Source: a virus
DNA length: 64,000 bases
Strand: one strand, 5' to 3'
Virus record (IMG/VR): IMGVR_UViG_3300028829_005098
Span: 51,416 to 115,415 of that record
The notes under the pieces were generated by a model. The model ran no database searches. It had not been told where the DNA came from and saw only the letters and a program-made list of their open reading frames with translations. This document shows positions 1 to 64,000 of the stretch, in pieces (position 1 is the first letter of the stretch; each line of letters opens with the position of its first letter). Both the position numbers and the translations under genes were made by a program.

Positions 1-1743
1 TGCGGTAATATCGTTTCCATCGGAATCTTCACTTACTGCTTTTCCTGCGGAATTGTATGCCTGTGTTCCGTGAAATACCAACATATCTACATTCTGAGGA
101 ATAACATTTTGAGTTGCGGGTGTCATTACCTCTATATTCATAAAACGTTCACCTTCTTTGAATACCTTACTTCGTTGTTTTTCACTCAACTTGGATATAG
201 CAGATTCTAAATCAGTAACTGCACTCACGAACGCATCACGAATGTTTTCGGGACGATCAGCAAATATACTTTCAAATTCTTTTACATTAGGAGCGGCTGC
301 ACCTGCGTTTTTTAAATGCCCTTGATTTCTTGCAGCCACTAATTGTCCATCTTTCCAAGAAAACATTAAATTTTGACCATCTAGTTTTTCAGTTACTTCT
401 TTTTCAACATTTAATTCACCAGACAACGACCTGCGAATCATTTCTTTTAAATCAGCAAATGTTAAATCCCGATCATCGAAAGGATGACTCATATGACCAG
501 CCGCACCTCCTTCTGTTAATAATACTTCGTTGATAGCATGACCTTCTACACCTTTATCTATTTCTTCATCATCTTCTGCTTTGTCGGTATCTATGGTATT
601 TGTTCCTGATCTTAGATCTTCATCTCCTTGTTCATCTTTCTTACGAATTGATTTTTCAGAACCAAGAAAATCTACAAGTTTATATCCTGCAGTTTCTGCA
701 ACACCATTTATGAAATTGACCCACTGAGTGTGTGCTGATTGTGATTTCTCAAAATCTATTTGATTCATTGGAGTATTTGCATCTATATCTCCTGCAGGAT
801 AAAAACTTACCGCAGGAACTGGTCCTGCATATTTTCCCCATTCACGATAATCTGCATTACGACCTAATCCATGTTTTCCTACTACATAGTCAAGTAAATC
901 ATAACCTAATTGTTGTGCTCGTTTACTTGTATTTCCTTCGTATGATTGTCCAGGGTAAAACATACTTGGTCCATCGTCAACCATTGTTTTTCCAAGAGCA
1001 GAAATTGAACTTATTTCATTAAGAAGTGTCGGTATACTATTCACGAACTTCTTAAATTTTGGATATTCTTTTAAAAATCCTTCAAATATTTCTTCATTTT
1101 CAAATAAAGTTGCAAACTTTTTTGTTAGATAGTCATAGATCTTTTCATCATACCAACCAAATAATTCTTTGAATGCTTGTTTTCTTTGTTCATCGGAATA
1201 CTTTGGACTTCCAAGCAAGTCACGAATTCTTGTTCCACTTACTTCCCCACCGAGAACTTTAATGCTTACATGAGGAGCAACGATAAAGTATCCATGTTCT
1301 GCATATGGTTTTAATTTACCTTTATTTTTAACATATGACTGATAATAAGCAGGTGAACCATCTGCTTTCGTGGTTTTTAATCTACCTGCATCTTTTTCTC
1401 CAAATATATAAATAACCGCAGTTGTGTTTGGATCATATTTTTTAAGTATCTCTTCACATACATATGGGTTTTTTACTTGAACTACATTTTTTACTTTGTG
1501 CTTTGTCCATATCATTTTCTTTTCTTTAAAGTTCAATGGACTTTTAGAAGAGTCGGTTTTATTGCTAGTTGCTACATATGCTTTATCAAATTTTCCGTCC
1601 AACCATTTATAGGTTTTATAGTGATGCACACCCGCGGGTTGAAATCTACCTGGATAAATTCCAATTATTTTTCGTATTTTACCTTCGTTTAGTAGATTGT
1701 CTACAAGAAACTCAGATAATTTATCTGTGAAATCATCATTCAT
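1..1743 (-). CDS. Nucleotidylyltransferase / ligase-like two-domain protein (partial, 3' end off window)
   Basis: The frame runs from the ATG at 1743 to the left edge (581 codons) without a stop, so the C-terminus is missing. Residues 31-41 read PGRFQP...HH and residues 169-174 SGTRIR, the paired signatures of the HxGH-type nucleotidylyltransferase fold (NMN or pantetheine-phosphate adenylyltransferase type). A second block has KLDG at 453-456 followed by W-x-x-G-x-L-x-A-A-R-N, and FMNIEV at 534-539 with E538. This resembles motif I (KxDG) and a later acidic motif of covalent nucleotidyltransferases such as ATP-dependent DNA and RNA ligases. The start overlaps the stop of the upstream gene (ATGA). 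Downstream of a P-loop kinase gene, it could take part in nucleic-acid repair or modification. The two motif sets are seen; the activities are inferred. Confidence 0.8.
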   Translation of the reverse strand, partial: MNDDFTDKLSEFLVDNLLNEGKIRKIIGIYPGRFQPAGVHHYKTYKWLDGKFDKAYVATSNKTDSSKSPLNFKEKKMIWTKHKVKNVVQVKNPYVCEEILKKYDPNTTAVIYIFGEKDAGRLKTTKADGSPAYYQSYVKNKGKLKPYAEHGYFIVAPHVSIKVLGGEVSGTRIRDLLGSPKYSDEQRKQAFKELFGWYDEKIYDYLTKKFATLFENEEIFEGFLKEYPKFKKFVNSIPTLLNEISSISALGKTMVDDGPSMFYPGQSYEGNTSKRAQQLGYDLLDYVVGKHGLGRNADYREWGKYAGPVPAVSFYPAGDIDANTPMNQIDFEKSQSAHTQWVNFINGVAETAGYKLVDFLGSEKSIRKKDEQGDEDLRSGTNTIDTDKAEDDEEIDKGVEGHAINEVLLTEGGAAGHMSHPFDDRDLTFADLKEMIRRSLSGELNVEKEVTEKLDGQNLMFSWKDGQLVAARNQGHLKNAGAAAPNVKEFESIFADRPENIRDAFVSAVTDLESAISKLSEKQRSKVFKEGERFMNIEVMTPATQNVIPQNVDMLVFHGTQAYNSAGKAVSEDSDGNDITA

Positions 1744-2258
1744 TTAGATTTCAAAACTTCAGATAAAATTGTTCTTATTTGTACTCGTAGCTTTTCTTCG
1801 TAAACTTTTCTTTCTACAAACTTATTGAATTCACCCTTTGACATATCAGATACATAATCTGCCATATCCTCAAATCCTTTTCGTTCTAACCAAGAAATAA
1901 CTTTATCTTTTGCTTTTAATACACTTGAATGTAATCCTGACATAAAACTTATTGCTTTTTTATATTCTGGACTCGTTAACTTTATTTCATTTACTTCTTT
2001 CATTTTTGTTTCCTCATATAGTGACATATAAAAATCTTCGTCAGAACTTGCGGATTGAAAATCACGATATGCTTGTTCTGCTTCTTTTCCCACGAGTATT
2101 ACTTTGCCCCTTGGGAAGTATAATATTTCATCTCCTTTTTTAAATTTCACTCCTCCTTTTCTTAGTCTTCTTTGTACAGGTAATCTTTGTTCACCAGAAA
2201 CTCCGTCATATTTTGACTTCATCCAAACTGGATCATCTTTATATCTTGCTTCGTTCAT
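1740..2258 (-). CDS. Hypothetical charged protein (about 172 aa)
   Basis: I do not recognise a family. The protein is Lys/Glu-rich with a helical C-terminal half and no signal peptide or membrane segment. An in-frame ATG lies at 2279, but that start would overlap the upstream gene by 20 bases. The ATG at 2258 follows the upstream stop by one base with a GAAG run eight bases before it, so it is the more likely start. The gene overlaps the next one by ATGA, which points to translational coupling inside the kinase/nucleotidylyltransferase operon. Confidence 0.7.
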   Translation of the reverse strand: MNEARYKDDPVWMKSKYDGVSGEQRLPVQRRLRKGGVKFKKGDEILYFPRGKVILVGKEAEQAYRDFQSASSDEDFYMSLYEETKMKEVNEIKLTSPEYKKAISFMSGLHSSVLKAKDKVISWLERKGFEDMADYVSDMSKGEFNKFVERKVYEEKLRVQIRTILSEVLKSK

Positions 2259-2259
2259 A

Positions 2260-2613
2260 TCAGTCTTCAAAGTATTCAATTACTTTTCCTGTTTTAATAT
2301 TATTTTTGCAGGCTTTTCGTTTATCACGATGTAGATGTGGTGCTTTATCAAGATACTCTGTGGTACAATGAAATATATAACCATCCACCACAGGACCTTC
2401 TGTTGTTTCTCCTTCACTATATACTCCGATAAATTTAAAGTCATCTTTTTCTTTTTTAACAAATTTGCTTGCAAGAGACTTTGCCCAATTTTCATTTCCT
2501 GCTTTTTTTGAAGAATAACTATATCTAGAATGATTTGGTGCTAGTTCAAGTCTCCAAGTTTCTCCAAGTTTTTCTTCTTGAATTAATTCATCTAATATTT
2601 TTTCAAAATTCAT
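2260..2613 (-). CDS. Hypothetical protein (117 aa)
   Basis: No family recognised. It is a small soluble, charged protein with several His and Cys residues in its C-terminal third, no membrane segment and no clear motif. Its ATG overlaps the stop of the kinase gene (ATGA), so it is probably translated from the same message. A role near the kinase or ligase-like gene is suggested only by position. Confidence 0.7.
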   Translation of the reverse strand: MNFEKILDELIQEEKLGETWRLELAPNHSRYSYSSKKAGNENWAKSLASKFVKKEKDDFKFIGVYSEGETTEGPVVDGYIFHCTTEYLDKAPHLHRDKRKACKNNIKTGKVIEYFED

Positions 2614-3653
2614 TTTTCACCCTTAAACTTTAATGAACGAATTTGGTGAAAGTATTTTACGATCTGATTCCTTGATAAATTCAGACTTTCTACCAATCTC
2701 GATAATACCGCAAGATTTCTTCGTTCGTTTAATTTAAATTTTCTAATTACATAAATAGACCTACTCAAATGTCTTTCTAAATCCATAGGAAGAACGACAT
2801 CTTCCATAGAAACTATATCTAATTCCTCATTCACACGATTTCGTTTATCACCACTCTTAGTCATTTTATCATGTGCCATCATCATTTGTATCCACTTTTT
2901 ACCAATTGGATTTCGTATGGGTTTTGCAACAAATCGTGCAGTTGCTTTTAAAACGTGTGGAACTAAATCTAGTCTTCCTGGTTTCTTTTTACTACGAGTA
3001 TCTTCAGAGTTATCTACAATAACAAAGTTTTTTCCAAATGAACCTTGAAACTTACCAAGATTTTTTTGTACATCGGTCCAAATATCTTTTACTATTTTTC
3101 TTGGAAGTTTTCTTTTACGCATTGCGTTTCTTTGTTGTGCAACTTCAAGTGTTGTGTTAACAAACACCATATAACAATCGTATCCAAGTTTTTCTAGTTC
3201 TTTCTTTTGCTTAGATATTTTGTTATAGTTATCACCAGTTCCATCAACAATAACACCAAGACGATTATTTTTAAACATTTCAAATTGTCTTAACATAATT
3301 TTCTTTGCACGGGAACGAATACTATTTGGATCACCACTTGTCACTTTGCTAAATGTTTCATCGTCCATTTTGGATAAATTTAAATCGTATCCTGCTTTCT
3401 TTAGAAGTATTTCAAACGCAGGATCACTATTAACTATCTTTAACCCACTTGGAGACAAATTAGTTGCTTCGGGTGGAAAATCAAATATTGTATCAACGGT
3501 AGCAGATTTACCAGATCCAGGACCTCCCGCTAAAAATACTGCTTTTAGAATACCAGGATCATACACACCCTCTACAAGTGTAAAATATCCTTTACGCAAT
3601 CCTGCTTTAATCAGGGTTTCTTTGACTTCTTGGTTTTTTTCGGAATCTTCCAT
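2610..3653 (-). CDS. P-loop kinase, zeta-toxin/polynucleotide-kinase-like
   Basis: Residues 39-50 form a hydrophobic strand plus Walker A (GGPGSGKS, K49). A VIVDGTGDN strand and an NTTLEVAQQRNAMRKRKLPR segment follow, resembling the strand and arginine-rich lid of zeta-toxin and polynucleotide-kinase-type small-molecule kinases. The C-terminal third (from about residue 230) is basic and unassigned. The likely reaction is ATP-dependent phosphoryl transfer; the substrate (nucleic-acid end, nucleotide sugar or other) cannot be read from the sequence. It is followed in the same operon by two small unknowns and the nucleotidylyltransferase/ligase-like gene. A 43-base AT-rich gap separates it from gp46. 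Confidence 0.8.
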   Translation of the reverse strand: MEDSEKNQEVKETLIKAGLRKGYFTLVEGVYDPGILKAVFLAGGPGSGKSATVDTIFDFPPEATNLSPSGLKIVNSDPAFEILLKKAGYDLNLSKMDDETFSKVTSGDPNSIRSRAKKIMLRQFEMFKNNRLGVIVDGTGDNYNKISKQKKELEKLGYDCYMVFVNTTLEVAQQRNAMRKRKLPRKIVKDIWTDVQKNLGKFQGSFGKNFVIVDNSEDTRSKKKPGRLDLVPHVLKATARFVAKPIRNPIGKKWIQMMMAHDKMTKSGDKRNRVNEELDIVSMEDVVLPMDLERHLSRSIYVIRKFKLNERRNLAVLSRLVESLNLSRNQIVKYFHQIRSLKFKGEK

Positions 3654-3696
3654 AAATACAATTCAGGTACATAATAAATATATATCTAAATATGTT

Positions 3697-6297
3697 TTAT
3701 ACTCCGTATTTTATCTTACTAAAAGAACCTTCTTTTTGAATTTCTATAATCTCGTCCACCATATCTCTCATTACATCCAAATGACTGATGACCATTATGA
3801 ACTCAAACTGCCCCTTTAAATAGGTAAACAGATTAAATACACTACTTATGTTGTCTCCATCCAAAGAACCCCACCCTTCGTCAATAACAAGGAAATTAGA
3901 ACGTGGCAAACTACTTACATTAATAAGTGCTACTCGCATTGCGATACTGCTAATGAAACGTTCCATGCCACTACACATTTCAAGTGGCCAATGACGATCT
4001 TCATATGTAATCTTTGAGTAAATATGCTTTCCGTCCATCTCAAGTTGCATACCAAAGTCAACAATTTGAGAAAGAATATTATTAACTTCACTTTCAATGC
4101 TTGGAATTGTTTTGGAAATAAGTTCATATGAAATACCATCTCGTTTTACTGCATCAAGATATAGTTCGTATCCTCGTTTCTTTCTTTCATACCCCTTTGC
4201 CTCTTCAATAGATTCTAAAACATCTTTATGTTCTTTTTCTACAATTTTAACTTCACCAAACAAACCTTGTAATTTCATTGTTTCGTTTGATACTATTTCG
4301 TCTACTTTTTTTAATTTTTCTTTTACTAAATCTGCATCTACTTGTAGTTTTTTATTGAATAGAATAATATCTTTACACTCATAATATTCTTCAATGCTTT
4401 TATCGTTTAATAGTATATCTTTTTCAAGTGACTCAAGTATACTTGAAAGTGCAAGAATTTTAGAATCTACGTCACTTATTTCATACGACATTTGATTTAG
4501 TTTGGTTCTATCTTCAATTAGTTTTTTATGTTGTTCTTCTATATCACCAAATTTATCTAATGTTTTAGTAAGTTCAGTTTTAGTCTTAACTAGTTCATCG
4601 GCATCTGCTTTATCTTTATCAAGTTCTTTTTTAGTAATAGCCGCACTATCAATCAAATTCTTGGAATTCTTTACACAAAACTCACACTTAGGATCATATT
4701 CATGACTATCATAGTGTTTAAGTTTATCTAATTTAGCATTAACAGATGTTCTTAAAACTGCTAAGTCTTTATCTACTGACATTAGTTCTTCTTTTATTTT
4801 TAATGACTCGATAAAATTATCTTCTATATGTTTTCTTTTGCCCAACGACTTGGTTAGTTCAGACTTTTCGTTTGCTAATTGTTTTTTTCTGTCGGATTCT
4901 TTTTTTCTATTATCGTTTGCTATTTCAAGTCTATCTCTTAAATTTCTTTTATTATACTCAAGTTTATCTATATCTACATTTTCTTCATCAAACGAACAAT
5001 TTTTAAATTGAGAATTAATTTCAGCAAGACTATTATTTAATATTTTTTGTTCAGCAAGTGCTATATCAGTTTTTTCGTTTTGTTCGTTATATCTTAAATT
5101 AACATCGTTAAGTTTTTCTTGTACATTCAATAAAAGTTCATCGAAGTTTTCACGATTAAATCTTTTAAGTAAAGCATTTATTTCTTTTATATCTTCAGAT
5201 GCAGTTGAATGCAAATTATCAAATACATCAATACCCATAAATTGTGCAAGTAAATCTTTACGTTCACTTTGACTTTTATCTATAAAGATTGCATTGTTGT
5301 TTTGCAAACTTAATGCAGTTAAAACAAAATCTTCATACGAACCCACATGATCACGAATATTTGCATTTGTACCTGTTCGTTGTTCTCCGTTCAAAGATAC
5401 TTTTTGTCCAGTAGAATCGTTTTTCCAAAAATCTACTACCACAGTAACATCTCCATTCTTTTTAGTAGAAGCATTTCTTTCAATAAAGTAATCTACACCA
5501 GAAATCTCAAAGTTTAACTTACAATAAAAACTATCAGTCTGTGTATTTAGTACATGGGCAGCCTTGAATGCTCTGTCACACTTATCATATAAACAAAAAC
5601 TTAATGCACTCATTACACTACTTTTACCACTTGCATTTGAGGCAAATAAACCCATAACACTTTTCATATTTGAAAAGTCTACAATGTTTGAGTCTCCGTA
5701 ACTAAACATATTGCCGAATTCAAACTTTTTAGGTTTCCATATGCAATTTCTAAGAATTTCCTTTACAACAAGTTTATCATTTATTTCTTTGTTGATATCG
5801 AGTGCAGTTTTGATTTGTTCATCATCTACTACGAAATTTCTTCTAAGATAATCTTCTATTAAATCATTTTGAACATGAACCTTTGTAATATCACCAAAGT
5901 CAAATTTATTATCACGATCAAACTTTTTTGCTTCAGAAATAGCATCACACCTTGTTACATTTAAATCAGATATACTAGTTTTCTTACGAATCTCCGCAAG
6001 AATTTCTTTAGTTTCAGTTGCAGTTGTGTTATATACTTTTACACGAAGTCTTGCCTTTTTTGGCAATTGACTTAAATCACTTACACATTTACCATCACGA
6101 ACCTCTACCGTATAATAACCATAATCGTTATGCACTTCGTGGTGTGTGTGTTTTCTATTTTTAATATCCCAAAAAACATAACCATGACCCTTTGGTTTTT
6201 CTCCATGATTTTGTTGAATCATGCTACCCGAGTATACCACAACAGGTTTCTCACCGTTGTGTCTTTTTATTTTTACATATGTTTTTGGTTCATCCAT
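3697..6297 (-). CDS. 46: gp46/SbcC/Rad50-like recombination ATPase with the gp47/Mre11 capping region fused to its N-terminus
   Basis: Two proteins appear joined. Residues 20-66 (VVVYSGSMIQQNHGE..., WDI, NDYGYYTVEV) match the post-catalytic part of phage SbcD/gp47 nucleases, and the region up to about 190 looks like the capping domain and linker. From about residue 191 (FEFGNMFSYG) it is a Rad50/SbcC ATPase. It has a Walker A at 219-226 (ASNASGKS, first Gly replaced by Ala), a long coiled coil, a zinc hook CEFC (C538, C541), a signature CSGMER (775-780), Walker B FLVIDE (802-807) and a D-loop. It should process DNA ends for recombination-dependent replication together with the nuclease core encoded upstream. 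The ATG overlaps the stop of the glycosyltransferase gene by 8 bases and has no Shine-Dalgarno of its own, so translation is probably coupled. Confidence 0.93.
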   Translation of the reverse strand: MDEPKTYVKIKRHNGEKPVVVYSGSMIQQNHGEKPKGHGYVFWDIKNRKHTHHEVHNDYGYYTVEVRDGKCVSDLSQLPKKARLRVKVYNTTATETKEILAEIRKKTSISDLNVTRCDAISEAKKFDRDNKFDFGDITKVHVQNDLIEDYLRRNFVVDDEQIKTALDINKEINDKLVVKEILRNCIWKPKKFEFGNMFSYGDSNIVDFSNMKSVMGLFASNASGKSSVMSALSFCLYDKCDRAFKAAHVLNTQTDSFYCKLNFEISGVDYFIERNASTKKNGDVTVVVDFWKNDSTGQKVSLNGEQRTGTNANIRDHVGSYEDFVLTALSLQNNNAIFIDKSQSERKDLLAQFMGIDVFDNLHSTASEDIKEINALLKRFNRENFDELLLNVQEKLNDVNLRYNEQNEKTDIALAEQKILNNSLAEINSQFKNCSFDEENVDIDKLEYNKRNLRDRLEIANDNRKKESDRKKQLANEKSELTKSLGKRKHIEDNFIESLKIKEELMSVDKDLAVLRTSVNAKLDKLKHYDSHEYDPKCEFCVKNSKNLIDSAAITKKELDKDKADADELVKTKTELTKTLDKFGDIEEQHKKLIEDRTKLNQMSYEISDVDSKILALSSILESLEKDILLNDKSIEEYYECKDIILFNKKLQVDADLVKEKLKKVDEIVSNETMKLQGLFGEVKIVEKEHKDVLESIEEAKGYERKKRGYELYLDAVKRDGISYELISKTIPSIESEVNNILSQIVDFGMQLEMDGKHIYSKITYEDRHWPLEMCSGMERFISSIAMRVALINVSSLPRSNFLVIDEGWGSLDGDNISSVFNLFTYLKGQFEFIMVISHLDVMRDMVDEIIEIQKEGSFSKIKYGV

Positions 6298-7219
6298 TGG
6301 TTATAATATTTAAAATTTCTTCTCCTAATTCTGAATCAGTTAAGTAAGGACTTAAGTGATGGTGACCTTGGAGTGGGAAATAGCAACATGGTCCTAAAAA
6401 AGGAGAACGATTCTCAGTTACATCGACGTTCTTACGATGTTGTTGCCAATGAATACCTTTTGGTCCGAACATTTGGTGTATGTAATCAGTAGATATAATA
6501 GTTGGTACTCTAAGTGCAGATGATATATTTGTAATACATCCCTCTGCACCAATTACATAATTGCAATTTTTAATCAACGATGCAGTGAATGTAAATTTGC
6601 TTGTGGAATTTATTGTAGGAAATCGTTTAGATATTTTATCTTCAAGACCAAGTGCAAATAAAATTATCTTAGGGTGCGTTTCCAAACAATTAATTATTTC
6701 AAATGTATCTCTTTTTCCAGAACCATATCCATTTCCTGTTTCACCACCCTCCGCACGATTATATTCTTCTTCTGTAAAAAGAAAACTTTTATTGTGCCAA
6801 TCCATTTGGTATCCAACTTTGATAACATCAGTTTGCCAATGATTTATAGCAACAAGCTCTTCCATACTTTTACTTACACCATAATCAAGTGCAGAAGAAG
6901 TAAAAATTTCAAAGGTATCGTCGAAAGCTTTTATATCACACATTCGTTGAAACTGAGATACTGCCGATTCGTATGGATTTAAGGTAGCACCATCTTCTAT
7001 TAAATTGTATACATGAGAATAATCGTTTCTTGAATCTTTGAAATGTACTCTATTGATATAAGGATTATTATTTAGCAATTCTATTGGTTGTAGATAATCA
7101 ATATCATAATCAACTTCACAATCTATATGTTCTTCTTTTAATTTTTTTGCTACACTACTTGCAAACAGAATATCACCAATATGAATGTTTCTACACTTAA
7201 TTAAAAATCTTTTAATCAT
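6290..7219 (-). CDS. GT9-type (heptosyltransferase-like) glycosyltransferase inserted between the gp47 parts
   Basis: The C-terminal half shows the pattern of ADP-heptose:LPS heptosyltransferases: a KIILFALGLEDK strand, then CNYVIGAEGCITNISSALRVPTI, equivalent to the sugar-nucleotide-binding loop of GT-B family 9. The N-terminus (IHIGDILFASSVAKKL) fits the first Rossmann helix of the same family. The start is set at 7219 because a perfect GGGAGG lies six bases upstream; the in-frame ATG at 7237 lies upstream of that site. The gene overlaps both neighbours by 8 bases. A sugar-transfer enzyme is unexpected in the middle of a recombination operon. The acceptor is unknown. Confidence 0.85.
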   Translation of the reverse strand: MIKRFLIKCRNIHIGDILFASSVAKKLKEEHIDCEVDYDIDYLQPIELLNNNPYINRVHFKDSRNDYSHVYNLIEDGATLNPYESAVSQFQRMCDIKAFDDTFEIFTSSALDYGVSKSMEELVAINHWQTDVIKVGYQMDWHNKSFLFTEEEYNRAEGGETGNGYGSGKRDTFEIINCLETHPKIILFALGLEDKISKRFPTINSTSKFTFTASLIKNCNYVIGAEGCITNISSALRVPTIISTDYIHQMFGPKGIHWQQHRKNVDVTENRSPFLGPCCYFPLQGHHHLSPYLTDSELGEEILNIITNG

Positions 7220-7916
7220 TACAAACCTCCCATCCATCGAGTTTATATTTCTCTAGTGTGTTTTCCGACACAAATCTATGCTCAGTTTTGTATTCCTGTA
7301 ATACTTGGTATTTGTGAATATCTCCGAGCATTACAATATCATATCCATTGAATTGTGGTAATTCAACATCACCACCCATAACAACATACCCAACATCAGT
7401 CATACTTCGTTTTACTGCTCCGTGGTAAACTGCTATTTTAGTTGTTATACTCTCATCTGTAATATCAGAACCCACTATATAATTTTGTGGATCATCAAAT
7501 ATTCCAAATACACTAATTGCTATATCACCGATTTTATATACACCTGTATCTCTTAAATAATACAGATTAGGTTGGTCCATCATTCCAACTATGGGTGATA
7601 GAACATCCAACCTATCTGGATTATTTAGATTGCAATCATGATTGCCTGCTATAACTACAGTGGGGTGTAGTTTAGCACATTCTGATAAAAAAGTTGCTAT
7701 TTGTTTTATGAGTTCTGGACTCATTTCTGTTTTAGCATGAGCAATATCTCCACCAATAAAAATTAAGCAGTTATCGTAATTGTCTTCTTTAACTTGATTG
7801 TAAAAGTTTTCAAATACACCTGTATACTCGGAATGCCTTTTGATATTTCTAATATGAATATCTGCTAAATGGTAAACTTTATCAATATTTTTTATCTGTG
7901 AATCTAACTCAAGCAT
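7212..7916 (-). CDS. 47: gp47/SbcD/Mre11-like nuclease core, shortened (234 aa)
   Basis: All Mre11 phosphoesterase motifs are present in order: DIH (D19, H21), GGDIAH (D57), GNHD (N92, H93, D94), H165 in AVYHGAV and GDIHK (H201). The protein stops at 234 residues, just after QVLQEYK, where homologues normally run on into the YSGSxIQQNHGE segment and the capping domain. That missing part is found at the start of the gp46 reading frame, beyond the intervening glycosyltransferase gene. The last 20 residues (FVSENTLEKYKLDGWEV) do not look like Mre11; their VSxxxLEKYxxDGW pattern resembles the small helical DNA-binding modules seen at the ends of phage homing endonucleases. It overlaps the primase gene by 13 bases. 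Confidence 0.9.
   Translation of the reverse strand: MLELDSQIKNIDKVYHLADIHIRNIKRHSEYTGVFENFYNQVKEDNYDNCLIFIGGDIAHAKTEMSPELIKQIATFLSECAKLHPTVVIAGNHDCNLNNPDRLDVLSPIVGMMDQPNLYYLRDTGVYKIGDIAISVFGIFDDPQNYIVGSDITDESITTKIAVYHGAVKRSMTDVGYVVMGGDVELPQFNGYDIVMLGDIHKYQVLQEYKTEHRFVSENTLEKYKLDGWEVCND
7226..7231 (-). promoter_or_regulatory. Shine-Dalgarno for the GT9-like gene
   Basis: GGGAGG on the minus strand, six bases before the ATG at 7219. It decides the start and lies inside the last codons of the gp47 nuclease fragment (the GWEV codons), so the tail of that protein is partly shaped by this site. Confidence 0.7.
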
Positions 7917-8833
7917 AACCTCTGTTTCATTAATTCAGAAAAGTCTAGTTGTCCGCAACTTTTTATTTTCTTTGTAATTTGTTCAAACCCCAAATCGGCT
8001 GCATCTTGTTCTTCCACTTTAACTAACTTAACCGAAATCCCCTTGTTTAACAATTGCTCGGATATTTTAAGTGCATTTTTATATGCATCTTTATCAAGAA
8101 CTATTGTTACATTATTAACATGATGCTCAACCAATTTCATTTTAAGTTTATCAGGAATGTTTTTACCTAACATCGGTATAGCATTTCTACGAATTGCGAT
8201 TGCATCAAAAACTCCTTCGCACAATATAATTGGTTCAGAAAAATCAACTTGATTTTCAAACACAACCACATCTTTACTAACTTTTGGATTTTTATATCTT
8301 AAATAAGCATTTCCTATAAAATCACGAGCAATAAAGTAATTTAATTGATTATCCGAATCGTAAGACGGAACAATGATTCTATTTTCATATTCCCCTTCCT
8401 CACAATATCCTATATTATATCGTTCTATATCATAAGAAAATATATTTCTTTTTTTTAGATAATTTATAGCAATATTATGATTACGAGATTTGGTGGAAGA
8501 ATGTAATAAAGATTTAAACTCAAACGGAAGATGAATTTTGTTTTCTACTTCTTTTTCAAGTTTTATATTCTTTGGTAATTTTACTATTGTAGATAATTCT
8601 TGAAAATAATCAGGAGACACTTGCATTTTCTTGAATAAACTAAATATGCTTCTTCCTTTAGAATTGGTGTCAATCCAACTCTGCCATCTTTGAGTTGTTA
8701 AGTTAACTGCAAGTTTTGGTTTTCTGTGGTTGGAGAACGGGCACATAAACATAGCTTCGTCTTTGGAAACTATTTTACCAGTTCCCAAAACTTTTTGAAG
8801 TAAATTCAAAAGTTTTTGTTCAAATATGCCCAC
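7904..8833 (-). CDS. 61: DNA primase (gp61/DnaG-like, TOPRIM)
   Basis: An N-terminal remnant of a CHC2-type zinc domain (CPFSNHRKPKL, C31 and H36) is followed by a linker and a TOPRIM fold with IILCEGVFDA (E206) and IVLDKDAYK (D247, D249), the metal-binding residues for RNA primer synthesis. At the position where related phage primases carry the second Cys pair (W-x-C-W-x-C-like) this protein reads WQSWID, so zinc binding appears degraded. The length of 309 residues fits phage primases without a fused helicase. It lies directly between the RuvC-like and gp47 genes. The function call is firm; the zinc-domain loss is seen directly. Confidence 0.9.
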   Translation of the reverse strand: MGIFEQKLLNLLQKVLGTGKIVSKDEAMFMCPFSNHRKPKLAVNLTTQRWQSWIDTNSKGRSIFSLFKKMQVSPDYFQELSTIVKLPKNIKLEKEVENKIHLPFEFKSLLHSSTKSRNHNIAINYLKKRNIFSYDIERYNIGYCEEGEYENRIIVPSYDSDNQLNYFIARDFIGNAYLRYKNPKVSKDVVVFENQVDFSEPIILCEGVFDAIAIRRNAIPMLGKNIPDKLKMKLVEHHVNNVTIVLDKDAYKNALKISEQLLNKGISVKLVKVEEQDAADLGFEQITKKIKSCGQLDFSELMKQRLCLS

Positions 8834-8837
8834 TATA

Positions 8838-9362
8838 CTATTCAGAATACCAATGATACAATGATGCTACTACCGCATCAAGCATATCATAATTTTTTTT
8901 ATCATAATTTTTCTTAGTATTATAGTGAGTAAATTCAGATAAATCAAGCATATTATCTAAGTTGTTCTTAACAAATGTTTTGCTATCTACACCAGATTCT
9001 CTTGATTTTCCAAAAACTGCTTTTCGCATTGTAGACACATTAATATGCTCTACTTCTATATTATACATCTCTTCTACTACATAACTTATTATAGCATTAC
9101 ACTTTGCTAACTTTACAATAGTTTGTTGACTAGTTCTTCCTCCACCAAAACCACTTAACGAGTCTTCTACAATTATAAAGCAAGGTTGCAGTCGAGTATT
9201 TTTTAACTCATCTGCAACCTTGTGTGCTTTTTTCTTTATGGAGTTTTCTTTATTAACAGAAACAAATCCTGCGTGGATTATGTTTTCTTGGGAAGATGAA
9301 AAACAATAGCCTATTGTAGTTGAACTTATATCAAGTCCGAGAGATATTGGGTTATTTGACAT
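8838..9362 (-). CDS. RuvC-like Holliday-junction resolvase
   Basis: The RNase H-like fold is visible: SLGLDISSTTIGY with D11, a second strand IIVEDSLSGFGGG with E66, and a C-terminal KNYDMLDAVVAS with D159 and D162, together the four-acid active site of the RuvC family. At 174 residues it is of normal length. It probably cuts branched DNA during recombination and before packaging. It is the first gene of the replication operon and has a well-placed sigma70-type promoter directly upstream. Confidence 0.88.
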   Translation of the reverse strand: MSNNPISLGLDISSTTIGYCFSSSQENIIHAGFVSVNKENSIKKKAHKVADELKNTRLQPCFIIVEDSLSGFGGGRTSQQTIVKLAKCNAIISYVVEEMYNIEVEHINVSTMRKAVFGKSRESGVDSKTFVKNNLDNMLDLSEFTHYNTKKNYDKKNYDMLDAVVASLYHWYSE

Positions 9363-9367
9363 ACCAA

Positions 9368-9396
9368 ATGATATGTCAAAAATTTTTAAAGGTCAA
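9368..9396 (-). promoter_or_regulatory. Sigma70-type promoter for the recombination/replication operon
   Basis: On the minus strand: -35 TTGACC (9396-9391), a 17-base spacer, -10 TATCAT (9373-9368), then only five bases to the ATG at 9362. Transcription would start at about the start codon, giving a leaderless message. Confidence 0.65.
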
Positions 9397-9398
9397 TG

Positions 9399-9989
9399 TT
9401 ATTCAACACCTGAACGTGAGTTTCCGAGAACACTTGATCCGGATGACATTGCACCTGAACCTTGAGTTGCTACAAGTGACGTCATCCATTCTTGGTATCT
9501 TTCGGTATCAAAACTTGTTCCACCACCTGAACGATAAAAACTACCTTTAGCAGCTGCTTCAGGACTACCTCCTCCGTAATCACTATAAGTTGACATACCA
9601 CGACTTATTTTGGTTGTGAATCCTGATATTGTTGATGATCCACCAAAACTATCGTTCATAGCTGCATCTACATCAGAGTTACCTCTATAAATGCCCTGTT
9701 CAGATGATTTAATTGCCTGTCCATAACCAAAGAAGTTAACACCTTGACCACGACCTGTTGCATTTGCAAATGAATTAAGTTGTGGTGCAGCCCCCGCTAT
9801 TGGTGATGGCATAGATTCTCTGTAAAATGTTCCTTTGAGTTTTCCAGGTACTCCGTTTCCTCCGAAACGACCTTCAATACCACCACGACGTCTTGAAAAT
9901 CCACTTTGAAAGTCAACAAGACCTTTCCCACTGTCTAAACTATTTGCTTTAGTTGCTCCAGTTCCCATTCTTTTATCTTCGCCTGCCAT
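9399..9989 (-). CDS. Gly/Ser-rich hypothetical (probable virion) protein
   Basis: 196 residues, very rich in Gly and Ser, with repeated GxFYR elements (GTFYRES near 53 and GSFYRSG near 150), no membrane segment and no recognised domain. A strong AGGAGA lies 8-10 bases before the ATG, better than most sites in the window, which suggests high expression. It sits at the end of the run of structural genes, just before the replication operon, so a virion role is likely but not shown. Confidence 0.75.
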   Translation of the reverse strand: MAGEDKRMGTGATKANSLDSGKGLVDFQSGFSRRRGGIEGRFGGNGVPGKLKGTFYRESMPSPIAGAAPQLNSFANATGRGQGVNFFGYGQAIKSSEQGIYRGNSDVDAAMNDSFGGSSTISGFTTKISRGMSTYSDYGGGSPEAAAKGSFYRSGGGTSFDTERYQEWMTSLVATQGSGAMSSGSSVLGNSRSGVE

Positions 9990-10052
9990 AATATTTGTCT
10001 CCTTTTTTATTTTTTAGTTAAATAAGTTTAATATAAATATACCACTATAATC

Positions 10053-13000
10053 TCAAACGTCATATTTTATCAAAAAATTTATTGGGTAATTTGGAATAAT
10101 TTTCACAGGTTTAGCAAGTTTAGCAGTCATAACTAAATCAGGACCATCATATAAACCTACGGTTGTAGCATATGGTGCTAAATAACTACCCTTTTTATCC
10201 TGCTTGTTTTTCTCTTCATAATCCAAGAAATTGTTTAATATTTTACGACCATTGTATTTTCCTGTTTTTTGATCTAAATATTCTATAATTTGATAAGCAT
10301 TGGGTCTTTTTATATTTCTATAAAACGGACTTACTAATCCATCGGTGAGTGCTTTTCCTGTTCTTCCGACAAAATATCTTGCAAGAAGTTTTGCGTCCGA
10401 TGCACCAACCACACCGTCACCGTCAATATCAAGACCATTCATACCTAAAAGTCTTAATGCATCTAGTCTATCTAGTATTTTTAAATCTTCTTCTTTTGAA
10501 TTATTATTATTTACAGTAAGGTTATTTAAAATATTCATAATAATAACATCATCTGCTTCACTAATAATAACATCATCATTTGGCCATTTGGCATCTTGCT
10601 CAAGCACTAAACTATTATCCACTTCAGCTGATGTGTCTTCTGTTTCACTTACTCGTTTAAATGAACCTAGAATATAACGATATATATAAGATAAATCAAC
10701 TATATCAAATTTTCCGTCATCTGTTACATCAAAGTCAATATCTTCAATTTCTACCGAACTTGGATTTGTACTAACATTAAACTCATGTGGATTGACTTTA
10801 CATACCACTTCATTTTCATATATAGAATTTATTCCATCAAATGAAATTTCATATCCACGCCTACCACCGAGTGAAAGCATATTGCTAAAATACTCAGTAA
10901 GTTCAGTAATAACTGCGATACCATTTTTATAAAATACATTTCCAACATAAACTCTATCTCCGTCACGAATAGTTTTTACGTCATATGATATAACCGATCC
11001 TTCAACTTGTAATTCGTTATGTTCTAAATTTCCCCAAATAATATCACCACGTTGAGAAAATACATGAGAACAATTATCAAACGACACAATGTTATCATCA
11101 CCGAAACTTGATATTTGATCTATTGGCCAATCACCAAGAACGGGATTTCCAACATAAATTCGTGTTGAACTTAAAGAAACACTTTCTCCATATTGAGTTT
11201 TGACATTGTTTTTTTCTTTAACACTAACAATTTCTTTTATTGTATAAAGATTATCAGCATCGTCTATTCTATAATATTTTGCACAACCTTGTATACTATT
11301 TCGTTTAATATTATATATAAATTCTATTTCCTCGGTTGGATCAAACAAATGTCCAATCGTTTTTACAAAGAAACAAATCTTACTATTTTCAAATTTGGTT
11401 TTATCACGATATACACCACGTGTAAGTGTTCCGTTTCCGTCTGTATCTATATAGTTTTTTTCGGAATAAATAAATGATGCTCGTATTTCAAAGTCAGAGA
11501 TAGTTTCTAAGTCAATATCTGTAATTGATTTTGTATCAATGCATATCATCATGTCTACTTGATTCAAACCTAGATATTCATATTCAAAAGATGTAAATAA
11601 ACTTTGGACAACTGTATAAAATTCTTCCGAATTATTTTCTACTCCAAGTTTATAATCAGGAATTTTAAATTCTTTGCCTTCGTTTAATATCTGTATTCTA
11701 CTTTGGTCTGTACATGGTGATCCAATTAATAAATCATTTCCTATTAACGATACATCACAACCGAATTTATTATTGTATCTCCGTTCAACATCATCGTCTT
11801 CGTATATCTTTCTTATATAATTTAATGTATTATCTTCAATCTTATACATCCACACAGATCCTGCTGAGAAAGAAATTCCCTGCGTTAACTCTACATCCGT
11901 GTCTACATATTTCCTATCATTTGAATCTCCGATGAATATATACTTTCCATTAGTTTCAAGTGATGTACCAAAGTTACTATATTTATTTTCAAAATATTTA
12001 TATGGATATTTTACCATATCTTTTCTAGATTCTACATTTACTATCTTTGGATTTATTGAAAAACTAATTACAGATGGTGTTCCCACTAAAAATGATCCCA
12101 AATATCTGCCTATATATATATTATGGTCTCCTGCGTCAATATCATCAAATTTAATTGTAAATTTGTTTGAACTATCTATAACATTTCCATTGTGTAAAAT
12201 TCTACTATTATACTTATCCGTTCCTTCACCGAATAGTTTATCTATTCTATATATAAATCCTTTACCGGTGGATTCTGCAACCTGCTTTGTTTCCACTTCA
12301 ATAGTTATTGAATCATCATTAACTTCATACTTTATTTTATTAAAATAGTCTTGAGATAAAATTAACTTACTTGAATCGTAGTTGTAAATTTCATTCTTAT
12401 AAAATGACTGAATATGTTTCCAAATATCGCAACTTCCTGTTTCAGATGGTCTTTTTCTAAATAAATATGCTTTTTTGTCATCGGTGTCAGGTGTAGTAGA
12501 TAATAAAACATCACCAAACAGTTTTACCTTTTGTCCGAGTTTCTGTGACCCACTTGCTCTTACAATTGAAACAAGTTCCCATGTAACATCACCTATTCCA
12601 TATTTTGGTGTTTTGTTACCATTCTGAAATTCATGGTATTCAGGTATAGGAAAGTTTGTTTCAAACCCGAATGATGCTATATCTTCTTCCGAATCAAATT
12701 TTGATATTGTGTTTTCCTCACATTCATCAGGTTCACTTCCGAAATAAGTTAATTCATATTCAGACGGAGATGCATTTGTTATTTTCCAACGATGTGTATT
12801 TTCATTTAGTTCTTTTAACTTATCGCAGACAGGATAACCTTTGTATATATTTTCTATATCATTAAAACAATATCCACTATACGAATCATTTATTCTATAC
12901 CAAGGTGTATTTTCATCTCTTAGTTTCTTTTCAAAAATATATATAGCACCTTCATCATTATACATACCAGGTGCCCCGATTGCCATAAAGTTACCATATA

Positions 13001-14180
13001 TTGAAATAGACGAACCAAATAATGAACCAGGATCACCTTCTAGTATATTGGTCATTCCCCAGTTTTCCGAACCACCCTTGTCTATGTCATATAAAAAAAC
13101 ATGACCCTGTCTTGATTCATTACAATCACCGTGAATGTGAGATCGAGGTGAACCAATTGCACAAGTCCCATTTTTTAATTCAACCGCACTTCCAAATTCA
13201 TCGTTTATTGAATAGTTTTTTCCACCGAGTATTTTACCAAGTTCTGTAACAAGAAATCCACTTGAGTTTAATTCCGATTCTTCAATTAACCCCTGTTGTG
13301 TAAATGGACACTTAAATTCACGAACACTTCTAAATTCCTTTGTGTTTTCATCGTATCTAAATAAACTAGCTGTTCCTGTTAAATAGTCACTTGGAGAATC
13401 TTGATACATAGGTGCTCCTGATAAAACATAATCTCCATCCGATGCCATCACACTCCCAACACTCATATCAGACGAATTAAAATTTTCATCTGTGTATTTA
13501 AAGTTTAATCTGTCAGAGTTGCTTCTAGTTATTTTTTTAATTTCATTGAATGAGTTACCACTTATTACCAAGTTGGTTGACCCATCATCCACGATTTCAA
13601 TAACACCATATGGTGAAGAATAGTCTGTAATTCTAAAGTTGTTTGGTTTTATTTTTTCACCAAACTGATTTTTGGAAAACTCAATAACTAAAATATCATC
13701 TTTAATAATACGTCTTTCGTATTTATCTTTTATGTTACCAAACGCATCACTCTCACTATCATCTACTTTGTATTGTCCTGTTTCCGAACCAAATACCATC
13801 AATGGATTTTTGACGTCGGTTTCGTTTTCATAAATACCATAGTTGTTATAGAATAAATGTTTTACAGAATTATATACATTTCTATAATATGTTCCGTCTA
13901 TATTTATTGGTTCTTTTGTTTCATCATAAAAAATATGATTATGCGGATAAAAAGTACCATCTATTCGTTTTCCCCTACGAATTTTTACTTTAGTATTATT
14001 TGCATTTTGTTCGGTTGCGAGACTTTGTGCTTCGTTTAGAACTAAAGGTATTCTATCACCATCAAGGTTAGTTTGTTCAAGAGAAATTCCACCAAGAGAA
14101 TTTATTGTTGAATACTTCCAAGATTTATTAGATTTGAATTTCCTAACTACCTTGTCAGAAACCTTTAGATTTTTAATCAT
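10053..14180 (-). CDS. Very large virion adhesin: seven FG-GAP propeller blades plus dockerin-like Ca2+ repeats
   Basis: 1375 residues. FG-GAP-type blades (F/LG-x-S/A-V ... G-x-x-x-x-I/V-G-A/S/D-P) start near residues 242, 326, 384, 546, 732, 804 and 994, seven in all, as in the integrin alpha propeller. Near the C-terminus two dockerin/EF-hand-like loops occur: DVTDDGKFDIVDL (about 1151) and DIDGDGVVGASDA (about 1251), with a weaker copy between. The last 35 residues (TTVGLYDGPDLVMTAKLAKP...) repeat the C-terminal module of the next gene upstream. These families bind ligands through calcium-dependent loops, so a tail-fibre or baseplate adhesin is likely. The placement among structural genes supports this; the ligand is unknown. 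Confidence 0.85.
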   Translation of the reverse strand: MIKNLKVSDKVVRKFKSNKSWKYSTINSLGGISLEQTNLDGDRIPLVLNEAQSLATEQNANNTKVKIRRGKRIDGTFYPHNHIFYDETKEPINIDGTYYRNVYNSVKHLFYNNYGIYENETDVKNPLMVFGSETGQYKVDDSESDAFGNIKDKYERRIIKDDILVIEFSKNQFGEKIKPNNFRITDYSSPYGVIEIVDDGSTNLVISGNSFNEIKKITRSNSDRLNFKYTDENFNSSDMSVGSVMASDGDYVLSGAPMYQDSPSDYLTGTASLFRYDENTKEFRSVREFKCPFTQQGLIEESELNSSGFLVTELGKILGGKNYSINDEFGSAVELKNGTCAIGSPRSHIHGDCNESRQGHVFLYDIDKGGSENWGMTNILEGDPGSLFGSSISIYGNFMAIGAPGMYNDEGAIYIFEKKLRDENTPWYRINDSYSGYCFNDIENIYKGYPVCDKLKELNENTHRWKITNASPSEYELTYFGSEPDECEENTISKFDSEEDIASFGFETNFPIPEYHEFQNGNKTPKYGIGDVTWELVSIVRASGSQKLGQKVKLFGDVLLSTTPDTDDKKAYLFRKRPSETGSCDIWKHIQSFYKNEIYNYDSSKLILSQDYFNKIKYEVNDDSITIEVETKQVAESTGKGFIYRIDKLFGEGTDKYNSRILHNGNVIDSSNKFTIKFDDIDAGDHNIYIGRYLGSFLVGTPSVISFSINPKIVNVESRKDMVKYPYKYFENKYSNFGTSLETNGKYIFIGDSNDRKYVDTDVELTQGISFSAGSVWMYKIEDNTLNYIRKIYEDDDVERRYNNKFGCDVSLIGNDLLIGSPCTDQSRIQILNEGKEFKIPDYKLGVENNSEEFYTVVQSLFTSFEYEYLGLNQVDMMICIDTKSITDIDLETISDFEIRASFIYSEKNYIDTDGNGTLTRGVYRDKTKFENSKICFFVKTIGHLFDPTEEIEFIYNIKRNSIQGCAKYYRIDDADNLYTIKEIVSVKEKNNVKTQYGESVSLSSTRIYVGNPVLGDWPIDQISSFGDDNIVSFDNCSHVFSQRGDIIWGNLEHNELQVEGSVISYDVKTIRDGDRVYVGNVFYKNGIAVITELTEYFSNMLSLGGRRGYEISFDGINSIYENEVVCKVNPHEFNVSTNPSSVEIEDIDFDVTDDGKFDIVDLSYIYRYILGSFKRVSETEDTSAEVDNSLVLEQDAKWPNDDVIISEADDVIIMNILNNLTVNNNNSKEEDLKILDRLDALRLLGMNGLDIDGDGVVGASDAKLLARYFVGRTGKALTDGLVSPFYRNIKRPNAYQIIEYLDQKTGKYNGRKILNNFLDYEEKNKQDKKGSYLAPYATTVGLYDGPDLVMTAKLAKPVKIIPNYPINFLIKYDV

Positions 14181-14191
14181 AAATATAAATA

Positions 14192-14199
14192 TATTTATA
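14192..14199 (-). promoter_or_regulatory. Possible T4-type late promoter (TATAAATA)
   Basis: TATAAATA on the minus strand, 11 bases before the ATG at 14180 of the large adhesin gene. The gap is AT-rich and the motif can arise by chance, so this is weak. It fits the presence of a gp55-like late sigma factor in the same genome. Confidence 0.3.
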
Positions 14200-14212
14200 T
14201 TTAATTATTCAG

Positions 14213-15709
14213 TTAGAAATCTAGTTTGACTTTAATTAATGTCTCAGTATCAAAACTTTTTAAAACAGGAACACTTAATTTAGCAACTGCAACTAACTCA
14301 TTATTTTCAGTATATAGTCCTATTGTAGTAATATATGTTTTTGGATCATTTGCAAATGCGTCAAATCTAAGTCTTCCGGTAAAATACTCAAGAGGCAATC
14401 CGTTGGATGTTGCTAATTCTCTTGCTTCTTTATTTTGGAATATATAAGTTGGATTATTACTATAATTAAAATCAGAATTTCTTACACGAATAAAATAATG
14501 CTTTGATGGAATTAGTTCGCTGCTTCTACTTTTAAAGTCACCACCCAATTTGAACATATAAAATAGTTTCATAAAGTTTTGGTGATTTCTTTCAATACCG
14601 AACTTTACGTCATCAGAGTAATCAGAACTAGAAGAATCCTGATCAACTGATCCATACCATGAAATAACCCTTCCACAATTTTCTTCTCGTTTTGGAAATA
14701 TATTACTCTTGGTTGGTGTAAACCATTCATCATACCATTGCTCAATTCGTGAACCGAATTCGCATGAAAGAGCATATGGATTTAAAATAACAAGACCGAG
14801 GTCAGGATATAATAGTCCGAAACCTTCACCAGAACCTTCACCTGTTCCAACCGCATACTTATCAGACTCCTGTGGATTTCCGTCTGCAAGTGTTCCTTTT
14901 ATTATGTTAAAAGATTTTTCTACTTTTTTCTCTCCCGTAGTTGATAGTAGTGTTTGTTCATATCGTGAATCATCACGGAATGTCTGTGTGAATGTCTTTT
15001 CAATAAACTCACTGTTTCCATTTTCCTCATACGAAAATCTTGCAGTTAATGCAAGAGTGAATTCTAAATTTCCTTCATCAATTTTTTCTTTTAATGCAGA
15101 AGATGCAAAATTTAATACAAAAATAGAATCTCTATTTTTACCCGAAAGACTTGCATTATCGGATGTGAATGTAAATTGATCATCACCTGGTCCTAATAAT
15201 ATGTTTCTATATTGAGAATAAATTGCTTTTGTTACAGATGCGGTTTTTGTGCCTCTACGACTTCCGTATCCATTTTTATTTCCATAAGAAATGGAGAATT
15301 GTAGTTCAGAGTTTTCATTTTCAAGTTCACCGATAGTCGGTTCTTCATTATATACATTTACATAGTAGTCACCGTATCTAATCTGATGCCAAAATCCTTC
15401 ATGGTAATTACTTGTAACATCTGTGGTTGGGTTGTAGTCCTGTATTAGAAACTTAGAATCAAAATTTGTATAATCTGGACTTGCAACATAATTACCTTCG
15501 GTGAGTTCATCTGAACCAAGACTTATTAAATCAGAGTTATCTTCTTCTGTGCCTGCACCTGATTTTACATATTTAGTTAATTCTGAACTTACTTCTCTTT
15601 CGTCAAAATACATTCCAATAAGTTGAAATCCTTCCGAGAAACTTCCTGTGGAAATTTTTTGTGACCTACCGAATACTTTATCGGCATCTTCTATTTGTTT
15701 ATAGATCAT
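14213..15709 (-). CDS. Virion structural protein with shared C-terminal TTIGLY module
   Basis: 498 residues, beta-rich, without a recognised enzyme motif. The C-terminus reads TYITTIGLYTENNELVAVAKLS followed by an alternating strand ending KVKLDF. The same pattern closes the 1375-residue adhesin next door, so this is a reusable end module, perhaps for docking to the baseplate. The preceding segment (SKHYFIRVRN...EYFTGRLRFDAF) also looks conserved for this class of large-phage structural proteins. The start overlaps the stop of the upstream gene (15706-15709). Confidence 0.8.
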   Translation of the reverse strand: MIYKQIEDADKVFGRSQKISTGSFSEGFQLIGMYFDEREVSSELTKYVKSGAGTEEDNSDLISLGSDELTEGNYVASPDYTNFDSKFLIQDYNPTTDVTSNYHEGFWHQIRYGDYYVNVYNEEPTIGELENENSELQFSISYGNKNGYGSRRGTKTASVTKAIYSQYRNILLGPGDDQFTFTSDNASLSGKNRDSIFVLNFASSALKEKIDEGNLEFTLALTARFSYEENGNSEFIEKTFTQTFRDDSRYEQTLLSTTGEKKVEKSFNIIKGTLADGNPQESDKYAVGTGEGSGEGFGLLYPDLGLVILNPYALSCEFGSRIEQWYDEWFTPTKSNIFPKREENCGRVISWYGSVDQDSSSSDYSDDVKFGIERNHQNFMKLFYMFKLGGDFKSRSSELIPSKHYFIRVRNSDFNYSNNPTYIFQNKEARELATSNGLPLEYFTGRLRFDAFANDPKTYITTIGLYTENNELVAVAKLSVPVLKSFDTETLIKVKLDF

Positions 15710-16365
15710 AGTGAGTCAGATACTCCACTTTCTGCGATTGAATCAGTAAGAACTCTTACTGGAATTGTTACTGAACCACCACTTTCGTTTCCAATTATTG
15801 TAAGTGTTGCGGTTCTATCTTTGTCAATAGATGCATTGGGTCTAAATGTAAAATTTAATCCAACAACCGTTTGTGCTTGTTCACTTGAAGTATCACCCAA
15901 AAATAATGCCGAAGATGATGCAACGGTTCCCTCTACACCTTCACCTGTTAAAGTTCCTACTCGTCTATCACTTAAAACCGCAGTATAACCAAGAGTTGTA
16001 TTATACACCGGATCAGTTGTCGGAGAAATAGTAACCGTACCGTTATAGTTTTTATCAAGTGTGATGCTTTGTTGTCCAAGTTTGATAAGAGGAATATATT
16101 GAGTTCCAGGTGGTAGTGTTACAAGTTTATATTTCAATGCTTGTGTTTCATCAGTAAGTGGTTCAAATACTGGTAGACTTCTTATAGCCGCATCATAATA
16201 TTGTGTTCCTGCAGGGTGGTTTGGATCATACAATGTATAATCTATTTCATCGTCTGCTAGAGCAAAGCTTGTAATATTGAGGCCAGATTCAGATGCAAGT
16301 AATTCTCTTCCCCTTTTTGTTAAAGTTGCTTCAACCGTAATTGTCTCGTTATTTAAGTAACCCAT
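15706..16365 (-). CDS. Virion structural protein (219 aa)
   Basis: The N-terminus (ITVEATLTKRGRELLASES then ITSFALADDEIDYTLYD) matches a type seen in tail and baseplate-associated proteins of large marine phages, where a TKRGRELL helix is followed by FALADDEIDY. The rest is beta-rich, ending in an Ig-like stretch (FTFRPNASIDKDRTATLTIIG). It overlaps the following structural gene and is followed by the adhesin genes, so it probably forms part of the same tail sub-assembly. The exact role is unknown. Confidence 0.78.
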   Translation of the reverse strand: MGYLNNETITVEATLTKRGRELLASESGLNITSFALADDEIDYTLYDPNHPAGTQYYDAAIRSLPVFEPLTDETQALKYKLVTLPPGTQYIPLIKLGQQSITLDKNYNGTVTISPTTDPVYNTTLGYTAVLSDRRVGTLTGEGVEGTVASSSALFLGDTSSEQAQTVVGLNFTFRPNASIDKDRTATLTIIGNESGGSVTIPVRVLTDSIAESGVSDSL

Positions 16366-16403
16366 ATTAAATATATATATTCAGTTAGTTCTAATTTAAT
16401 AAA

Positions 16404-16411
16404 TATTTATA
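16404..16411 (-). promoter_or_regulatory. Possible T4-type late promoter (TATAAATA)
   Basis: TATAAATA on the minus strand, 38 bases before the ATG at 16365, in a 78-base gap between structural genes. The spacing is typical for a late promoter with a short leader. The gap is AT-rich, so the match could be chance. Confidence 0.38.
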
Positions 16412-16443
16412 TATCTATATTTTAATCGATAAAATAAGAAATG

Positions 16444-18108
16444 TCATTCCATTTCTCGCATTTCACCAGAAAAAGTCATAAATTTACTATCTGCGAACGT
16501 TCTTGTTCCATCGTTTACACCACCCTTTATTGTAAATTTCTGCTCATTTAGTGATTCTTGTGTTTGTGATAACAATACCTGTTGTAGCATTTGTCCTGAA
16601 TCTAATTGTTGTTGTGTTCTTGTATTATAGAAATTACTTGATTCAATATATTCTTCATCTTGCATATAATAAAAATTTAATCCATCGTATTGATTTGGTT
16701 TTACAGAAGGAATAGTTTTTCTAATTGGTTCAAATGGTTTAGTACGACTTGTGTTATACAAATAAGATAATTCTGATTTTGCTTCTTGTCCTATTTCTAC
16801 ATCTCCATAATCAAGTATTTCCGAAAAAACAAATACACTATCAACATCACCACTAAATCTTCCAACTTCTAAATTCTTTAAGTTTGCTAAATCACGTTCG
16901 TGTCCTTCGTCAATTGATGCTCTATAAATATTATCTACAAATAATCTTGCTATTCCAGACGGATATAACATTAACACCAACCAAGTCCATTTATTTTTTT
17001 CAATTGTTACATCCTCAAATGTATTATCCATATACGACCATGTGCTAGTTCCATCTGTTAAATCTTTTTTTGTATTTTTCCATGTATAACCAATTGTTCC
17101 TGTTATTGTTTCATCTCCTTCTTCTCCATTTGTATTTACAATCAACGCACATCTAGTATTTTGTTCTGGTGTATTTTTGAGCATAGAAGTTTTTGTGGAT
17201 GTGTAAGATGAAGTCGATGTAGGAGTTGGTGAGGGTGTGGGTGTGGGTGTTGGTGTGGGTGTTGTTATTGTAGGGTTAGTTCCGATAATTGTAGATGAAG
17301 GTTTTGATTCACCTACAAATTTTACCCATAGTGCGAATGTTAAAGCATTTGTTTCTATTGATGAACCACTTTTTTGTTCAATATACTCACTTGGATTATA
17401 TAGTTCAACATCTTCAACATTTGTAATATCATTTCCAAGTGATGCAAATGTTGATAATCCACGATTTTCTCCAGAATCTTTTATATGACCATGTAAATGA
17501 CCTGTTCTACCGTGGGTTGATAAATCTTTAACTCTGTAATGATTCCTAAAATCTGCATGAATTGCTGTTTTAGTAGGTGTGGGTGTTCTTGTGGGTGACG
17601 GAGTTGGTGTATTTGTGGGTGTGGGTGTTCTTGTGGGTGACGGAGTTGGTGTATTTGTGGGTGTGGGTGTTCTCGTGTGACTTGGAGTAAAAGTAGGAGT
17701 TTTACTTGGACTTGGTGTTGGTGTTTGTTGTGTAATTTCTGCACTCTGCGTTGTTAGATCTGCAATACCAATCCAACAGGTGTTATCAAGTGGTAAACTA
17801 TCATCACCATCGTCTATTAATGATAATTTTAAAGTAACTTCAGACGTATCACTTACATCGTTTCTTTCTACTTTTAATCCGTCGAAACTTAATATAACCG
17901 ATTTATCTTGTTCTAATTTTATATTAAAGGACGAACCAAATTCAGTAAGTAATCTTACATTTTTTGAAAACCCAATCTTAAATAAGGCATCTACAAACAA
18001 ACCGGATACAGTTGCAAGATCATCACCAAACTTCAAATACTTAATTTCATCGTCTCCGATTGTTGATTCAAATACATTAAAATTTTCAGAATTTATACAT
18101 TCACCCAT
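16444..18108 (-). CDS. LamG/concanavalin-like virion protein with Pro-Thr-rich linkers
   Basis: An N-terminal beta domain (1-125) is followed by a Pro-Thr linker with PSPTRTPTPT repeats (about 130-182), then a LamG-type jelly roll (LTFALWVKFVG about 250, WTWLVLMLYPSGIARLFVDN about 370, LEVGRFSGDVDSVFVFSEIL about 410). A second Pro-Thr tract (about 282-300) interrupts the LamG domain between strands, and a helical C-terminus follows. The linker DNA holds two exact 42-base copies. LamG domains bind glycans or proteins, so this is probably a receptor-binding or decorating tail protein. It is separated by one base from the giant gene upstream. Confidence 0.82.
   Translation of the reverse strand: MGECINSENFNVFESTIGDDEIKYLKFGDDLATVSGLFVDALFKIGFSKNVRLLTEFGSSFNIKLEQDKSVILSFDGLKVERNDVSDTSEVTLKLSLIDDGDDSLPLDNTCWIGIADLTTQSAEITQQTPTPSPSKTPTFTPSHTRTPTPTNTPTPSPTRTPTPTNTPTPSPTRTPTPTKTAIHADFRNHYRVKDLSTHGRTGHLHGHIKDSGENRGLSTFASLGNDITNVEDVELYNPSEYIEQKSGSSIETNALTFALWVKFVGESKPSSTIIGTNPTITTPTPTPTPTPSPTPTSTSSYTSTKTSMLKNTPEQNTRCALIVNTNGEEGDETITGTIGYTWKNTKKDLTDGTSTWSYMDNTFEDVTIEKNKWTWLVLMLYPSGIARLFVDNIYRASIDEGHERDLANLKNLEVGRFSGDVDSVFVFSEILDYGDVEIGQEAKSELSYLYNTSRTKPFEPIRKTIPSVKPNQYDGLNFYYMQDEEYIESSNFYNTRTQQQLDSGQMLQQVLLSQTQESLNEQKFTIKGGVNDGTRTFADSKFMTFSGEMREME
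17581..17664. repeat. Exact 42-bp tandem repeat (2 copies) in a Pro-Thr linker
   Basis: Plus-strand positions 17581-17622 and 17623-17664 are identical, and a third, diverged partial copy follows from 17665. The unit is 14 codons, so gain or loss keeps the frame and changes linker length. Confidence 0.9.
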
Positions 18109-18109
18109 T

Positions 18110-21100
18110 TTACATATCCTTTTTAATCACCGAAATTCTTGTCTCAAATACATTAATCATCTCACCAACACAAATTGAAGTATCTTCAGGTATATGTGAT
18201 AAATTTTGATTGTTTAGTGTAATTGTTATGGTGTTATTTTCACTACTTTTAATTACACTTTCTACAATATAAAACTTTTCACTAAATTGATTGATTAACG
18301 TTCCACTTTCACACGATGAATTGTCAAAGTTTAAGTTATCAATATAAATAAGGTCACCTACATAAATATCATCAGATTTTGTGGTTGAACCTTTAAGTGG
18401 TTCAACTACAAGTGTCAATTCATCTTTTGTAAATTCGTTGGATGTGGAATCTACTAGTGCAAATGTTTTGGATTTTATATCATCACAAAAATATCTTTCA
18501 ACATTCATGGTATTTTTAAAATCCTCAATATTTTTAGGTGTCCACAGATTTATATCACATGGATGTATTTTATTTCTGTCACTTTCGATTGTTTCTCCTT
18601 CTGCATCAGTTATTTCACCCAATTTTCCATTAGAGTATGCTTCTGTAAAGTTGATGTGTTCAAATGTGGTATTTTCTCCAATTTTGTACATGAGTTTCCA
18701 CCATTTAGTTTCATCCCAATATATGTATGCCGATATATTTCCACCCAAAAGTTTATATAAAGGTTTATTGTTGTATTTTCCGTTTAGATAATAAGTTCCA
18801 CTTAAATTTTTAGTATCATCATTTGATACTGCACCATTTACACACAATGCAGTTGGAATATCGTCACTTGCATCTTTTAAATCATTTTCATTTAGTGGTG
18901 TTACATCCCAAGGAGTTGGTGTAAATGTTGGTGTAAACGATGGTGTTGGTGTAAACGATGGTGTTGGTGTAAATGTAGGAGTTTGCGTTGGGGTTTCTGT
19001 TGGAGTTTTTGTAGGAGTTTTAGTTTTGGTTGGAGTTGGAGTTTCTGTTGGAGTTTCTGTTGGAGTTGGTGTTTTGGTGGGTGTAGGTGTAGGCGTAGTT
19101 GTTTTTGTAGGTGTGGGAGTTGGTGATGGAGTTGGTGTATTTGTCGGAGTTGGTGTTTCTGGCCAATTTATCATAGAAGCTTCATTAAAAGCATAATAAA
19201 TTTCCAATTTACTTTTTACCTCAGAACTTAAATCTGTATATGATTTGATATTTTGTGTTGGTTCTACTATTGCATCGGTTGATGTAACAGGTTCGTCTTT
19301 TATGAACCAGAACGAATCTAAGTAATCTGTTACTCCGTCTCTACTCATTACATTTCGTGTTCTTACTATCGGTGGTGTTCTGTCTCTTTCACCTGCACGA
19401 TTGGTTGTTGTAAAAACACTATTGATTGTATTTCGTCTGAACATTCTTCTTTTAGAACCAATATGCTCTCGTAGTTTTCCTCTTTGTATAAGTTCTCCAT
19501 TTACTTTAATTTTGTTTACATCACATAGTCTGTAATCTATTTCATTGTTATATACATTATTCTCAATTGATGTTACAATTATGTCTCGTTCATCTTCGTC
19601 CGATGAATCTTCAAATGCTTCAATTATATTTTTGTCTTCGTTTACTTCAAAATCATTTTCAATTATTAATGTTCTATCACGAGATGTAGTTGTGTTTAAG
19701 TCAATGCTAACACTTACTTTATTAATTGTTGGAATACTACGATACTTTGATATTGTGGTGTCATATTCATATACAAATTTATTGTCTCTATAATTTAGAA
19801 TTCTATTGTAAGTGTCTTGTTCTCTTATTATTATTTCTTCATGCTCTACATCACCAAAAAATTCAAAATCAAAATTTATTTTATTTTTATTATCTGTTAA
19901 TTTTCCATCTGTGTTTAATTTTATTTTTAATTTATTATAGTTGAAATCTTTTTCAAAGATGTTTGAATCATAATTAAAATCAAGTGGAATAATACTAGTT
20001 GTTCTATTTGATGTACTTGATAATACTTTGTTAATTTTAAATGCATTTGATTCTTGAAATTCACCGACTTTTGTTTTTACCTCATAGGTAAAAGTTTTTG
20101 GATCATATTCATTTACTTCATTGGTAGTTTTATCATCAAAATCAAAGTTTATTTTTCTATTTGCAACAATTGCTTTATTTTCATTGGAAATCAGTTCACC
20201 ATTTTTGACCATATAATAAACACCAAACATTTCATCCAAATCACGATTAAATTCATCTAGTCTAATATATTCTTTATATTTAATTTGCTTATCTGATAAT
20301 ATATCAGTAATACACCAATATTCATTTCCTGTGTATTCTTCTATGTTATAGAAAACAAACCAATTATATTCACTTGCCCATACATATCTGTTATTTTTTT
20401 CTAAAGTGGTTTTACTAAATTTTACATTATTAAGTTTTTCATTATCAGATTGTGTATACAAATTTATTACATCGTATTCATCTTTTTCAAAATACAAATA
20501 AACATTACTTCCGTTATCAGAAATGTATCTTCCGTATTTAGGAAATTCTAACAATGGATTGGTGTTTTTAATTGTAACAGATTTGCTTGATAAAAATCTA
20601 ATAGGTATTGTTCCTACAATTGTCCGTGGATACACTTCCCACCCGATATCGTTATAGCCGAGTACATAATTCCAGTTCAATAAATTTTCGTAAATTGGAA
20701 ACTCAGGTAACGAAAATGAAGATGGTGGTGAGCCTTCATCTGAAACATCTGCAATGCCATATTCTCCGTAGAAATTTATTATTTCATCATCACATATTAG
20801 TTTAGTACACTTTACCTCCATATACACAGAACCATTAATATCATTTAGATTTCCTCTTTGTCCTATATACATAGACGAAGCATCTTGTGGTGTTATAGAT
20901 ATATCAAATGTTGATGTTGCATTATCAACACATGAATTACAAGCATCATCATTTCGTGTACTTCCCCAATCTATTGTAGTGTTTCCACTTTCTGACAAAA
21001 GTGTAGCATTTATGAATGCTTGTTCTATTGTTAAATTTCTATTTTGAAATGAATAAACATTTGGAGTTATATCGTATGCAATTCTAAAGTTAAAATTATC

Positions 21101-24100
21101 AGTAATACACGCACCTTCTGATGATATAAAAGTAATTCTATCTTTGTTTATTAGATTGCTTGTTTTGGTCATTAGTGGTTGTAAATCCGCAGAAACAACC
21201 CAAACAGATATACTTCCCTCTTTTGTTACATAGTTATCTTTCCATATATAATAATCGTGGAGATTTCTATAAACCGGATAATTATTTCGTGTTGTATTAA
21301 CAAGAAAGTATTCACCTTCAACTTTGTTGTCTTTGTTTGAAGTTGTGTTGTTTCCTAATAGTCTTACATTTGGTTTTAAGTCACCAAACTCATTAGTGTA
21401 AAATACCTCTATGGACAAATTAGAATCTCGTGTTGGTTGAATTTTTTCGTATATCCCACGGGTTGGAAGTTTTGTTTCAACCGAATTGATTGATATTGCC
21501 CATGCTAGTATATTGTTTCTAGCACCAATATAATTTACCGCAAATTCATCGGCAAATTCGAATGTATCGTGTATTGGTATAAATGTAAAAGAATTATCAA
21601 TTACATCTTCGTTTCTAAGTTGTGCTTGTTGCTTTACAAACTCTTGGTCTTTGCAACTCTCGCAATACATTTTAATACTAGCAGAGTATTCTTCATCGTA
21701 CTGAATTGGACCAATTCCTATATTTGAATCAAAATTATTTACATTTATTTCAAGTGGTTTCGTTGAATCGTAAATTTGTGTGTTATTGCCATATATCCAT
21801 AAAGCATTCTCATCGTCAAATAATTCGGTTTCGTCTATGTTAAATAATGTTGTTGTATTGATTTTGATACAAACCCAAGCACCTTCAACATTGGTATCTA
21901 TTAGATTTCTTTTATTCAGACTATAAAATACTAACCAATCTCCGTTTTGGTGGATGTATGCAGTTTTTCCATTCTTTCTCTGTGCAGTTGTACGATATTG
22001 TCCATTTGCCGATATAAATCTTCCAACGAATCCACTAATTATAAATCCATTGTATTCTGATGTACCGAGTATTAAAAAATATCCAGAAGATGAACTTTCT
22101 TGCGGAATATATGCTTGATTGTATATAGGATTTAATTTACAACGATACGATAGAAATTTATCTTTTACATTTATAGTAGTTATTGCGTTTAATGTGTCAG
22201 ATGTATACACGATTGCTTCTGCATCATCACTTCTATTTGTATTAAGTTCACGATTTACCCCTAAGAAATATTTAACTTTTTTATTAGCAGTAAGTCGGAG
22301 ATAAACATCATCTCCTAATTTTAATGATTCATCTATCGGAAAACTTAAATTCTGTTTTATCTCAATTTCGTCTTTTTTTATTTCATCTTCACCTGATTCT
22401 ATGTTTAGATAATTCACACCACCTCGTATAGATTCTTCATAAGAGTTTTTTACAAAATCATAACTATGAACATTTATATAGTTGCTTTTTTCTTCATCAA
22501 GATATCCAAGTAAATAAACATATTCATCACTCAACTCACTGACATTATATTTTAATATGCAACAACGATTATTCTCAAGTTCAGCAATAAGTTCTTCCTT
22601 TGAAATTCTATTAGTTTGATATTCACTTTCATAAATTTCATCAAATATTAAATTAGAATAATCAATCAATTCATCATTATTACTTAATTTTGTAGTTGTT
22701 TGCTCACCTATAAAACTATTAGATCCAGAGTATAAATGATTCTGTTTTAAATCATAACCTTTTGCATAAGTTTGTATATCACCAACAAATTCTTGTATTT
22801 TTTTATTATATACAAACTTCAATAACAAATCTATTTCATATTCTTTTCTACTAGCACTTTGCTTATATTTTATATTATATTCTAAGTTTGGATTATTTTC
22901 TCGTTGAATTAAATCTATATAATAAGAAATTAATTTTACATTTCTTAATTCAGATGTTTCTATTTTAATATTCGTATTTAATTTTATATTTGATAAAAGT
23001 GGTGGTTGAATTATGTCTTGAGTTTTGTGATGATATATGTTGTCGTATTTTGCCAATGTATTTCTTTTTGCAACACCATCTTCATAGAAAATTACATTAT
23101 TTAAATTTCTTTGAATTTTTACTTTTCGTGTTGCTTCAAGACGATTCTGAAATTTATATTTTATTTTAGTTGGTGTAGGAACAAGTTTTATTTTTTCAAA
23201 ACTTTTAGTATTTTTTTCTATTTTGCTTGAGTCGTATAGTCCTAGATCAACAAGAACATAGTTGGGATCATTTTCTACGATTTCATTAATATTGCCATGC
23301 ATTTGCTTGTTATTAAAATTACACCCACCGAATCGTTTATTGTTATAAAATCCATTTCTTAGAATAAAATCACTTCCTGTTTTTTTATTACCAACATACC
23401 CTCTTTTAAGTACACCGGAAAAGAAACCATTTAGTCTGAGTTTTTTATGTGAACCTTGAAATCTTGTGTATCCATTTCGTTTTACAACTACTTCATTGCC
23501 ATTTGAATCTAATGTTATTTCATTATATTCACCATTAAACGACCCCTTGATTTGGCAATCTACTACTCCAAATACATCTCCTTCAAGTCTCATTATTTTG
23601 TCACCACCCACAGAAATTTTGGTAGAAAATGAATAAAACTTATAGTAAGTAATCGGTCCTGTTTTTCTAACATTTAAGAAAAAATCACTCCATGTTGTAT
23701 ATGCCCCACTTAGTTTTGAAATCTCTTGTGATACATTAATAGAGAAATCAGACGGAAAGTACCCATCCTCATCTACACTTGCGTAGAATCTTATTTTATT
23801 TCCATTAGATAATATTTTTTCTGTGTTTCTATATTTAAATGGGTCTTCGTTTACAAGCACCCATGCACTTACATATGGTTCGTAATATATAAACCAAGTA
23901 GATGCAGAGTTTTTAAATACTCGTTTCTTGTTTTTATTACGTGTTGAAGTGTATCTTCCTTCAGCAGATACTATATTATTTTTCTCAGATACACTCAATC
24001 TATCTTTGTCGTTTATTACAATATCAATTGTATATTTAGTAGAAATAGTATAATCAACTAGACCTGATTTGAATTGTGAATTTGAAAATAATTCTATGTT

Positions 24101-27100
24101 AGTTTTTTCTACTCGGTGTAGTTGTCCGTCATGATAATAATGACCGAACATTGTTGTGCTTCCAATTGAATCGTGTGAAATTGAATAGTCATAAAAGTTT
24201 GTATGATAGTTGTCTTTGTAAGATATACCACTTACTTTATTGTAATTAAAGTTACTGCTTAGACATATTATATTTTCAGAGGAAGGTTTATCTTTAAAAT
24301 GCTGATTGTTTGCGAATGAAACAATATCTTTATTTTTATGTGATGCTTTTAATCGTATATTTTTAAGTGGTTTAATTTTATCAGATGATTCAATTACAGT
24401 TACATTATCTGTATTTACCTGTATTTCATTATCAACCCCAATTCCCTTTAACTTGCTTCTTTCTAATAATGTTGGTTCTACGACTAGTCCAGATATAACA
24501 CGGGAACGTGCTGGTAGTAATTTTTCAAAATTAGAAAATAATGATTCATCGAGATATGCTTTTATCGTATTTAAATAAACTCCCCAGTCGGTTCTTGAAA
24601 AGCCCTCACGAAAAAATAATTTTCTAAAGTTTTCAAGTTCTTTGTATTTCTTTTTAGAATAGTCTTCAGGGTTTCCGATATAATCACCAAGTTTAAATTC
24701 TCCAAAAAATTTAACTATCTCCTCGTTTAAGGGAATACTAGGACCAAAGAATAAACCTATTGTATTTGAATCCTTTCCGACTCTATCAAGTGACTTTTTA
24801 GTTGATCTATTATACGGAGATAACGGAGCAATTATTTCTTGTTTTTCTTGTCGTATTTTATTGTTGTTAAATACGTGCATACCAAAACTTGGTAATTTTG
24901 CAAATTCTCTTTTGAACTTTCCTATAAAATCAAACGGAAATGTATTATTATTAAAATTAAAACACTTTGCATCCTTGGGTGCGGAGTCTGAAAATGAACT
25001 ATTTGGTATGATGCCATAACCTCTTCTATAATTACTTGCATCTGAAATGTCATGTGGTGAATCAAAATTAGATTTAAATACAAGTATCTTTTTTAGCCTA
25101 GTTGGATTTTCTATATCATAAGACTGAGAAAAAAGAATGTGGTTTTCGAATCTTTTCTCTGATATTGTTCCTGTGTATATTCTTACTCTATCAAGAATTC
25201 CTTTAAATTTATGTTCCGTGTTGTTTCCTATGAACAATGATTTACTTTCAGAAAAGTTATTAAAAACTCGTTCATCAACAATCGCATCAGATTTGGAAGA
25301 GAATACTATTTTACTATCAAGTTTTCTTTTGACTACAATAGTAATTGTTTTTCTTTTAAGTTTATCAAATTGTTCACTTTTCTGTATTAATATATCGTAA
25401 CCACCTTCAAACCAAGCATATATAGGTTTTTCGGTTTCGAGTGGACACATTTTTTCGTATTCGTGGGATTTAAAATAAAATCTACCAAATTGTCTGTCAT
25501 TATCTGGTAATAGTCTTACTCCAAATTCCCAATCACCACATTCAATGATTCTAATTTGTGTACCAAGTTCTTTAGCACTCTCGTTCAATGCGACATTAAA
25601 CTCTATTGTCGTTGGTTTGTTATTATTTTCATTCCAAGGAAATTCTACATACTGATTTTCCTGTTGTATTGAGAGTCCATAATCGTATGAATCAAACACA
25701 AATGCTGGGTTGTTCGTTGTTGTATCTGAGTATTCCGTTGCTCCACCGTACTCTCTTATTGAAAATAAATTATCAGGTACGTCGTAGCATCTTAGTAAGG
25801 CATTTATCGAAGCAAGTGTTCCTTTAGTTTTTAACAAATATGGTAAATTATTTAATACACGTCTCCATACTTGATTTCTTCTATATTCAACCGAGTTTTC
25901 GTTTTTAATTCCTACTTTTGATAAATCATCAGATGAAGAATCTTGTCCATCAAAATTCATTCCGAGTGAATTTAAAAAGTAATAAACAAGTTGATCAGGT
26001 ATTCCTTTATTTGGAGAGTTTCTTACTTTCCTTGAATTTCCCATATTTTCGATATATCCGTGAACAGTATCGAAGTGTAGGCCTATGATGTTTAGAAAGT
26101 TAACAAAGTCTTCATTCGAGTCATCTCGTATCAAAAATTCAGGTATACTATTCACAAGGGACTCATCGTTACCTCTGTCAAAATACATTGCTTCTTTTAA
26201 TTTCGCCGAATACCATTGATATGCGTGTGTTTTTCTCCACTCACCTGATTCACTTGGCATATAAGAGGGAGCAAGTTTTCCTGTTTCTGGTCCTAGGTCT
26301 ATTAATTCTCTGGCACTTTTTAATTTATCATCTAAATTAAATCCCTCTGAGTCTAAAACTGATATTGTGTATTCAAAATAATAACTATCTTCTTTTATCT
26401 TAATCCAATTTGACAAAGTAAAATATTCTGTGTCTGATAATACCCAAGCACTATCTTCATTTGACCACCACAAAAACCAATTTGCTTGTTCGTGTTTATA
26501 TTTGTATTTTTTATTTAAAAAACCATTTCTTACATATCTACCATTTGCAACATCATTTTTTCCATTTATTCCAGAAATAAATAAGTTATCATTTCTTGGA
26601 TATGAGTGTTCTGAGTCTTCGTAATATAAAAACTTTTCATAACCACTTAGTGTCATAAGTTCTGTATTTAAGTCTCGTTTTGCTGAATCTAAATCAATTT
26701 TTCTTAAAACTTGAATGGCAGACTGAGAACCTCCAGAAACTGCTAGGTTATTCTCTATGTCTCTTTCTATTTGTATAATGTTATATTCAATATCTTTAAT
26801 TGTTTTAATTAAATTAGATATTTTTTGGAATTTTAAAATAAAAACTTCTAGTTGACGTGTTGCTGAAGAATACTTAATAAAATTCTTAAAATCTGAATAG
26901 TCGTATTCTACATTATTTAAATTTTTATTATAGTAACTTGAAATTGACTTACTGCTTTCATCTAAATTACTTTCTTCCTGTTGCTCCAAGTCCTCTTGTT
27001 TTAATTTTTTTGTACCTGTATTGGATATAATTGCACTTTTATTTGGACCTCTTAATTTAAAAGCATTTGTCTGTGTAGTTTTAAAGAAATTTGCTTTTTG

Positions 27101-28270
27101 CATTATATCATCGGAGTATAATCTTGATGATATGTAGATTTTTTGACTTACCTCAATTTCACTTGGAAGAGGTTCAAGTAATTTAATGACTATTGGACGA
27201 TGTTTTTTCTCATCATCTATATTTTCATTTGTAGGAACTATTGATAAAATTGGAAATGTATTTCCGTTTCCAAAATTAACAACATTGTTTAAATAAGTTT
27301 CAAATCTATCTTTATAGATTGTGTTTAAATAATCAACATCAAACAAAGAAATATAAATTGTTTTAAATAAATTATCTACATCTTCATCTACATTTTCTCC
27401 ACCAAGTCTCGGATGTGAAGATATAATGTAATTTACAGAATTTAGGTATTCAATATAAAAATCCGACAACGTAAATGTATTGTTGTATACACTTTTTAAT
27501 CTGCTTTTATACAAATTAAAAATATTATTTTTTAAAATATCTGCACTAATAAATACATCCTTTTCAGTTCCACCACCAAGCAATGTTATTGCTTTGTTTA
27601 TTATCTCGTCATACCCCTCCATTAATTCACGAAGTTCAGATTGATAATTTTCAGAACGAATTTCTACGTCTCTTAATAGTTTATCCGTGATATTGTATAC
27701 CGATGAAACCGGAAGTTTTTTATTTAACAAGTTTTCATACTCATATGAAAGTGAAATATCTTCAGGTTTATTTGATATTTTTAAACACTGAGGTATTACT
27801 TTTATTTCCGTTCGGGTGGTGGAGATTTCTTTGACAACTAATTTACTAGAATTTTCAAACGAACCACATAGATCATTCAAGAAACTATATCGTATATAGT
27901 AACTACCTCTATCTAAGTTAAGTTCTTTTGCATCATTTACAGGTGATACAAGTACATTATTATTTACACTTGTATAGTTGCTTTTGAATATTTGAACATC
28001 ACCAGTTATCTTTTCTCCAAAATAATTGGTATACTCAAGTTGTTCTCGTTCAAAGTGTGGGTTATCATCAACGACTCTCCACCCAATAATCTCTTTGTTT
28101 AAATTGTATACCGAAAATTCAACAACATCTTTTGGACTTAGTCCAAATTCATAAACATCAGGTTCTTCTTGAAATGATATACCAAGTGTAGATTTATCTA
28201 CATAATAACCTCGTGTAAGTTTACCTTCACTTTCTTCGTAGGTTTGAATATACTCTAGATTTACTGACAT
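18110..28270 (-). CDS. Giant tail/baseplate-associated protein (3386 aa)
   Basis: A single intact frame of over 10 kb. Residues about 700-840 contain [20 protein letters not shown] and [22 protein letters not shown], a segment recurrent in large-phage tail proteins and comparable to P2 tail-protein-I-like regions. Residues about 843-1045 form a concanavalin-like domain ([23 protein letters not shown]). At least six copies of a Trp/Tyr-rich module (G-x-Y ... W-x-[LIV]-x-[YW] ... W-[VK]-[LVI]) occur near 570, 1433, 2085, 2315, 2575 and 3155. A Pro-Thr tract spans about 3035-3120. Upstream of it in the operon are the DNRLRE-type and gp6 genes, so it is likely a long fibre or baseplate-attached adhesin. 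The exact role is unknown. Confidence 0.85.
18905..19165. repeat. Pro-Thr codon repeat tract in the giant tail gene
   Basis: Imperfect [14 protein letters not shown] units on the minus strand (about 87 codons). It forms a flexible linker between the body and the C-terminal 260 residues. Similar tracts occur in the LamG gene and in the broken-frame membrane-protein gene. Confidence 0.85.
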
Positions 28271-28274
28271 TTAA

Positions 28275-28865
28275 TTAAGTACCCATAAAAGGAAAAGACT
28301 CAATTTTCTCTGCTTGCTTTTCTTTTTCTACCGATGTCTTTGGTAAGAATGGAAATACATCATGAAAATCATTTGTGGAGTTGCCTTCACCTGCGTTAAT
28401 TCTTTGTGTAATGATTGTGTCCCGTGCGGCCAAATACATTTCGGCAGAATCTTCTCTAAACTTAACATTCTTTGCCATTTCTTCGTCAAGTTTCATTCCA
28501 AGTTCATCTATCTGTGTCTGCATTAATTGTTCATTTGAAATTGCTTCTGAGATTTCATCTTCTATTGATAGTAATTCTTCATCAGTTTCTATATCCACTT
28601 CTTCAATTACCTCAACATCAGCTGCGTATTCAATAACTTCAGTTGCGGTGTATGTTTCTACTTGTTCTTCTATTATGTTCAACTTCTCCATAGGAACATA
28701 AAGAAAATGTTCACCCATTTTAGTTTCTGAGTTTGCATCATTTAAATTAAAACTCATTGTACCGAGGTTATCTATGTTTCTGTTTATCTCTCCCGACAAA
28801 AGTTCTTGTAGTTTAGTCTGACTATAATTTGATTCTTGTATGAATGTTGGCAATGAATTTTTCAT
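28275..28865 (-). CDS. Acidic hypothetical protein (196 aa), probably virion-associated
   Basis: No family recognised. The middle (about 65-130) is strongly acidic and helical, with repeated EVIE/EEVDIE runs likely to form a coiled coil; the ends are less charged. There is no signal or membrane segment. It abuts the DNRLRE-type gene (one base apart) and precedes the giant tail gene by four bases, so it may be an assembly partner or chaperone for one of them. This is inferred from position only. Confidence 0.72.
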   Translation of the reverse strand: MKNSLPTFIQESNYSQTKLQELLSGEINRNIDNLGTMSFNLNDANSETKMGEHFLYVPMEKLNIIEEQVETYTATEVIEYAADVEVIEEVDIETDEELLSIEDEISEAISNEQLMQTQIDELGMKLDEEMAKNVKFREDSAEMYLAARDTIITQRINAGEGNSTNDFHDVFPFLPKTSVEKEKQAEKIESFPFMGT

Positions 28866-30134
28866 TTATACTTCCACAGTAAAAGTTCTAGTATCTTCGT
28901 GAATAGATTCACCATACTCGTTTTTAATTAGAATTGAGAATCTAAAATATCTACCAACATTTAAACAACCAAAGTTAAAATTAAAAAAGTGACCAGTTTC
29001 ATCGGTACTTATTTTACTATATTTGTTGAACTCAATTATTGTTTCGTTAGTTTCTGCATCTTTTATTGAATAAAACATATCATAATCAGTATAATGACTT
29101 CCACCATAAACTGCTTTCTTTAAAATTGTCTTCATTGGATTTTTGCTACGAACACCTACGTCAATTCTTAATATTTCAGAATTTTTATATTTTTTGTTTA
29201 TGGTTTTTATTTTAGAAATTATGTTTCCTGATATTTTTTGTAAATTGGTAGTTTGTTGAGTAAAGTTTTTGTGTTCAACGACTTCACACGAAGAATCTAT
29301 AAGTTTTGTTGTATCAAAGTTACTATTTAGTATAGTTTCAAGTGAAACAATATCATAATCTAATAAGTCTGTGTTTGGTTTTTCATACCCAATAGAGCCT
29401 GATAATGTTCCTGATATAGTGTTTATCGTGGATTCGTCTGTTTGTTGTGGTTCTAACAGGTTTACCGAATCTACATAACTAAATCTAAGAAAAGGTGAGT
29501 AAATAGTATTGGTATCTTTGGAATAAAACTTGATCGAACCCACCTCAGGTGCGTTTGTAGATTCTTCTTTTAACTTAATAACCAATCCATTGTTAGGAAT
29601 GTCACCCAAAATCCATCTCATTGCAATTGGAGTTATATCAACCGATACATCGGAGGTTTTGTGTGAAAATATAAAATTAGAATCAATACTATGAATTGTT
29701 TCACTACTACACTCTTTTATTGTTTCATAGTTGCTAGGTCCACCGTTTGTAACAGAATTTGTCCAAGTCTCTTCGTGGTTTCTGTATATCCAGTTTGCAG
29801 GACCATATACAGGATCTACATCAAAACCACGACCAATTCCTTCCAACCAAGATTCCGTCAAAGGAAATACTTGAAGTTGTATATCTGACGATACATCTTC
29901 ACTCTCTGTTATTTTTAATTCAAGAAATATTTTTAAATCTTTATTATATTTTACATAGTTATCCTTGTTTAATGGCATATCAAATTCCATTAAAATTCTA
30001 CTTAGAGAATGCCCACCCCCTTCACTAAATGAGTTTTTAATTTCAAGTATTTCGGAAGTACCAAACGAAAGTTCTCGTTCGTTTATATTCTTACTAATAG
30101 TTGTATCTTTACTTGGATATACAAAAAAATTCAT
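28866..30134 (-). CDS. DNRLRE-domain (CBM96-like) virion protein
   Basis: The first 230 residues follow the DNRLRE/CBM96 pattern: PSKDTTI at the N-terminus, a LSRILMEFD strand, QVFPLTESWLEG, W(T)NS after an Asn/Gly-rich loop, VDITPIAMRWILGDIPNNGLVIK, and IKFYSKDTNTIYSPFLRFSY at the end. This fold binds polysaccharides in other proteins. The C-terminal half (about 270-422) is a separate beta domain ending FRFSILIKNEYGE, Ig-like in appearance. It lies between gp6 and the giant tail gene, so it is probably attached to the baseplate periphery and helps bind host surface sugars. The fold is recognised; the ligand is not. Confidence 0.78.
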   Translation of the reverse strand: MNFFVYPSKDTTISKNINERELSFGTSEILEIKNSFSEGGGHSLSRILMEFDMPLNKDNYVKYNKDLKIFLELKITESEDVSSDIQLQVFPLTESWLEGIGRGFDVDPVYGPANWIYRNHEETWTNSVTNGGPSNYETIKECSSETIHSIDSNFIFSHKTSDVSVDITPIAMRWILGDIPNNGLVIKLKEESTNAPEVGSIKFYSKDTNTIYSPFLRFSYVDSVNLLEPQQTDESTINTISGTLSGSIGYEKPNTDLLDYDIVSLETILNSNFDTTKLIDSSCEVVEHKNFTQQTTNLQKISGNIISKIKTINKKYKNSEILRIDVGVRSKNPMKTILKKAVYGGSHYTDYDMFYSIKDAETNETIIEFNKYSKISTDETGHFFNFNFGCLNVGRYFRFSILIKNEYGESIHEDTRTFTVEV

Positions 30135-32107
30135 TATATTACTCTTCCTACTATGTCTCGTGATGGAAATTTGACTTCAAATATCGATGGGTCCATTGAT
30201 GGATATATTATTTTATTAATAGTCGCACCTCCGATGTCATATTCGTTTTCTGAGTAGTCTCCATCGTTGATTGTTAGATTTACAAATTCTAAATTGGATA
30301 CAGATTTTACACCTTTTATTTGAGATACCAATAATTCTACATTTCCGATTTCAATTGGTTGAGAGATCTGCCATTTGCCTATATCAAAATACTCTGTGAC
30401 TTTATTTATGCAATTTAACAAAACCTCTTTTTTATTAAAATTCTGAAAAACTGAGATTTCAAAATATACACCCACATTTATTATGAAAGCATTTGTTATA
30501 TTTATTCCATCTGTTAGCATTCTGAATTGTGTCATGTATGTTGTTAGATTATGTAATACAAGTTCGTTTGGTGCAGTTAGTTTTTTTGTTTCATCGTAAC
30601 TAAGTATATACATATTTACTGCAAATGGATTGTTTATTTCACCATAAACTGTATTCAGACCGTTGGGTTGAACATCCGTATCAGACATAGTCGATGATTT
30701 AACCAAGTCAATTTGAGACTTTGTATCTAGTATACCATCTTTTGTTACGAATGCTTTGGCAACACTTCCGTATTTACTAGGCATTGCATATGCACGAATA
30801 ACATAATCTTCTTTGGTGACTGCCCGCATTTGAGAAGATAAATTTGACAAACCTCTCATTCGAATCTCTTCGTCATCCTCTGCACCACGACCTCCTCTCG
30901 CAGGATTTGGATTATTTACCATTAAACTGTTTTTTACACTTTCAAGTACAAGTTGCTCAGATGCAGATAGATATTCATTTGAGTCGGCATAACTTACACT
31001 TGTTATTCGTGTTAATACATTTGATTTAACATTCGATTCATCACCCCCACCTATATAATATTCTACATTTAAGGTTGTGTTGCTGGGTGATTCTCCATAC
31101 GAATCACTCTTTAAAAAATTACTTGGATCATACGACATATCAAGTGTACTTTTTGTTATATTAGTATTTCTGCCAACATTATTCATTGAGGGTGTAATAA
31201 TTTCTTCGTCCAGTTTATCCGCACCCTTACCAAATTCAATAGTAACAGAATTATCTGAATTTGTGTGTGTTATATATCGCTTGGATGTCTTAATATATCT
31301 TAATATATAAGGAACTGTTGTTGCGTATTGATAAAATAGAGGATTATTTTTTTGTGTATTCTGTTCTTCAATCAAAACCAAATCTTGTGCCATATAAGGC
31401 ACTTCGTGCCAAATTGCACCTGTTGTATCTTTTACAGATACGATTTCCAAAACATTGGTTTCAGGTAGTTCTATTTCAAAAAATTCTTGAGCATCACCAA
31501 CACTTACATTTTTTTTGATTAGTGTACCACTTGTTACATGGGCACTCTTTTTTAATAAATAAAAAGTTGGTTGTCCACCTGAGTCTCTTTCAAACACACT
31601 TATTTCAAGTGGAGATGAAACATTATTTTCTGCGAATTGTATACTATTAGTTGTTCTAAATATTACATCAGGATCATCTGCTGATCTAATTTCCACACCT
31701 GATTGAATGTTTAAAGCATATCTCATGTCAGGTATATTTTTTCCATCACCATCTAACCTTGAAGGAACAAGTTGCATTATGTCAATCATAGTTGAACTCG
31801 GTTTTGCTGGTTTTGGTTTGTATCCCAAATAATTTGCAAGTGCTAATATATTCTTTCTTTCACTTGCATATTGTAAGAATCCTTCTTTAAATTGGTAGTC
31901 TACGTAATACGATAATACATCACCAACATACGATGCGAGTTCTATGAACATCATACCTGTTGAGTTTTCCGAAAAATCTGTATATGTACCAGGAAAATAA
32001 GACTTTGTATACTGAATTAAATTCTGTTTAAAACTATCAAAGTCACGACTAAGATAATTTATGTCTTTTGATTTTATATTAGAATATATTTGAAAGTCGT
32101 CTGCCAT
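30134..32107 (-). CDS. 6: Baseplate wedge protein gp6
   Basis: 657 residues, as expected for gp6. The N-terminus (INYLSRDFDSFKQNLIQYTKSYFP, then FSENSTGMMFIELASYVGDVLSYYVDYQFKE) is diagnostic of gp6/gpJ-type wedge proteins, which form the inner baseplate ring and switch shape when the sheath contracts. An RMRGLSNLSSQMRAVTKEDY segment in the centre and a C-terminal ring-forming domain (ISQPIEIGNVELLVSQIKGV) follow. It is immediately downstream of gp25, the conserved order in this phage group, and shares one base with the next gene. Confidence 0.95.
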   Translation of the reverse strand: MADDFQIYSNIKSKDINYLSRDFDSFKQNLIQYTKSYFPGTYTDFSENSTGMMFIELASYVGDVLSYYVDYQFKEGFLQYASERKNILALANYLGYKPKPAKPSSTMIDIMQLVPSRLDGDGKNIPDMRYALNIQSGVEIRSADDPDVIFRTTNSIQFAENNVSSPLEISVFERDSGGQPTFYLLKKSAHVTSGTLIKKNVSVGDAQEFFEIELPETNVLEIVSVKDTTGAIWHEVPYMAQDLVLIEEQNTQKNNPLFYQYATTVPYILRYIKTSKRYITHTNSDNSVTIEFGKGADKLDEEIITPSMNNVGRNTNITKSTLDMSYDPSNFLKSDSYGESPSNTTLNVEYYIGGGDESNVKSNVLTRITSVSYADSNEYLSASEQLVLESVKNSLMVNNPNPARGGRGAEDDEEIRMRGLSNLSSQMRAVTKEDYVIRAYAMPSKYGSVAKAFVTKDGILDTKSQIDLVKSSTMSDTDVQPNGLNTVYGEINNPFAVNMYILSYDETKKLTAPNELVLHNLTTYMTQFRMLTDGINITNAFIINVGVYFEISVFQNFNKKEVLLNCINKVTEYFDIGKWQISQPIEIGNVELLVSQIKGVKSVSNLEFVNLTINDGDYSENEYDIGGATINKIIYPSMDPSIFEVKFPSRDIVGRVI

Positions 32108-32108
32108 A

Positions 32109-32567
32109 TTATACGTCCACTGTTAAATTAAGTTCTTGTGTTGAATTTGGAATGTTAATAACTGAAAAGACTAATTCTACTTCTACAGTATATGGATTAT
32201 TTCTATCCTCTTCTGTATATGCTTCGGGTCGTTTTATATTTACTTCGTCTATTACTATTTCAGGCATCCACATTTCTGTTGTTTCTATTATTGTATCTTC
32301 AAGTGCAACATCAGATAATTCAGTTGTACTTGGTTCAAATAAAACTGCTTTTAAATCACTTCCGTAGGTTGGCATCATGGGTCGTTCACCCTTTGCGGTT
32401 AACAACAACATTTTTAAGTTTGTTTTTACCTTTTCCAAATCTGTGTATATCTGCGAAAAATATCCATACTCATTATCACGACCATACGGAATCCTAATCC
32501 CCAAAGGAACTTTTTTCCCTTGGACTATACTATCCGTTGACGGTCGTGGTGGTATTCTATTTTTCAC
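32109..32567 (-). CDS. 25: Baseplate wedge protein gp25 (GPW/gp25 family)
   Basis: 152 residues with the family core: GIRIPYGRDNEYGYFSQ at the N-terminus, then VKTNLKMLLLTAKGERPMMPTYGSDLKAVLFE, the signature of gp25/GPW wedge proteins, and a C-terminal strand pair. It joins gp6 and gp53-type proteins in the wedge and may start sheath assembly. It is one base upstream of gp6. Confidence 0.95.
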   Translation of the reverse strand: MKNRIPPRPSTDSIVQGKKVPLGIRIPYGRDNEYGYFSQIYTDLEKVKTNLKMLLLTAKGERPMMPTYGSDLKAVLFEPSTTELSDVALEDTIIETTEMWMPEIVIDEVNIKRPEAYTEEDRNNPYTVEVELVFSVINIPNSTQELNLTVDV

Positions 32568-32569
32568 TT

Positions 32570-32968
32570 TTACGCATTACCCTTTTTCTTATCTACCGCA
32601 GTTAATAATTCTGAATAATCACGTGTTAATGCTCGTGATAGTGATTCCGGTAATTCAGATGTTGATACTTCATTTCCGTTGAAATCCTTTATTGTATTTG
32701 GATCGTGTTTTTCGTGAGGTACACCTCCTGTTGTTTCATTAAGTATTTTATTAAATACTTCGTTTTTTGAGTATCTTTTTTGAGGTTTGTTTGTTTTACT
32801 TGCGGTTAATACCTTTTTAGTAATTTCAATTGGATCGTCAGTTTTTGATTCCACAATATTACTCTTTGAAGGTTTTACATTAAGTTCACTAAGAATGTTT
32901 GGCAATGTTGCTTTCAATTCTAACTTAACTGCTTCTCGTATTATTTTAATTAACTCTTGCTTTTTCAT
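32570..32968 (-). CDS. Hypothetical protein between gp5-like spike and gp25 (132 aa)
   Basis: No family recognised. The N-terminal 30 residues form a likely amphipathic helix (ELIKIIREAVKLELK), the centre is basic and Ser/Lys-rich, and the C-terminal part is helical. An AGAAAG run upstream of the ATG may serve as ribosome-binding site. Its place in the baseplate operon suggests a small baseplate or assembly protein. Confidence 0.7.
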   Translation of the reverse strand: MKKQELIKIIREAVKLELKATLPNILSELNVKPSKSNIVESKTDDPIEITKKVLTASKTNKPQKRYSKNEVFNKILNETTGGVPHEKHDPNTIKDFNGNEVSTSELPESLSRALTRDYSELLTAVDKKKGNA

Positions 32969-32993
32969 TTTAATTTCTTTCTACATATATATA

Positions 32994-35900
32994 TTATCCA
33001 TCTATAAATACTCTGCTACTTAATAATGTTGGTAGTCTTGCTCGTAATCCTGATAATTGTCCTTGTTGAGCAGGTGATGAGGTTGTAATATAAGGGTCGT
33101 TATGAACATGACCCGATAACCACCCACACAATCCACTTAACCACCCAACTGCTACATCTCCTTTTAAAACAGGATGTCTTGTTGTAACATAAGCACCTAA
33201 GTGTATAGTGGGTGATATAACCGATGTATGTACCTGTGTTTGTGTTACTATTCTCTGCAAGGCATCAAGTGTTATTTCATCATCTGTTGCTATTCCATAT
33301 TTACCTTTTGCGAATGTTACAAATTCTCCTGACTTGGATGAAATAATAACTCTTTCTGAATTTATTATTATTTGATTTCCGTCTAGTTTTGGAAGTTGTT
33401 TACCGAACATTAGACCTCCTGCACTTCCAATGACTTCTTCCTCAACTGCATCCATTTCATTGTTGAATGTAGTTTTCTTAACATTTTTTGCTTCAGCAAG
33501 TGAATCTTCAACTGCCTTTGCATCTTTTAACATTTCTAAATCAACTGGTGCCAAACAAGCAACCGCATTTAAGTCTGCTCCTGCAATTGGTGTTCCTGCT
33601 AATGATGCGGCTGTTATTTCTGCTCCGTTGTGTATTGATTTAACAGAACTTGGATTTTGGGGTGCAGCCCGTGTATTGTCCGATGCACTTGGTCTTATGT
33701 TTGAAGAACTTGATTTAATGTTACTAGAAGCAGATGCTGGTGGAGGATTATTTGTGTTATTTGGTTGCGTTCCACTTGATGATGAACCACCTCCACTTGT
33801 TGGTGTAGAGTTGGATGGTGTACTACTACTTGTCGTTGATGCACTTGGTTGTGAGGAAGAAAAACTTGGCATTGAACCACTTCCCCCACTTGAAGAAGTA
33901 ATACTTGCATTTGCACTTGCGTTCGCACTTGCACCACTTGAAGTAGAACCAACGGATGTAGAACCACCAATTCTACCAACAGTAGATGCCGCCGCAGTTC
34001 CTCCTGCAGTAGCACTTGATGCTCCTGAGTTGAATTGGACACCTTTATTGAAAGAGTTATATTTTATGTCACCTAAGTCACGTGATGTGGTAACCGATGC
34101 AACACTTGCACCACCAAAATTGAATCCCGATGCAAATGGACTTGCATCTTTGTTTCTAAATAATCCAGTGAGTGGATCAAATCCCATTGTTGCAACTTCA
34201 TCATTTCCTTTTTTAAGAGAAAGTCCCATAGAACCAAAAGAAGCACCCGCAGCCTTAAGTTGTGCTTTTTCTTCTTCCGTAATAATAGATGTGTATTGCT
34301 GGTCAAAGTCTTTATCGTTTTTGGTAAATGCTCCGAGTATTCCTTTTTCCGAAAAATTATCACCTATTGCTTTTACTTGATCTTTTGCAGAAGATGCAGA
34401 TGGATCAAGAAATTTAGTTGCTTCACCTTTAAGTGTATCAGTTAATGTTGATCCATACTCTACTTGATTCACCCAATCACACAAATCAAAAGTAAGTTTA
34501 TCAAGATTGAAAGCAAACATAGCACCAAAATCAAATCCAAAATCAAATTTTAAATTTCTAAGTCTTTCAAATATTGCCATTAGTAAAGCAAGTAACTCAA
34601 GATTTATTCCAAACGAAAGCATCCAACCAAGTTGCTCTTCGGTATCTGAGCCAAATTCTTTTTTCTTTTTTGCCGTGGCACAAATACTTTTTACACCAAA
34701 TGATGCAAGTTTAAATAACTTAAACATTGAACTATCTTCAGAGTTTATTCCCAAGTCATCAAATCCATCTACACCAATTCCAAGTGAATTAGCTGCCGAC
34801 AATGCTCGTCCTGCTTTTGTTTTTTTGAATAAATGATTCTTACCAGCACTTTTTCCTTTTTTAAGTGCTTTCGTTAAACCACTTTCATATACAGAGTTTA
34901 ATGAAAAATTACCTGTACCGACCCCCTTTAAAAATTTACTTTTTCCAGTTTGTGAGTTTATAGAAGAACCTACTGCAGCCGCACCTGTTACTCCCGCACC
35001 ACCCGACATACCTGCTCCACCACCCGTGGAAACCCCCTCCACGTTTACAATTTTTGAAGTATTTGCCATTCCCATTTTGCCAAAACGATTACCCACCTCC
35101 ATACCGTCACTCGGACCTATTGCAGTTCCAAAACTTGCTCCTAGTGATCCGGCATAGTCTCCTTTGGATGCGTGTTTTGCGGCTGCTCCTGGTCCTGGTT
35201 GGTATATGCCTCCACCTGCACCCCCACTTGACGCAGAAATTCCTCCGGCTACTGATGATGCAGCTCCTGCTACTGCCATTCCTGTTTGAGCTGCGTTGTA
35301 GGCAGCCATGGGTCCTGCTAATTGACTTTGAACATATGCTTTTCCAGCTGACTCTGCTACTTTCATGCCTGCCTTTGCTACTGCACCTGTCGTATTTGCA
35401 GCTGCACTAACACTATCTGTTATTTGACCCCCGGCAGATTGTGCTACTTTACTTAACCCTTTAAAGTTTTTTGGTGCTTTCTTTTTCGGAGCACCACCCC
35501 CTCCACCTGTTCCACCTAATGTTGGAACAAATTTAGATACAGTTTTTCCACTTGTGATGTGAATGGATGAACCGTCTAAATTAATATCTTCCAAGACGGT
35601 GTGGGAATATATGCGTTCGTTTCCTTTTTTTGGACACGGACGATTTCTAATTAAAATCATTGGATTACCCAAGTTACCACTATAATCCTCTCCGTTTCCT
35701 TTGCTTGTTCCTGCGTCTATGGATGGATTATCTTCATAGCAACTAAAACGTATACTATTTCCAATTCTACTTTCTATTATTGTATCACCCTCAAAATGAC
35801 GAAGTGGTCTGATTTTATTGTTTGCTTTAAAATACTTTCCAAGGTATTGACCAAACTCGTTTGATGCAGGACTTATTACAGATGGATTTTTAGCACCTTT

Positions 35901-36413
35901 TAAATTTGGGCAGTTTTTAGGAGATAGTTTATTTCCAGCACCATATCTTGGTTCTGTTCTAAAATCTGCGGAGTTATTTAAAAAGTTTCTTGAATTTATT
36001 CTCCGAGTATAATAAATGTTATTAATGTATTTAACAATTACTACATTTTCATTTACCAATGGATATTCTTTAATTCCTGTTTCAAGTGGAAGAATCCATG
36101 ATAGTTCAAGCATAGGAGATTTGTTTTGACTAAATATACCTCTTGCCTTGATTCTTCCAATCCAAGAATAATCTATGTCACCTTCATTATTGTACCCTTC
36201 AGGCCACTCATCAGATTTTACTTTAGGACAAAGTTCTTTATCTGAAAATATTGGATGTTTTTCATCACGAATAACATCAAGAACCACCGCAGGTTCTAGT
36301 TCATAGAATTGTACAGTATCAGGTGTAGAAGAAAAAAGTTTTCTTTGTGTAACTAGTTGGTTTGTGCCGAGTTCTTTAGTTACGGATTTTTTTGTAAACT
36401 TGGTATATGCCAT
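32994..36413 (-). CDS. 5: gp5-like baseplate hub/central spike protein without lysozyme domain
   Basis: 1139 residues. The N-terminal region (IDYSWIGRIKARGIFSQ..., LSWILPLETG, VVIVKYINNIYYTRRIN) fits the gp5/VgrG OB-fold domain, followed by PLRHFEGDTIIESRIGNSIRF and NPMILIRNRP, conserved in gp5 proteins of marine T4-like phages. The centre (about 300-930) is Gly/Ala/Ser-rich with low complexity. The C-terminus carries QIIINSERVIISSKSGEF, TPIHLG-like strands and HNDPYITTSSPAQQGQLSGL, typical of the spike's beta region. No gp5 lysozyme (E-x8-D-x5-T) block is seen. It probably forms the trimeric membrane-piercing device. Confidence 0.85.
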   Translation of the reverse strand: MAYTKFTKKSVTKELGTNQLVTQRKLFSSTPDTVQFYELEPAVVLDVIRDEKHPIFSDKELCPKVKSDEWPEGYNNEGDIDYSWIGRIKARGIFSQNKSPMLELSWILPLETGIKEYPLVNENVVIVKYINNIYYTRRINSRNFLNNSADFRTEPRYGAGNKLSPKNCPNLKGAKNPSVISPASNEFGQYLGKYFKANNKIRPLRHFEGDTIIESRIGNSIRFSCYEDNPSIDAGTSKGNGEDYSGNLGNPMILIRNRPCPKKGNERIYSHTVLEDINLDGSSIHITSGKTVSKFVPTLGGTGGGGGAPKKKAPKNFKGLSKVAQSAGGQITDSVSAAANTTGAVAKAGMKVAESAGKAYVQSQLAGPMAAYNAAQTGMAVAGAASSVAGGISASSGGAGGGIYQPGPGAAAKHASKGDYAGSLGASFGTAIGPSDGMEVGNRFGKMGMANTSKIVNVEGVSTGGGAGMSGGAGVTGAAAVGSSINSQTGKSKFLKGVGTGNFSLNSVYESGLTKALKKGKSAGKNHLFKKTKAGRALSAANSLGIGVDGFDDLGINSEDSSMFKLFKLASFGVKSICATAKKKKEFGSDTEEQLGWMLSFGINLELLALLMAIFERLRNLKFDFGFDFGAMFAFNLDKLTFDLCDWVNQVEYGSTLTDTLKGEATKFLDPSASSAKDQVKAIGDNFSEKGILGAFTKNDKDFDQQYTSIITEEEKAQLKAAGASFGSMGLSLKKGNDEVATMGFDPLTGLFRNKDASPFASGFNFGGASVASVTTSRDLGDIKYNSFNKGVQFNSGASSATAGGTAAASTVGRIGGSTSVGSTSSGASANASANASITSSSGGSGSMPSFSSSQPSASTTSSSTPSNSTPTSGGGSSSSGTQPNNTNNPPPASASSNIKSSSSNIRPSASDNTRAAPQNPSSVKSIHNGAEITAASLAGTPIAGADLNAVACLAPVDLEMLKDAKAVEDSLAEAKNVKKTTFNNEMDAVEEEVIGSAGGLMFGKQLPKLDGNQIIINSERVIISSKSGEFVTFAKGKYGIATDDEITLDALQRIVTQTQVHTSVISPTIHLGAYVTTRHPVLKGDVAVGWLSGLCGWLSGHVHNDPYITTSSPAQQGQLSGLRARLPTLLSSRVFIDG

Positions 36414-36415
36414 TA

Positions 36416-36817
36416 TTACTTCTCATCAATTTTTTCACTTAGTTGCTTATCTATTGCATTATTTTGAACTTCAATATCATTAAGTTCTTTTTTTACATTA
36501 TTAAGCAATTCTTCTTTTTCGGCATCAGTTAGTCCATAGCCACCACCTGAGTCTTCCGATGAATTTGAAGTACCTGCTATAAATCTTTGTAGCACCGCAG
36601 ACAATTTAACAAGTTGATCGTCATTTTTTACTCCTACATCAATATAGTCTTTTATCATAGGTGCAATAACAGTTGCAGAACCTACATCCTTAACCATTTC
36701 TCTCAAATCCTTAATAAGTTGATTAATTTGGTCTTTCTTGTGATTAGAATTAAAATAAATATCTTTTATAAGAGACGAGAATGTTTTTCCCTTGAAAATT
36801 TCTGTATCATTTTCCAT
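36416..36817 (-). CDS. Hypothetical baseplate-operon protein (133 aa)
   Basis: A mostly helical protein beginning FKGKTFSSLIKDIYFNSNHKKDQINQ, a pattern I associate with small proteins next to gp5 in marine T4-like phages, though I cannot name a function. A Gly/Ser hinge (about 95-103) separates two helical parts; the C-terminal helix is charged and could form a coiled coil. It lies two bases upstream of the gp5-like gene, suggesting coupled synthesis and a chaperone or hub-partner role. Confidence 0.72.
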   Translation of the reverse strand: MENDTEIFKGKTFSSLIKDIYFNSNHKKDQINQLIKDLREMVKDVGSATVIAPMIKDYIDVGVKNDDQLVKLSAVLQRFIAGTSNSSEDSGGGYGLTDAEKEELLNNVKKELNDIEVQNNAIDKQLSEKIDEK

Positions 36818-36859
36818 AAATATAAATATAAATGTATATATTTTTTATAGAATAATAGT

Positions 36860-37639
36860 TTAATCTGCTTTAATATATCCTGTAGTTAAGTAGTCTTTTG
36901 TAATTTGACTCTGTATATCTTTCATTTTGTTTACTACTTTCGTAATACTCTGTGTCTTACAACTAGTCATTTCACGAATATATAGGTACAATGCTTTTTT
37001 ATTAAAGTTTTCAATACTATCACATCTACGAAATATTTCAACTACCGCAGCTGCGATTTGTAATTCTTGTGGTTTTTTGAATATCTTTTCTAGATTATTA
37101 TCATAATAGTTAATCATCAATCTTACAAACTCACTTAATTCTTTTTTCTGATTTTCGTTTTTCGGATTAACTGTTAATTCTTTTTTCTCGTATATAATTT
37201 CGTCATCATCAACACTTGTATGTCGTTTGAATTTCTTATAATTTCCGTTGTTATATAAAATTAAAAAGTTCTTTGCAATAATACTAAAGTATGAAAATGC
37301 CTTTCCGTTGCCCTGTCGATATTTGTGTATATTGCTAACTAAATTACTAACTACTTCTTGTTGAACTTCTTCGTGACTACATTGAAAATAAGAAAACTTA
37401 AATGTATTTAGAATGTTTTCCGCAAGTTTATCAAACGGATAACTTATTCTTTCATTGTAGATATTGTTCCTGAAATGAACATCTTCGGAATTGTTATATT
37501 CGACAATTGCATCTTCTGTGTCCTGTGAAAAATAAATTTTATCACTACTAGTTTTTTTCTTACGACGTCTACGTTTTATTACCTTTTTTTCAGTTTTTTC
37601 AACAACTCCCCTTTTTTTTTCTTTTTTTTCATTAGTCAT
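36860..37639 (-). CDS. 55: Late-transcription sigma factor (gp55-like)
   Basis: 259 residues with a very basic N-terminal tail (KKVIKRRRRKKKT). The core NERISYPFDKLAENILNTFK, then EEVQQEVVSNLVSNIHKYRQG and GKAFSYFSIIAKNFLI, corresponds to the sigma region 2-like segment of T4 gp55, which redirects host RNA polymerase to TATAAATA-type late promoters. Region 4 is absent, as in gp55. It overlaps the small membrane-protein gene upstream by 8 bases. It would be expected to switch on the structural genes on this strand. Confidence 0.9.
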   Translation of the reverse strand: MTNEKKEKKRGVVEKTEKKVIKRRRRKKKTSSDKIYFSQDTEDAIVEYNNSEDVHFRNNIYNERISYPFDKLAENILNTFKFSYFQCSHEEVQQEVVSNLVSNIHKYRQGNGKAFSYFSIIAKNFLILYNNGNYKKFKRHTSVDDDEIIYEKKELTVNPKNENQKKELSEFVRLMINYYDNNLEKIFKKPQELQIAAAVVEIFRRCDSIENFNKKALYLYIREMTSCKTQSITKVVNKMKDIQSQITKDYLTTGYIKAD

Positions 37640-37892
37640 CCGATTGTTCTACCTTTTCATTTAATTCTGTGATTAACTCTGTTATTTCTTCAAATGTCGT
37701 ACCAACTTCATCATCTTTTTCAAACATTTGTTTAGAGTCTATATCTTTCCACCCATTTCGTATTCTATTTAATGAATATAATATATCAGATATCCATGCT
37801 TCATAATTTGAAAGTTTTGTGAATAAATTCCAAATAATAAAAGAGCAAACACATAGCAATGTGCCTAAAAAAATACTTATATACATATACAT
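37632..37892 (-). CDS. Small single-pass membrane protein (86 aa)
   Basis: Residues 3-24 are strongly hydrophobic (ISIFLGTLLCVCSFIIWNLF), then WISDI and an acidic tail with DSKQMFEKDDEVGTTFEEI, a pattern seen in small proteins near gp55 in marine T4-like phages. No function is known to me. An AGAGGG lies five bases before the ATG, a good ribosome-binding site. A TTGACA occurs at 37930-37925 on the same strand but lacks a convincing -10. Confidence 0.75.
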   Translation of the reverse strand: MYMYISIFLGTLLCVCSFIIWNLFTKLSNYEAWISDILYSLNRIRNGWKDIDSKQMFEKDDEVGTTFEEITELITELNEKVEQSDD

Positions 37893-37943
37893 ATTCCCTC
37901 TAAGTAAACATTAAATTTAAAAAATGTCAATAATTTAATATTT

Positions 37944-39657
37944 TTAATTACTTTTTTCGTCTTTGTTTGTGGGTATATTACCAAGTGTACTGTTTGGGAT
38001 ATATCCGTTTGAGTTTTTGTATATTTTATTTACAAAATATTTATTATGAGCATCCATTGAACTTTTTTTCCAAGGAACATAATAAGGTCCTTTTGGTTCA
38101 AATATAGGGTCATCATCTTCACTATGCAATGGTGTTGAAATAACATTATCGTCCTCCAAGTTTCTTTTTACAGTTTTTGGAGTCGGGTTTGGTGTGGGGG
38201 TCGGTGTTGGAGTTTCCTCGGGTGTAGGAGTCGGTGTAGGTGCGGGGGTCGGTGTTGGAGTTTCCTCGGGTGTAGGAGTTGGAGTAGGAGTTGGGGTTGG
38301 AGTTTCCTCGGGTGTAGGAGTCGGTGTGGGGGTTGGGGTTTCTTCAGGTGTTGGGGTTGGAGTTTCCTCGGGTGTAGGAGTCGGTGTAGGAGTTGGGGGG
38401 GTGTAGGAGTCGGTGTAGGAGTTGGGGTTGGAGTTTCCTCGGGTGTAGGAGTTGGGGTAGGTGTTGGGGTTGGAGTTTCCCCGGGTGTTGGAGTTGGGGT
38501 GGGAGTTTTTATATCGTCTATAAAGTCACCCTCTCTTTGAAATCTATCGGCAAACGGAAGGTCGTCTATCCAGTTTTTTTTTTCGGCATCTCGTAGTCCC
38601 TTGTGATTTTTCCACCTATCATAATATTATATGCAAGTACAAGTGCAACTGCAACCGGATCAAAAACAAGAACAATTACAATAATAAACCACTTAACTAC
38701 CGTATCTACTTCTGAGTTAAATGACTTTGCTATAAATTTAAAACTGCCAATATCAGTTGCACGAATAGATTCTTTTTCTTCTAGAATTTTGGATTGATTT
38801 TCTTTTATTTTGTTATAATGTTTTTCTATAATTGGTCCTGTATTTACTTCTTTTGTTGTATCTCGCAATCCATTTACTTTTTCTACAAAAATGTCGTATT
38901 CTTTTTGTATTTCAGTATCAAGTCTTGTAATAGTTTCTTTATATGACTTGGATGCAGTTTCTTCTTCTTCCGTCAGAGTTTTTAATGATGATGTAATCGA
39001 GTCTCTTTCAGTTTTTTGCAATTCAAGTAATTCTGCTACTTTCTTTTTTGTGTCAACAAAGAAACTATTCTTTGCTTCAAGGTCACTTTTTGCTTTATCT
39101 AAAACTTCCAATCTATTTAACAATTGTTGACGTCTGTTCATCATATTTTCTGTGTCAGACTTTCGTCTTTCCGATAAACTTTCCTGTCTCTTTCTTCTAT
39201 CGTCAACAAAATCATCGTATATTTTTTGAAATCCTGCTATTGTATCTTCTTTTCTATTATCAACTTTGTCGGAAGTATTTTTAAGTGTAGAAATTTCTTC
39301 TTCTATTATTACTATCTCTTTGTTAAGTTGGTCTATACTTGCCTCGTGCATTTCTACCCGTGAACGAGTATCATCATACGCATCACTTAAAAAACCATAA
39401 ATACCAAGTGATGTAATTCCCACTAAAACTATAACAGATATAGTAGAATACCATTTTAGCATTCTTGGAATTCTGTCCCAATATCTATATAAGAAGGATG
39501 TCATTGCAAGTTTACCTGCCTCAAGTACACCTGCCATTACCATAGCAGCGATTGATGCACCTGCAAACAATAAACCTATACCTCTTACAGAGAAGAAAGC
39601 AGCTGTTCCTGCTACTGCTAATGCGAGTCCACCTATTATCGCAGTAAATAACTTCAT
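37944..39657 (-). CDS. Membrane coiled-coil protein with Pro-Thr-rich tail; frame broken at two homopolymers
   Basis: Zero-frame translation from 39657 gives 363 residues: two N-terminal membrane segments (5-50), a third (about 68-90), a long coiled coil (100-300) and a fourth hydrophobic segment ending [14 protein letters not shown], then a stop at 38566 right after an A10 run. One base back at the A10, the frame continues as [18 protein letters not shown] into (PT)n EETPTPT repeats. At a C7 run (38394-38400) a second one-base back-step is needed to keep the repeats in frame through to [10 protein letters not shown]... and the stop at 37944. The whole stretch is thus coding, and either frameshifting, recent indels or homopolymer miscalls explain the breaks. 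GAGGAG before the ATG is a good ribosome-binding site. Function unknown; possibly envelope-facing. Confidence 0.7.
38170..38512. repeat. Pro-Thr-Glu-Glu codon repeat tract
   Basis: Minus-strand units of [10 protein letters not shown] recur at least seven times with a C7 run inside. Read on the plus strand it makes spurious Gly-Val repeats. It is prone to slippage, which fits the frame break seen here. Confidence 0.85.
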
Positions 39658-39717
39658 ATCTATATATATCTCCTCAAAATTTATTTAGTATTTCATTATA
39701 TAAATATATTATAATAC

Positions 39718-39741
39718 AAAAAAGGGAGCATTTCTGCTCCC
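39718..39741 (-). terminator. Rho-independent terminator after hsp20
   Basis: On the minus strand GGGAGCA, loop GAAA, TGCTCCC, then six T. It is a perfect 7-bp stem with a stable tetraloop, about 32 bases past the hsp20 stop, and separates hsp20 from the membrane-protein gene. Confidence 0.92.
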
Positions 39742-39772
39742 TAATTGATTTTTAAAAGAAATATATATACAC

Positions 39773-40267
39773 TTAGAGTATCTTAACTTTCTTTGCCTTT
39801 GTTTCTATCACTTCTCGTTTTGGAATTGTAACATTAAGAATTCCGTTATCGAATTTTGCGGAAATATTATTTACATCTAGGGTAGAATCATCCACTCTAA
39901 ATGATCGTTTAAATGAAGATCTTTTAAGTTCCTTGTAAACATACTTTACACCAGGTTCTTCAATATCAAACTTTTTATCTCCTGAAATCGTAAGCATTCC
40001 ATCTTCATATTCAACCGATACATCTTCTTTTCCAAGTCCAGCAATTTCCGCCTCAATTCTAACATCATTTTTAGTATCTGCAACATTTACTCTTGGATAT
40101 GAACTATTTCCGAAGAAGTTTACTCCAAATTCTTGACTAAAACTTGGAAATGCTTGATTTACTACTTTGTCAAACAGAGAATCGAATGGTACTAAGAATT
40201 CGTCTCTAAGATTTGGAACGTGTTTATTTAGTCCTGTTCCGTTGGACTTATAATTATATTTTTTCAT
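39773..40267 (-). CDS. hsp20: Small heat-shock protein (Hsp20/alpha-crystallin family)
   Basis: From the chosen start the protein has 164 residues. The alpha-crystallin domain runs from YPRVNVADTKNDVRIEAEIAG through DGMLTISGDK, RSFKRSFRVDD and AKFDNGILNVTIPK, including the G-x-L motif and the C-terminal IxI-like end (VKIL). It is an ATP-independent chaperone that may protect phage or host proteins during infection. The start at 40267 is preferred because AAAGGAAAA precedes it at the right distance. The in-frame ATGs near 40333 would make a 22-residue extension encoded by two RNA hairpins. A terminator follows. Confidence 0.93.
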   Translation of the reverse strand: MKKYNYKSNGTGLNKHVPNLRDEFLVPFDSLFDKVVNQAFPSFSQEFGVNFFGNSSYPRVNVADTKNDVRIEAEIAGLGKEDVSVEYEDGMLTISGDKKFDIEEPGVKYVYKELKRSSFKRSFRVDDSTLDVNNISAKFDNGILNVTIPKREVIETKAKKVKIL

Positions 40268-40289
40268 TGTATTTTCCTTTGTTTTGGTT

Positions 40290-40335
40290 ACGAACCCCGA
40301 TTGGGCATTCGTGAGTGACCCGATAGGCATCACTC
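40290..40335 (-). ncRNA. Two tandem bulged RNA hairpins in the hsp20 leader
   Basis: Two 23-nt hairpins abut on the minus strand: 40335-40313 and 40312-40290. The outer stems differ (GAGTGA/TCACTC versus ACGAA/TTCGT), but both continue with a T.G pair, a single unpaired G, a CC or CCC / GG or GGG helix and a tetraloop TATC or AATC. Paired changes in the outer stems with the core kept suggest selected RNA structure. GC content is well above the surroundings. There is no T-run, so these are not terminators. They may be a protein-binding operator or thermosensor for hsp20. Confidence 0.6.
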
Positions 40336-40368
40336 ATATTATAAATATAATTGAATATGTAAATATTA

Positions 40369-41034
40369 CTAAATTAAATCTTTTGTTTTTAGAAATTCAG
40401 TATATTCAAGTGTAGTTGCCATGTGGTCTGCCCAATGAACTATTTTTGGGAGAAGTGTTTTTAACTCACCCCCCAATCTAAATGACTTTAGATAAAACTC
40501 ATTTGACTCATCATACATTCCATCCGACAACTTGATTCCTAAGAATTCTTTTTGAGTAATTTTTACATCAAAGTCTTGTAGTAGAAATAATGCTCTATCC
40601 GTTACCGTCATGCTTTGAATTTCAGGATTTATTTTAAACATTGATCCTTGGTTCTTTCTATGCCAGTCAGACTCTTCTACATTATAGTATTCACCATCTA
40701 AATCACCTAGTTTGCCTAAGTCATGGTTTAATGCACAAAATAATAACTCATCTTCTGTGAAGTCTACTTCACCTCCGAGTTTGTTGAATAAAAGAACCAT
40801 TCCCTTTGCAGTACGACATACATTCATAACATGGTCAATATACCCACCTGAGTAAGCATTGTGGTATTGGACTTTTCCACTTGCAGGTGCAACTAATGCT
40901 CTTAGACCTAGACACCCATCGTCTGTTCCGTACATATGGAGAAGTTTCTCCTTTCGTTCTCCTGAGAACGTATTTTCAATAAATTCTAAAAATCTAGTAT
41001 AATTTTCTTCTAATTGGGACTCTGTATAATTCAT
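40369..41034 (-). CDS. HD-domain metal-dependent phosphohydrolase
   Basis: 221 residues. The HD signature is spread as YHNAYSGGYIDHVMNV (H of the first helix pair), LNHDLGKLGDLDG (the HD dyad) and WADHMATTLEY (final Asp). This matches the small HD hydrolases common in T4-like marine phages. Known HD proteins remove phosphates from nucleotides or cyclic nucleotides; the substrate here is not visible. AAGGGA precedes the ATG. Confidence 0.85.
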   Translation of the reverse strand: MNYTESQLEENYTRFLEFIENTFSGERKEKLLHMYGTDDGCLGLRALVAPASGKVQYHNAYSGGYIDHVMNVCRTAKGMVLLFNKLGGEVDFTEDELLFCALNHDLGKLGDLDGEYYNVEESDWHRKNQGSMFKINPEIQSMTVTDRALFLLQDFDVKITQKEFLGIKLSDGMYDESNEFYLKSFRLGGELKTLLPKIVHWADHMATTLEYTEFLKTKDLI

Positions 41035-41062
41035 AATCCCTTATTTTATATATAATATATTT

Positions 41063-42424
41063 TTAGTCAATAAAATTTTTCTTCACCACAGGAAGATACT
41101 CATTGAATTTTTCAGGTGTCCAATTTTGCATCTTCTGAAAAACTTCGTTATAGTGTTCGTATGTCCTTTTTAAAATATTATTAGAATTTACAAGAAAGCA
41201 ACAAGTCATAGAATAACTTTCTTTAAGAGAGGTTCTTTGAATCTCTTTATGTAATGATGTATATCCAATTTCTTCCTTATTGATATACTCTCCACTATTT
41301 ACATTATTAAATGTAGATACAAGTTCTTTTATTTGCAAGGAATTCTTGCAATATGAATCATTTGCAAACAATACTGTTGTGTTTTCTTCAAGCAATTCAT
41401 ATATGTGACATATATATTCAAAATAATAATACAGGAAATGCTTTTTTTCAGGAACTTTGGTGAATCTACCATTTATGTTTTTTAATTTAAACGAATTAGT
41501 ATCACGCACCGTGATTACATCTATTCCTGGAAAAAATACTTTTTTATTTGAAGAGTATACAATTCCAAACTTAGGTACTTTCCACTTTGCCAATACACGT
41601 TTTTTAACAATTGGTTTATTGGGTTCGTTGTTTTCTGTACGAACTTCTCTAAGTTTTTTGTTAAGGTATATGTTTTTCTTAGTTGCGTTTGCTTTACCTG
41701 TATATTCTTTTAATTTCTTTTTTACTAAATCGTTTACCTGTGCTTTTGTATAATTGACATATAATTGACGATTTATGTTTACATTTTCAGTTGACGCTGG
41801 TTCGTGGTACATATGATACCCCATTAAACTTACACTCGTATACGAAACCGAATCACTTAGTCTATTTTCCACAAAGTCTAGATCTTGGAAACCCCACCCC
41901 TCGAAGTCTTCATTCATCCCACCAACTCTTGCAAATTCGGATGATTTTATTATGAATGAAAACTTTCCGTTTTGGGAGTTGGTTTTGTAGTCTACTCCGT
42001 GATCTAAATGTAATTGTTCTGTTGCTTGCAGGTTATATGATTCTTGTTTGCTTAAAAATACAACTTCACTGAAAGGACGGATAAAGTCATAATCAGTATC
42101 TGCGTTATTTAAAACTTCATTGAAGTCAGTATAAAAATCTGCATCGACCATCCATATGAATTCAGTAAATGAGTGCTTGCTTGCATGATTTATTAGTTTT
42201 GATTTGTTTATCTTATCAATCTTTAAATCAATTACATGGTGTTTTAGATTTTCAAATGTTACAAGATATTGCTCTATCATTGGTGTAGAATCTGATCTTT
42301 GTTCACATACTATAACATCACACCCAATTTCATTTAATTTTTTTGCCAAGAAACAGAAATTATTGAATCTCAGAGATTTTAAATTAAATATAGGTAATAT
42401 AATTGTTATCTCAGTGGTGTTCAT
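41063..42424 (-). CDS. GT-A (family 2 / galactosyltransferase-like) glycosyltransferase
   Basis: 453 residues. The N-terminal strand ITIILPIFN, the metal-binding motif in WMVDADFY (DxD-like D-A-D) and the acceptor-site motif GGMNEDFEGWGFQDLDFVENRL are typical of GT-A enzymes with a galactosyltransferase-type C-terminal part. The remaining 200 residues are unassigned. It lies among virion genes rather than in the plus-strand sugar block, so it may glycosylate a virion protein; this is inferred. One base separates it from the structural gene upstream. Confidence 0.83.
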   Translation of the reverse strand: MNTTEITIILPIFNLKSLRFNNFCFLAKKLNEIGCDVIVCEQRSDSTPMIEQYLVTFENLKHHVIDLKIDKINKSKLINHASKHSFTEFIWMVDADFYTDFNEVLNNADTDYDFIRPFSEVVFLSKQESYNLQATEQLHLDHGVDYKTNSQNGKFSFIIKSSEFARVGGMNEDFEGWGFQDLDFVENRLSDSVSYTSVSLMGYHMYHEPASTENVNINRQLYVNYTKAQVNDLVKKKLKEYTGKANATKKNIYLNKKLREVRTENNEPNKPIVKKRVLAKWKVPKFGIVYSSNKKVFFPGIDVITVRDTNSFKLKNINGRFTKVPEKKHFLYYYFEYICHIYELLEENTTVLFANDSYCKNSLQIKELVSTFNNVNSGEYINKEEIGYTSLHKEIQRTSLKESYSMTCCFLVNSNNILKRTYEHYNEVFQKMQNWTPEKFNEYLPVVKKNFID

Positions 42425-42425
42425 T

Positions 42426-44531
42426 TTAGTCAGTTTTTTCTATACCAAGTAGTAAATCAGAATTAGTTGAACGTTTGATTATTAGTCCTGCTTCATATAA
42501 CTCACGGAATGTGTAATGCTTACCTTCTACACTACCGTCAAATTTAAAGTCAATACAACATTCGTTTTCTTTTCCTACATTTAATGTAATAGTTACCACT
42601 TCATTATCAAGTGTATCTTGACCTCCAATTTCCATTGCAACATAACGTGGGTCGTAGTCTTTTGCTCCACGAATTCCAAGAACGTCTTGCCTTGCTTCGT
42701 TGAAGTATAATGCCATAAATGATGGTTGTGTTCCATATTCAACATTCTTTGGATAGCAGAAATGAGTTCTTTCACGTGCGTTTTTATATGTAACTCGCAA
42801 AGCATTCTCACTTGCACCACCTGGCATTGCAATTTCAAAATCTTCTTTAAGTGTATATAACTTTGGATTGGTTTCAAGTACCTTATTGTTTTGTCCAGTT
42901 GTCATAAACTTACTATCTCCATCAGAACTTAATAGATCTGCTAGTTTTGCTTGTGCAGGTGTTGAACCACCTTCCATTACGTCTATAAGTATCTTATCGT
43001 CAGAGCAACAACGTTCACTGTCACATATAAATGTAGAAGGTTGTATAATTTGTGCCCAGTGTCTTATATCAAGTGGAGTTCCGTCTTTATTTAAAATACT
43101 CAATGTTACGTTTTCTTGTGTGATACCTTCACCTTGCTCGTTCACAGGAATAATTTCAACAGCAGTTTGATTTGAGTCCAAGAAGAATTTGTTTATAATT
43201 GGTTCAGGTAAACTTGCACTTTCTACTTTAAAGTACAACTCATCTGCCATAGGAACTCTTATATCTTCATTTAGTGGGTCTGTTTCCAAACTAATTTCAA
43301 AAATAACTCCTTCAAAACTATATGCAGTTGATGCTCCACCAGGTGAAACAACTTTATCAGGAATATCAAGGTCATTGTTTGTTATAGTAGTAAGATTGTC
43401 ACCTCCAGAACCATCATCCTGACTTGCGTATCCACATTCACCTTTAATTCTAATATTTGGAAATCTTGATAGTGTGTTTGCGGTTTGAAATGGAATTAGT
43501 GATTTAAGAATACTTGCACTTTGTGAGTTTGCGGTATTTGATTTAAGTGTTACGGTTAAATCTCCTACTCCGTTTATTCCACTATCTAAGTTATCGGACA
43601 CACCTCCTTTGATTCCAAATTCTGATTCTACGGTGACAAGAAATTCAGTCTTATATTCTAATGTGTCACTTTGTGTTACATCTGCTACAAATTTATTGCT
43701 CAATATTCCGATATTTTTAAACATTGTGTGAACTTCACCACCATTCAAAGACTCCTGTGGTCCTGTTCTTCTTGTGTAATCTATTTGTGCTATGATTGGG
43801 TGTCTTGAAGTAATTCCACCGATATTCTCAATAGTTATTTTCCAACCACCACCACCCAGTGCAGTTTTCTCTACTTTAATGTCATATCGTTCGGATTGAG
43901 GTCTTCCTCCTGTTGGTGATCCTGTTAATGGACGATAATTTAAAACTACTGCGGTGTTTGTTCCTGTTGCTACGAATAGGGGTTTACTAATTACGGGTTC
44001 GTGAATATCATGCGTTACATTGTTTCCGAGTTTAACTTGTGAAGGGTGGGTTCTGTCCCATAGATAGTATACCTTACCTGCTTCTAGATTGGATTCTGTT
44101 GGTATTGTATCAAAAGATATTTTACCAGATAATACCACAACTGCATTAGTTTCAATACCATCCTCAGTTTGTTCACTTCCACTTCCGTCACAAGTTACGG
44201 ATACACTCTCTACTATACCAATTACTTCGGTTAAATGTTCTTGGTCTTCTGGATTATTTGTATCAAACATTGCATATGATAAATTGAATCCTTTTATTTT
44301 TGGGTCCCACCTCACCGCATCTCCAACCTTCGGACAATTATATGTAAGTTTTGTTCTAAGTAGGGTTCTTTCGGATTCCCATTTGTAATCAGATGCAGCC
44401 TGTTTTACTTGCTCGTATATATTTTCCAATACACTCTCATCACATTGACTTTTTACTGGTTCTAATGCTTGACCACCTATTGGTTGACATCCTCTTAAAT
44501 TAAATGCTGATCTATGTTGTAACGTTGCCAT
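42426..44531 (-). CDS. Virion structural protein with one copy of a repeated beta module
   Basis: About 701 residues from the ATG at 44531, which lies one base after the upstream stop; a further ATG at 44570 would overlap that gene by 38 bases. Residues about 69-201 (VGDAVRW..., TEVIGIV, LSGKISFD, LEAGKVYYL, PVISKPLFVATG, VVLNYRPL) form a module that also occurs twice in the 587-residue protein two genes upstream. The C-terminal region (about 480-700) has several Cys pairs and a REL/LIIKRS end but no recognised domain. Probably a neck, collar or fibre component. Confidence 0.78.
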   Translation of the reverse strand: MATLQHRSAFNLRGCQPIGGQALEPVKSQCDESVLENIYEQVKQAASDYKWESERTLLRTKLTYNCPKVGDAVRWDPKIKGFNLSYAMFDTNNPEDQEHLTEVIGIVESVSVTCDGSGSEQTEDGIETNAVVVLSGKISFDTIPTESNLEAGKVYYLWDRTHPSQVKLGNNVTHDIHEPVISKPLFVATGTNTAVVLNYRPLTGSPTGGRPQSERYDIKVEKTALGGGGWKITIENIGGITSRHPIIAQIDYTRRTGPQESLNGGEVHTMFKNIGILSNKFVADVTQSDTLEYKTEFLVTVESEFGIKGGVSDNLDSGINGVGDLTVTLKSNTANSQSASILKSLIPFQTANTLSRFPNIRIKGECGYASQDDGSGGDNLTTITNNDLDIPDKVVSPGGASTAYSFEGVIFEISLETDPLNEDIRVPMADELYFKVESASLPEPIINKFFLDSNQTAVEIIPVNEQGEGITQENVTLSILNKDGTPLDIRHWAQIIQPSTFICDSERCCSDDKILIDVMEGGSTPAQAKLADLLSSDGDSKFMTTGQNNKVLETNPKLYTLKEDFEIAMPGGASENALRVTYKNARERTHFCYPKNVEYGTQPSFMALYFNEARQDVLGIRGAKDYDPRYVAMEIGGQDTLDNEVVTITLNVGKENECCIDFKFDGSVEGKHYTFRELYEAGLIIKRSTNSDLLLGIEKTD

Positions 44532-44532
44532 T

Positions 44533-44928
44533 TTATGATTGGGTTGTTTGTTCAGGTTTACTTGATTCATTTATTTGTGCCAAGGCATCTGCATCTAGTG
44601 TAGGTACAGGGTCAACGGCTTTAACCCATGTAGGTGCAGTTCCTCCACCCAAACTCATTCGTGTGAATATATAAATGTTGCTAATTTGCTTTACGATTTC
44701 ACCAGGATTACCTTCTACTTGGTTTACGTAAGTAACAAAAGCATAATCTCCCTCCGAGGAATCTCCGATGTAAAGTCCTTTTAATGGCCAAACAGAATCT
44801 AGAAATTTTTTAATTTCTTCTTCAGGATTATTGTATTCAAGACAATCTTCGTTTTTATTTGAACCACAGGTTGAATAAAAAGTAAAGTGTTTATATCTAA
44901 AGTTTCCGATGTCGTATAATGATCCCAT
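44533..44928 (-). CDS. Hypothetical virion-operon protein (131 aa)
   Basis: No family recognised. A compact alpha/beta protein starting MGSLYDIGNFRYKHFTFYST, with a polar Ser/Glu/Gln-rich tail. It lies between the two genes that share the repeated beta module, six bases after the first and one base before the second, so it is probably part of the same assembly. No membrane or signal segment is seen. Confidence 0.72.
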   Translation of the reverse strand: MGSLYDIGNFRYKHFTFYSTCGSNKNEDCLEYNNPEEEIKKFLDSVWPLKGLYIGDSSEGDYAFVTYVNQVEGNPGEIVKQISNIYIFTRMSLGGGTAPTWVKAVDPVPTLDADALAQINESSKPEQTTQS

Positions 44929-44934
44929 GATTTA

Positions 44935-46698
44935 TTATTCCGTAATTAGTTCCCAATTTCCATAGTTTATACTTCCACCTGCAGTAACGTTATATTCAGT
45001 TTTAATATAACGTTTTAATTCTATCATCTGTGTTGAGAAGTCTATTAAACTTATATTTGCAACATCACCTTTTCCAGCATCAGGCCATTTTGGATTGATG
45101 AAATCATCAGCTGCGAAATTGTCTCCAATTTTTTTTGCGGTAAAATCTTTTTCGTTGGTATGTTGCATACAAGGTTCGTTTAAATTTGGATTTACTGCAT
45201 TACACGCATCATATGGTGTGGGGTACACAGGTTGATTTAATAAAAGTATTTGGTTTTCCGTTACTGCATAAAAAACTGGTTTAGCATAACTTACAACTTT
45301 CTTTGTTTGTGGGTCACGTTTAAATGGATTATTAATTGTAGTATTTCTAAACGGAGTTGCACCACTTGAAGCAGACTCTATGTTAGAGTCACCTGTTTTA
45401 TTGTTAAACCAATCATCTAGTTCATCAACACTATAATCATAAATTGTTCTTCTTAGTTTTTTTGTTTGCTCCGAGTAGGAGTTTGTGTCGGAATTAATAT
45501 CAAATGCATCAAGATAGTATGTGTATCCTCTTTTAAATAAAGCATTGGGTTTTGAATTAACATCCGTTTCTGTTATTTTTAATCCAGTCGGAATGTCAAA
45601 TGTTATCATCCCTGATGTTTGTATTTGAAAGAAGTCAGATGTTGCAATAGTTACGATTCCTATTACATCACACCCATACGCATCATCTATCATTAAGTCA
45701 CCTTCTCTTTTTTGGGAAGAAGCATTTGCTAATACATAAGGTGAATCACCACTTTCAAAGTCAAGGTATGTAGGTAAAATAGTTTCTGCAACTCCCTCAA
45801 ACTCTGTGATATTCTCTAGGTTGTCACCAAATTTTCCAGAAGCAGTTCTTTGTATTTTCCTTCTTACTCTTACAACATCCCCAACTTTTATTTTGGAACA
45901 ACTTGTTGAGTATTCAATTACAAATTTATTTGGTTGATCTGTTTTTTCACATATTAAACCACGATAATTTACAAATACACCAGACTGAGGACCTGTTGCT
46001 ATTAATAATGGTTTTGAAACATGGGGATCGTTTTCTATTAGTTGTTCAGCAGGATCAAAATCTGCTAATTTACCATCTCTTCCCAAGAAATAAGTTTTAC
46101 CTCCAATCAAAACAGATTCCGTGGATGCAATTTCAGATGTATCTAATTGGAACTTTTCAACAAATACTGCCTCGTTAAAACTAATATGCCCACCAAATGC
46201 AATGTTAATACTTAATATCTCACCATCAAAATCACGTTTTATTTTTCGTATAATTCCCACAACTTCTGCGTTATCAGGATTGTCAGAGGAAGCATGACGA
46301 TATTTGTTAGTTCCAAGATCACGTGATAATACATCACCCACTCTGTAAACGATTGTTTGTGTAGATTCAATGTTTTGATAAAAGTCATCAAAACTTACCG
46401 ACACTTCTGAGTGTCCTGGTGATTCGGTAAATTCAATTCCGTCACCAGTATCTTTTACTTTTACGAATGATCCAGGTGCAACATTATATTCATTTGGTAC
46501 ATCCGAGAGTTCACTGAATCTAATACCTACATCATTATGTTTAAGCAAAGATAGTTGTTCTGCTAACACTTGAGCGGTTATAGATTTAGTTTCTCCCGTG
46601 GGTGATGTAGCAAATTCGTCTTTGTCTACGACTATGAATAAGTCTTCGTTTGAGAGTTTGTCACTCTTGTTTAAGTCTGTGATTTTTTGGTTAGCCAT
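44935..46698 (-). CDS. Virion structural protein with two copies of the repeated beta module
   Basis: 587 residues. The N-terminus KITDLNKSDKLSNEDLFIVVDKD is a common opening of phage fibre and neck proteins (ITDL...L...D.F.VVD). Module copy 1 spans about 118-248 (YRVGDVLSRD, AEVVGIIRKI, FGGHISF, GKTYFLG, HVSKPLLIATG, VFVNYRGL). Copy 2 spans about 270-485 (KVGDVVRV, CDVIGIVT, TSGMITFD, RGYTYYLD, VSYAKPVFYAVTE, LLLNQPVYP). A third copy is in the downstream 701-residue protein. Its function is unknown; the repeated module may be a surface-exposed or attachment domain. Confidence 0.8.
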   Translation of the reverse strand: MANQKITDLNKSDKLSNEDLFIVVDKDEFATSPTGETKSITAQVLAEQLSLLKHNDVGIRFSELSDVPNEYNVAPGSFVKVKDTGDGIEFTESPGHSEVSVSFDDFYQNIESTQTIVYRVGDVLSRDLGTNKYRHASSDNPDNAEVVGIIRKIKRDFDGEILSINIAFGGHISFNEAVFVEKFQLDTSEIASTESVLIGGKTYFLGRDGKLADFDPAEQLIENDPHVSKPLLIATGPQSGVFVNYRGLICEKTDQPNKFVIEYSTSCSKIKVGDVVRVRRKIQRTASGKFGDNLENITEFEGVAETILPTYLDFESGDSPYVLANASSQKREGDLMIDDAYGCDVIGIVTIATSDFFQIQTSGMITFDIPTGLKITETDVNSKPNALFKRGYTYYLDAFDINSDTNSYSEQTKKLRRTIYDYSVDELDDWFNNKTGDSNIESASSGATPFRNTTINNPFKRDPQTKKVVSYAKPVFYAVTENQILLLNQPVYPTPYDACNAVNPNLNEPCMQHTNEKDFTAKKIGDNFAADDFINPKWPDAGKGDVANISLIDFSTQMIELKRYIKTEYNVTAGGSINYGNWELITE

Positions 46699-46756
46699 TG
46701 TAATTCCTATACATATAAATAATAAATATACATATATTTTATTACAATAAATATTT

Positions 46757-47500
46757 CTATCTTAAACTTTTTATCTTCTTAACGATAAATTTAACCAATT
46801 CACTTCTAACAATATCATCTTCTGTGAATTCGAAACTATGAATTCCGTGTGATTTTGAGTCGGTGTCACCGAATAATTCACGGATGTTATTAAATCCACT
46901 TTTGTTACCAATATCACTTTGCATCGTGTCTCCACATATGAATAATTTTGAATTTTGACCTACACGAGTCATTATCGTAATAAGTTCTTTTTCTGTCATA
47001 TTCTGTGCTTCATCTACTACAATAAACTTATTTTCCCAAGATGCTCCACGAAGAAAACCTACCGGTATTCCATAGATTCGTTCTTCCTGTTGCAGGTATC
47101 TGATGTCTACGATACTTAAAAATTCTTCAAGTTTATCTTTTAGTGGTTCTAGGTATGGAGCCATTTTATCATCTTGTGCTCCTGGTAAAAATCCCAATTT
47201 GTGGTCTGAACTTTCTACTGCATTTCTTATATATACAAGTTCTTCAACTGCTTGATCTGTTAAATACCGTAACCCGCAATATATGCTTACATAGGTTTTT
47301 GATGATCCTGCTGGTCCATTTACAAACATTAAGTTTGTTTTTGGATCTAGTGCATTTTCTAAAAATTGTTTTTGTTTGTCAGTAAAGGGTTTGTGTTGTA
47401 TCCTTAACTTTCTTACTTCCTGATTGTTATTGATTGTGTCCTGCAACTCTGAATCAGTAAGTGTACTTTTTGTAATGTCATCGTGCTTTTTTCTTGACAT
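46757..47500 (-). CDS. phoH: PhoH-like ATPase
   Basis: 247 residues with Walker A at 62-69 (GPAGSSKT, Gly to Ser before Lys as in several marine phage PhoH proteins), the AVES...LGFLPG segment, GFLRGASWENKFIVVDEAQNMT with Walker B, and GDTMQSDI. PhoH proteins are RNA-helicase-like ATPases found widely in marine phages; their role in infection is still unclear. Start supported by AAAGGAAAA upstream. The 14-base leader string AAAACAAAGGAAAA is also found before hsp20. Confidence 0.92.
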   Translation of the reverse strand: MSRKKHDDITKSTLTDSELQDTINNNQEVRKLRIQHKPFTDKQKQFLENALDPKTNLMFVNGPAGSSKTYVSIYCGLRYLTDQAVEELVYIRNAVESSDHKLGFLPGAQDDKMAPYLEPLKDKLEEFLSIVDIRYLQQEERIYGIPVGFLRGASWENKFIVVDEAQNMTEKELITIMTRVGQNSKLFICGDTMQSDIGNKSGFNNIRELFGDTDSKSHGIHSFEFTEDDIVRSELVKFIVKKIKSLR

Positions 47501-47543
47501 GGTTGTTTTCCTTTGTTTTATTATAAGCTATAGTTGTTATTAA

Positions 47544-47864
47544 CTAGTTAGTATTTATATTACTATTTTTTTCTATATATTCTATTAAAGCTTTTAAGAT
47601 TTTACATTTTTCATATTCCTCCATTTTTATATATTGTTCAAGTATATTTTTTAAATTGGGTAAAAAGTGAATGGATTTCACTACTACTTGTAACTCTGTG
47701 TTCTCAAAAGAAAAAACTCTTATAGTATCAGGAAGTGGACTATTCAGCACAATTTTATTTTTAAAGCACTCAAAAACGTGGTCAAGGTACTTTTTTTGAT
47801 TGTTTTTTAGTTCTTTTTCCAATAAATTGTTATTATTAGAAAGTTGTAGTATATTTTTTTTCAT
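47544..47864 (-). CDS. Hypothetical helical protein (106 aa)
   Basis: No family recognised. Residues 1-35 and 70-100 are helical, the latter containing LEQYIKMEEYEKCKILKALIEYI, and the centre has a beta pair. Asn-rich at the start. It is transcribed away from the plus-strand block; the 41 bases between the two start codons hold both sets of upstream signals, but no clear promoter is seen. Confidence 0.68.
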   Translation of the reverse strand: MKKNILQLSNNNNLLEKELKNNQKKYLDHVFECFKNKIVLNSPLPDTIRVFSFENTELQVVVKSIHFLPNLKNILEQYIKMEEYEKCKILKALIEYIEKNSNINTN

Positions 47865-47905
47865 CTCTAATATAAGTATTTAGTGTAAGATAAATTAAAA
47901 ATGTT

Positions 47906-48541
47906 ATGAGTAATTTTTTTCAAAGATACAAAAGAAACGGAGTACCTCGCACAGGGTTTGTGAAGAAGGAGACAGATTATTCGAAGGTTAATAACGAATT
48001 AAATAATAATAAAGATTCTGAGAATAAAATAGAAGAACGTGTTGAATCAACGGATATCAATGTTGATACAAACTCAGTAAGTGTAAAACCAAAGAGAACT
48101 ACTGAATCTGAACCACCACCTACAGTTAAAGAGCATCTTATGCATTTATTAGAACAGAGTAGAAAAGATGCTTTAAATAAAGCAGAGGATATAAAGTCTA
48201 AACCGTTATCAACAAATTTAAATGATGTAAAAAAAGAATCTGTTAAAAAAACTAAACATCCGAAAAAAGAATTTTACGAAACCGAAGCAGAACAACTTGG
48301 TTTTACAGATTTACCTAGTAATCTAGCGAATTCACTGGTTGCTTGGAAACGTAGTAATCGTCCAGTTGTAACCGCAGATCAATGGAATACTCGTCTAAGT
48401 ATATGTCGTGGTTGTAGTTATTGGATGGAAAATAAAGAATCTAATGTTGCTAAGTGCATGAAGTGTGGATGTAGTAGTGGTAAGTTATTATTAGCAAGTA
48501 ACTCATGTCCACTCTCCCCACCAAAATGGAAAGCACTTTAA
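47906..48541 (+). CDS. Protein with C-terminal zinc-ribbon (211 aa)
   Basis: The N-terminal 110 residues are polar and probably disordered. The C-terminus has R(L)SICRGCSYWM..., AKCMKCGC...K and SCPLSPPKW, i.e. four or more Cys arranged as CxxC and CxxC plus a final C, a zinc-ribbon pattern recurrent in small proteins of marine T4-like phages. A nucleic-acid or protein-binding role is likely; the partner is unknown. First gene of the plus-strand block. Confidence 0.77.
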   Translation: MSNFFQRYKRNGVPRTGFVKKETDYSKVNNELNNNKDSENKIEERVESTDINVDTNSVSVKPKRTTESEPPPTVKEHLMHLLEQSRKDALNKAEDIKSKPLSTNLNDVKKESVKKTKHPKKEFYETEAEQLGFTDLPSNLANSLVAWKRSNRPVVTADQWNTRLSICRGCSYWMENKESNVAKCMKCGCSSGKLLLASNSCPLSPPKWKAL

Positions 48542-48569
48542 TACTTTTTATAATATTTTTATAATAATT

Positions 48570-48598
48570 TTGAACTAAAACTTTTTTTGAGATATATT
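48570..48598 (+). promoter_or_regulatory. Sigma70-type promoter for the 65-aa protein gene
   Basis: -35 TTGAAC (48570-48575), 17-base spacer, -10 TATATT (48593-48598), then nine bases to the ATG at 48608. The -35 is imperfect, the -10 matches five of six. Confidence 0.5.
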
Positions 48599-48607
48599 TA
48601 TGTACAA

Positions 48608-48805
48608 ATGAATGATGCAAACTACAAATTAACAACGGTAAAAGTATTATCTGACAAATACTCAGAATTCAAAATGAATACCCTAACTTCTGATATGACC
48701 TTACAGAAATTGGTAAATCGTGCGATTCATTTGTATTTGACAGAAAACAAATTTAAAGAACAAGTCGATAAGACTAACCCTATCACCGATAATAAGAAAT
48801 ACTAA
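48608..48805 (+). CDS. Small ribbon-helix-helix-like protein (65 aa)
   Basis: From the ATG at 48608 the protein reads NDANYKLTTVKVLSDKYSEF then LTSDMTLQKLVNRAIHLYLT, i.e. a short strand followed by two helices, the outline of an Arc/MetJ-type ribbon-helix-helix DNA-binding protein. A TTG at 48587 in the same frame is less likely because it falls inside the promoter. It could be a small transcription regulator of the adjoining sugar block, which has its own promoter overlapping its end. The fold call is moderate. Confidence 0.72.
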   Translation: MNDANYKLTTVKVLSDKYSEFKMNTLTSDMTLQKLVNRAIHLYLTENKFKEQVDKTNPITDNKKY

Positions 48806-48834
48806 TTGACTTTTATTTCTTTTTGTTCCATAAT
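48806..48834 (+). promoter_or_regulatory. Sigma70-type promoter for the sugar-gene block
   Basis: -35 TTGACT (48806-48811), 17-base spacer, -10 CATAAT (48829-48834), then seven bases to the ATG at 48842. The predicted message begins at about the start codon (leaderless). Confidence 0.7.
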
Positions 48835-48841
48835 AAATGGA

Positions 48842-50101
48842 ATGAAACCTAATATACTGCTCATTGGAGATGATATACGATACCCAACTGGTGTGGGTAA
48901 TATATGTAAAGAACTTATCACAAGGACTTTAGACAAATATAATTGGATACAAATTGCCAATAAACAGAATCATCCTGAGTCAGGTAAGATAATTGATGTA
49001 AGTAAATCCATATCAGAACGATATAAAGTAGATGATTGCTATGTTCGTTTATATTGTTCAAATGGATACGGTGACGAGCAAACCTTATTTGGTATATGTG
49101 AGAATGAAAAAATTGATGCGGTAATTCACATTACCGATCCTAGATTTTACAAATGGTTATATTCAGTTGAAAATAAGTTAAGAAAAACAACACCTTTGTG
49201 TTATTATCATGTATGGGATAATTATCCAATTCCCACCTACAATCGTGGAGTTTATTTAAGTTGTGACTGGATAGGTTGTATTAGTCAACTTACTTACGAT
49301 GTTGTAACACAAGTTACAGACGGAGAGGTATTTTGTGAATATGTACCACATGGAGTTGATACAAGTATTTTTACAAAGATAGATAATGCTTCCATTAAAA
49401 ATGCACGTGAAAGTTTACTTGAAGAAAAATGTAAGTTTGCGGTTTTATGTAATAACGTAAACATGAGACGAAAACAGTTACCTACATCCATTGAGGGTTT
49501 TTCAAAGTTCTATAACACAATTTCAGAATCAGATAGAAAGCATACACTATTAATGCTACATACAAACTCTGTTGGTGAAGGTGGGCATGATTTAATTAAG
49601 TTAGTTAACGATTTATATCCCGAGGTAAATGTTTTATTTAGTACAAGCAAAGTCACTCCTGAAATACTAAATCAGATGTACAATACTTTTAGTGTTACAT
49701 TGAATACTGCTAGTAATGAAGGTTTCGGTTTATCTACACTAGAATCATTGTCAGCAGGAACTCCTATTATTTGTAACAAAACGGGTGGACTTAAAGATCA
49801 AATTGATAAAGACAATACATGGGGATTGGGTCTTGAACCAAGTATTTCAAAATTATCAGGTGATGGAAGTAGTCCTTATTTATACGAAGACTATGTTTCC
49901 GCAGACTCTGTTGCGTCTGCTATTCTAACTATGTATAATAAAACTGAAGATGAACTTGATAGCATGGGAAAACTCGGTCGTAGTTTCGTTGAAGAGAATT
50001 TTAAGATAGACCGAATGATAAATGGTTTAACGAATGGTATTGATTATGCAATAGCAAATTTTAAACCTTCCCCAAAATATAGATTTAATAAAGTATCATG
50101 A
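48842..50101 (+). CDS. GT-B family 4 glycosyltransferase
   Basis: About 419 residues from the ATG at 48842. The N-terminal domain starts PNILLIGDDIRYPTGVGNI, and the C-terminal domain contains NTASNEGFGLSTLESLSAGTPIICNKTGG, the E-x7-E donor-binding motif of GT4 retaining glycosyltransferases. It transfers a nucleotide-activated sugar to an unknown acceptor. Its stop overlaps the ATG of a second GT4 gene, so the pair is probably co-translated and may act in sequence. Confidence 0.88.
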   Translation: MKPNILLIGDDIRYPTGVGNICKELITRTLDKYNWIQIANKQNHPESGKIIDVSKSISERYKVDDCYVRLYCSNGYGDEQTLFGICENEKIDAVIHITDPRFYKWLYSVENKLRKTTPLCYYHVWDNYPIPTYNRGVYLSCDWIGCISQLTYDVVTQVTDGEVFCEYVPHGVDTSIFTKIDNASIKNARESLLEEKCKFAVLCNNVNMRRKQLPTSIEGFSKFYNTISESDRKHTLLMLHTNSVGEGGHDLIKLVNDLYPEVNVLFSTSKVTPEILNQMYNTFSVTLNTASNEGFGLSTLESLSAGTPIICNKTGGLKDQIDKDNTWGLGLEPSISKLSGDGSSPYLYEDYVSADSVASAILTMYNKTEDELDSMGKLGRSFVEENFKIDRMINGLTNGIDYAIANFKPSPKYRFNKVS

Positions 50102-51351
50102 AAAAGAAACTATTATATGTATCACCTATAATGTCAAGAAGTGGATATGGTGACCACGCACGTGAATTTGCACAATATCTTACTACAAAGAACAATGAAT
50201 ATGACATAAGAATGGTTGCTACACCCTGGGGTTCAAATCCACAAACAGGACTAATTGATAATCCACCATTGAACAAAAAATTATCGGAATATTTTATTAA
50301 AAACGATGATGCCTTTGAGGGATGTGATGTATATATTCAACTTGGACTTCCACCCGAATTTAAAGCAATTGGTCAATTCAATATAGGTATAACTGCAGGT
50401 GTAGAAACCGATACCGTTGGTTCTTCGTTTATAGATGGTGTAAATAAAATGGACCTGCTTATAGTTCCGTCTCAGTTTACAAAAGAAACATTTCTTAATT
50501 CATCGTATTCAAACAAACAAGGCAGAGTAATAAAAATAGAAACTCCCATTGAGGTAATACATGAATATGCCGATGACACGTTCTACAAAGATGAAGCAAT
50601 TAATTTAGGAACTATATCAGAGTTAAATCAAATAAAAGAAGACTTTTGTTTTTTATTTGTTGGTCAGTGGGTATCAAGTCACACAGATGATGGTGGACGT
50701 AAAAATGTTAATTCACTCATTGAATCGTTTTTAAATGCATTCTCCGATGAAAAAGATAAACCTGCACTGGTACTTAAAACTTCAGGTACGAATTTCAGTA
50801 TAAGTGATTATATAGATACCGAAAATAGAATCAAAGAAATATTAACAGAACATACATCCAAAGATTTGCCGAGCATTTATTTATTACACGGAAACTTTTC
50901 TTCAACTGAATTATATCAGTTATACAACAATCCTAAAATTAAAGCATTTGTAACACATACACGGGGTGAGGGATTCGGAAGACCAATACTAGAAGCATCA
51001 TTATCAGGAATTCCAGTTCTTGCAACTAAATGGTCAGGACACTTGGATATTATTGATAAAAAGAATTCTATATTACTACCTGGTCAACTACATGAGGTTG
51101 GAATTGATAATAGTATTTTTACAAAAGAATCAAAATGGATGACAGTTGATGGTGAATATTCTTCTAGTAAAATGAAAGAAGTTTTCCGTGAATATGAAAA
51201 ATATTCAAATAAAGCAGTCAAATTAAAAGAAATCAATTTAGAAAAATTTAGTCCGTCAAAAATTCACGATGATTGTGATAAAGTTTTTGAAAAATACTTA
51301 TCAGAGTTACCTGCGTTTGAAGATATAGAGTTACCTGAGTTGGATATATAA
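50098..51351 (+). CDS. GT-B family 4 glycosyltransferase (second)
   Basis: 417 residues. KKLLYVSPIMSRSGYGDHAREFAQYL opens the N-terminal Rossmann domain (G-x-G-D-H-A loop). The C-terminal domain has FVTHTRGEGFGRPILEASLSGIPVLATKWSGH, the E-x7-E-type donor site, followed by a C-terminal helical tail. It is related in fold to the gene before it but not closely similar. Acceptor unknown; together the two suggest stepwise building of a glycan. Confidence 0.88.
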   Translation: MKKKLLYVSPIMSRSGYGDHAREFAQYLTTKNNEYDIRMVATPWGSNPQTGLIDNPPLNKKLSEYFIKNDDAFEGCDVYIQLGLPPEFKAIGQFNIGITAGVETDTVGSSFIDGVNKMDLLIVPSQFTKETFLNSSYSNKQGRVIKIETPIEVIHEYADDTFYKDEAINLGTISELNQIKEDFCFLFVGQWVSSHTDDGGRKNVNSLIESFLNAFSDEKDKPALVLKTSGTNFSISDYIDTENRIKEILTEHTSKDLPSIYLLHGNFSSTELYQLYNNPKIKAFVTHTRGEGFGRPILEASLSGIPVLATKWSGHLDIIDKKNSILLPGQLHEVGIDNSIFTKESKWMTVDGEYSSSKMKEVFREYEKYSNKAVKLKEINLEKFSPSKIHDDCDKVFEKYLSELPAFEDIELPELDI

Positions 51352-51382
51352 TAACTAACTTGTTTCATATATATTATATGTT

Positions 51383-52078
51383 ATGAGTTATTACAGAGAT
51401 TATCTTCGAAGAATGGTTGGTGGTGTTCGTGCAGGTAACAAACGACTACTAAAACCAGGTCAAATATGTACCTTTATGTACAATAACTCAACAATTGATG
51501 AGTCTATATCAAGACGAAAGTTTTACAGAATCATATTTGTATTAAATACATGGAAAGATACTAGAGGATTAAAACTTCACGCATTAAGTCTTGAGAATAT
51601 TCCTTGGACACGTTTTCGTGAATTTATTAAACGAATACTCGTTACGGATACACTTTCACTATTAAAAAGACGATATGAAATAAAAAGTCCAATCAATGAA
51701 TTAATCAACCGACCTCGTCCATTCTATGAATCTCATGTCAAGAAATTATTAAGTTTTGATTGTTATAGGACATACACATTAACAGAGATTAAAAATTGCA
51801 GAGTTGGATACCTTAATTTCTCATCTATGTTTTCTGATTATCAAAAAAAGGACACAATTATACGAAAAACCGATAATATATCCGATATAAAAATGGAACG
51901 TTCGGTTGTTGAGAGAAATTTAAATTTAAATTTATCAAAAATAAATGACAAGACATTTCGTTCAGCCATTATAGACAGATTTGGTAGTGTTGATAATTTC
52001 CTACAAGTATATAAAGATCTTGAAGAATTCATAAATGGAGTTGAAAATAAAGAGCAAACTGATAAGTTTAGATTATGA
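51383..52078 (+). CDS. Hypothetical basic protein (231 aa)
   Basis: No function recognised. The N-terminus (YRDYLRRMVGGVRAG) is basic, followed by LKPGQICTFMYNN, FYRIIFVLNTWKD and LKLHALSLENIPWTRFREF, resembling a conserved unknown found in other marine T4-like phages. No membrane segment or catalytic motif can be named. Its stop overlaps the next GT2 gene by 4 bases, so it belongs to the sugar-block message even if its role is different. Confidence 0.75.
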   Translation: MSYYRDYLRRMVGGVRAGNKRLLKPGQICTFMYNNSTIDESISRRKFYRIIFVLNTWKDTRGLKLHALSLENIPWTRFREFIKRILVTDTLSLLKRRYEIKSPINELINRPRPFYESHVKKLLSFDCYRTYTLTEIKNCRVGYLNFSSMFSDYQKKDTIIRKTDNISDIKMERSVVERNLNLNLSKINDKTFRSAIIDRFGSVDNFLQVYKDLEEFINGVENKEQTDKFRL

Positions 52079-52704
52079 AAATTAGTTACGCAATCTGCAC
52101 TCACAACGAAGACGAAACACTATTAAATCTATTATATAGGATTAATGAATATTTAGATGCAGAAGATGAAATAGTTGTATTAGATGATTATTCTAACAAC
52201 TTAGAAACTCTAAAAATATTGGAATCACTCGGTAATGTTCATAAAAATAAATTAAACAAGGATTTTTCAAATCATAAAAATATATTGAATAGTAAGTGTA
52301 AAGGTGATTTTATATTTCAGTTAGATTCAGACGAACTTCCATCTAAACACCTAATGAAAAATATAAAAAAAATTATAGAGTTAAATGCAAAAAAAGATTT
52401 ATTTTATATACCAAGAACAAATAAAGTAAATGGAATAACACAAAAACATTTAAAAATGTATAAGTGGAAACTTGATAAATTTGGTAGAATAAACTATCCA
52501 GATTACCAAGGAAGACTTTTCAAAAACACTAAAACTATAAAGTGGACTCGTGCTTTACATGAACATATCATTGGACATACAAACTATACAAAGTTACCAA
52601 CTGACTCTAACTTAGAAATACATCATATAAAAGATATAAAAACACAGGAAAGAGCAAATCAGTTTTATAATGACAATTATACTGACGACTTTGAGATTAA
52701 ATGA
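52075..52704 (+). CDS. GT2-type glycosyltransferase (short)
   Basis: 209 residues. KISYAICTHNEDETLLNLL, then DEIVVLDDYS and FIFQLDSDELPS (the DxD metal site), are typical of GT-A family 2 enzymes. The length is short, so only the catalytic core is present. Overlaps both neighbours by 4 bases. Donor and acceptor are unknown. Confidence 0.85.
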   Translation: MKISYAICTHNEDETLLNLLYRINEYLDAEDEIVVLDDYSNNLETLKILESLGNVHKNKLNKDFSNHKNILNSKCKGDFIFQLDSDELPSKHLMKNIKKIIELNAKKDLFYIPRTNKVNGITQKHLKMYKWKLDKFGRINYPDYQGRLFKNTKTIKWTRALHEHIIGHTNYTKLPTDSNLEIHHIKDIKTQERANQFYNDNYTDDFEIK

Positions 52705-54374
52705 ACACAACTGATATAGCATTAGTATGTTGTTACTTTAATCCATGCAATTATGTATCAAAGTATTTTAACTTTCTTAACTTTTACAGAGAAATAATTG
52801 ATACAAAAAATTTACATCTTCATGTTGTAGAGTGTATACACACCAAATCAAAATTTAAAATAAGTGACAATTTAAATGTACATACAAAAGTGTATTGTAA
52901 TGAAATTTATTGGCAAAAAGAACAATTATTAAATCTAGGAATAAATAAACTTAAAAATGATTTTAAATATGTAGGGTGGGTAGATGGAGACATTCACATC
53001 ACCAACCCGTTTTGGATTAACAGAATAATCGAGTCACTTGAAGATAATAAAATAACTCAAATTTGTAAAAAAATTCTAAAAGAAACAAACTTTAAACAAG
53101 ACTATGAAGAAACGCACTCGGTTGCAAACTTTTTACAGACAACGGATGATGTTCAAAAACTTTTACACAACAGAATTGGAGAACCTGGATATGGATATGC
53201 TTATCACTCAGAATTATTCCACGACAAAAGTATGCCACTTTACGATAAGGCAATATGTGGCTCTGGTGACTTTTTAAATTTAGTAGGTTATCTTGATATT
53301 AAAGATATAGACAACTTCATTAATCACGATAGATTTTTTAACGGACTTGAATATGTAAAGCAGGACTTTATAGATTGGAGACGTAGAAATAAATTGGTAA
53401 AAAAAATTGGTTGTAGCAATAATCAAATAAAAATTACATACCACGGATCGGTAAAAAACAGAAAGTATATAACCCGAGAATCTATTTTAAAAAAAGCAAA
53501 ATATAATCCAATTATTGATGTTACTTACAATGAAAAGACGCAAATGTATAATATTACTAAAGATACACTTCGCAAATCAATATCTGGATATTTTCGTTCA
53601 AGACGTGAAGACGATTTTTTTGCATCAAGTATGAATTTATCACACTTTAAAAAACGAGTATATTCTTTAATCAAACATTATGACCAAAATTTTAATACAA
53701 ACGAAGATCCATTCTCTTTTTTAAAAAAAATAAAAACAGGACTCAAACCAAGTACGCAAAAAAAACTAAAAAACCAAACAGACTACATTTGCATTAAAAA
53801 CTACAAAGATGTAAAATTTACGGAAATCAATAAAGATGTAATTGTCGTTAATAATCTAGAAGAAGATACTAAAAAGAGTTATATAGAACAATATCTTAGA
53901 TATATAATAAACAATTATGATAATCTACCAACTACATTATGTTTAATTAATGAAGAATTTCCAAAGTCCTGGAAATTTCTAAATAAACAAATATCATTTC
54001 ATAATAAACAAAAACAACCAAAGTGCACCGTTGCATCTGAATATGAAATAGATATTGAGTTATCTAAAAACCTTCATGTAAAAATAGATGAAGAAATTGA
54101 AAGATCAAGATATAATTTTAAACAATGGCACTCAATATTTCTCGGGACATTTCCATATAGAATTCAACCAGTAAATGAATATGTAAAGTTAATTGACATA
54201 AATAAAAATTTATATGTAACCAAGAGTTGTGATAATAATTTTATAGTTTCAGGTGAAAGTATATTAAAAAACAAAAAAGAGTTTTATGAAAAAATATATT
54301 ACACAATTACAAAAAGAAATAACGAAGAAGAGTTCCTATATTTTAGAATGATATTTCCAAGAATATTTAAATGA
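52701..54374 (+). CDS. Putative GT-A glycosyltransferase-like protein (557 aa)
   Basis: The first 250 residues have a GT-A outline: IALVCCYFNPCNY, a WVDGDIHITNPFW segment with D-G-D as the metal site, and a late H (ITYHGSVKNRKYI). A basic segment with YFRSRREDD follows, then about 240 residues without a recognised domain. It is probably a glycosyltransferase with an added C-terminal domain of unknown role, encoded in the same overlapping run as the GT2 gene before and the GT-like gene after. Confidence 0.72.
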   Translation: MNTTDIALVCCYFNPCNYVSKYFNFLNFYREIIDTKNLHLHVVECIHTKSKFKISDNLNVHTKVYCNEIYWQKEQLLNLGINKLKNDFKYVGWVDGDIHITNPFWINRIIESLEDNKITQICKKILKETNFKQDYEETHSVANFLQTTDDVQKLLHNRIGEPGYGYAYHSELFHDKSMPLYDKAICGSGDFLNLVGYLDIKDIDNFINHDRFFNGLEYVKQDFIDWRRRNKLVKKIGCSNNQIKITYHGSVKNRKYITRESILKKAKYNPIIDVTYNEKTQMYNITKDTLRKSISGYFRSRREDDFFASSMNLSHFKKRVYSLIKHYDQNFNTNEDPFSFLKKIKTGLKPSTQKKLKNQTDYICIKNYKDVKFTEINKDVIVVNNLEEDTKKSYIEQYLRYIINNYDNLPTTLCLINEEFPKSWKFLNKQISFHNKQKQPKCTVASEYEIDIELSKNLHVKIDEEIERSRYNFKQWHSIFLGTFPYRIQPVNEYVKLIDINKNLYVTKSCDNNFIVSGESILKNKKEFYEKIYYTITKRNNEEEFLYFRMIFPRIFK

Positions 54375-55240
54375 ACATAATATCAATACATTGCTTTCCA
54401 CATGAATTAGAACAATATAATCGTATTCTAAGTCAACTTAATTTATGCTTCGAGTATATTAAAAATAAAGATAATTTTAAAATAATTTCTTGTCTAAATT
54501 TAAACAAGACAATACTAGACATAGATAGTGAAGAGCAAGAAAAATATATATACATATATAAGAATACATCTAAGCAAAGTAAACTGCAAATTGAAACAAT
54601 AATACAAAAGAATGACAATTTTCTAGGAGTAAATGAACATAGACGACATACAATTAAAGAATCCAATGAAAATGATAATATTATTTTCCTTGATTGTGAT
54701 TTACACTTTAATAAAAAAATACTCGGTCATCTTGAAAACTCAATTGATAAAATAAAAAATATACTAGATTGGTATATAATCAGTCCAAGTCTTGTAAAAA
54801 TGTGGGACAACACATGGGATTGTTTGGTTAACGAAAACTACCTAAACAAACCACTCGGAATATGCAATTCGATCAAAAACCACGATGAGATTACAAACAG
54901 AGATTACGGAAAAATTTATTTATCACCCATAAGAACCTTCAAGTGGGGTGGTGGTTGGTTTAATTCAATATCCGCATCACTATTAAAACAAATAGGAATC
55001 CCAACTACATTTAAAGGTTATGGACCAGATGATACTTTTGCGATGGAATGTTGTAAACTTCTTAAAAAAGAAAAACATAAAATACAACAATTTAAAATAA
55101 ATAACTTGATTGTGTGCGAGAATAGAAATTTAATGTACACCGAGAAACAATTTCGTAAAAATATACCGAACTTTCGTGCAGAATCGGAAAAGAACTTTCA
55201 CTCAGAACTAAATAAATTTTATATAAAAATAAAAACTTAA
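54371..55240 (+). CDS. Putative GT-A glycosyltransferase-like protein (289 aa)
   Basis: IIFLDCDLHF supplies a D-x-D-like metal site, and FKWGGGWFNSISASLLKQIG with FKGYGPDDTFAMECC resembles the acceptor loop of GT-A enzymes with a galactosyltransferase-like end (GGWF...YGPDD). The C-terminal tail is charged. It is last in the overlapping run of sugar-transfer genes. No sugar can be assigned. Confidence 0.75.
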   Translation: MNIISIHCFPHELEQYNRILSQLNLCFEYIKNKDNFKIISCLNLNKTILDIDSEEQEKYIYIYKNTSKQSKLQIETIIQKNDNFLGVNEHRRHTIKESNENDNIIFLDCDLHFNKKILGHLENSIDKIKNILDWYIISPSLVKMWDNTWDCLVNENYLNKPLGICNSIKNHDEITNRDYGKIYLSPIRTFKWGGGWFNSISASLLKQIGIPTTFKGYGPDDTFAMECCKLLKKEKHKIQQFKINNLIVCENRNLMYTEKQFRKNIPNFRAESEKNFHSELNKFYIKIKT

Positions 55241-55251
55241 TATATATTATT

Positions 55252-56061
55252 ATGAAATGTGCTAAAAAAATAGCAATATCCATTGTTTTATTTAGTTTAT
55301 TATTTACACAGGGTTGCATATCAGTTTCTAATTGGGGTCTAAAACAAGATAGAACGGAAATTGCAGGACAATTAAACAGACATGAATCAGAACTTGAACG
55401 TCATGTTCGTTCATATGTAACCGGAACGGTAGATGCACTTGCATTGTCGGATGATAAATCAAGTGAAGATATAGTTGCACTTAATTTAGCAAAAAAGGCA
55501 CAAGAAATAGTGGGGTTACCGAAACCTGGTGACAAAATTCATGTTATAGACTTAATAAACAAAAATGAGTCGGCACTGGAAAATATAGATGACCGAGAAC
55601 TTGATGTAATAAAATTACACAGAAGAAAAGAAGTGCTTGGTTATGATCTAAAAGACACAGAAGAAAAACTTATTAGTTTAGGTGAATTAAAAGCAAAAGA
55701 ACAAAAAGAAGGATTCTTTGACAGAATTTGGGCATGGTTAACAGGAACTTTTGGATTTATCGGAGCAATTGTTGCCATAGTGTTATTAGGACCTGCAATG
55801 CTTCCTATACTTACACAATTCATTGGATATTTTGTAGCAAAAATTCCTGGACTTATAGCATGGTTTGGAATCACAAGCAGTCAGTTAACTACTAACATAA
55901 TTCGTGGAGTAAACGATGCAAAGCAAAAAATAAGATCTGCGGACGAGGAAAAGAAATTTACAAAAAACGAAGTATTAAATATATTCGGAAACTCACTTGG
56001 TAATAGCACCAATGTTTCTGATAAAAACGCAATTGACAGAATAAAAAGAAAATTCAAATAA
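55252..56061 (+). CDS. Lipoprotein with internal hydrophobic segment
   Basis: Residues 3-22 (AKKIAISIVLFSLLFTQGC) form a lipoprotein-type signal with C22 as lipidation site; the -3 position is Thr, less usual than Leu. A polar helical part (30-155) follows, then a 45-residue hydrophobic stretch (FGFIGAIVAIVLLGPAMLPI and IPGLIAWFGI) and a charged tail. It is presumably lipid-anchored in the host envelope and membrane-spanning. It could be a spanin-like lysis protein, a superinfection-exclusion protein or a membrane partner of the sugar enzymes; the sequence does not decide. It lies between the glycosyltransferases and the nucleotide-sugar dehydrogenase. Confidence 0.78.
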   Translation: MKCAKKIAISIVLFSLLFTQGCISVSNWGLKQDRTEIAGQLNRHESELERHVRSYVTGTVDALALSDDKSSEDIVALNLAKKAQEIVGLPKPGDKIHVIDLINKNESALENIDDRELDVIKLHRRKEVLGYDLKDTEEKLISLGELKAKEQKEGFFDRIWAWLTGTFGFIGAIVAIVLLGPAMLPILTQFIGYFVAKIPGLIAWFGITSSQLTTNIIRGVNDAKQKIRSADEEKKFTKNEVLNIFGNSLGNSTNVSDKNAIDRIKRKFK

Positions 56062-56132
56062 TTCATATCCATCTTATATTTATAAAAAAAGGTTATACGC
56101 AAATATAATTTAAAAGATGGAGAGTGCGTTTA

Positions 56133-56969
56133 ATGAGAGTAGGAGTAGTTGGTAATGGATTTGTAGGTCACGCAATGACCTTATTAAGACCATATGTAGA
56201 TGTATTGGTATGGGATATAGAAGAAGAAAAAAGAGAACCAAAGAATTTAACATTTGATAGTTTCGTAAGTGATTCCGAGATAATTTTCGTAGCAGTACCC
56301 ACTCCTATGAATTCAGACGGGAGTTGTAATCTTGATATTGTAAGAAGTGTATGCGAAGAAATACAAGAACACGCTGATACAAAACATATCGTACTTCGTT
56401 CAACTGTTTTACCTGGTACAAGTGAAGAACTAGATGTTGCATTTATGCCGGAGTTTCTTACTGAAAAAAATTGGAAAACTGATTTTAAAAACTGCGATCA
56501 ATGGATACTTGGTTCTGATGATTTATTTTTATATGAAAAAATGAAAAGAATGTTTGAACTTGCATATAACAATGGAAACGGAAGTATAATAAATAAAGAA
56601 GTGATTCAATGTAAGTCATCTGAAGCGGAAATGATAAAATATGTAAAAAATGTTTTTCTAAGTGTTAAGGTAGGTTTCTTTAACGAAATGGAAAATATAT
56701 GCGATGAACTTGATATTAACTACGAAAATGTAAGATGTATAGCAACTGACGATAAACGGATTGGTTCTGGTCACACGAAAGTTCCAGGGCACGATGGAAA
56801 GAGAGGATTCGGAGGAACTTGTTTTCCAAAAGATACAAACGCACTTGCAAAATTTGCTAAAGATGAAGCAATACCAACTCCTATATTAAACTCGGTAATA
56901 AAAAGAAACGAAGAACTTGATCGTCCCGAGAAAGATTGGAAAACAAACAAAGGAAGGGCAGTTACATGA
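56133..56969 (+). CDS. Truncated UDP-glucose/GDP-mannose dehydrogenase-like enzyme
   Basis: The N-terminal NAD-binding motif VGVVGNGFVGHA, then VAVPTPMNSDGSCNLD, RSTVLPGTSEEL, a MPEFLTE strand and KYVKNVFLSVKVGFFNEM, are those of UDP-sugar dehydrogenases. GFGGTCFPKD supplies the catalytic Cys. The protein ends at 279 residues, soon after the central helix, so the C-terminal UDP-binding domain (usual total about 430 residues) is absent. Activity is uncertain. ATG at 56133 is preferred over the GTG at 56124 because GGAGAG lies eight bases before it. The stop overlaps the next ATG. Confidence 0.85.
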   Translation: MRVGVVGNGFVGHAMTLLRPYVDVLVWDIEEEKREPKNLTFDSFVSDSEIIFVAVPTPMNSDGSCNLDIVRSVCEEIQEHADTKHIVLRSTVLPGTSEELDVAFMPEFLTEKNWKTDFKNCDQWILGSDDLFLYEKMKRMFELAYNNGNGSIINKEVIQCKSSEAEMIKYVKNVFLSVKVGFFNEMENICDELDINYENVRCIATDDKRIGSGHTKVPGHDGKRGFGGTCFPKDTNALAKFAKDEAIPTPILNSVIKRNEELDRPEKDWKTNKGRAVT

Positions 56970-57955
56970 GCATAGAATATGATTTATTCAACGGAGATGC
57001 CGATGGCATTATAAGTGTACATCAGTATAGAATGTTTAAACCCAAGAAAACCAATTTAATTTCAGGAATAAAACGAGATGTTACTTTGTTAAGACATTGT
57101 GATTCTATAAAAAACACTAAAATTAATGTATTTGATATATCGGTGCTATCAAACGAAGAATATATTGATTCCATTTTAAAGAAAAATAATAAAATCATTT
57201 GGTATGACCACCATGAAACAGGTGGCAGAGTCAGTGCAGATAATATTAAAATTAGTGTAGATACTGACCCAAATACGTGTACAAATATTATTGTAGATAA
57301 AACACTCGGTGGAATTTATCGTCCTTGGACAATATGCGGAGCATACGGAGATAATTTACACGATAAAGCAAACGAGTTAAATCTTAGTTTTAGTAAAGAG
57401 CAAATGAAAATTTTTCAAGAAGTTGGTGAAACTTTAAACTATAATGGATATGGACTAAAAATTGAAGACTTAAATGCTAATCCAAAAGATGTATTATTAG
57501 ACTTAATGAATTACGAATCACCATTTGAGTATCATGCTAAGTCGAAGTTATTTAATAAAATAAAAAATCAAATGAAACTTGATAGAGAAAAACTTGAAAG
57601 TAGTGAAATGTTACATAAATCCCACGCAGGTGAAGTTTTATTATTACCAAATGGACAAGAAGCAACAAGATACTCAGGCATATTTAGCAATAAAAAATCC
57701 ACCGATAATCCAGACCAAGCATTTGCGATTATTACGCACGGAAATAATGATACATATCGTGTAAGCATTCGTTCACCACAAAATAATCCAACTGGAGCAA
57801 GTAAACTTGCACTTCGTTTTCCAAGTGGAGGGGGTCGTGAAAAGGCCGCAGGAATAAACGAACTTCCGAAAAATAAATTAAAAAGTTTTATAGATAATTT
57901 TTGCCAAGTATATGCCAATCATGATGTAGGTAAAATTAATAAATTCAAAAAATGA
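56966..57955 (+). CDS. DHH-superfamily phosphoesterase
   Basis: About 329 residues from the ATG at 56966. Motifs in order: YDLFNGDADGI, VFDIS, IIWYDHHETG (the DHH box), AYGDNL and, in the DHHA1 domain, RFPSGGGREKAAG. The family hydrolyses phosphodiester bonds in short RNA, cyclic dinucleotides or DNA (NrnA, GdpP, RecJ type). Substrate unknown. The start uses the ATGA overlap with the preceding gene; an earlier ATG at 56936 would lie inside that gene. It is an unusual neighbour for sugar genes; degradation of cyclic-dinucleotide signals would be a possible job, by inference only. Confidence 0.85.
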   Translation: MSIEYDLFNGDADGIISVHQYRMFKPKKTNLISGIKRDVTLLRHCDSIKNTKINVFDISVLSNEEYIDSILKKNNKIIWYDHHETGGRVSADNIKISVDTDPNTCTNIIVDKTLGGIYRPWTICGAYGDNLHDKANELNLSFSKEQMKIFQEVGETLNYNGYGLKIEDLNANPKDVLLDLMNYESPFEYHAKSKLFNKIKNQMKLDREKLESSEMLHKSHAGEVLLLPNGQEATRYSGIFSNKKSTDNPDQAFAIITHGNNDTYRVSIRSPQNNPTGASKLALRFPSGGGREKAAGINELPKNKLKSFIDNFCQVYANHDVGKINKFKK

Positions 57956-58575
57956 TAATTTCACACAAACATAAGTTTATATTTTTTAAACCTTGGAAAG
58001 TTGGTGGTGCGAGTGTTGAGCATAATTTAATTAATTTATGCGATGAAAACGACATTATAGATAACACACACAGAAATCCATTAGACACAAAAGATATAAT
58101 TGGAGAAAAACTATTTAACGAATATTTTAAATTCTCAATTGTAAGAAATCCGTGGGATAGAATGGTTTCTTATTTTTGGTGGCAAGATGGTGGTTTGGTC
58201 GGAGACAATCACCGTGATAATATTGACAAATTACTAAAATTAAAATTCAATGGATACGAATTTAAAGAGCAATTTGCAAAGTGGGTTGGTAATTATTCAC
58301 ACTTCAATCAACCATTTTATTTTGATGAAAATGGAAAACCAATAATGGATTTTTATATGAAATTTGAAAGTCTTGATACACACTATAAGACTATTTGTAA
58401 AAAACTAAAACTAGAGTATAAAAGTCTAAAAAAAATAGGAGCATTTCCTTTCAAAAAGAAAAATGAAAAATATTGGAAATACTACAATTATGAATCAGGT
58501 GCAACAATAGCACACAGACACAGAAAAACAATTAAAATGTTTAATTACTATTGTGGACCTAGAAAACGAATTTGA
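57952..58575 (+). CDS. Sulfotransferase-like protein
   Basis: 207 residues. The N-terminal FIFFKPWKVGGASVEHNL matches the phosphosulfate-binding (5'-PSB) loop of carbohydrate sulfotransferases, and FKFSIVRNPWDRMVSYF matches the 3'-phosphate-binding loop. It would transfer sulfate from PAPS to a hydroxyl group, probably on a sugar, which fits the surrounding glycan genes. The donor-binding sites are visible; the acceptor is not. It overlaps the DHH gene by 4 bases. Confidence 0.83.
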   Translation: MIISHKHKFIFFKPWKVGGASVEHNLINLCDENDIIDNTHRNPLDTKDIIGEKLFNEYFKFSIVRNPWDRMVSYFWWQDGGLVGDNHRDNIDKLLKLKFNGYEFKEQFAKWVGNYSHFNQPFYFDENGKPIMDFYMKFESLDTHYKTICKKLKLEYKSLKKIGAFPFKKKNEKYWKYYNYESGATIAHRHRKTIKMFNYYCGPRKRI

Positions 58576-58576
58576 A

Positions 58577-58605
58577 TTGATATTTATACATAAATTATTT
58601 AAACT
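58577..58605 (+). promoter_or_regulatory. Possible sigma70-type promoter before the cupin gene
   Basis: -35 TTGATA (58577-58582), 17-base spacer, -10 TAAACT (58600-58605), then a short leader with AAGGAT before the ATG at 58623. The -10 matches four of six. Confidence 0.4.
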
Positions 58606-58622
58606 ATTTTAAGGATATAAAA

Positions 58623-58994
58623 ATGAACGAACAAGACGAAAGTATAAGACCTTGGGGAAACTATGAGATTCTCCTAGACGAAGAGTATTGTAAAGTAAAA
58701 CGAATCTTTGTAAAACCTGGGCAAAGACTAAGTTATCAGTATCACTATAAAAGACAAGAAGCATGGACGGTAGTAGCAGGTACCGCAAGAATTACTCTTG
58801 ATGGTGAAACACGAGATTTTGAAGCAGGAGACACGGTTTTTATAGCACAAGGATCACATCACAGAATGGCAAATCCAAGTGACGATGAGATGATGATTTT
58901 GATTGAAGTTCAAACAGGATCTTATTTCGGTGAAGATGATATTGTTCGTGTTCAAGACGACTATGATCGTCCAGAAAAACACGAATCGGAGTAA
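58623..58994 (+). CDS. Cupin, mannose-6-phosphate isomerase type II-like
   Basis: 123 residues matching the C-terminal cupin of ManC-type bifunctional enzymes: RPWGNYEILLDEEYCKVKRI, PGQRLSYQYHYKRQEAWTVV, GTARITLDGE, AGDTVFIAQGSHHRMANP, and a LIEVQTGSYFGEDDIVR strand. Metal-binding His and Glu residues of the two cupin motifs are present. It probably isomerises a sugar phosphate that feeds the nucleotide-sugar pathway. AAGGAT precedes the ATG. The sugar may be mannose or another hexose. Confidence 0.87.
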   Translation: MNEQDESIRPWGNYEILLDEEYCKVKRIFVKPGQRLSYQYHYKRQEAWTVVAGTARITLDGETRDFEAGDTVFIAQGSHHRMANPSDDEMMILIEVQTGSYFGEDDIVRVQDDYDRPEKHESE

Positions 58995-58998
58995 TTTT

Positions 58999-59406
58999 AT
59001 GAAAACAGTTGCGGTTAGTGGATACTTTGACCCAATTCATGTAGGGCATCTTGAATATCTTGAGTTGGCAAAGAAACTCGGTGATCGTCTTGTCGTTATC
59101 GTAAACAACAATCATCAATGTGTTCTTAAAAAAGGCAAACCTTTCATGGACGAAGCAGACCGAGTAAAAATTGTAGAAGCACTTGGTATTGTAGATGAAG
59201 CATTTTTAAGCATAGACACAGACAAAAGTGTATGTGCTTCTTTGGATGCAATTAAACCCGACATCTTTGCAAATGGTGGAGATAGAAGCACAGGAGAAGT
59301 TCCAGAAAGTGTTATATGCAAAAAACATAACATTCAAATGGTTGATGGACTTGGAGATAAAATAAGAAGTTCAAGTGATTTAACAGGACTCAAAGAAAAA
59401 AAGTAA
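58999..59406 (+). CDS. HxGH-type cytidylyl-/adenylyltransferase (HldE C-domain-like)
   Basis: 135 residues from the ATG at 58999. VSGYFDPIHVGHLEYLELAKKLGDRL shows the HVGH nucleotide-binding motif, then FMDEADRVKIVEALG and IKPDIFANGGD, as in ADP-heptose synthase C-domains and glycerol-phosphate cytidylyltransferases. A C-terminal SSS-L end (KIRSSSDLTG) completes the site. It would join a nucleotide to a sugar or polyol phosphate. An earlier in-frame ATG at 58903 falls inside the cupin gene and is rejected. The cupin, this gene and the epimerase form a natural set for nucleotide-sugar synthesis. Confidence 0.87.
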   Translation: MKTVAVSGYFDPIHVGHLEYLELAKKLGDRLVVIVNNNHQCVLKKGKPFMDEADRVKIVEALGIVDEAFLSIDTDKSVCASLDAIKPDIFANGGDRSTGEVPESVICKKHNIQMVDGLGDKIRSSSDLTGLKEKK

Positions 59407-60312
59407 ATGCATAAAGTCCTAGTAACCGGTGGTGCGGGTTTCGTAGGAACTGCACTTATCAAAAAACTTTTAAGAAAGTATAAGAATATACAGATTGTTA
59501 GCATTGACAATTATAGCAGTGGTTACGAAAGCAATCATGTTAAAAGTAAACGAGTTACTTATTTGAACAAAGATACTCAGACATTGATTCCACAAAAATT
59601 TGATGTCAATAACACCAAGTCAGATATTGCAGATACATTTGAACCCGATGTTGTGTTTCACTTCGGTGAGTTCTCACGAATCGTTACAAGTTTTGATGCT
59701 TTTGATAATTGTTGGGACTATAATATGCAAGGAACAAAAATGGTTCTTGATTATTGTGTAGCAAAAAAAGCAAAGTTAATTTACTCTGCAAGTTCAAGTA
59801 AGTTTGGTAACGATGGCAAAGACGAAAACCTTTCTCCGTATGCGTGGATGAAAGCAAAAATGGTTGAACTTATAAACAACTATGCAGATTGGTTTGATCT
59901 CAAATTTGAAATTACATATTTCTATAATGCTTATGGTCCCGGTCAAGTAAGAACAGGTGATTATGCAACCGTAATTGGAATTTTTGAAGAACAATATTCC
60001 AAAGGAGAACCACTTACAGTTGTAGAACCTGGAATTCAATCAAGAGATTTTACACATATTGATGATATTGTTAGTGGTGTCGTATTGGCCGCAGAAAAGG
60101 GTCAGCAGAACGAATATCCTCTTGGAACAGGAATTCCACATAAAATAGTGGATGTTGCTAAAATGTTTAACACAGAATATGTAATGATACCAGAAAGACG
60201 TGGAGAAAGATTCTATGGAAAAGCAATTCCATCATTAACTTACCAACATCTTGGTTGGGAAGCAAAAATCAAACTAGAAGATTATATAGCAGATATAATC
60301 AATAAGAAATAA
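59407..60312 (+). CDS. NAD-dependent sugar epimerase/dehydratase (SDR)
   Basis: 301 residues. The dinucleotide site VLVTGGAGFVGTAL, then VFHFGEFSR, YSASSSKFGN, and the catalytic YAWMKAK (YxxxK) are those of extended SDRs such as GalE. SRDFTHIDDIVSG and PLGTGIPHKIVDVAKMF follow in the substrate-binding part. It acts on nucleotide-linked sugars, probably the product of the preceding nucleotidylyltransferase. The exact conversion (4-epimerisation, dehydration or heptose epimerisation) cannot be decided. Confidence 0.9.
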   Translation: MHKVLVTGGAGFVGTALIKKLLRKYKNIQIVSIDNYSSGYESNHVKSKRVTYLNKDTQTLIPQKFDVNNTKSDIADTFEPDVVFHFGEFSRIVTSFDAFDNCWDYNMQGTKMVLDYCVAKKAKLIYSASSSKFGNDGKDENLSPYAWMKAKMVELINNYADWFDLKFEITYFYNAYGPGQVRTGDYATVIGIFEEQYSKGEPLTVVEPGIQSRDFTHIDDIVSGVVLAAEKGQQNEYPLGTGIPHKIVDVAKMFNTEYVMIPERRGERFYGKAIPSLTYQHLGWEAKIKLEDYIADIINKK

Positions 60313-60318
60313 TTCAGG

Positions 60319-60347
60319 TTGACTTTTTTTATAATATATCCTATACT
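60319..60347 (+). promoter_or_regulatory. Sigma70-type promoter for the DNA methyltransferase gene
   Basis: -35 TTGACT (60319-60324), exactly 17 bases, -10 TATACT (60342-60347), then 11 bases to the ATG at 60359. Among the best promoter matches in the window; it gives the methyltransferase expression independent of the sugar block. Confidence 0.75.
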
Positions 60348-60358
60348 AATAGGGATAA

Positions 60359-61948
60359 ATGAAAAAGTATTTCTACGAAAAAAACAATCTTACCAAGTGT
60401 GAACATAATATTACATTTCACGAACTTTTACAAAAAAATGGAAAAGAACTAGAAACTTGGATTGATGGTTTGCGAAATTATATCGTAACTACTTGGGATG
60501 ACCTTGGTCTACCACCGAGAACTGGTAAAAACGAAAAAGATATAATAGCAAACTTTAATAAACTAGCAGGATACAATACATACAAATTTCTTCAGACCGA
60601 TGAAATGGATGGAACAAAAACTATCATCAAAAATTTTAATAAGTTTGCAACCGTGGTAGATCAGTTTTTTCCTACAATGCTAAAAACTAAAATAGGTTCA
60701 AGCAAACATACATCGTGGAGTGTTTATGATTGTTTTGCAAATCCACTCAAACGAGAAAGTTTTCATACTTGCATGAGAAGAACTGTTCGTAGAGACTCTT
60801 TTTATGCTCATGGAAAAACAATTTGTAAAAATGATTCAGAAGTACCATTTCAAGCAATTAATGGTGAAGCATGGGTTCGTGAATTTTCTGCTAATAAAAA
60901 ATTATACCCTAACAACGACTTTTGGATTATTGAACTATTCACCGAAAAAAAGTTTGATGCATACGAAGCAGATCACTTAATGCTTAATGCAGAACAAATT
61001 AAAAGATTATACAAAGATGGATGTTTAGAAATCCACAACATCAGAAATCTAGAAAGAACTGCAAACTTCGGTGATGATATAGAAAATATAAATGATGTAG
61101 TTATAGAAGATGAAAAAGAAGTGCAGTTTAAATTCAGCATTCGTTACTATAACAAGAACTCAAGAATCTTTCCATCCGCAATGGAAGCATTTAAGTTGGG
61201 TTTAAGTCAACCCGCAGTAAACTTTCCCCCGTTGACTGCAAAATATATATACCAAAAATACACAGACCACATTCAAGATAAAAGTAATCTTCATATATAT
61301 GATCCAAGTGCAGGATGGGGTGGTCGTATTCTAGGTGCTATGTCAGTACACGACCGTCAAATTCATTATATAGGAACTGATCCAAATACAGACAATTATA
61401 TAGATGAACTAAATCAAAGTCGTTACGAATATCTTGCGGACTTCTTTAATGATAAAACAAACGGAGGAAATCCATTCTTTGGTCATCGTAACACATATGA
61501 TGTTTACCAAAATGGAAGTGAAGAAATTCACAACAATCCAAGTTTCCAAAAATACAAAGGTAAACTTGATTTGGTTTTTACAAGTCCACCTTATTTTAAT
61601 CGTGAACAATATTCAGCAGATGAATCTCAGAGTTTCAAAAAGTTTCCTGAGTATGAGGATTGGAGAGACAACTTTCTTCGGCCTACTTTAAAGACGGCTG
61701 CCGAGTATTTAAAGAACGATAGATACTTACTTTGGAATATAGCAGACATCGCAGACGGAGATGGATTTATGCCATTAGAAAAAGATAGTCGTGATATTCT
61801 TGCGGAATACGGACTTGAGTATGTTGAAACTCTTAAAATGCTTATGACAACAATGCGTGGAGTTAAAGCAGAAACGGTTAAGAATTGTTGCAAGATAAAC
61901 GGAGAGTTACAAAAGTACGAACCTATCTTTGTGTTTTACAAGAAGTGA
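60359..61948 (+). CDS. DNA methyltransferase (amino-MTase, SPPY type) with unknown N-terminal domain
   Basis: 529 residues. The SAM-binding motif DPSAGWGGRILGA begins at D315 and the catalytic loop TSPPYFN has S409-PPY412, the order and form of N4-cytosine/N6-adenine DNA methyltransferases. About 300 residues at the N-terminus carry no recognised motif; in related enzymes this region could read the target. Own promoter and almost no leader. It may protect phage DNA from host restriction or from the nuclease-like protein encoded tail to tail beside it. The target sequence is unknown. Confidence 0.85.
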   Translation: MKKYFYEKNNLTKCEHNITFHELLQKNGKELETWIDGLRNYIVTTWDDLGLPPRTGKNEKDIIANFNKLAGYNTYKFLQTDEMDGTKTIIKNFNKFATVVDQFFPTMLKTKIGSSKHTSWSVYDCFANPLKRESFHTCMRRTVRRDSFYAHGKTICKNDSEVPFQAINGEAWVREFSANKKLYPNNDFWIIELFTEKKFDAYEADHLMLNAEQIKRLYKDGCLEIHNIRNLERTANFGDDIENINDVVIEDEKEVQFKFSIRYYNKNSRIFPSAMEAFKLGLSQPAVNFPPLTAKYIYQKYTDHIQDKSNLHIYDPSAGWGGRILGAMSVHDRQIHYIGTDPNTDNYIDELNQSRYEYLADFFNDKTNGGNPFFGHRNTYDVYQNGSEEIHNNPSFQKYKGKLDLVFTSPPYFNREQYSADESQSFKKFPEYEDWRDNFLRPTLKTAAEYLKNDRYLLWNIADIADGDGFMPLEKDSRDILAEYGLEYVETLKMLMTTMRGVKAETVKNCCKINGELQKYEPIFVFYKK

Positions 61949-61961
61949 TTAAATATCACTT
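61943..61961. other. Inverted repeat across two convergent stop codons
   Basis: AAGTGAT, loop TAAAT, ATCACTT: a 7-bp AT-rich stem that includes the stop codons of both convergent genes. It lacks a T-run, so it is at best a weak terminator or a stabilising 3' structure. Confidence 0.4.
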
Positions 61962-63691
61962 GAAAAATCTACTCTGTCTACATCAACTCCGAAAAATTTC
62001 ATAAGTAGTCTAATTGCCGTTTTACCTTGTGCTACTATAAAGTCAAACGCAGAGGATATAGCATCCGACACCCATTTCCATGCTTTTTTCAAAACTTCCA
62101 TAGTTGAGTCTTTAAGTTTCTTAAATCCACCTTTTACTTTATCGACACCCTTTTTTAATAAATCAGCCGCATCACTAAAAAAACCTTCACACATCAATAA
62201 CCTAAGAGAGTTAAACAATTCCATTTCATTTAGATTTTGGAAATTTTCATTTAATACTTTATTTCCACCATCCACTTTATTAAATGCTTCTTTCATGATT
62301 GTAGAAAACGTTGGTATATATGTTACTCTATCCTTTTCCTCGGCAAGTCGGCTCACGGCAGACTCGGCTGCTTTCTTTGCAGTATCAGCTGCTTTCATAA
62401 TATTACCACGCAGAGCAATATATGGAGTTGATCCAGAACCTGTTTTAAAAGAAGCATAAAAGTGACACTTTGATGTTAAATCACTTAATCCTGCTTCGAT
62501 ATCAAAATACTTAGTAACTTTACCAGAGGGAGGATCAAATTCTATAATCGTATCAGCACGTGAATCAGATGTAGTACCAAATTTAACGTCACCCGAAGCA
62601 GCCTCAAACACAAATGCTTCTTTTAATTTAGGATTTCTACTAAATTCTTGATTCAGATTCAAAGTAATTACATTTCCTGCTTGTGTTGCATCTTCAACAT
62701 CTTTTATTTGGTTTTGCATTGCTTCAAGTTCTTTTAAAGCCTGTGGTGATTCATCGTCTTTTAGTTTTTTTACTTTATCTTTGAATGTATCAATCGTTCC
62801 TTTATATCCTGATTTGCTTGTATCAAGCACCCCTGTTTTCAAAGTATTAAAAACTTTTTTTAGTTCTGAACTTTCATTTTCTCCAAATTTTTGGAAAGCA
62901 ACCTCAAGTGTAGCAAATGCTTCAATTCTTTTGGCACTCATGATTTGAGAACCACCCTTCTTTTTTAATGAAATTCGTTTACCACCACCCATAACATCTG
63001 TTTTGGGGGTTTTGCTAGGTTTATCTTTTTTACCTGCATCTGTGAATATTTTTGACCACTCGGAGCTCACAGAAGCACCACCCTTACCTCCACCAATTTG
63101 TTGCAAGTTTTTGATATTGTGGGCAGAAAATGCGTCTGCAAGTTTGGTTGCCTGATCCCTAAGACCAGCTGAACCCCAAAATCCTTTATCATTAATACGT
63201 TTCCATTCATCTGCATATTCACCTTTTGATAAATCTGCATTTTTGTTTTTCTTAAACGCAAGAGCAACGGCAATCATTGCTTCCCAATCTTCACCAGACG
63301 GTTTCTTTGCACCCTTTACGGTTGACAGATCATTATATGCCTTTCCTATGTATGCAGGAACCACACCGAACAATTGATTTATCTTTCCTTTTTTATTGCC
63401 CCAATCAACAAGATCATCTTTGTTGTTTGCTTTTAAAAGTTCTGCTTTCATTTGTTTCCACAACTTTCTATCTTTGATCTTTAATTTGTTGTTTTTGTTA
63501 TCTCTAAGATCATTTGAATCTACTTTTGAAATAAACATTTTCTTATTGTCTCTATGAGAGTCAACGGTAAATAGAGTTGCCAAACCACCAAGACCACCAT
63601 TTTTATCAGATGCTTCATTCAGTAACTCATTAAAATCTGTTGGAATCTCAACTAAAGATGAATTTTTTATATAATGTTCAACGATGTCCAC
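61949..63691 (-). CDS. PD-(D/E)XK nuclease-like protein with long C-terminal region
   Basis: 580 residues, GTG start at 63691 (no ATG before it; a TGA lies 18 bases upstream). The N-terminal domain shows GEDWEAMIAVAL (E134/E137), PKTD (D232) and RISLKK (K243) in the order and spacing of a PD-(D/E)XK nuclease core, then GGSQIMS as seen in related phage proteins. A central beta region (about 350-440) and an amphipathic helical C-terminus (470-580, with LLKKGVDKVKGGFKKL) follow. It may cut DNA or be a virion protein with a nuclease-like fold. It meets the methyltransferase gene with no base between them. The motif reading is mine and needs a profile search. Confidence 0.7.
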   Translation of the reverse strand: MDIVEHYIKNSSLVEIPTDFNELLNEASDKNGGLGGLATLFTVDSHRDNKKMFISKVDSNDLRDNKNNKLKIKDRKLWKQMKAELLKANNKDDLVDWGNKKGKINQLFGVVPAYIGKAYNDLSTVKGAKKPSGEDWEAMIAVALAFKKNKNADLSKGEYADEWKRINDKGFWGSAGLRDQATKLADAFSAHNIKNLQQIGGGKGGASVSSEWSKIFTDAGKKDKPSKTPKTDVMGGGKRISLKKKGGSQIMSAKRIEAFATLEVAFQKFGENESSELKKVFNTLKTGVLDTSKSGYKGTIDTFKDKVKKLKDDESPQALKELEAMQNQIKDVEDATQAGNVITLNLNQEFSRNPKLKEAFVFEAASGDVKFGTTSDSRADTIIEFDPPSGKVTKYFDIEAGLSDLTSKCHFYASFKTGSGSTPYIALRGNIMKAADTAKKAAESAVSRLAEEKDRVTYIPTFSTIMKEAFNKVDGGNKVLNENFQNLNEMELFNSLRLLMCEGFFSDAADLLKKGVDKVKGGFKKLKDSTMEVLKKAWKWVSDAISSAFDFIVAQGKTAIRLLMKFFGVDVDRVDFSSDI

Positions 63692-63717
63692 GACAATAAA
63701 TATATATCAAAATAGAT

Positions 63718-64000
63718 TTATTGTATTCTTCGTGGATAATCAGTAAATACTCCGTTTACTCCAATCTCTCGTAAAAACCTAATTGCTTTTAATTCATTTA
63801 CAGTAAAAACAAATACTTTTATATTATTTTCATTGCAATACGAAACTATATTCGGAGAAACATCTTCAATGCTAATGTTGATTGAATATAAATTCATATC
63901 AAAATATTCCGACTTAAATTCTTTTAAAGTTTTCATATCAAGTTGGTCATCATCAAAAAGTTGACTCAACTTTATATCAAAGTGATTGTTTCGTATTGTT
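63718..64000 (-). CDS. Glycerophosphodiester phosphodiesterase, C-terminal part (partial, 5' end off window)
   Basis: The frame stays open to the right edge; a TTG at 63969 is only an internal codon. The visible end has NIVSYCNENNIKVFVFTVNE then LKAIRFLREIGVNGVFTDYP, the last beta strand and GxFTDxP motif of the GDPD TIM barrel. The catalytic N-terminal His/Glu residues lie outside the window. It would release alcohols from glycerophosphodiesters; in a phage it may act on host lipids or cell-surface polymers. Confidence 0.85.
   Translation of the reverse strand, partial: TIRNNHFDIKLSQLFDDDQLDMKTLKEFKSEYFDMNLYSINISIEDVSPNIVSYCNENNIKVFVFTVNELKAIRFLREIGVNGVFTDYPRRIQ

Follow-up and report, generated by a model that had tools for sequence, protein, structure and literature searches.

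The hsp20 gene of the viral DNA stretch analyzed here (the window, 64,000 nt, from a virus record of 115,415 bases) was preceded by two abutting hairpins that, on comparative evidence, are a real RNA structure under selection. Judged from their sequences, the hairpins are of the hairpin I type of the ROSE family, present as two units and without the thermosensor hairpin. The reading that we favor, with a probability of roughly 0.4, is that this tandem bulged-G leader would serve chaperone feedback as a protein operator to which Hsp20 binds; the binding, the identity of Hsp20 as the ligand and the direction of the effect are what we infer from the evidence given below.

Both hairpins lay on the minus strand at a distance of 23 nt from hsp20, which occupies positions 39773-40267 of the same strand and encodes a 164-aa protein of the alpha-crystallin family (PF00011, E = 1.1e-19). 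Hairpin 1 (A-type, 40313-40335; GAGTGAT[G]CC(TATC)GGGTCACTC), identified by sequence, RNAfold and the single-hairpin model R3, consisted of a 7-bp lower stem closed by a U.G pair, a single bulged G, a 2-bp upper stem and a 4-nt loop. Hairpin 2 (40290-40312; ACGAAT[G]CCC(AATC)GGGGTTCGT) was identified by sequence, RNAfold and covariation. Each was 23 nt long, with zero spacer between them. When the leader was folded with RNAfold, the minimum free energy structure and the centroid were both exactly these two hairpins (-21.1 kcal/mol; folding z = -2.5), and an equally good fold was reached in 3 of 200 shuffles. The preliminary description of this DNA had reported two abutting 23-nt hairpins with differing stems and the same bulged core, located before an hsp20 gene, and the fold and the family match agreed with it exactly. 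Within the window alone, the core pattern gave one or two approximate matches, which is about the chance expectation and not above it; the evidence for the structure is therefore comparative.

A protein scan of viral contigs yielded 47 hsp20 loci, and tandem hairpins of the window design were found in every one of these loci that had upstream sequence. In the closest clade (27 distinct leaders), 486 of 486 pair cells were standard pairs (100%), compared with 31-54% pairing in slid controls, and compensatory changes on both sides occurred at 7 of 18 pairs; the observed values were reached by none of 500 shuffles. In all 27 leaders, no variation was seen at the bulged G or in most of the adjoining core. 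Loops interchanged among UUCG, GAAA and UAAC, so that the conserved part is the bulged-G core. A covariance model built from 27 other phages (R1, trained without the window) matched the window copy with E = 8e-8 (2.8e-8 when the search was confined to its 115-kb record); these values are rough, as are those of R3. The public viral contigs are fragments. The covariance-model search was one of the checks proposed in the preliminary description; recurrence and covariation in related phages were clearly present, and the view that varying stems around a constant core reflect selection on RNA structure is strongly supported by the covariation.

More distant loci (approximately 40, with 46-58% identity) were recovered by a profile search with Hsp20. 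Among 64 distinct leaders, a bulged-purine hairpin descriptor found at least one hairpin in 60 (23% in shuffles) and at least two in 47 (2.3% in shuffles). Because a MAFFT alignment of all leaders misaligned the divergent clades, alignments were built per clade. One distant clade aligned on its own had 96.6% of cells paired and double changes at 6 of 16 pairs; in this clade, the bulge of hairpin 1 was an A, and confident matches occurred once per genome, 5′ of hsp20. A scan of viral contigs for the tandem pattern returned no contig with the element from outside the hsp20 set, and a search of a genome collection returned a single phage-like contig, located inside a Halobacteriovorax MAG. An R1 scan of 192 genomes of the Halobacteriovorax phylum, run without a positive control, gave no match. 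No match to the locus was found among isolated phages with blastn, and the nearest isolates by gp6 (Microcystis phage Mel-JY01 and Flavobacterium phage immuto) were without hsp20.

When whole records were searched with R1, a second copy of the element was found in seven relatives, roughly at least 50 kb from the first. All seven second copies were located approximately 30 nt 5′ of a gene for a full-length phage DnaK of 634-644 aa (L057-L063, marine relatives). HSP70 was encoded in 8 of 21 records, the eighth record ending inside the gene, and the element was thus 5′ of dnaK in 7 of the 7 dnaK genes with upstream sequence; hsp20 was present in every dnaK-bearing record. The placement 5′ of dnaK in relatives was not visible from the sequence on which the preliminary description was based. 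Between the dnaK and hsp20 copies, the lower stems differed and the core AAUGCYC/GRGRUU was identical. In a 161-kb relative (G001), the only matches of the tandem model were the hsp20 and dnaK copies. HSP70 was not found in the available part of the window's own record. Phage-encoded DnaK and Hsp20 were already known (PMC12619734, PMC3037559).

The kinship of the hairpins extended to cultured phages and to bacteria. Nine isolated T4-like cyanophages (P-SSM4, S-RSM4, S-H9-1, ACG-2014e, S-CAM8, P-HM2, Bellamy, S-CAM9 and S-SCSM2R) carried an A-type hairpin, N5[G]CC(NNNN)GGG, in the leader, followed by CUC[G]CU(U)..(A)AGGAG or a GUC/GAC variant enclosing the Shine-Dalgarno (SD) sequence. Hairpin 1 of the window was identical to hairpin A of S-RSM4 at 18 of 19 central nucleotides (GTGATGCCTATCGGGTCAC vs. 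GTGATGCCTAACGGGTCAC), and the hairpins of the relative L027 and of L246 were identical at 19 of 19. Across 52 A-type hairpins, the covariation score was 0.441 (0.147 in shuffles), and the bulged G, C9, G15 and G16 were invariant. Model R3, trained on these 52 rows with the window hairpin and ibpA hairpin I among them, matched window hairpin 1 with E = 1.3e-5; it also matched the E. coli ibpB leader, which was outside the training set, with E = 3.5e-5. The E. coli ibpA leader (ROSE_2, RF01832) contained two bulged-G hairpins of the same kind, hairpin I GACGC[G]CC(UGAU)GGGUGUUC and hairpin II GACCU[G]UCCA(UUG)UGGAAGGUC, plus an SD hairpin, and the ibpB leader contained AUGCUC[G]CC(GUCA)GGGAGCAU. 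Both E. coli leaders differ from that of the window in having the 3′ thermosensor CUC[G]CU..AGGAG.

The window gave no Rfam family match at gathering or relaxed thresholds. Several cyanophage leaders were matched over the full length of ROSE_3 (RF02523), all below threshold (best, 28.8 bits, E = 0.019). The consensus hairpin I of ROSE_3, ugCGgGAU[G]CCG(AAgU)CGGGUCcCG, has the bulged-G design of window hairpin 1 and likewise stands 5′ of a small heat-shock gene, whereas the window leader lacks the SD-enclosing UYGCU hairpin and has two units of the hairpin I type, and the window-type element also occurs 5′ of dnaK in relatives. The literature searched contained no account of a phage leader of this kind, and the papers on cyanophage small heat-shock proteins that were checked made no mention of leader RNA.

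Other leaders and matches were recorded in the same searches. S-CAM8 had a second A-type match inside the uvsX coding region (HQ634178.1 136700-136722, L334; 26.8 bits, E = 1.2e-6). The hsp20 leaders of Vibrio phages (L226, L227) had another hairpin that is conserved between them, GAG[A]CAATA(GARA)TATTGCTC, whose lower stem carried a bulged A. Pelagibacter phage HTVC115P (55 kb, L228) had a bulged-G hairpin and CTC[G]CTT(AACGA)AAGGAG 5′ of hsp20.

In the operator that we propose, the leader would be 5′-terminal and would consist of two tandem units of the ROSE hairpin I type, carried by the monocistronic hsp20 mRNA and also by the dnaK mRNA of relatives. Free oligomeric small heat-shock protein would bind the stacked bulged-G cores beside the ribosome site, and the chaperone mRNA would be translated less while Hsp20 is bound. 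Once Hsp20 is titrated off by misfolded or assembling virion proteins, hsp20 and dnaK would be released together. Comparison of the hairpins of one leader, of different genes and of different phages showed a fixed core with variable stems and loops; this pattern, the placement at chaperone genes only and the tandem sites suit an oligomeric protein and favor an Hsp20 operator. The coat-protein operators of RNA phages (MS2 type) similarly have a bulged purine below a short upper stem that is capped by a 4-nt loop; the window differs from them in that its hairpins are tandem and no such protein or gene is present there.

In E. coli, IbpA binds the structured 5′ UTR of its own mRNA and thereby represses translation, for which R93 is needed and reportedly irreplaceable; IbpB is suppressed as well (PMC10474464). 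A small heat-shock gene under its own leader hairpins is the mode proposed here for the phage; no mapping of the IbpA binding site within its leader was found in the literature searched. A-type hairpins stood 5′ of both ibpA and ibpB, the genes repressed by IbpA. IbpA also controls rpoH, and no A-type hairpin was found in the E. coli rpoH region in the sense orientation, which counts against the operator. When Hsp20 proteins were aligned with IbpA, Y34 was conserved in all eight aligned sequences and R93 was kept in the cyanophage Hsp20s. The Hsp20s of the window clade had Ser at the position of R93 (with K115-R116 just ahead of it in the window), which weakens the case for an Hsp20 operator in this clade and is its main gap; IbpA self-repression differs from the window case in this residue, and in the window case we infer the binding.

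The order of elements in the hsp20 unit bears on a second explanation. A promoter-like motif (TATATTTAT, predicted, 40341-40349, minus) preceded hairpin 1, and its ATATTTA was conserved among relatives, 5-7 nt 5′ of hairpin 1 in 28 of 28 related leaders, several of them with TTGACA approximately 17 nt upstream. The 5′ end of the hsp20 mRNA is therefore probably at hairpin 1. The hairpins were followed by an SD-like AAAGGA outside them (40275-40280, minus; pairing computed), by hsp20 and by an intrinsic terminator just past the gene (AGGGAGCAGAAATGCTCCCTTTTTT, 39718-39742, minus). A terminator was located 7-30 nt past the hsp20 stop in 47 of 47 loci, which makes the unit monocistronic, with the order promoter, tandem hairpins, SD, hsp20 and terminator. 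The hairpins might thus stabilize the 5′ end, shielding a short abundant mRNA from 5′-end-dependent decay; the 3′ end would be protected by the terminator hairpin. The promoter position, which would make hairpin 1 5′-terminal, and the constant terminator are consistent with this explanation, as is the stabilizing role proposed for ROSE hairpin I (PMC3669281). However, a plain stabilizer needs neither an invariant bulged G nor a fixed CC/GG core. The promoter motif of hsp20 was present 5′ of 10 of 61 window ORFs, and tandem bulged-G hairpins occurred at hsp20 only, the other window ORFs with the same ATATTTAT motif upstream having no hairpin pair; across phages, the element was found only 5′ of hsp20 and dnaK. 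We regard 5′-end stabilization as unlikely, while keeping it as a serious rival.

Two further features of the leaders concern the promoter and the start codon. In many leaders of a distant hsp20 clade (L153-L168, L172, L174-L176 and L180), GG-N10-GC was found, resembling sigma-54 -24/-12 promoters (for example, TGGCATAGTTTTTGCA in L153); it was located approximately 12 nt ahead of hairpin 1, which would place the transcription start at hairpin 1. The window clade instead had TTGACA-17-TATATT or ATATTTAT at the promoter position. The bulged G of one hairpin was the G of an AUG that was in frame with hsp20 in some relatives and out of frame in others (window 40330-40265; L006, L008, L011, L014, L020, L027 and L037). 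Since the frame was kept in only some relatives, the upstream in-frame AUG within hairpin 1, which would give a 185-aa Hsp20, was not accepted as the start codon.

The other serious rival is an operator for a different trans factor, which would be an RNA-binding protein of the host or a regulator, distinct from Hsp20, of the phage. The same conserved core and an architecture that resembles known bulged-purine protein operators would suit such a factor, and regA, a gene for a translational repressor, was directly upstream of hsp20 in 6 of 9 cyanophages (L219-L221, L223, L224 and L229). Nevertheless, no candidate gene tracked the element as hsp20 did, and the element was present in unrelated phages and in the E. 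coli ibp leaders, with the chaperone gene as the common factor; we consider this explanation improbable, though not negligible.

Temperature sensing, raised as a possibility in the preliminary description, fared less well. In a true ROSE RNA thermometer, the structure melts on heating and the ribosome site becomes accessible. The lineage of the hairpins is ROSE, chaperone genes lie downstream, and 66 of 69 distinct cyanophage-type leaders from viral contigs had the SD-enclosing hairpin CUC[G]CUU(..)AAGGAG. In the window, however, the SD was outside the hairpins, and a search of 29 distinct leaders of its clade revealed no genuine hairpin enclosing the SD; the apparent SD hairpins of L125 and L134 proved to be hairpin 2, and that of L128 was judged spurious. 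At 25°C, the SD was unpaired with a mean probability of 0.68 in the window clade and 0.93 in dnaK leaders; the values for cyanophages and E. coli were 0.14 and 0.04, respectively. The window's own SD had a value of approximately 0.35-0.48 at 25°C, being partly paired because of weak CC/GG pairing outside the hairpins. Since the SD was largely unpaired both in the clade and before dnaK, the function would hardly come from its occlusion. In silico, both hairpins remained folded well above 55°C, with more than 80% pairing at 65°C. An SD outside the hairpins and the absence of melting in silico do not support a temperature sensor here, which we regard as quite improbable. The missing SD-enclosing hairpin, the mostly accessible SD and the stable hairpins point instead to the front part of a ROSE element without the thermometer.

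Very improbable is an antiterminator RNA similar to HK022 put, in which the hairpins would bind the polymerase that made them. The put sites are two stem-loops, and putL is located just downstream of its promoter (PMC9378689). The window leader resembles them in its phage origin and in its two adjacent hairpins just downstream of a predicted promoter, and differs from them in size (46 nt vs. approximately 70 nt), in stem structure (put has long stems and a triplex) and in gene context, being restricted to chaperone genes, with the terminator past hsp20 in all 47 loci indicating that readthrough is not the goal. Least credible is a CIRCE-like DNA operator bound as a duplex, for which palindromic stems close to a promoter would be suitable, but which is contradicted by frequent and conserved wobble pairs (U.G at the bulge in 24 of 27 leaders, G.U at one position in 15 of 27), by far lower R1 scores on the reverse strand and by conservation of the asymmetric bulge.

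The Hsp20 operator also bears on ROSE elements themselves, whose 5′ hairpins have a role described as not fully understood (PMC3669281). The phages kept and duplicated the 5′ hairpin, lack the thermosensor and placed the pair 5′ of a second chaperone gene, which shows that the hairpin is selected for itself and suggests that the front half of ROSE works on its own. Window-type phages are, in this respect, a natural dissection of ROSE. We tentatively suggest, at somewhat less than even odds, that the ROSE 5′ hairpin is an independent operator rather than a folding aid, read by small heat-shock proteins and detachable from the thermometer, and that its tandem use runs an hsp20 and dnaK regulon by chaperone titration and not by temperature. 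If so, the virus would encode a chaperone regulon that is controlled through RNA. The element is compact and dozens of natural variants of this RNA exist, which makes the role of the ROSE 5′ hairpin testable.

Elsewhere in the window, the large structural proteins contained long repeats of the PTPTPTPSPT type (16444-18108 and 18110-28270, minus), and a plus-strand ORF (38194-38406) contained a glycine-valine repeat.
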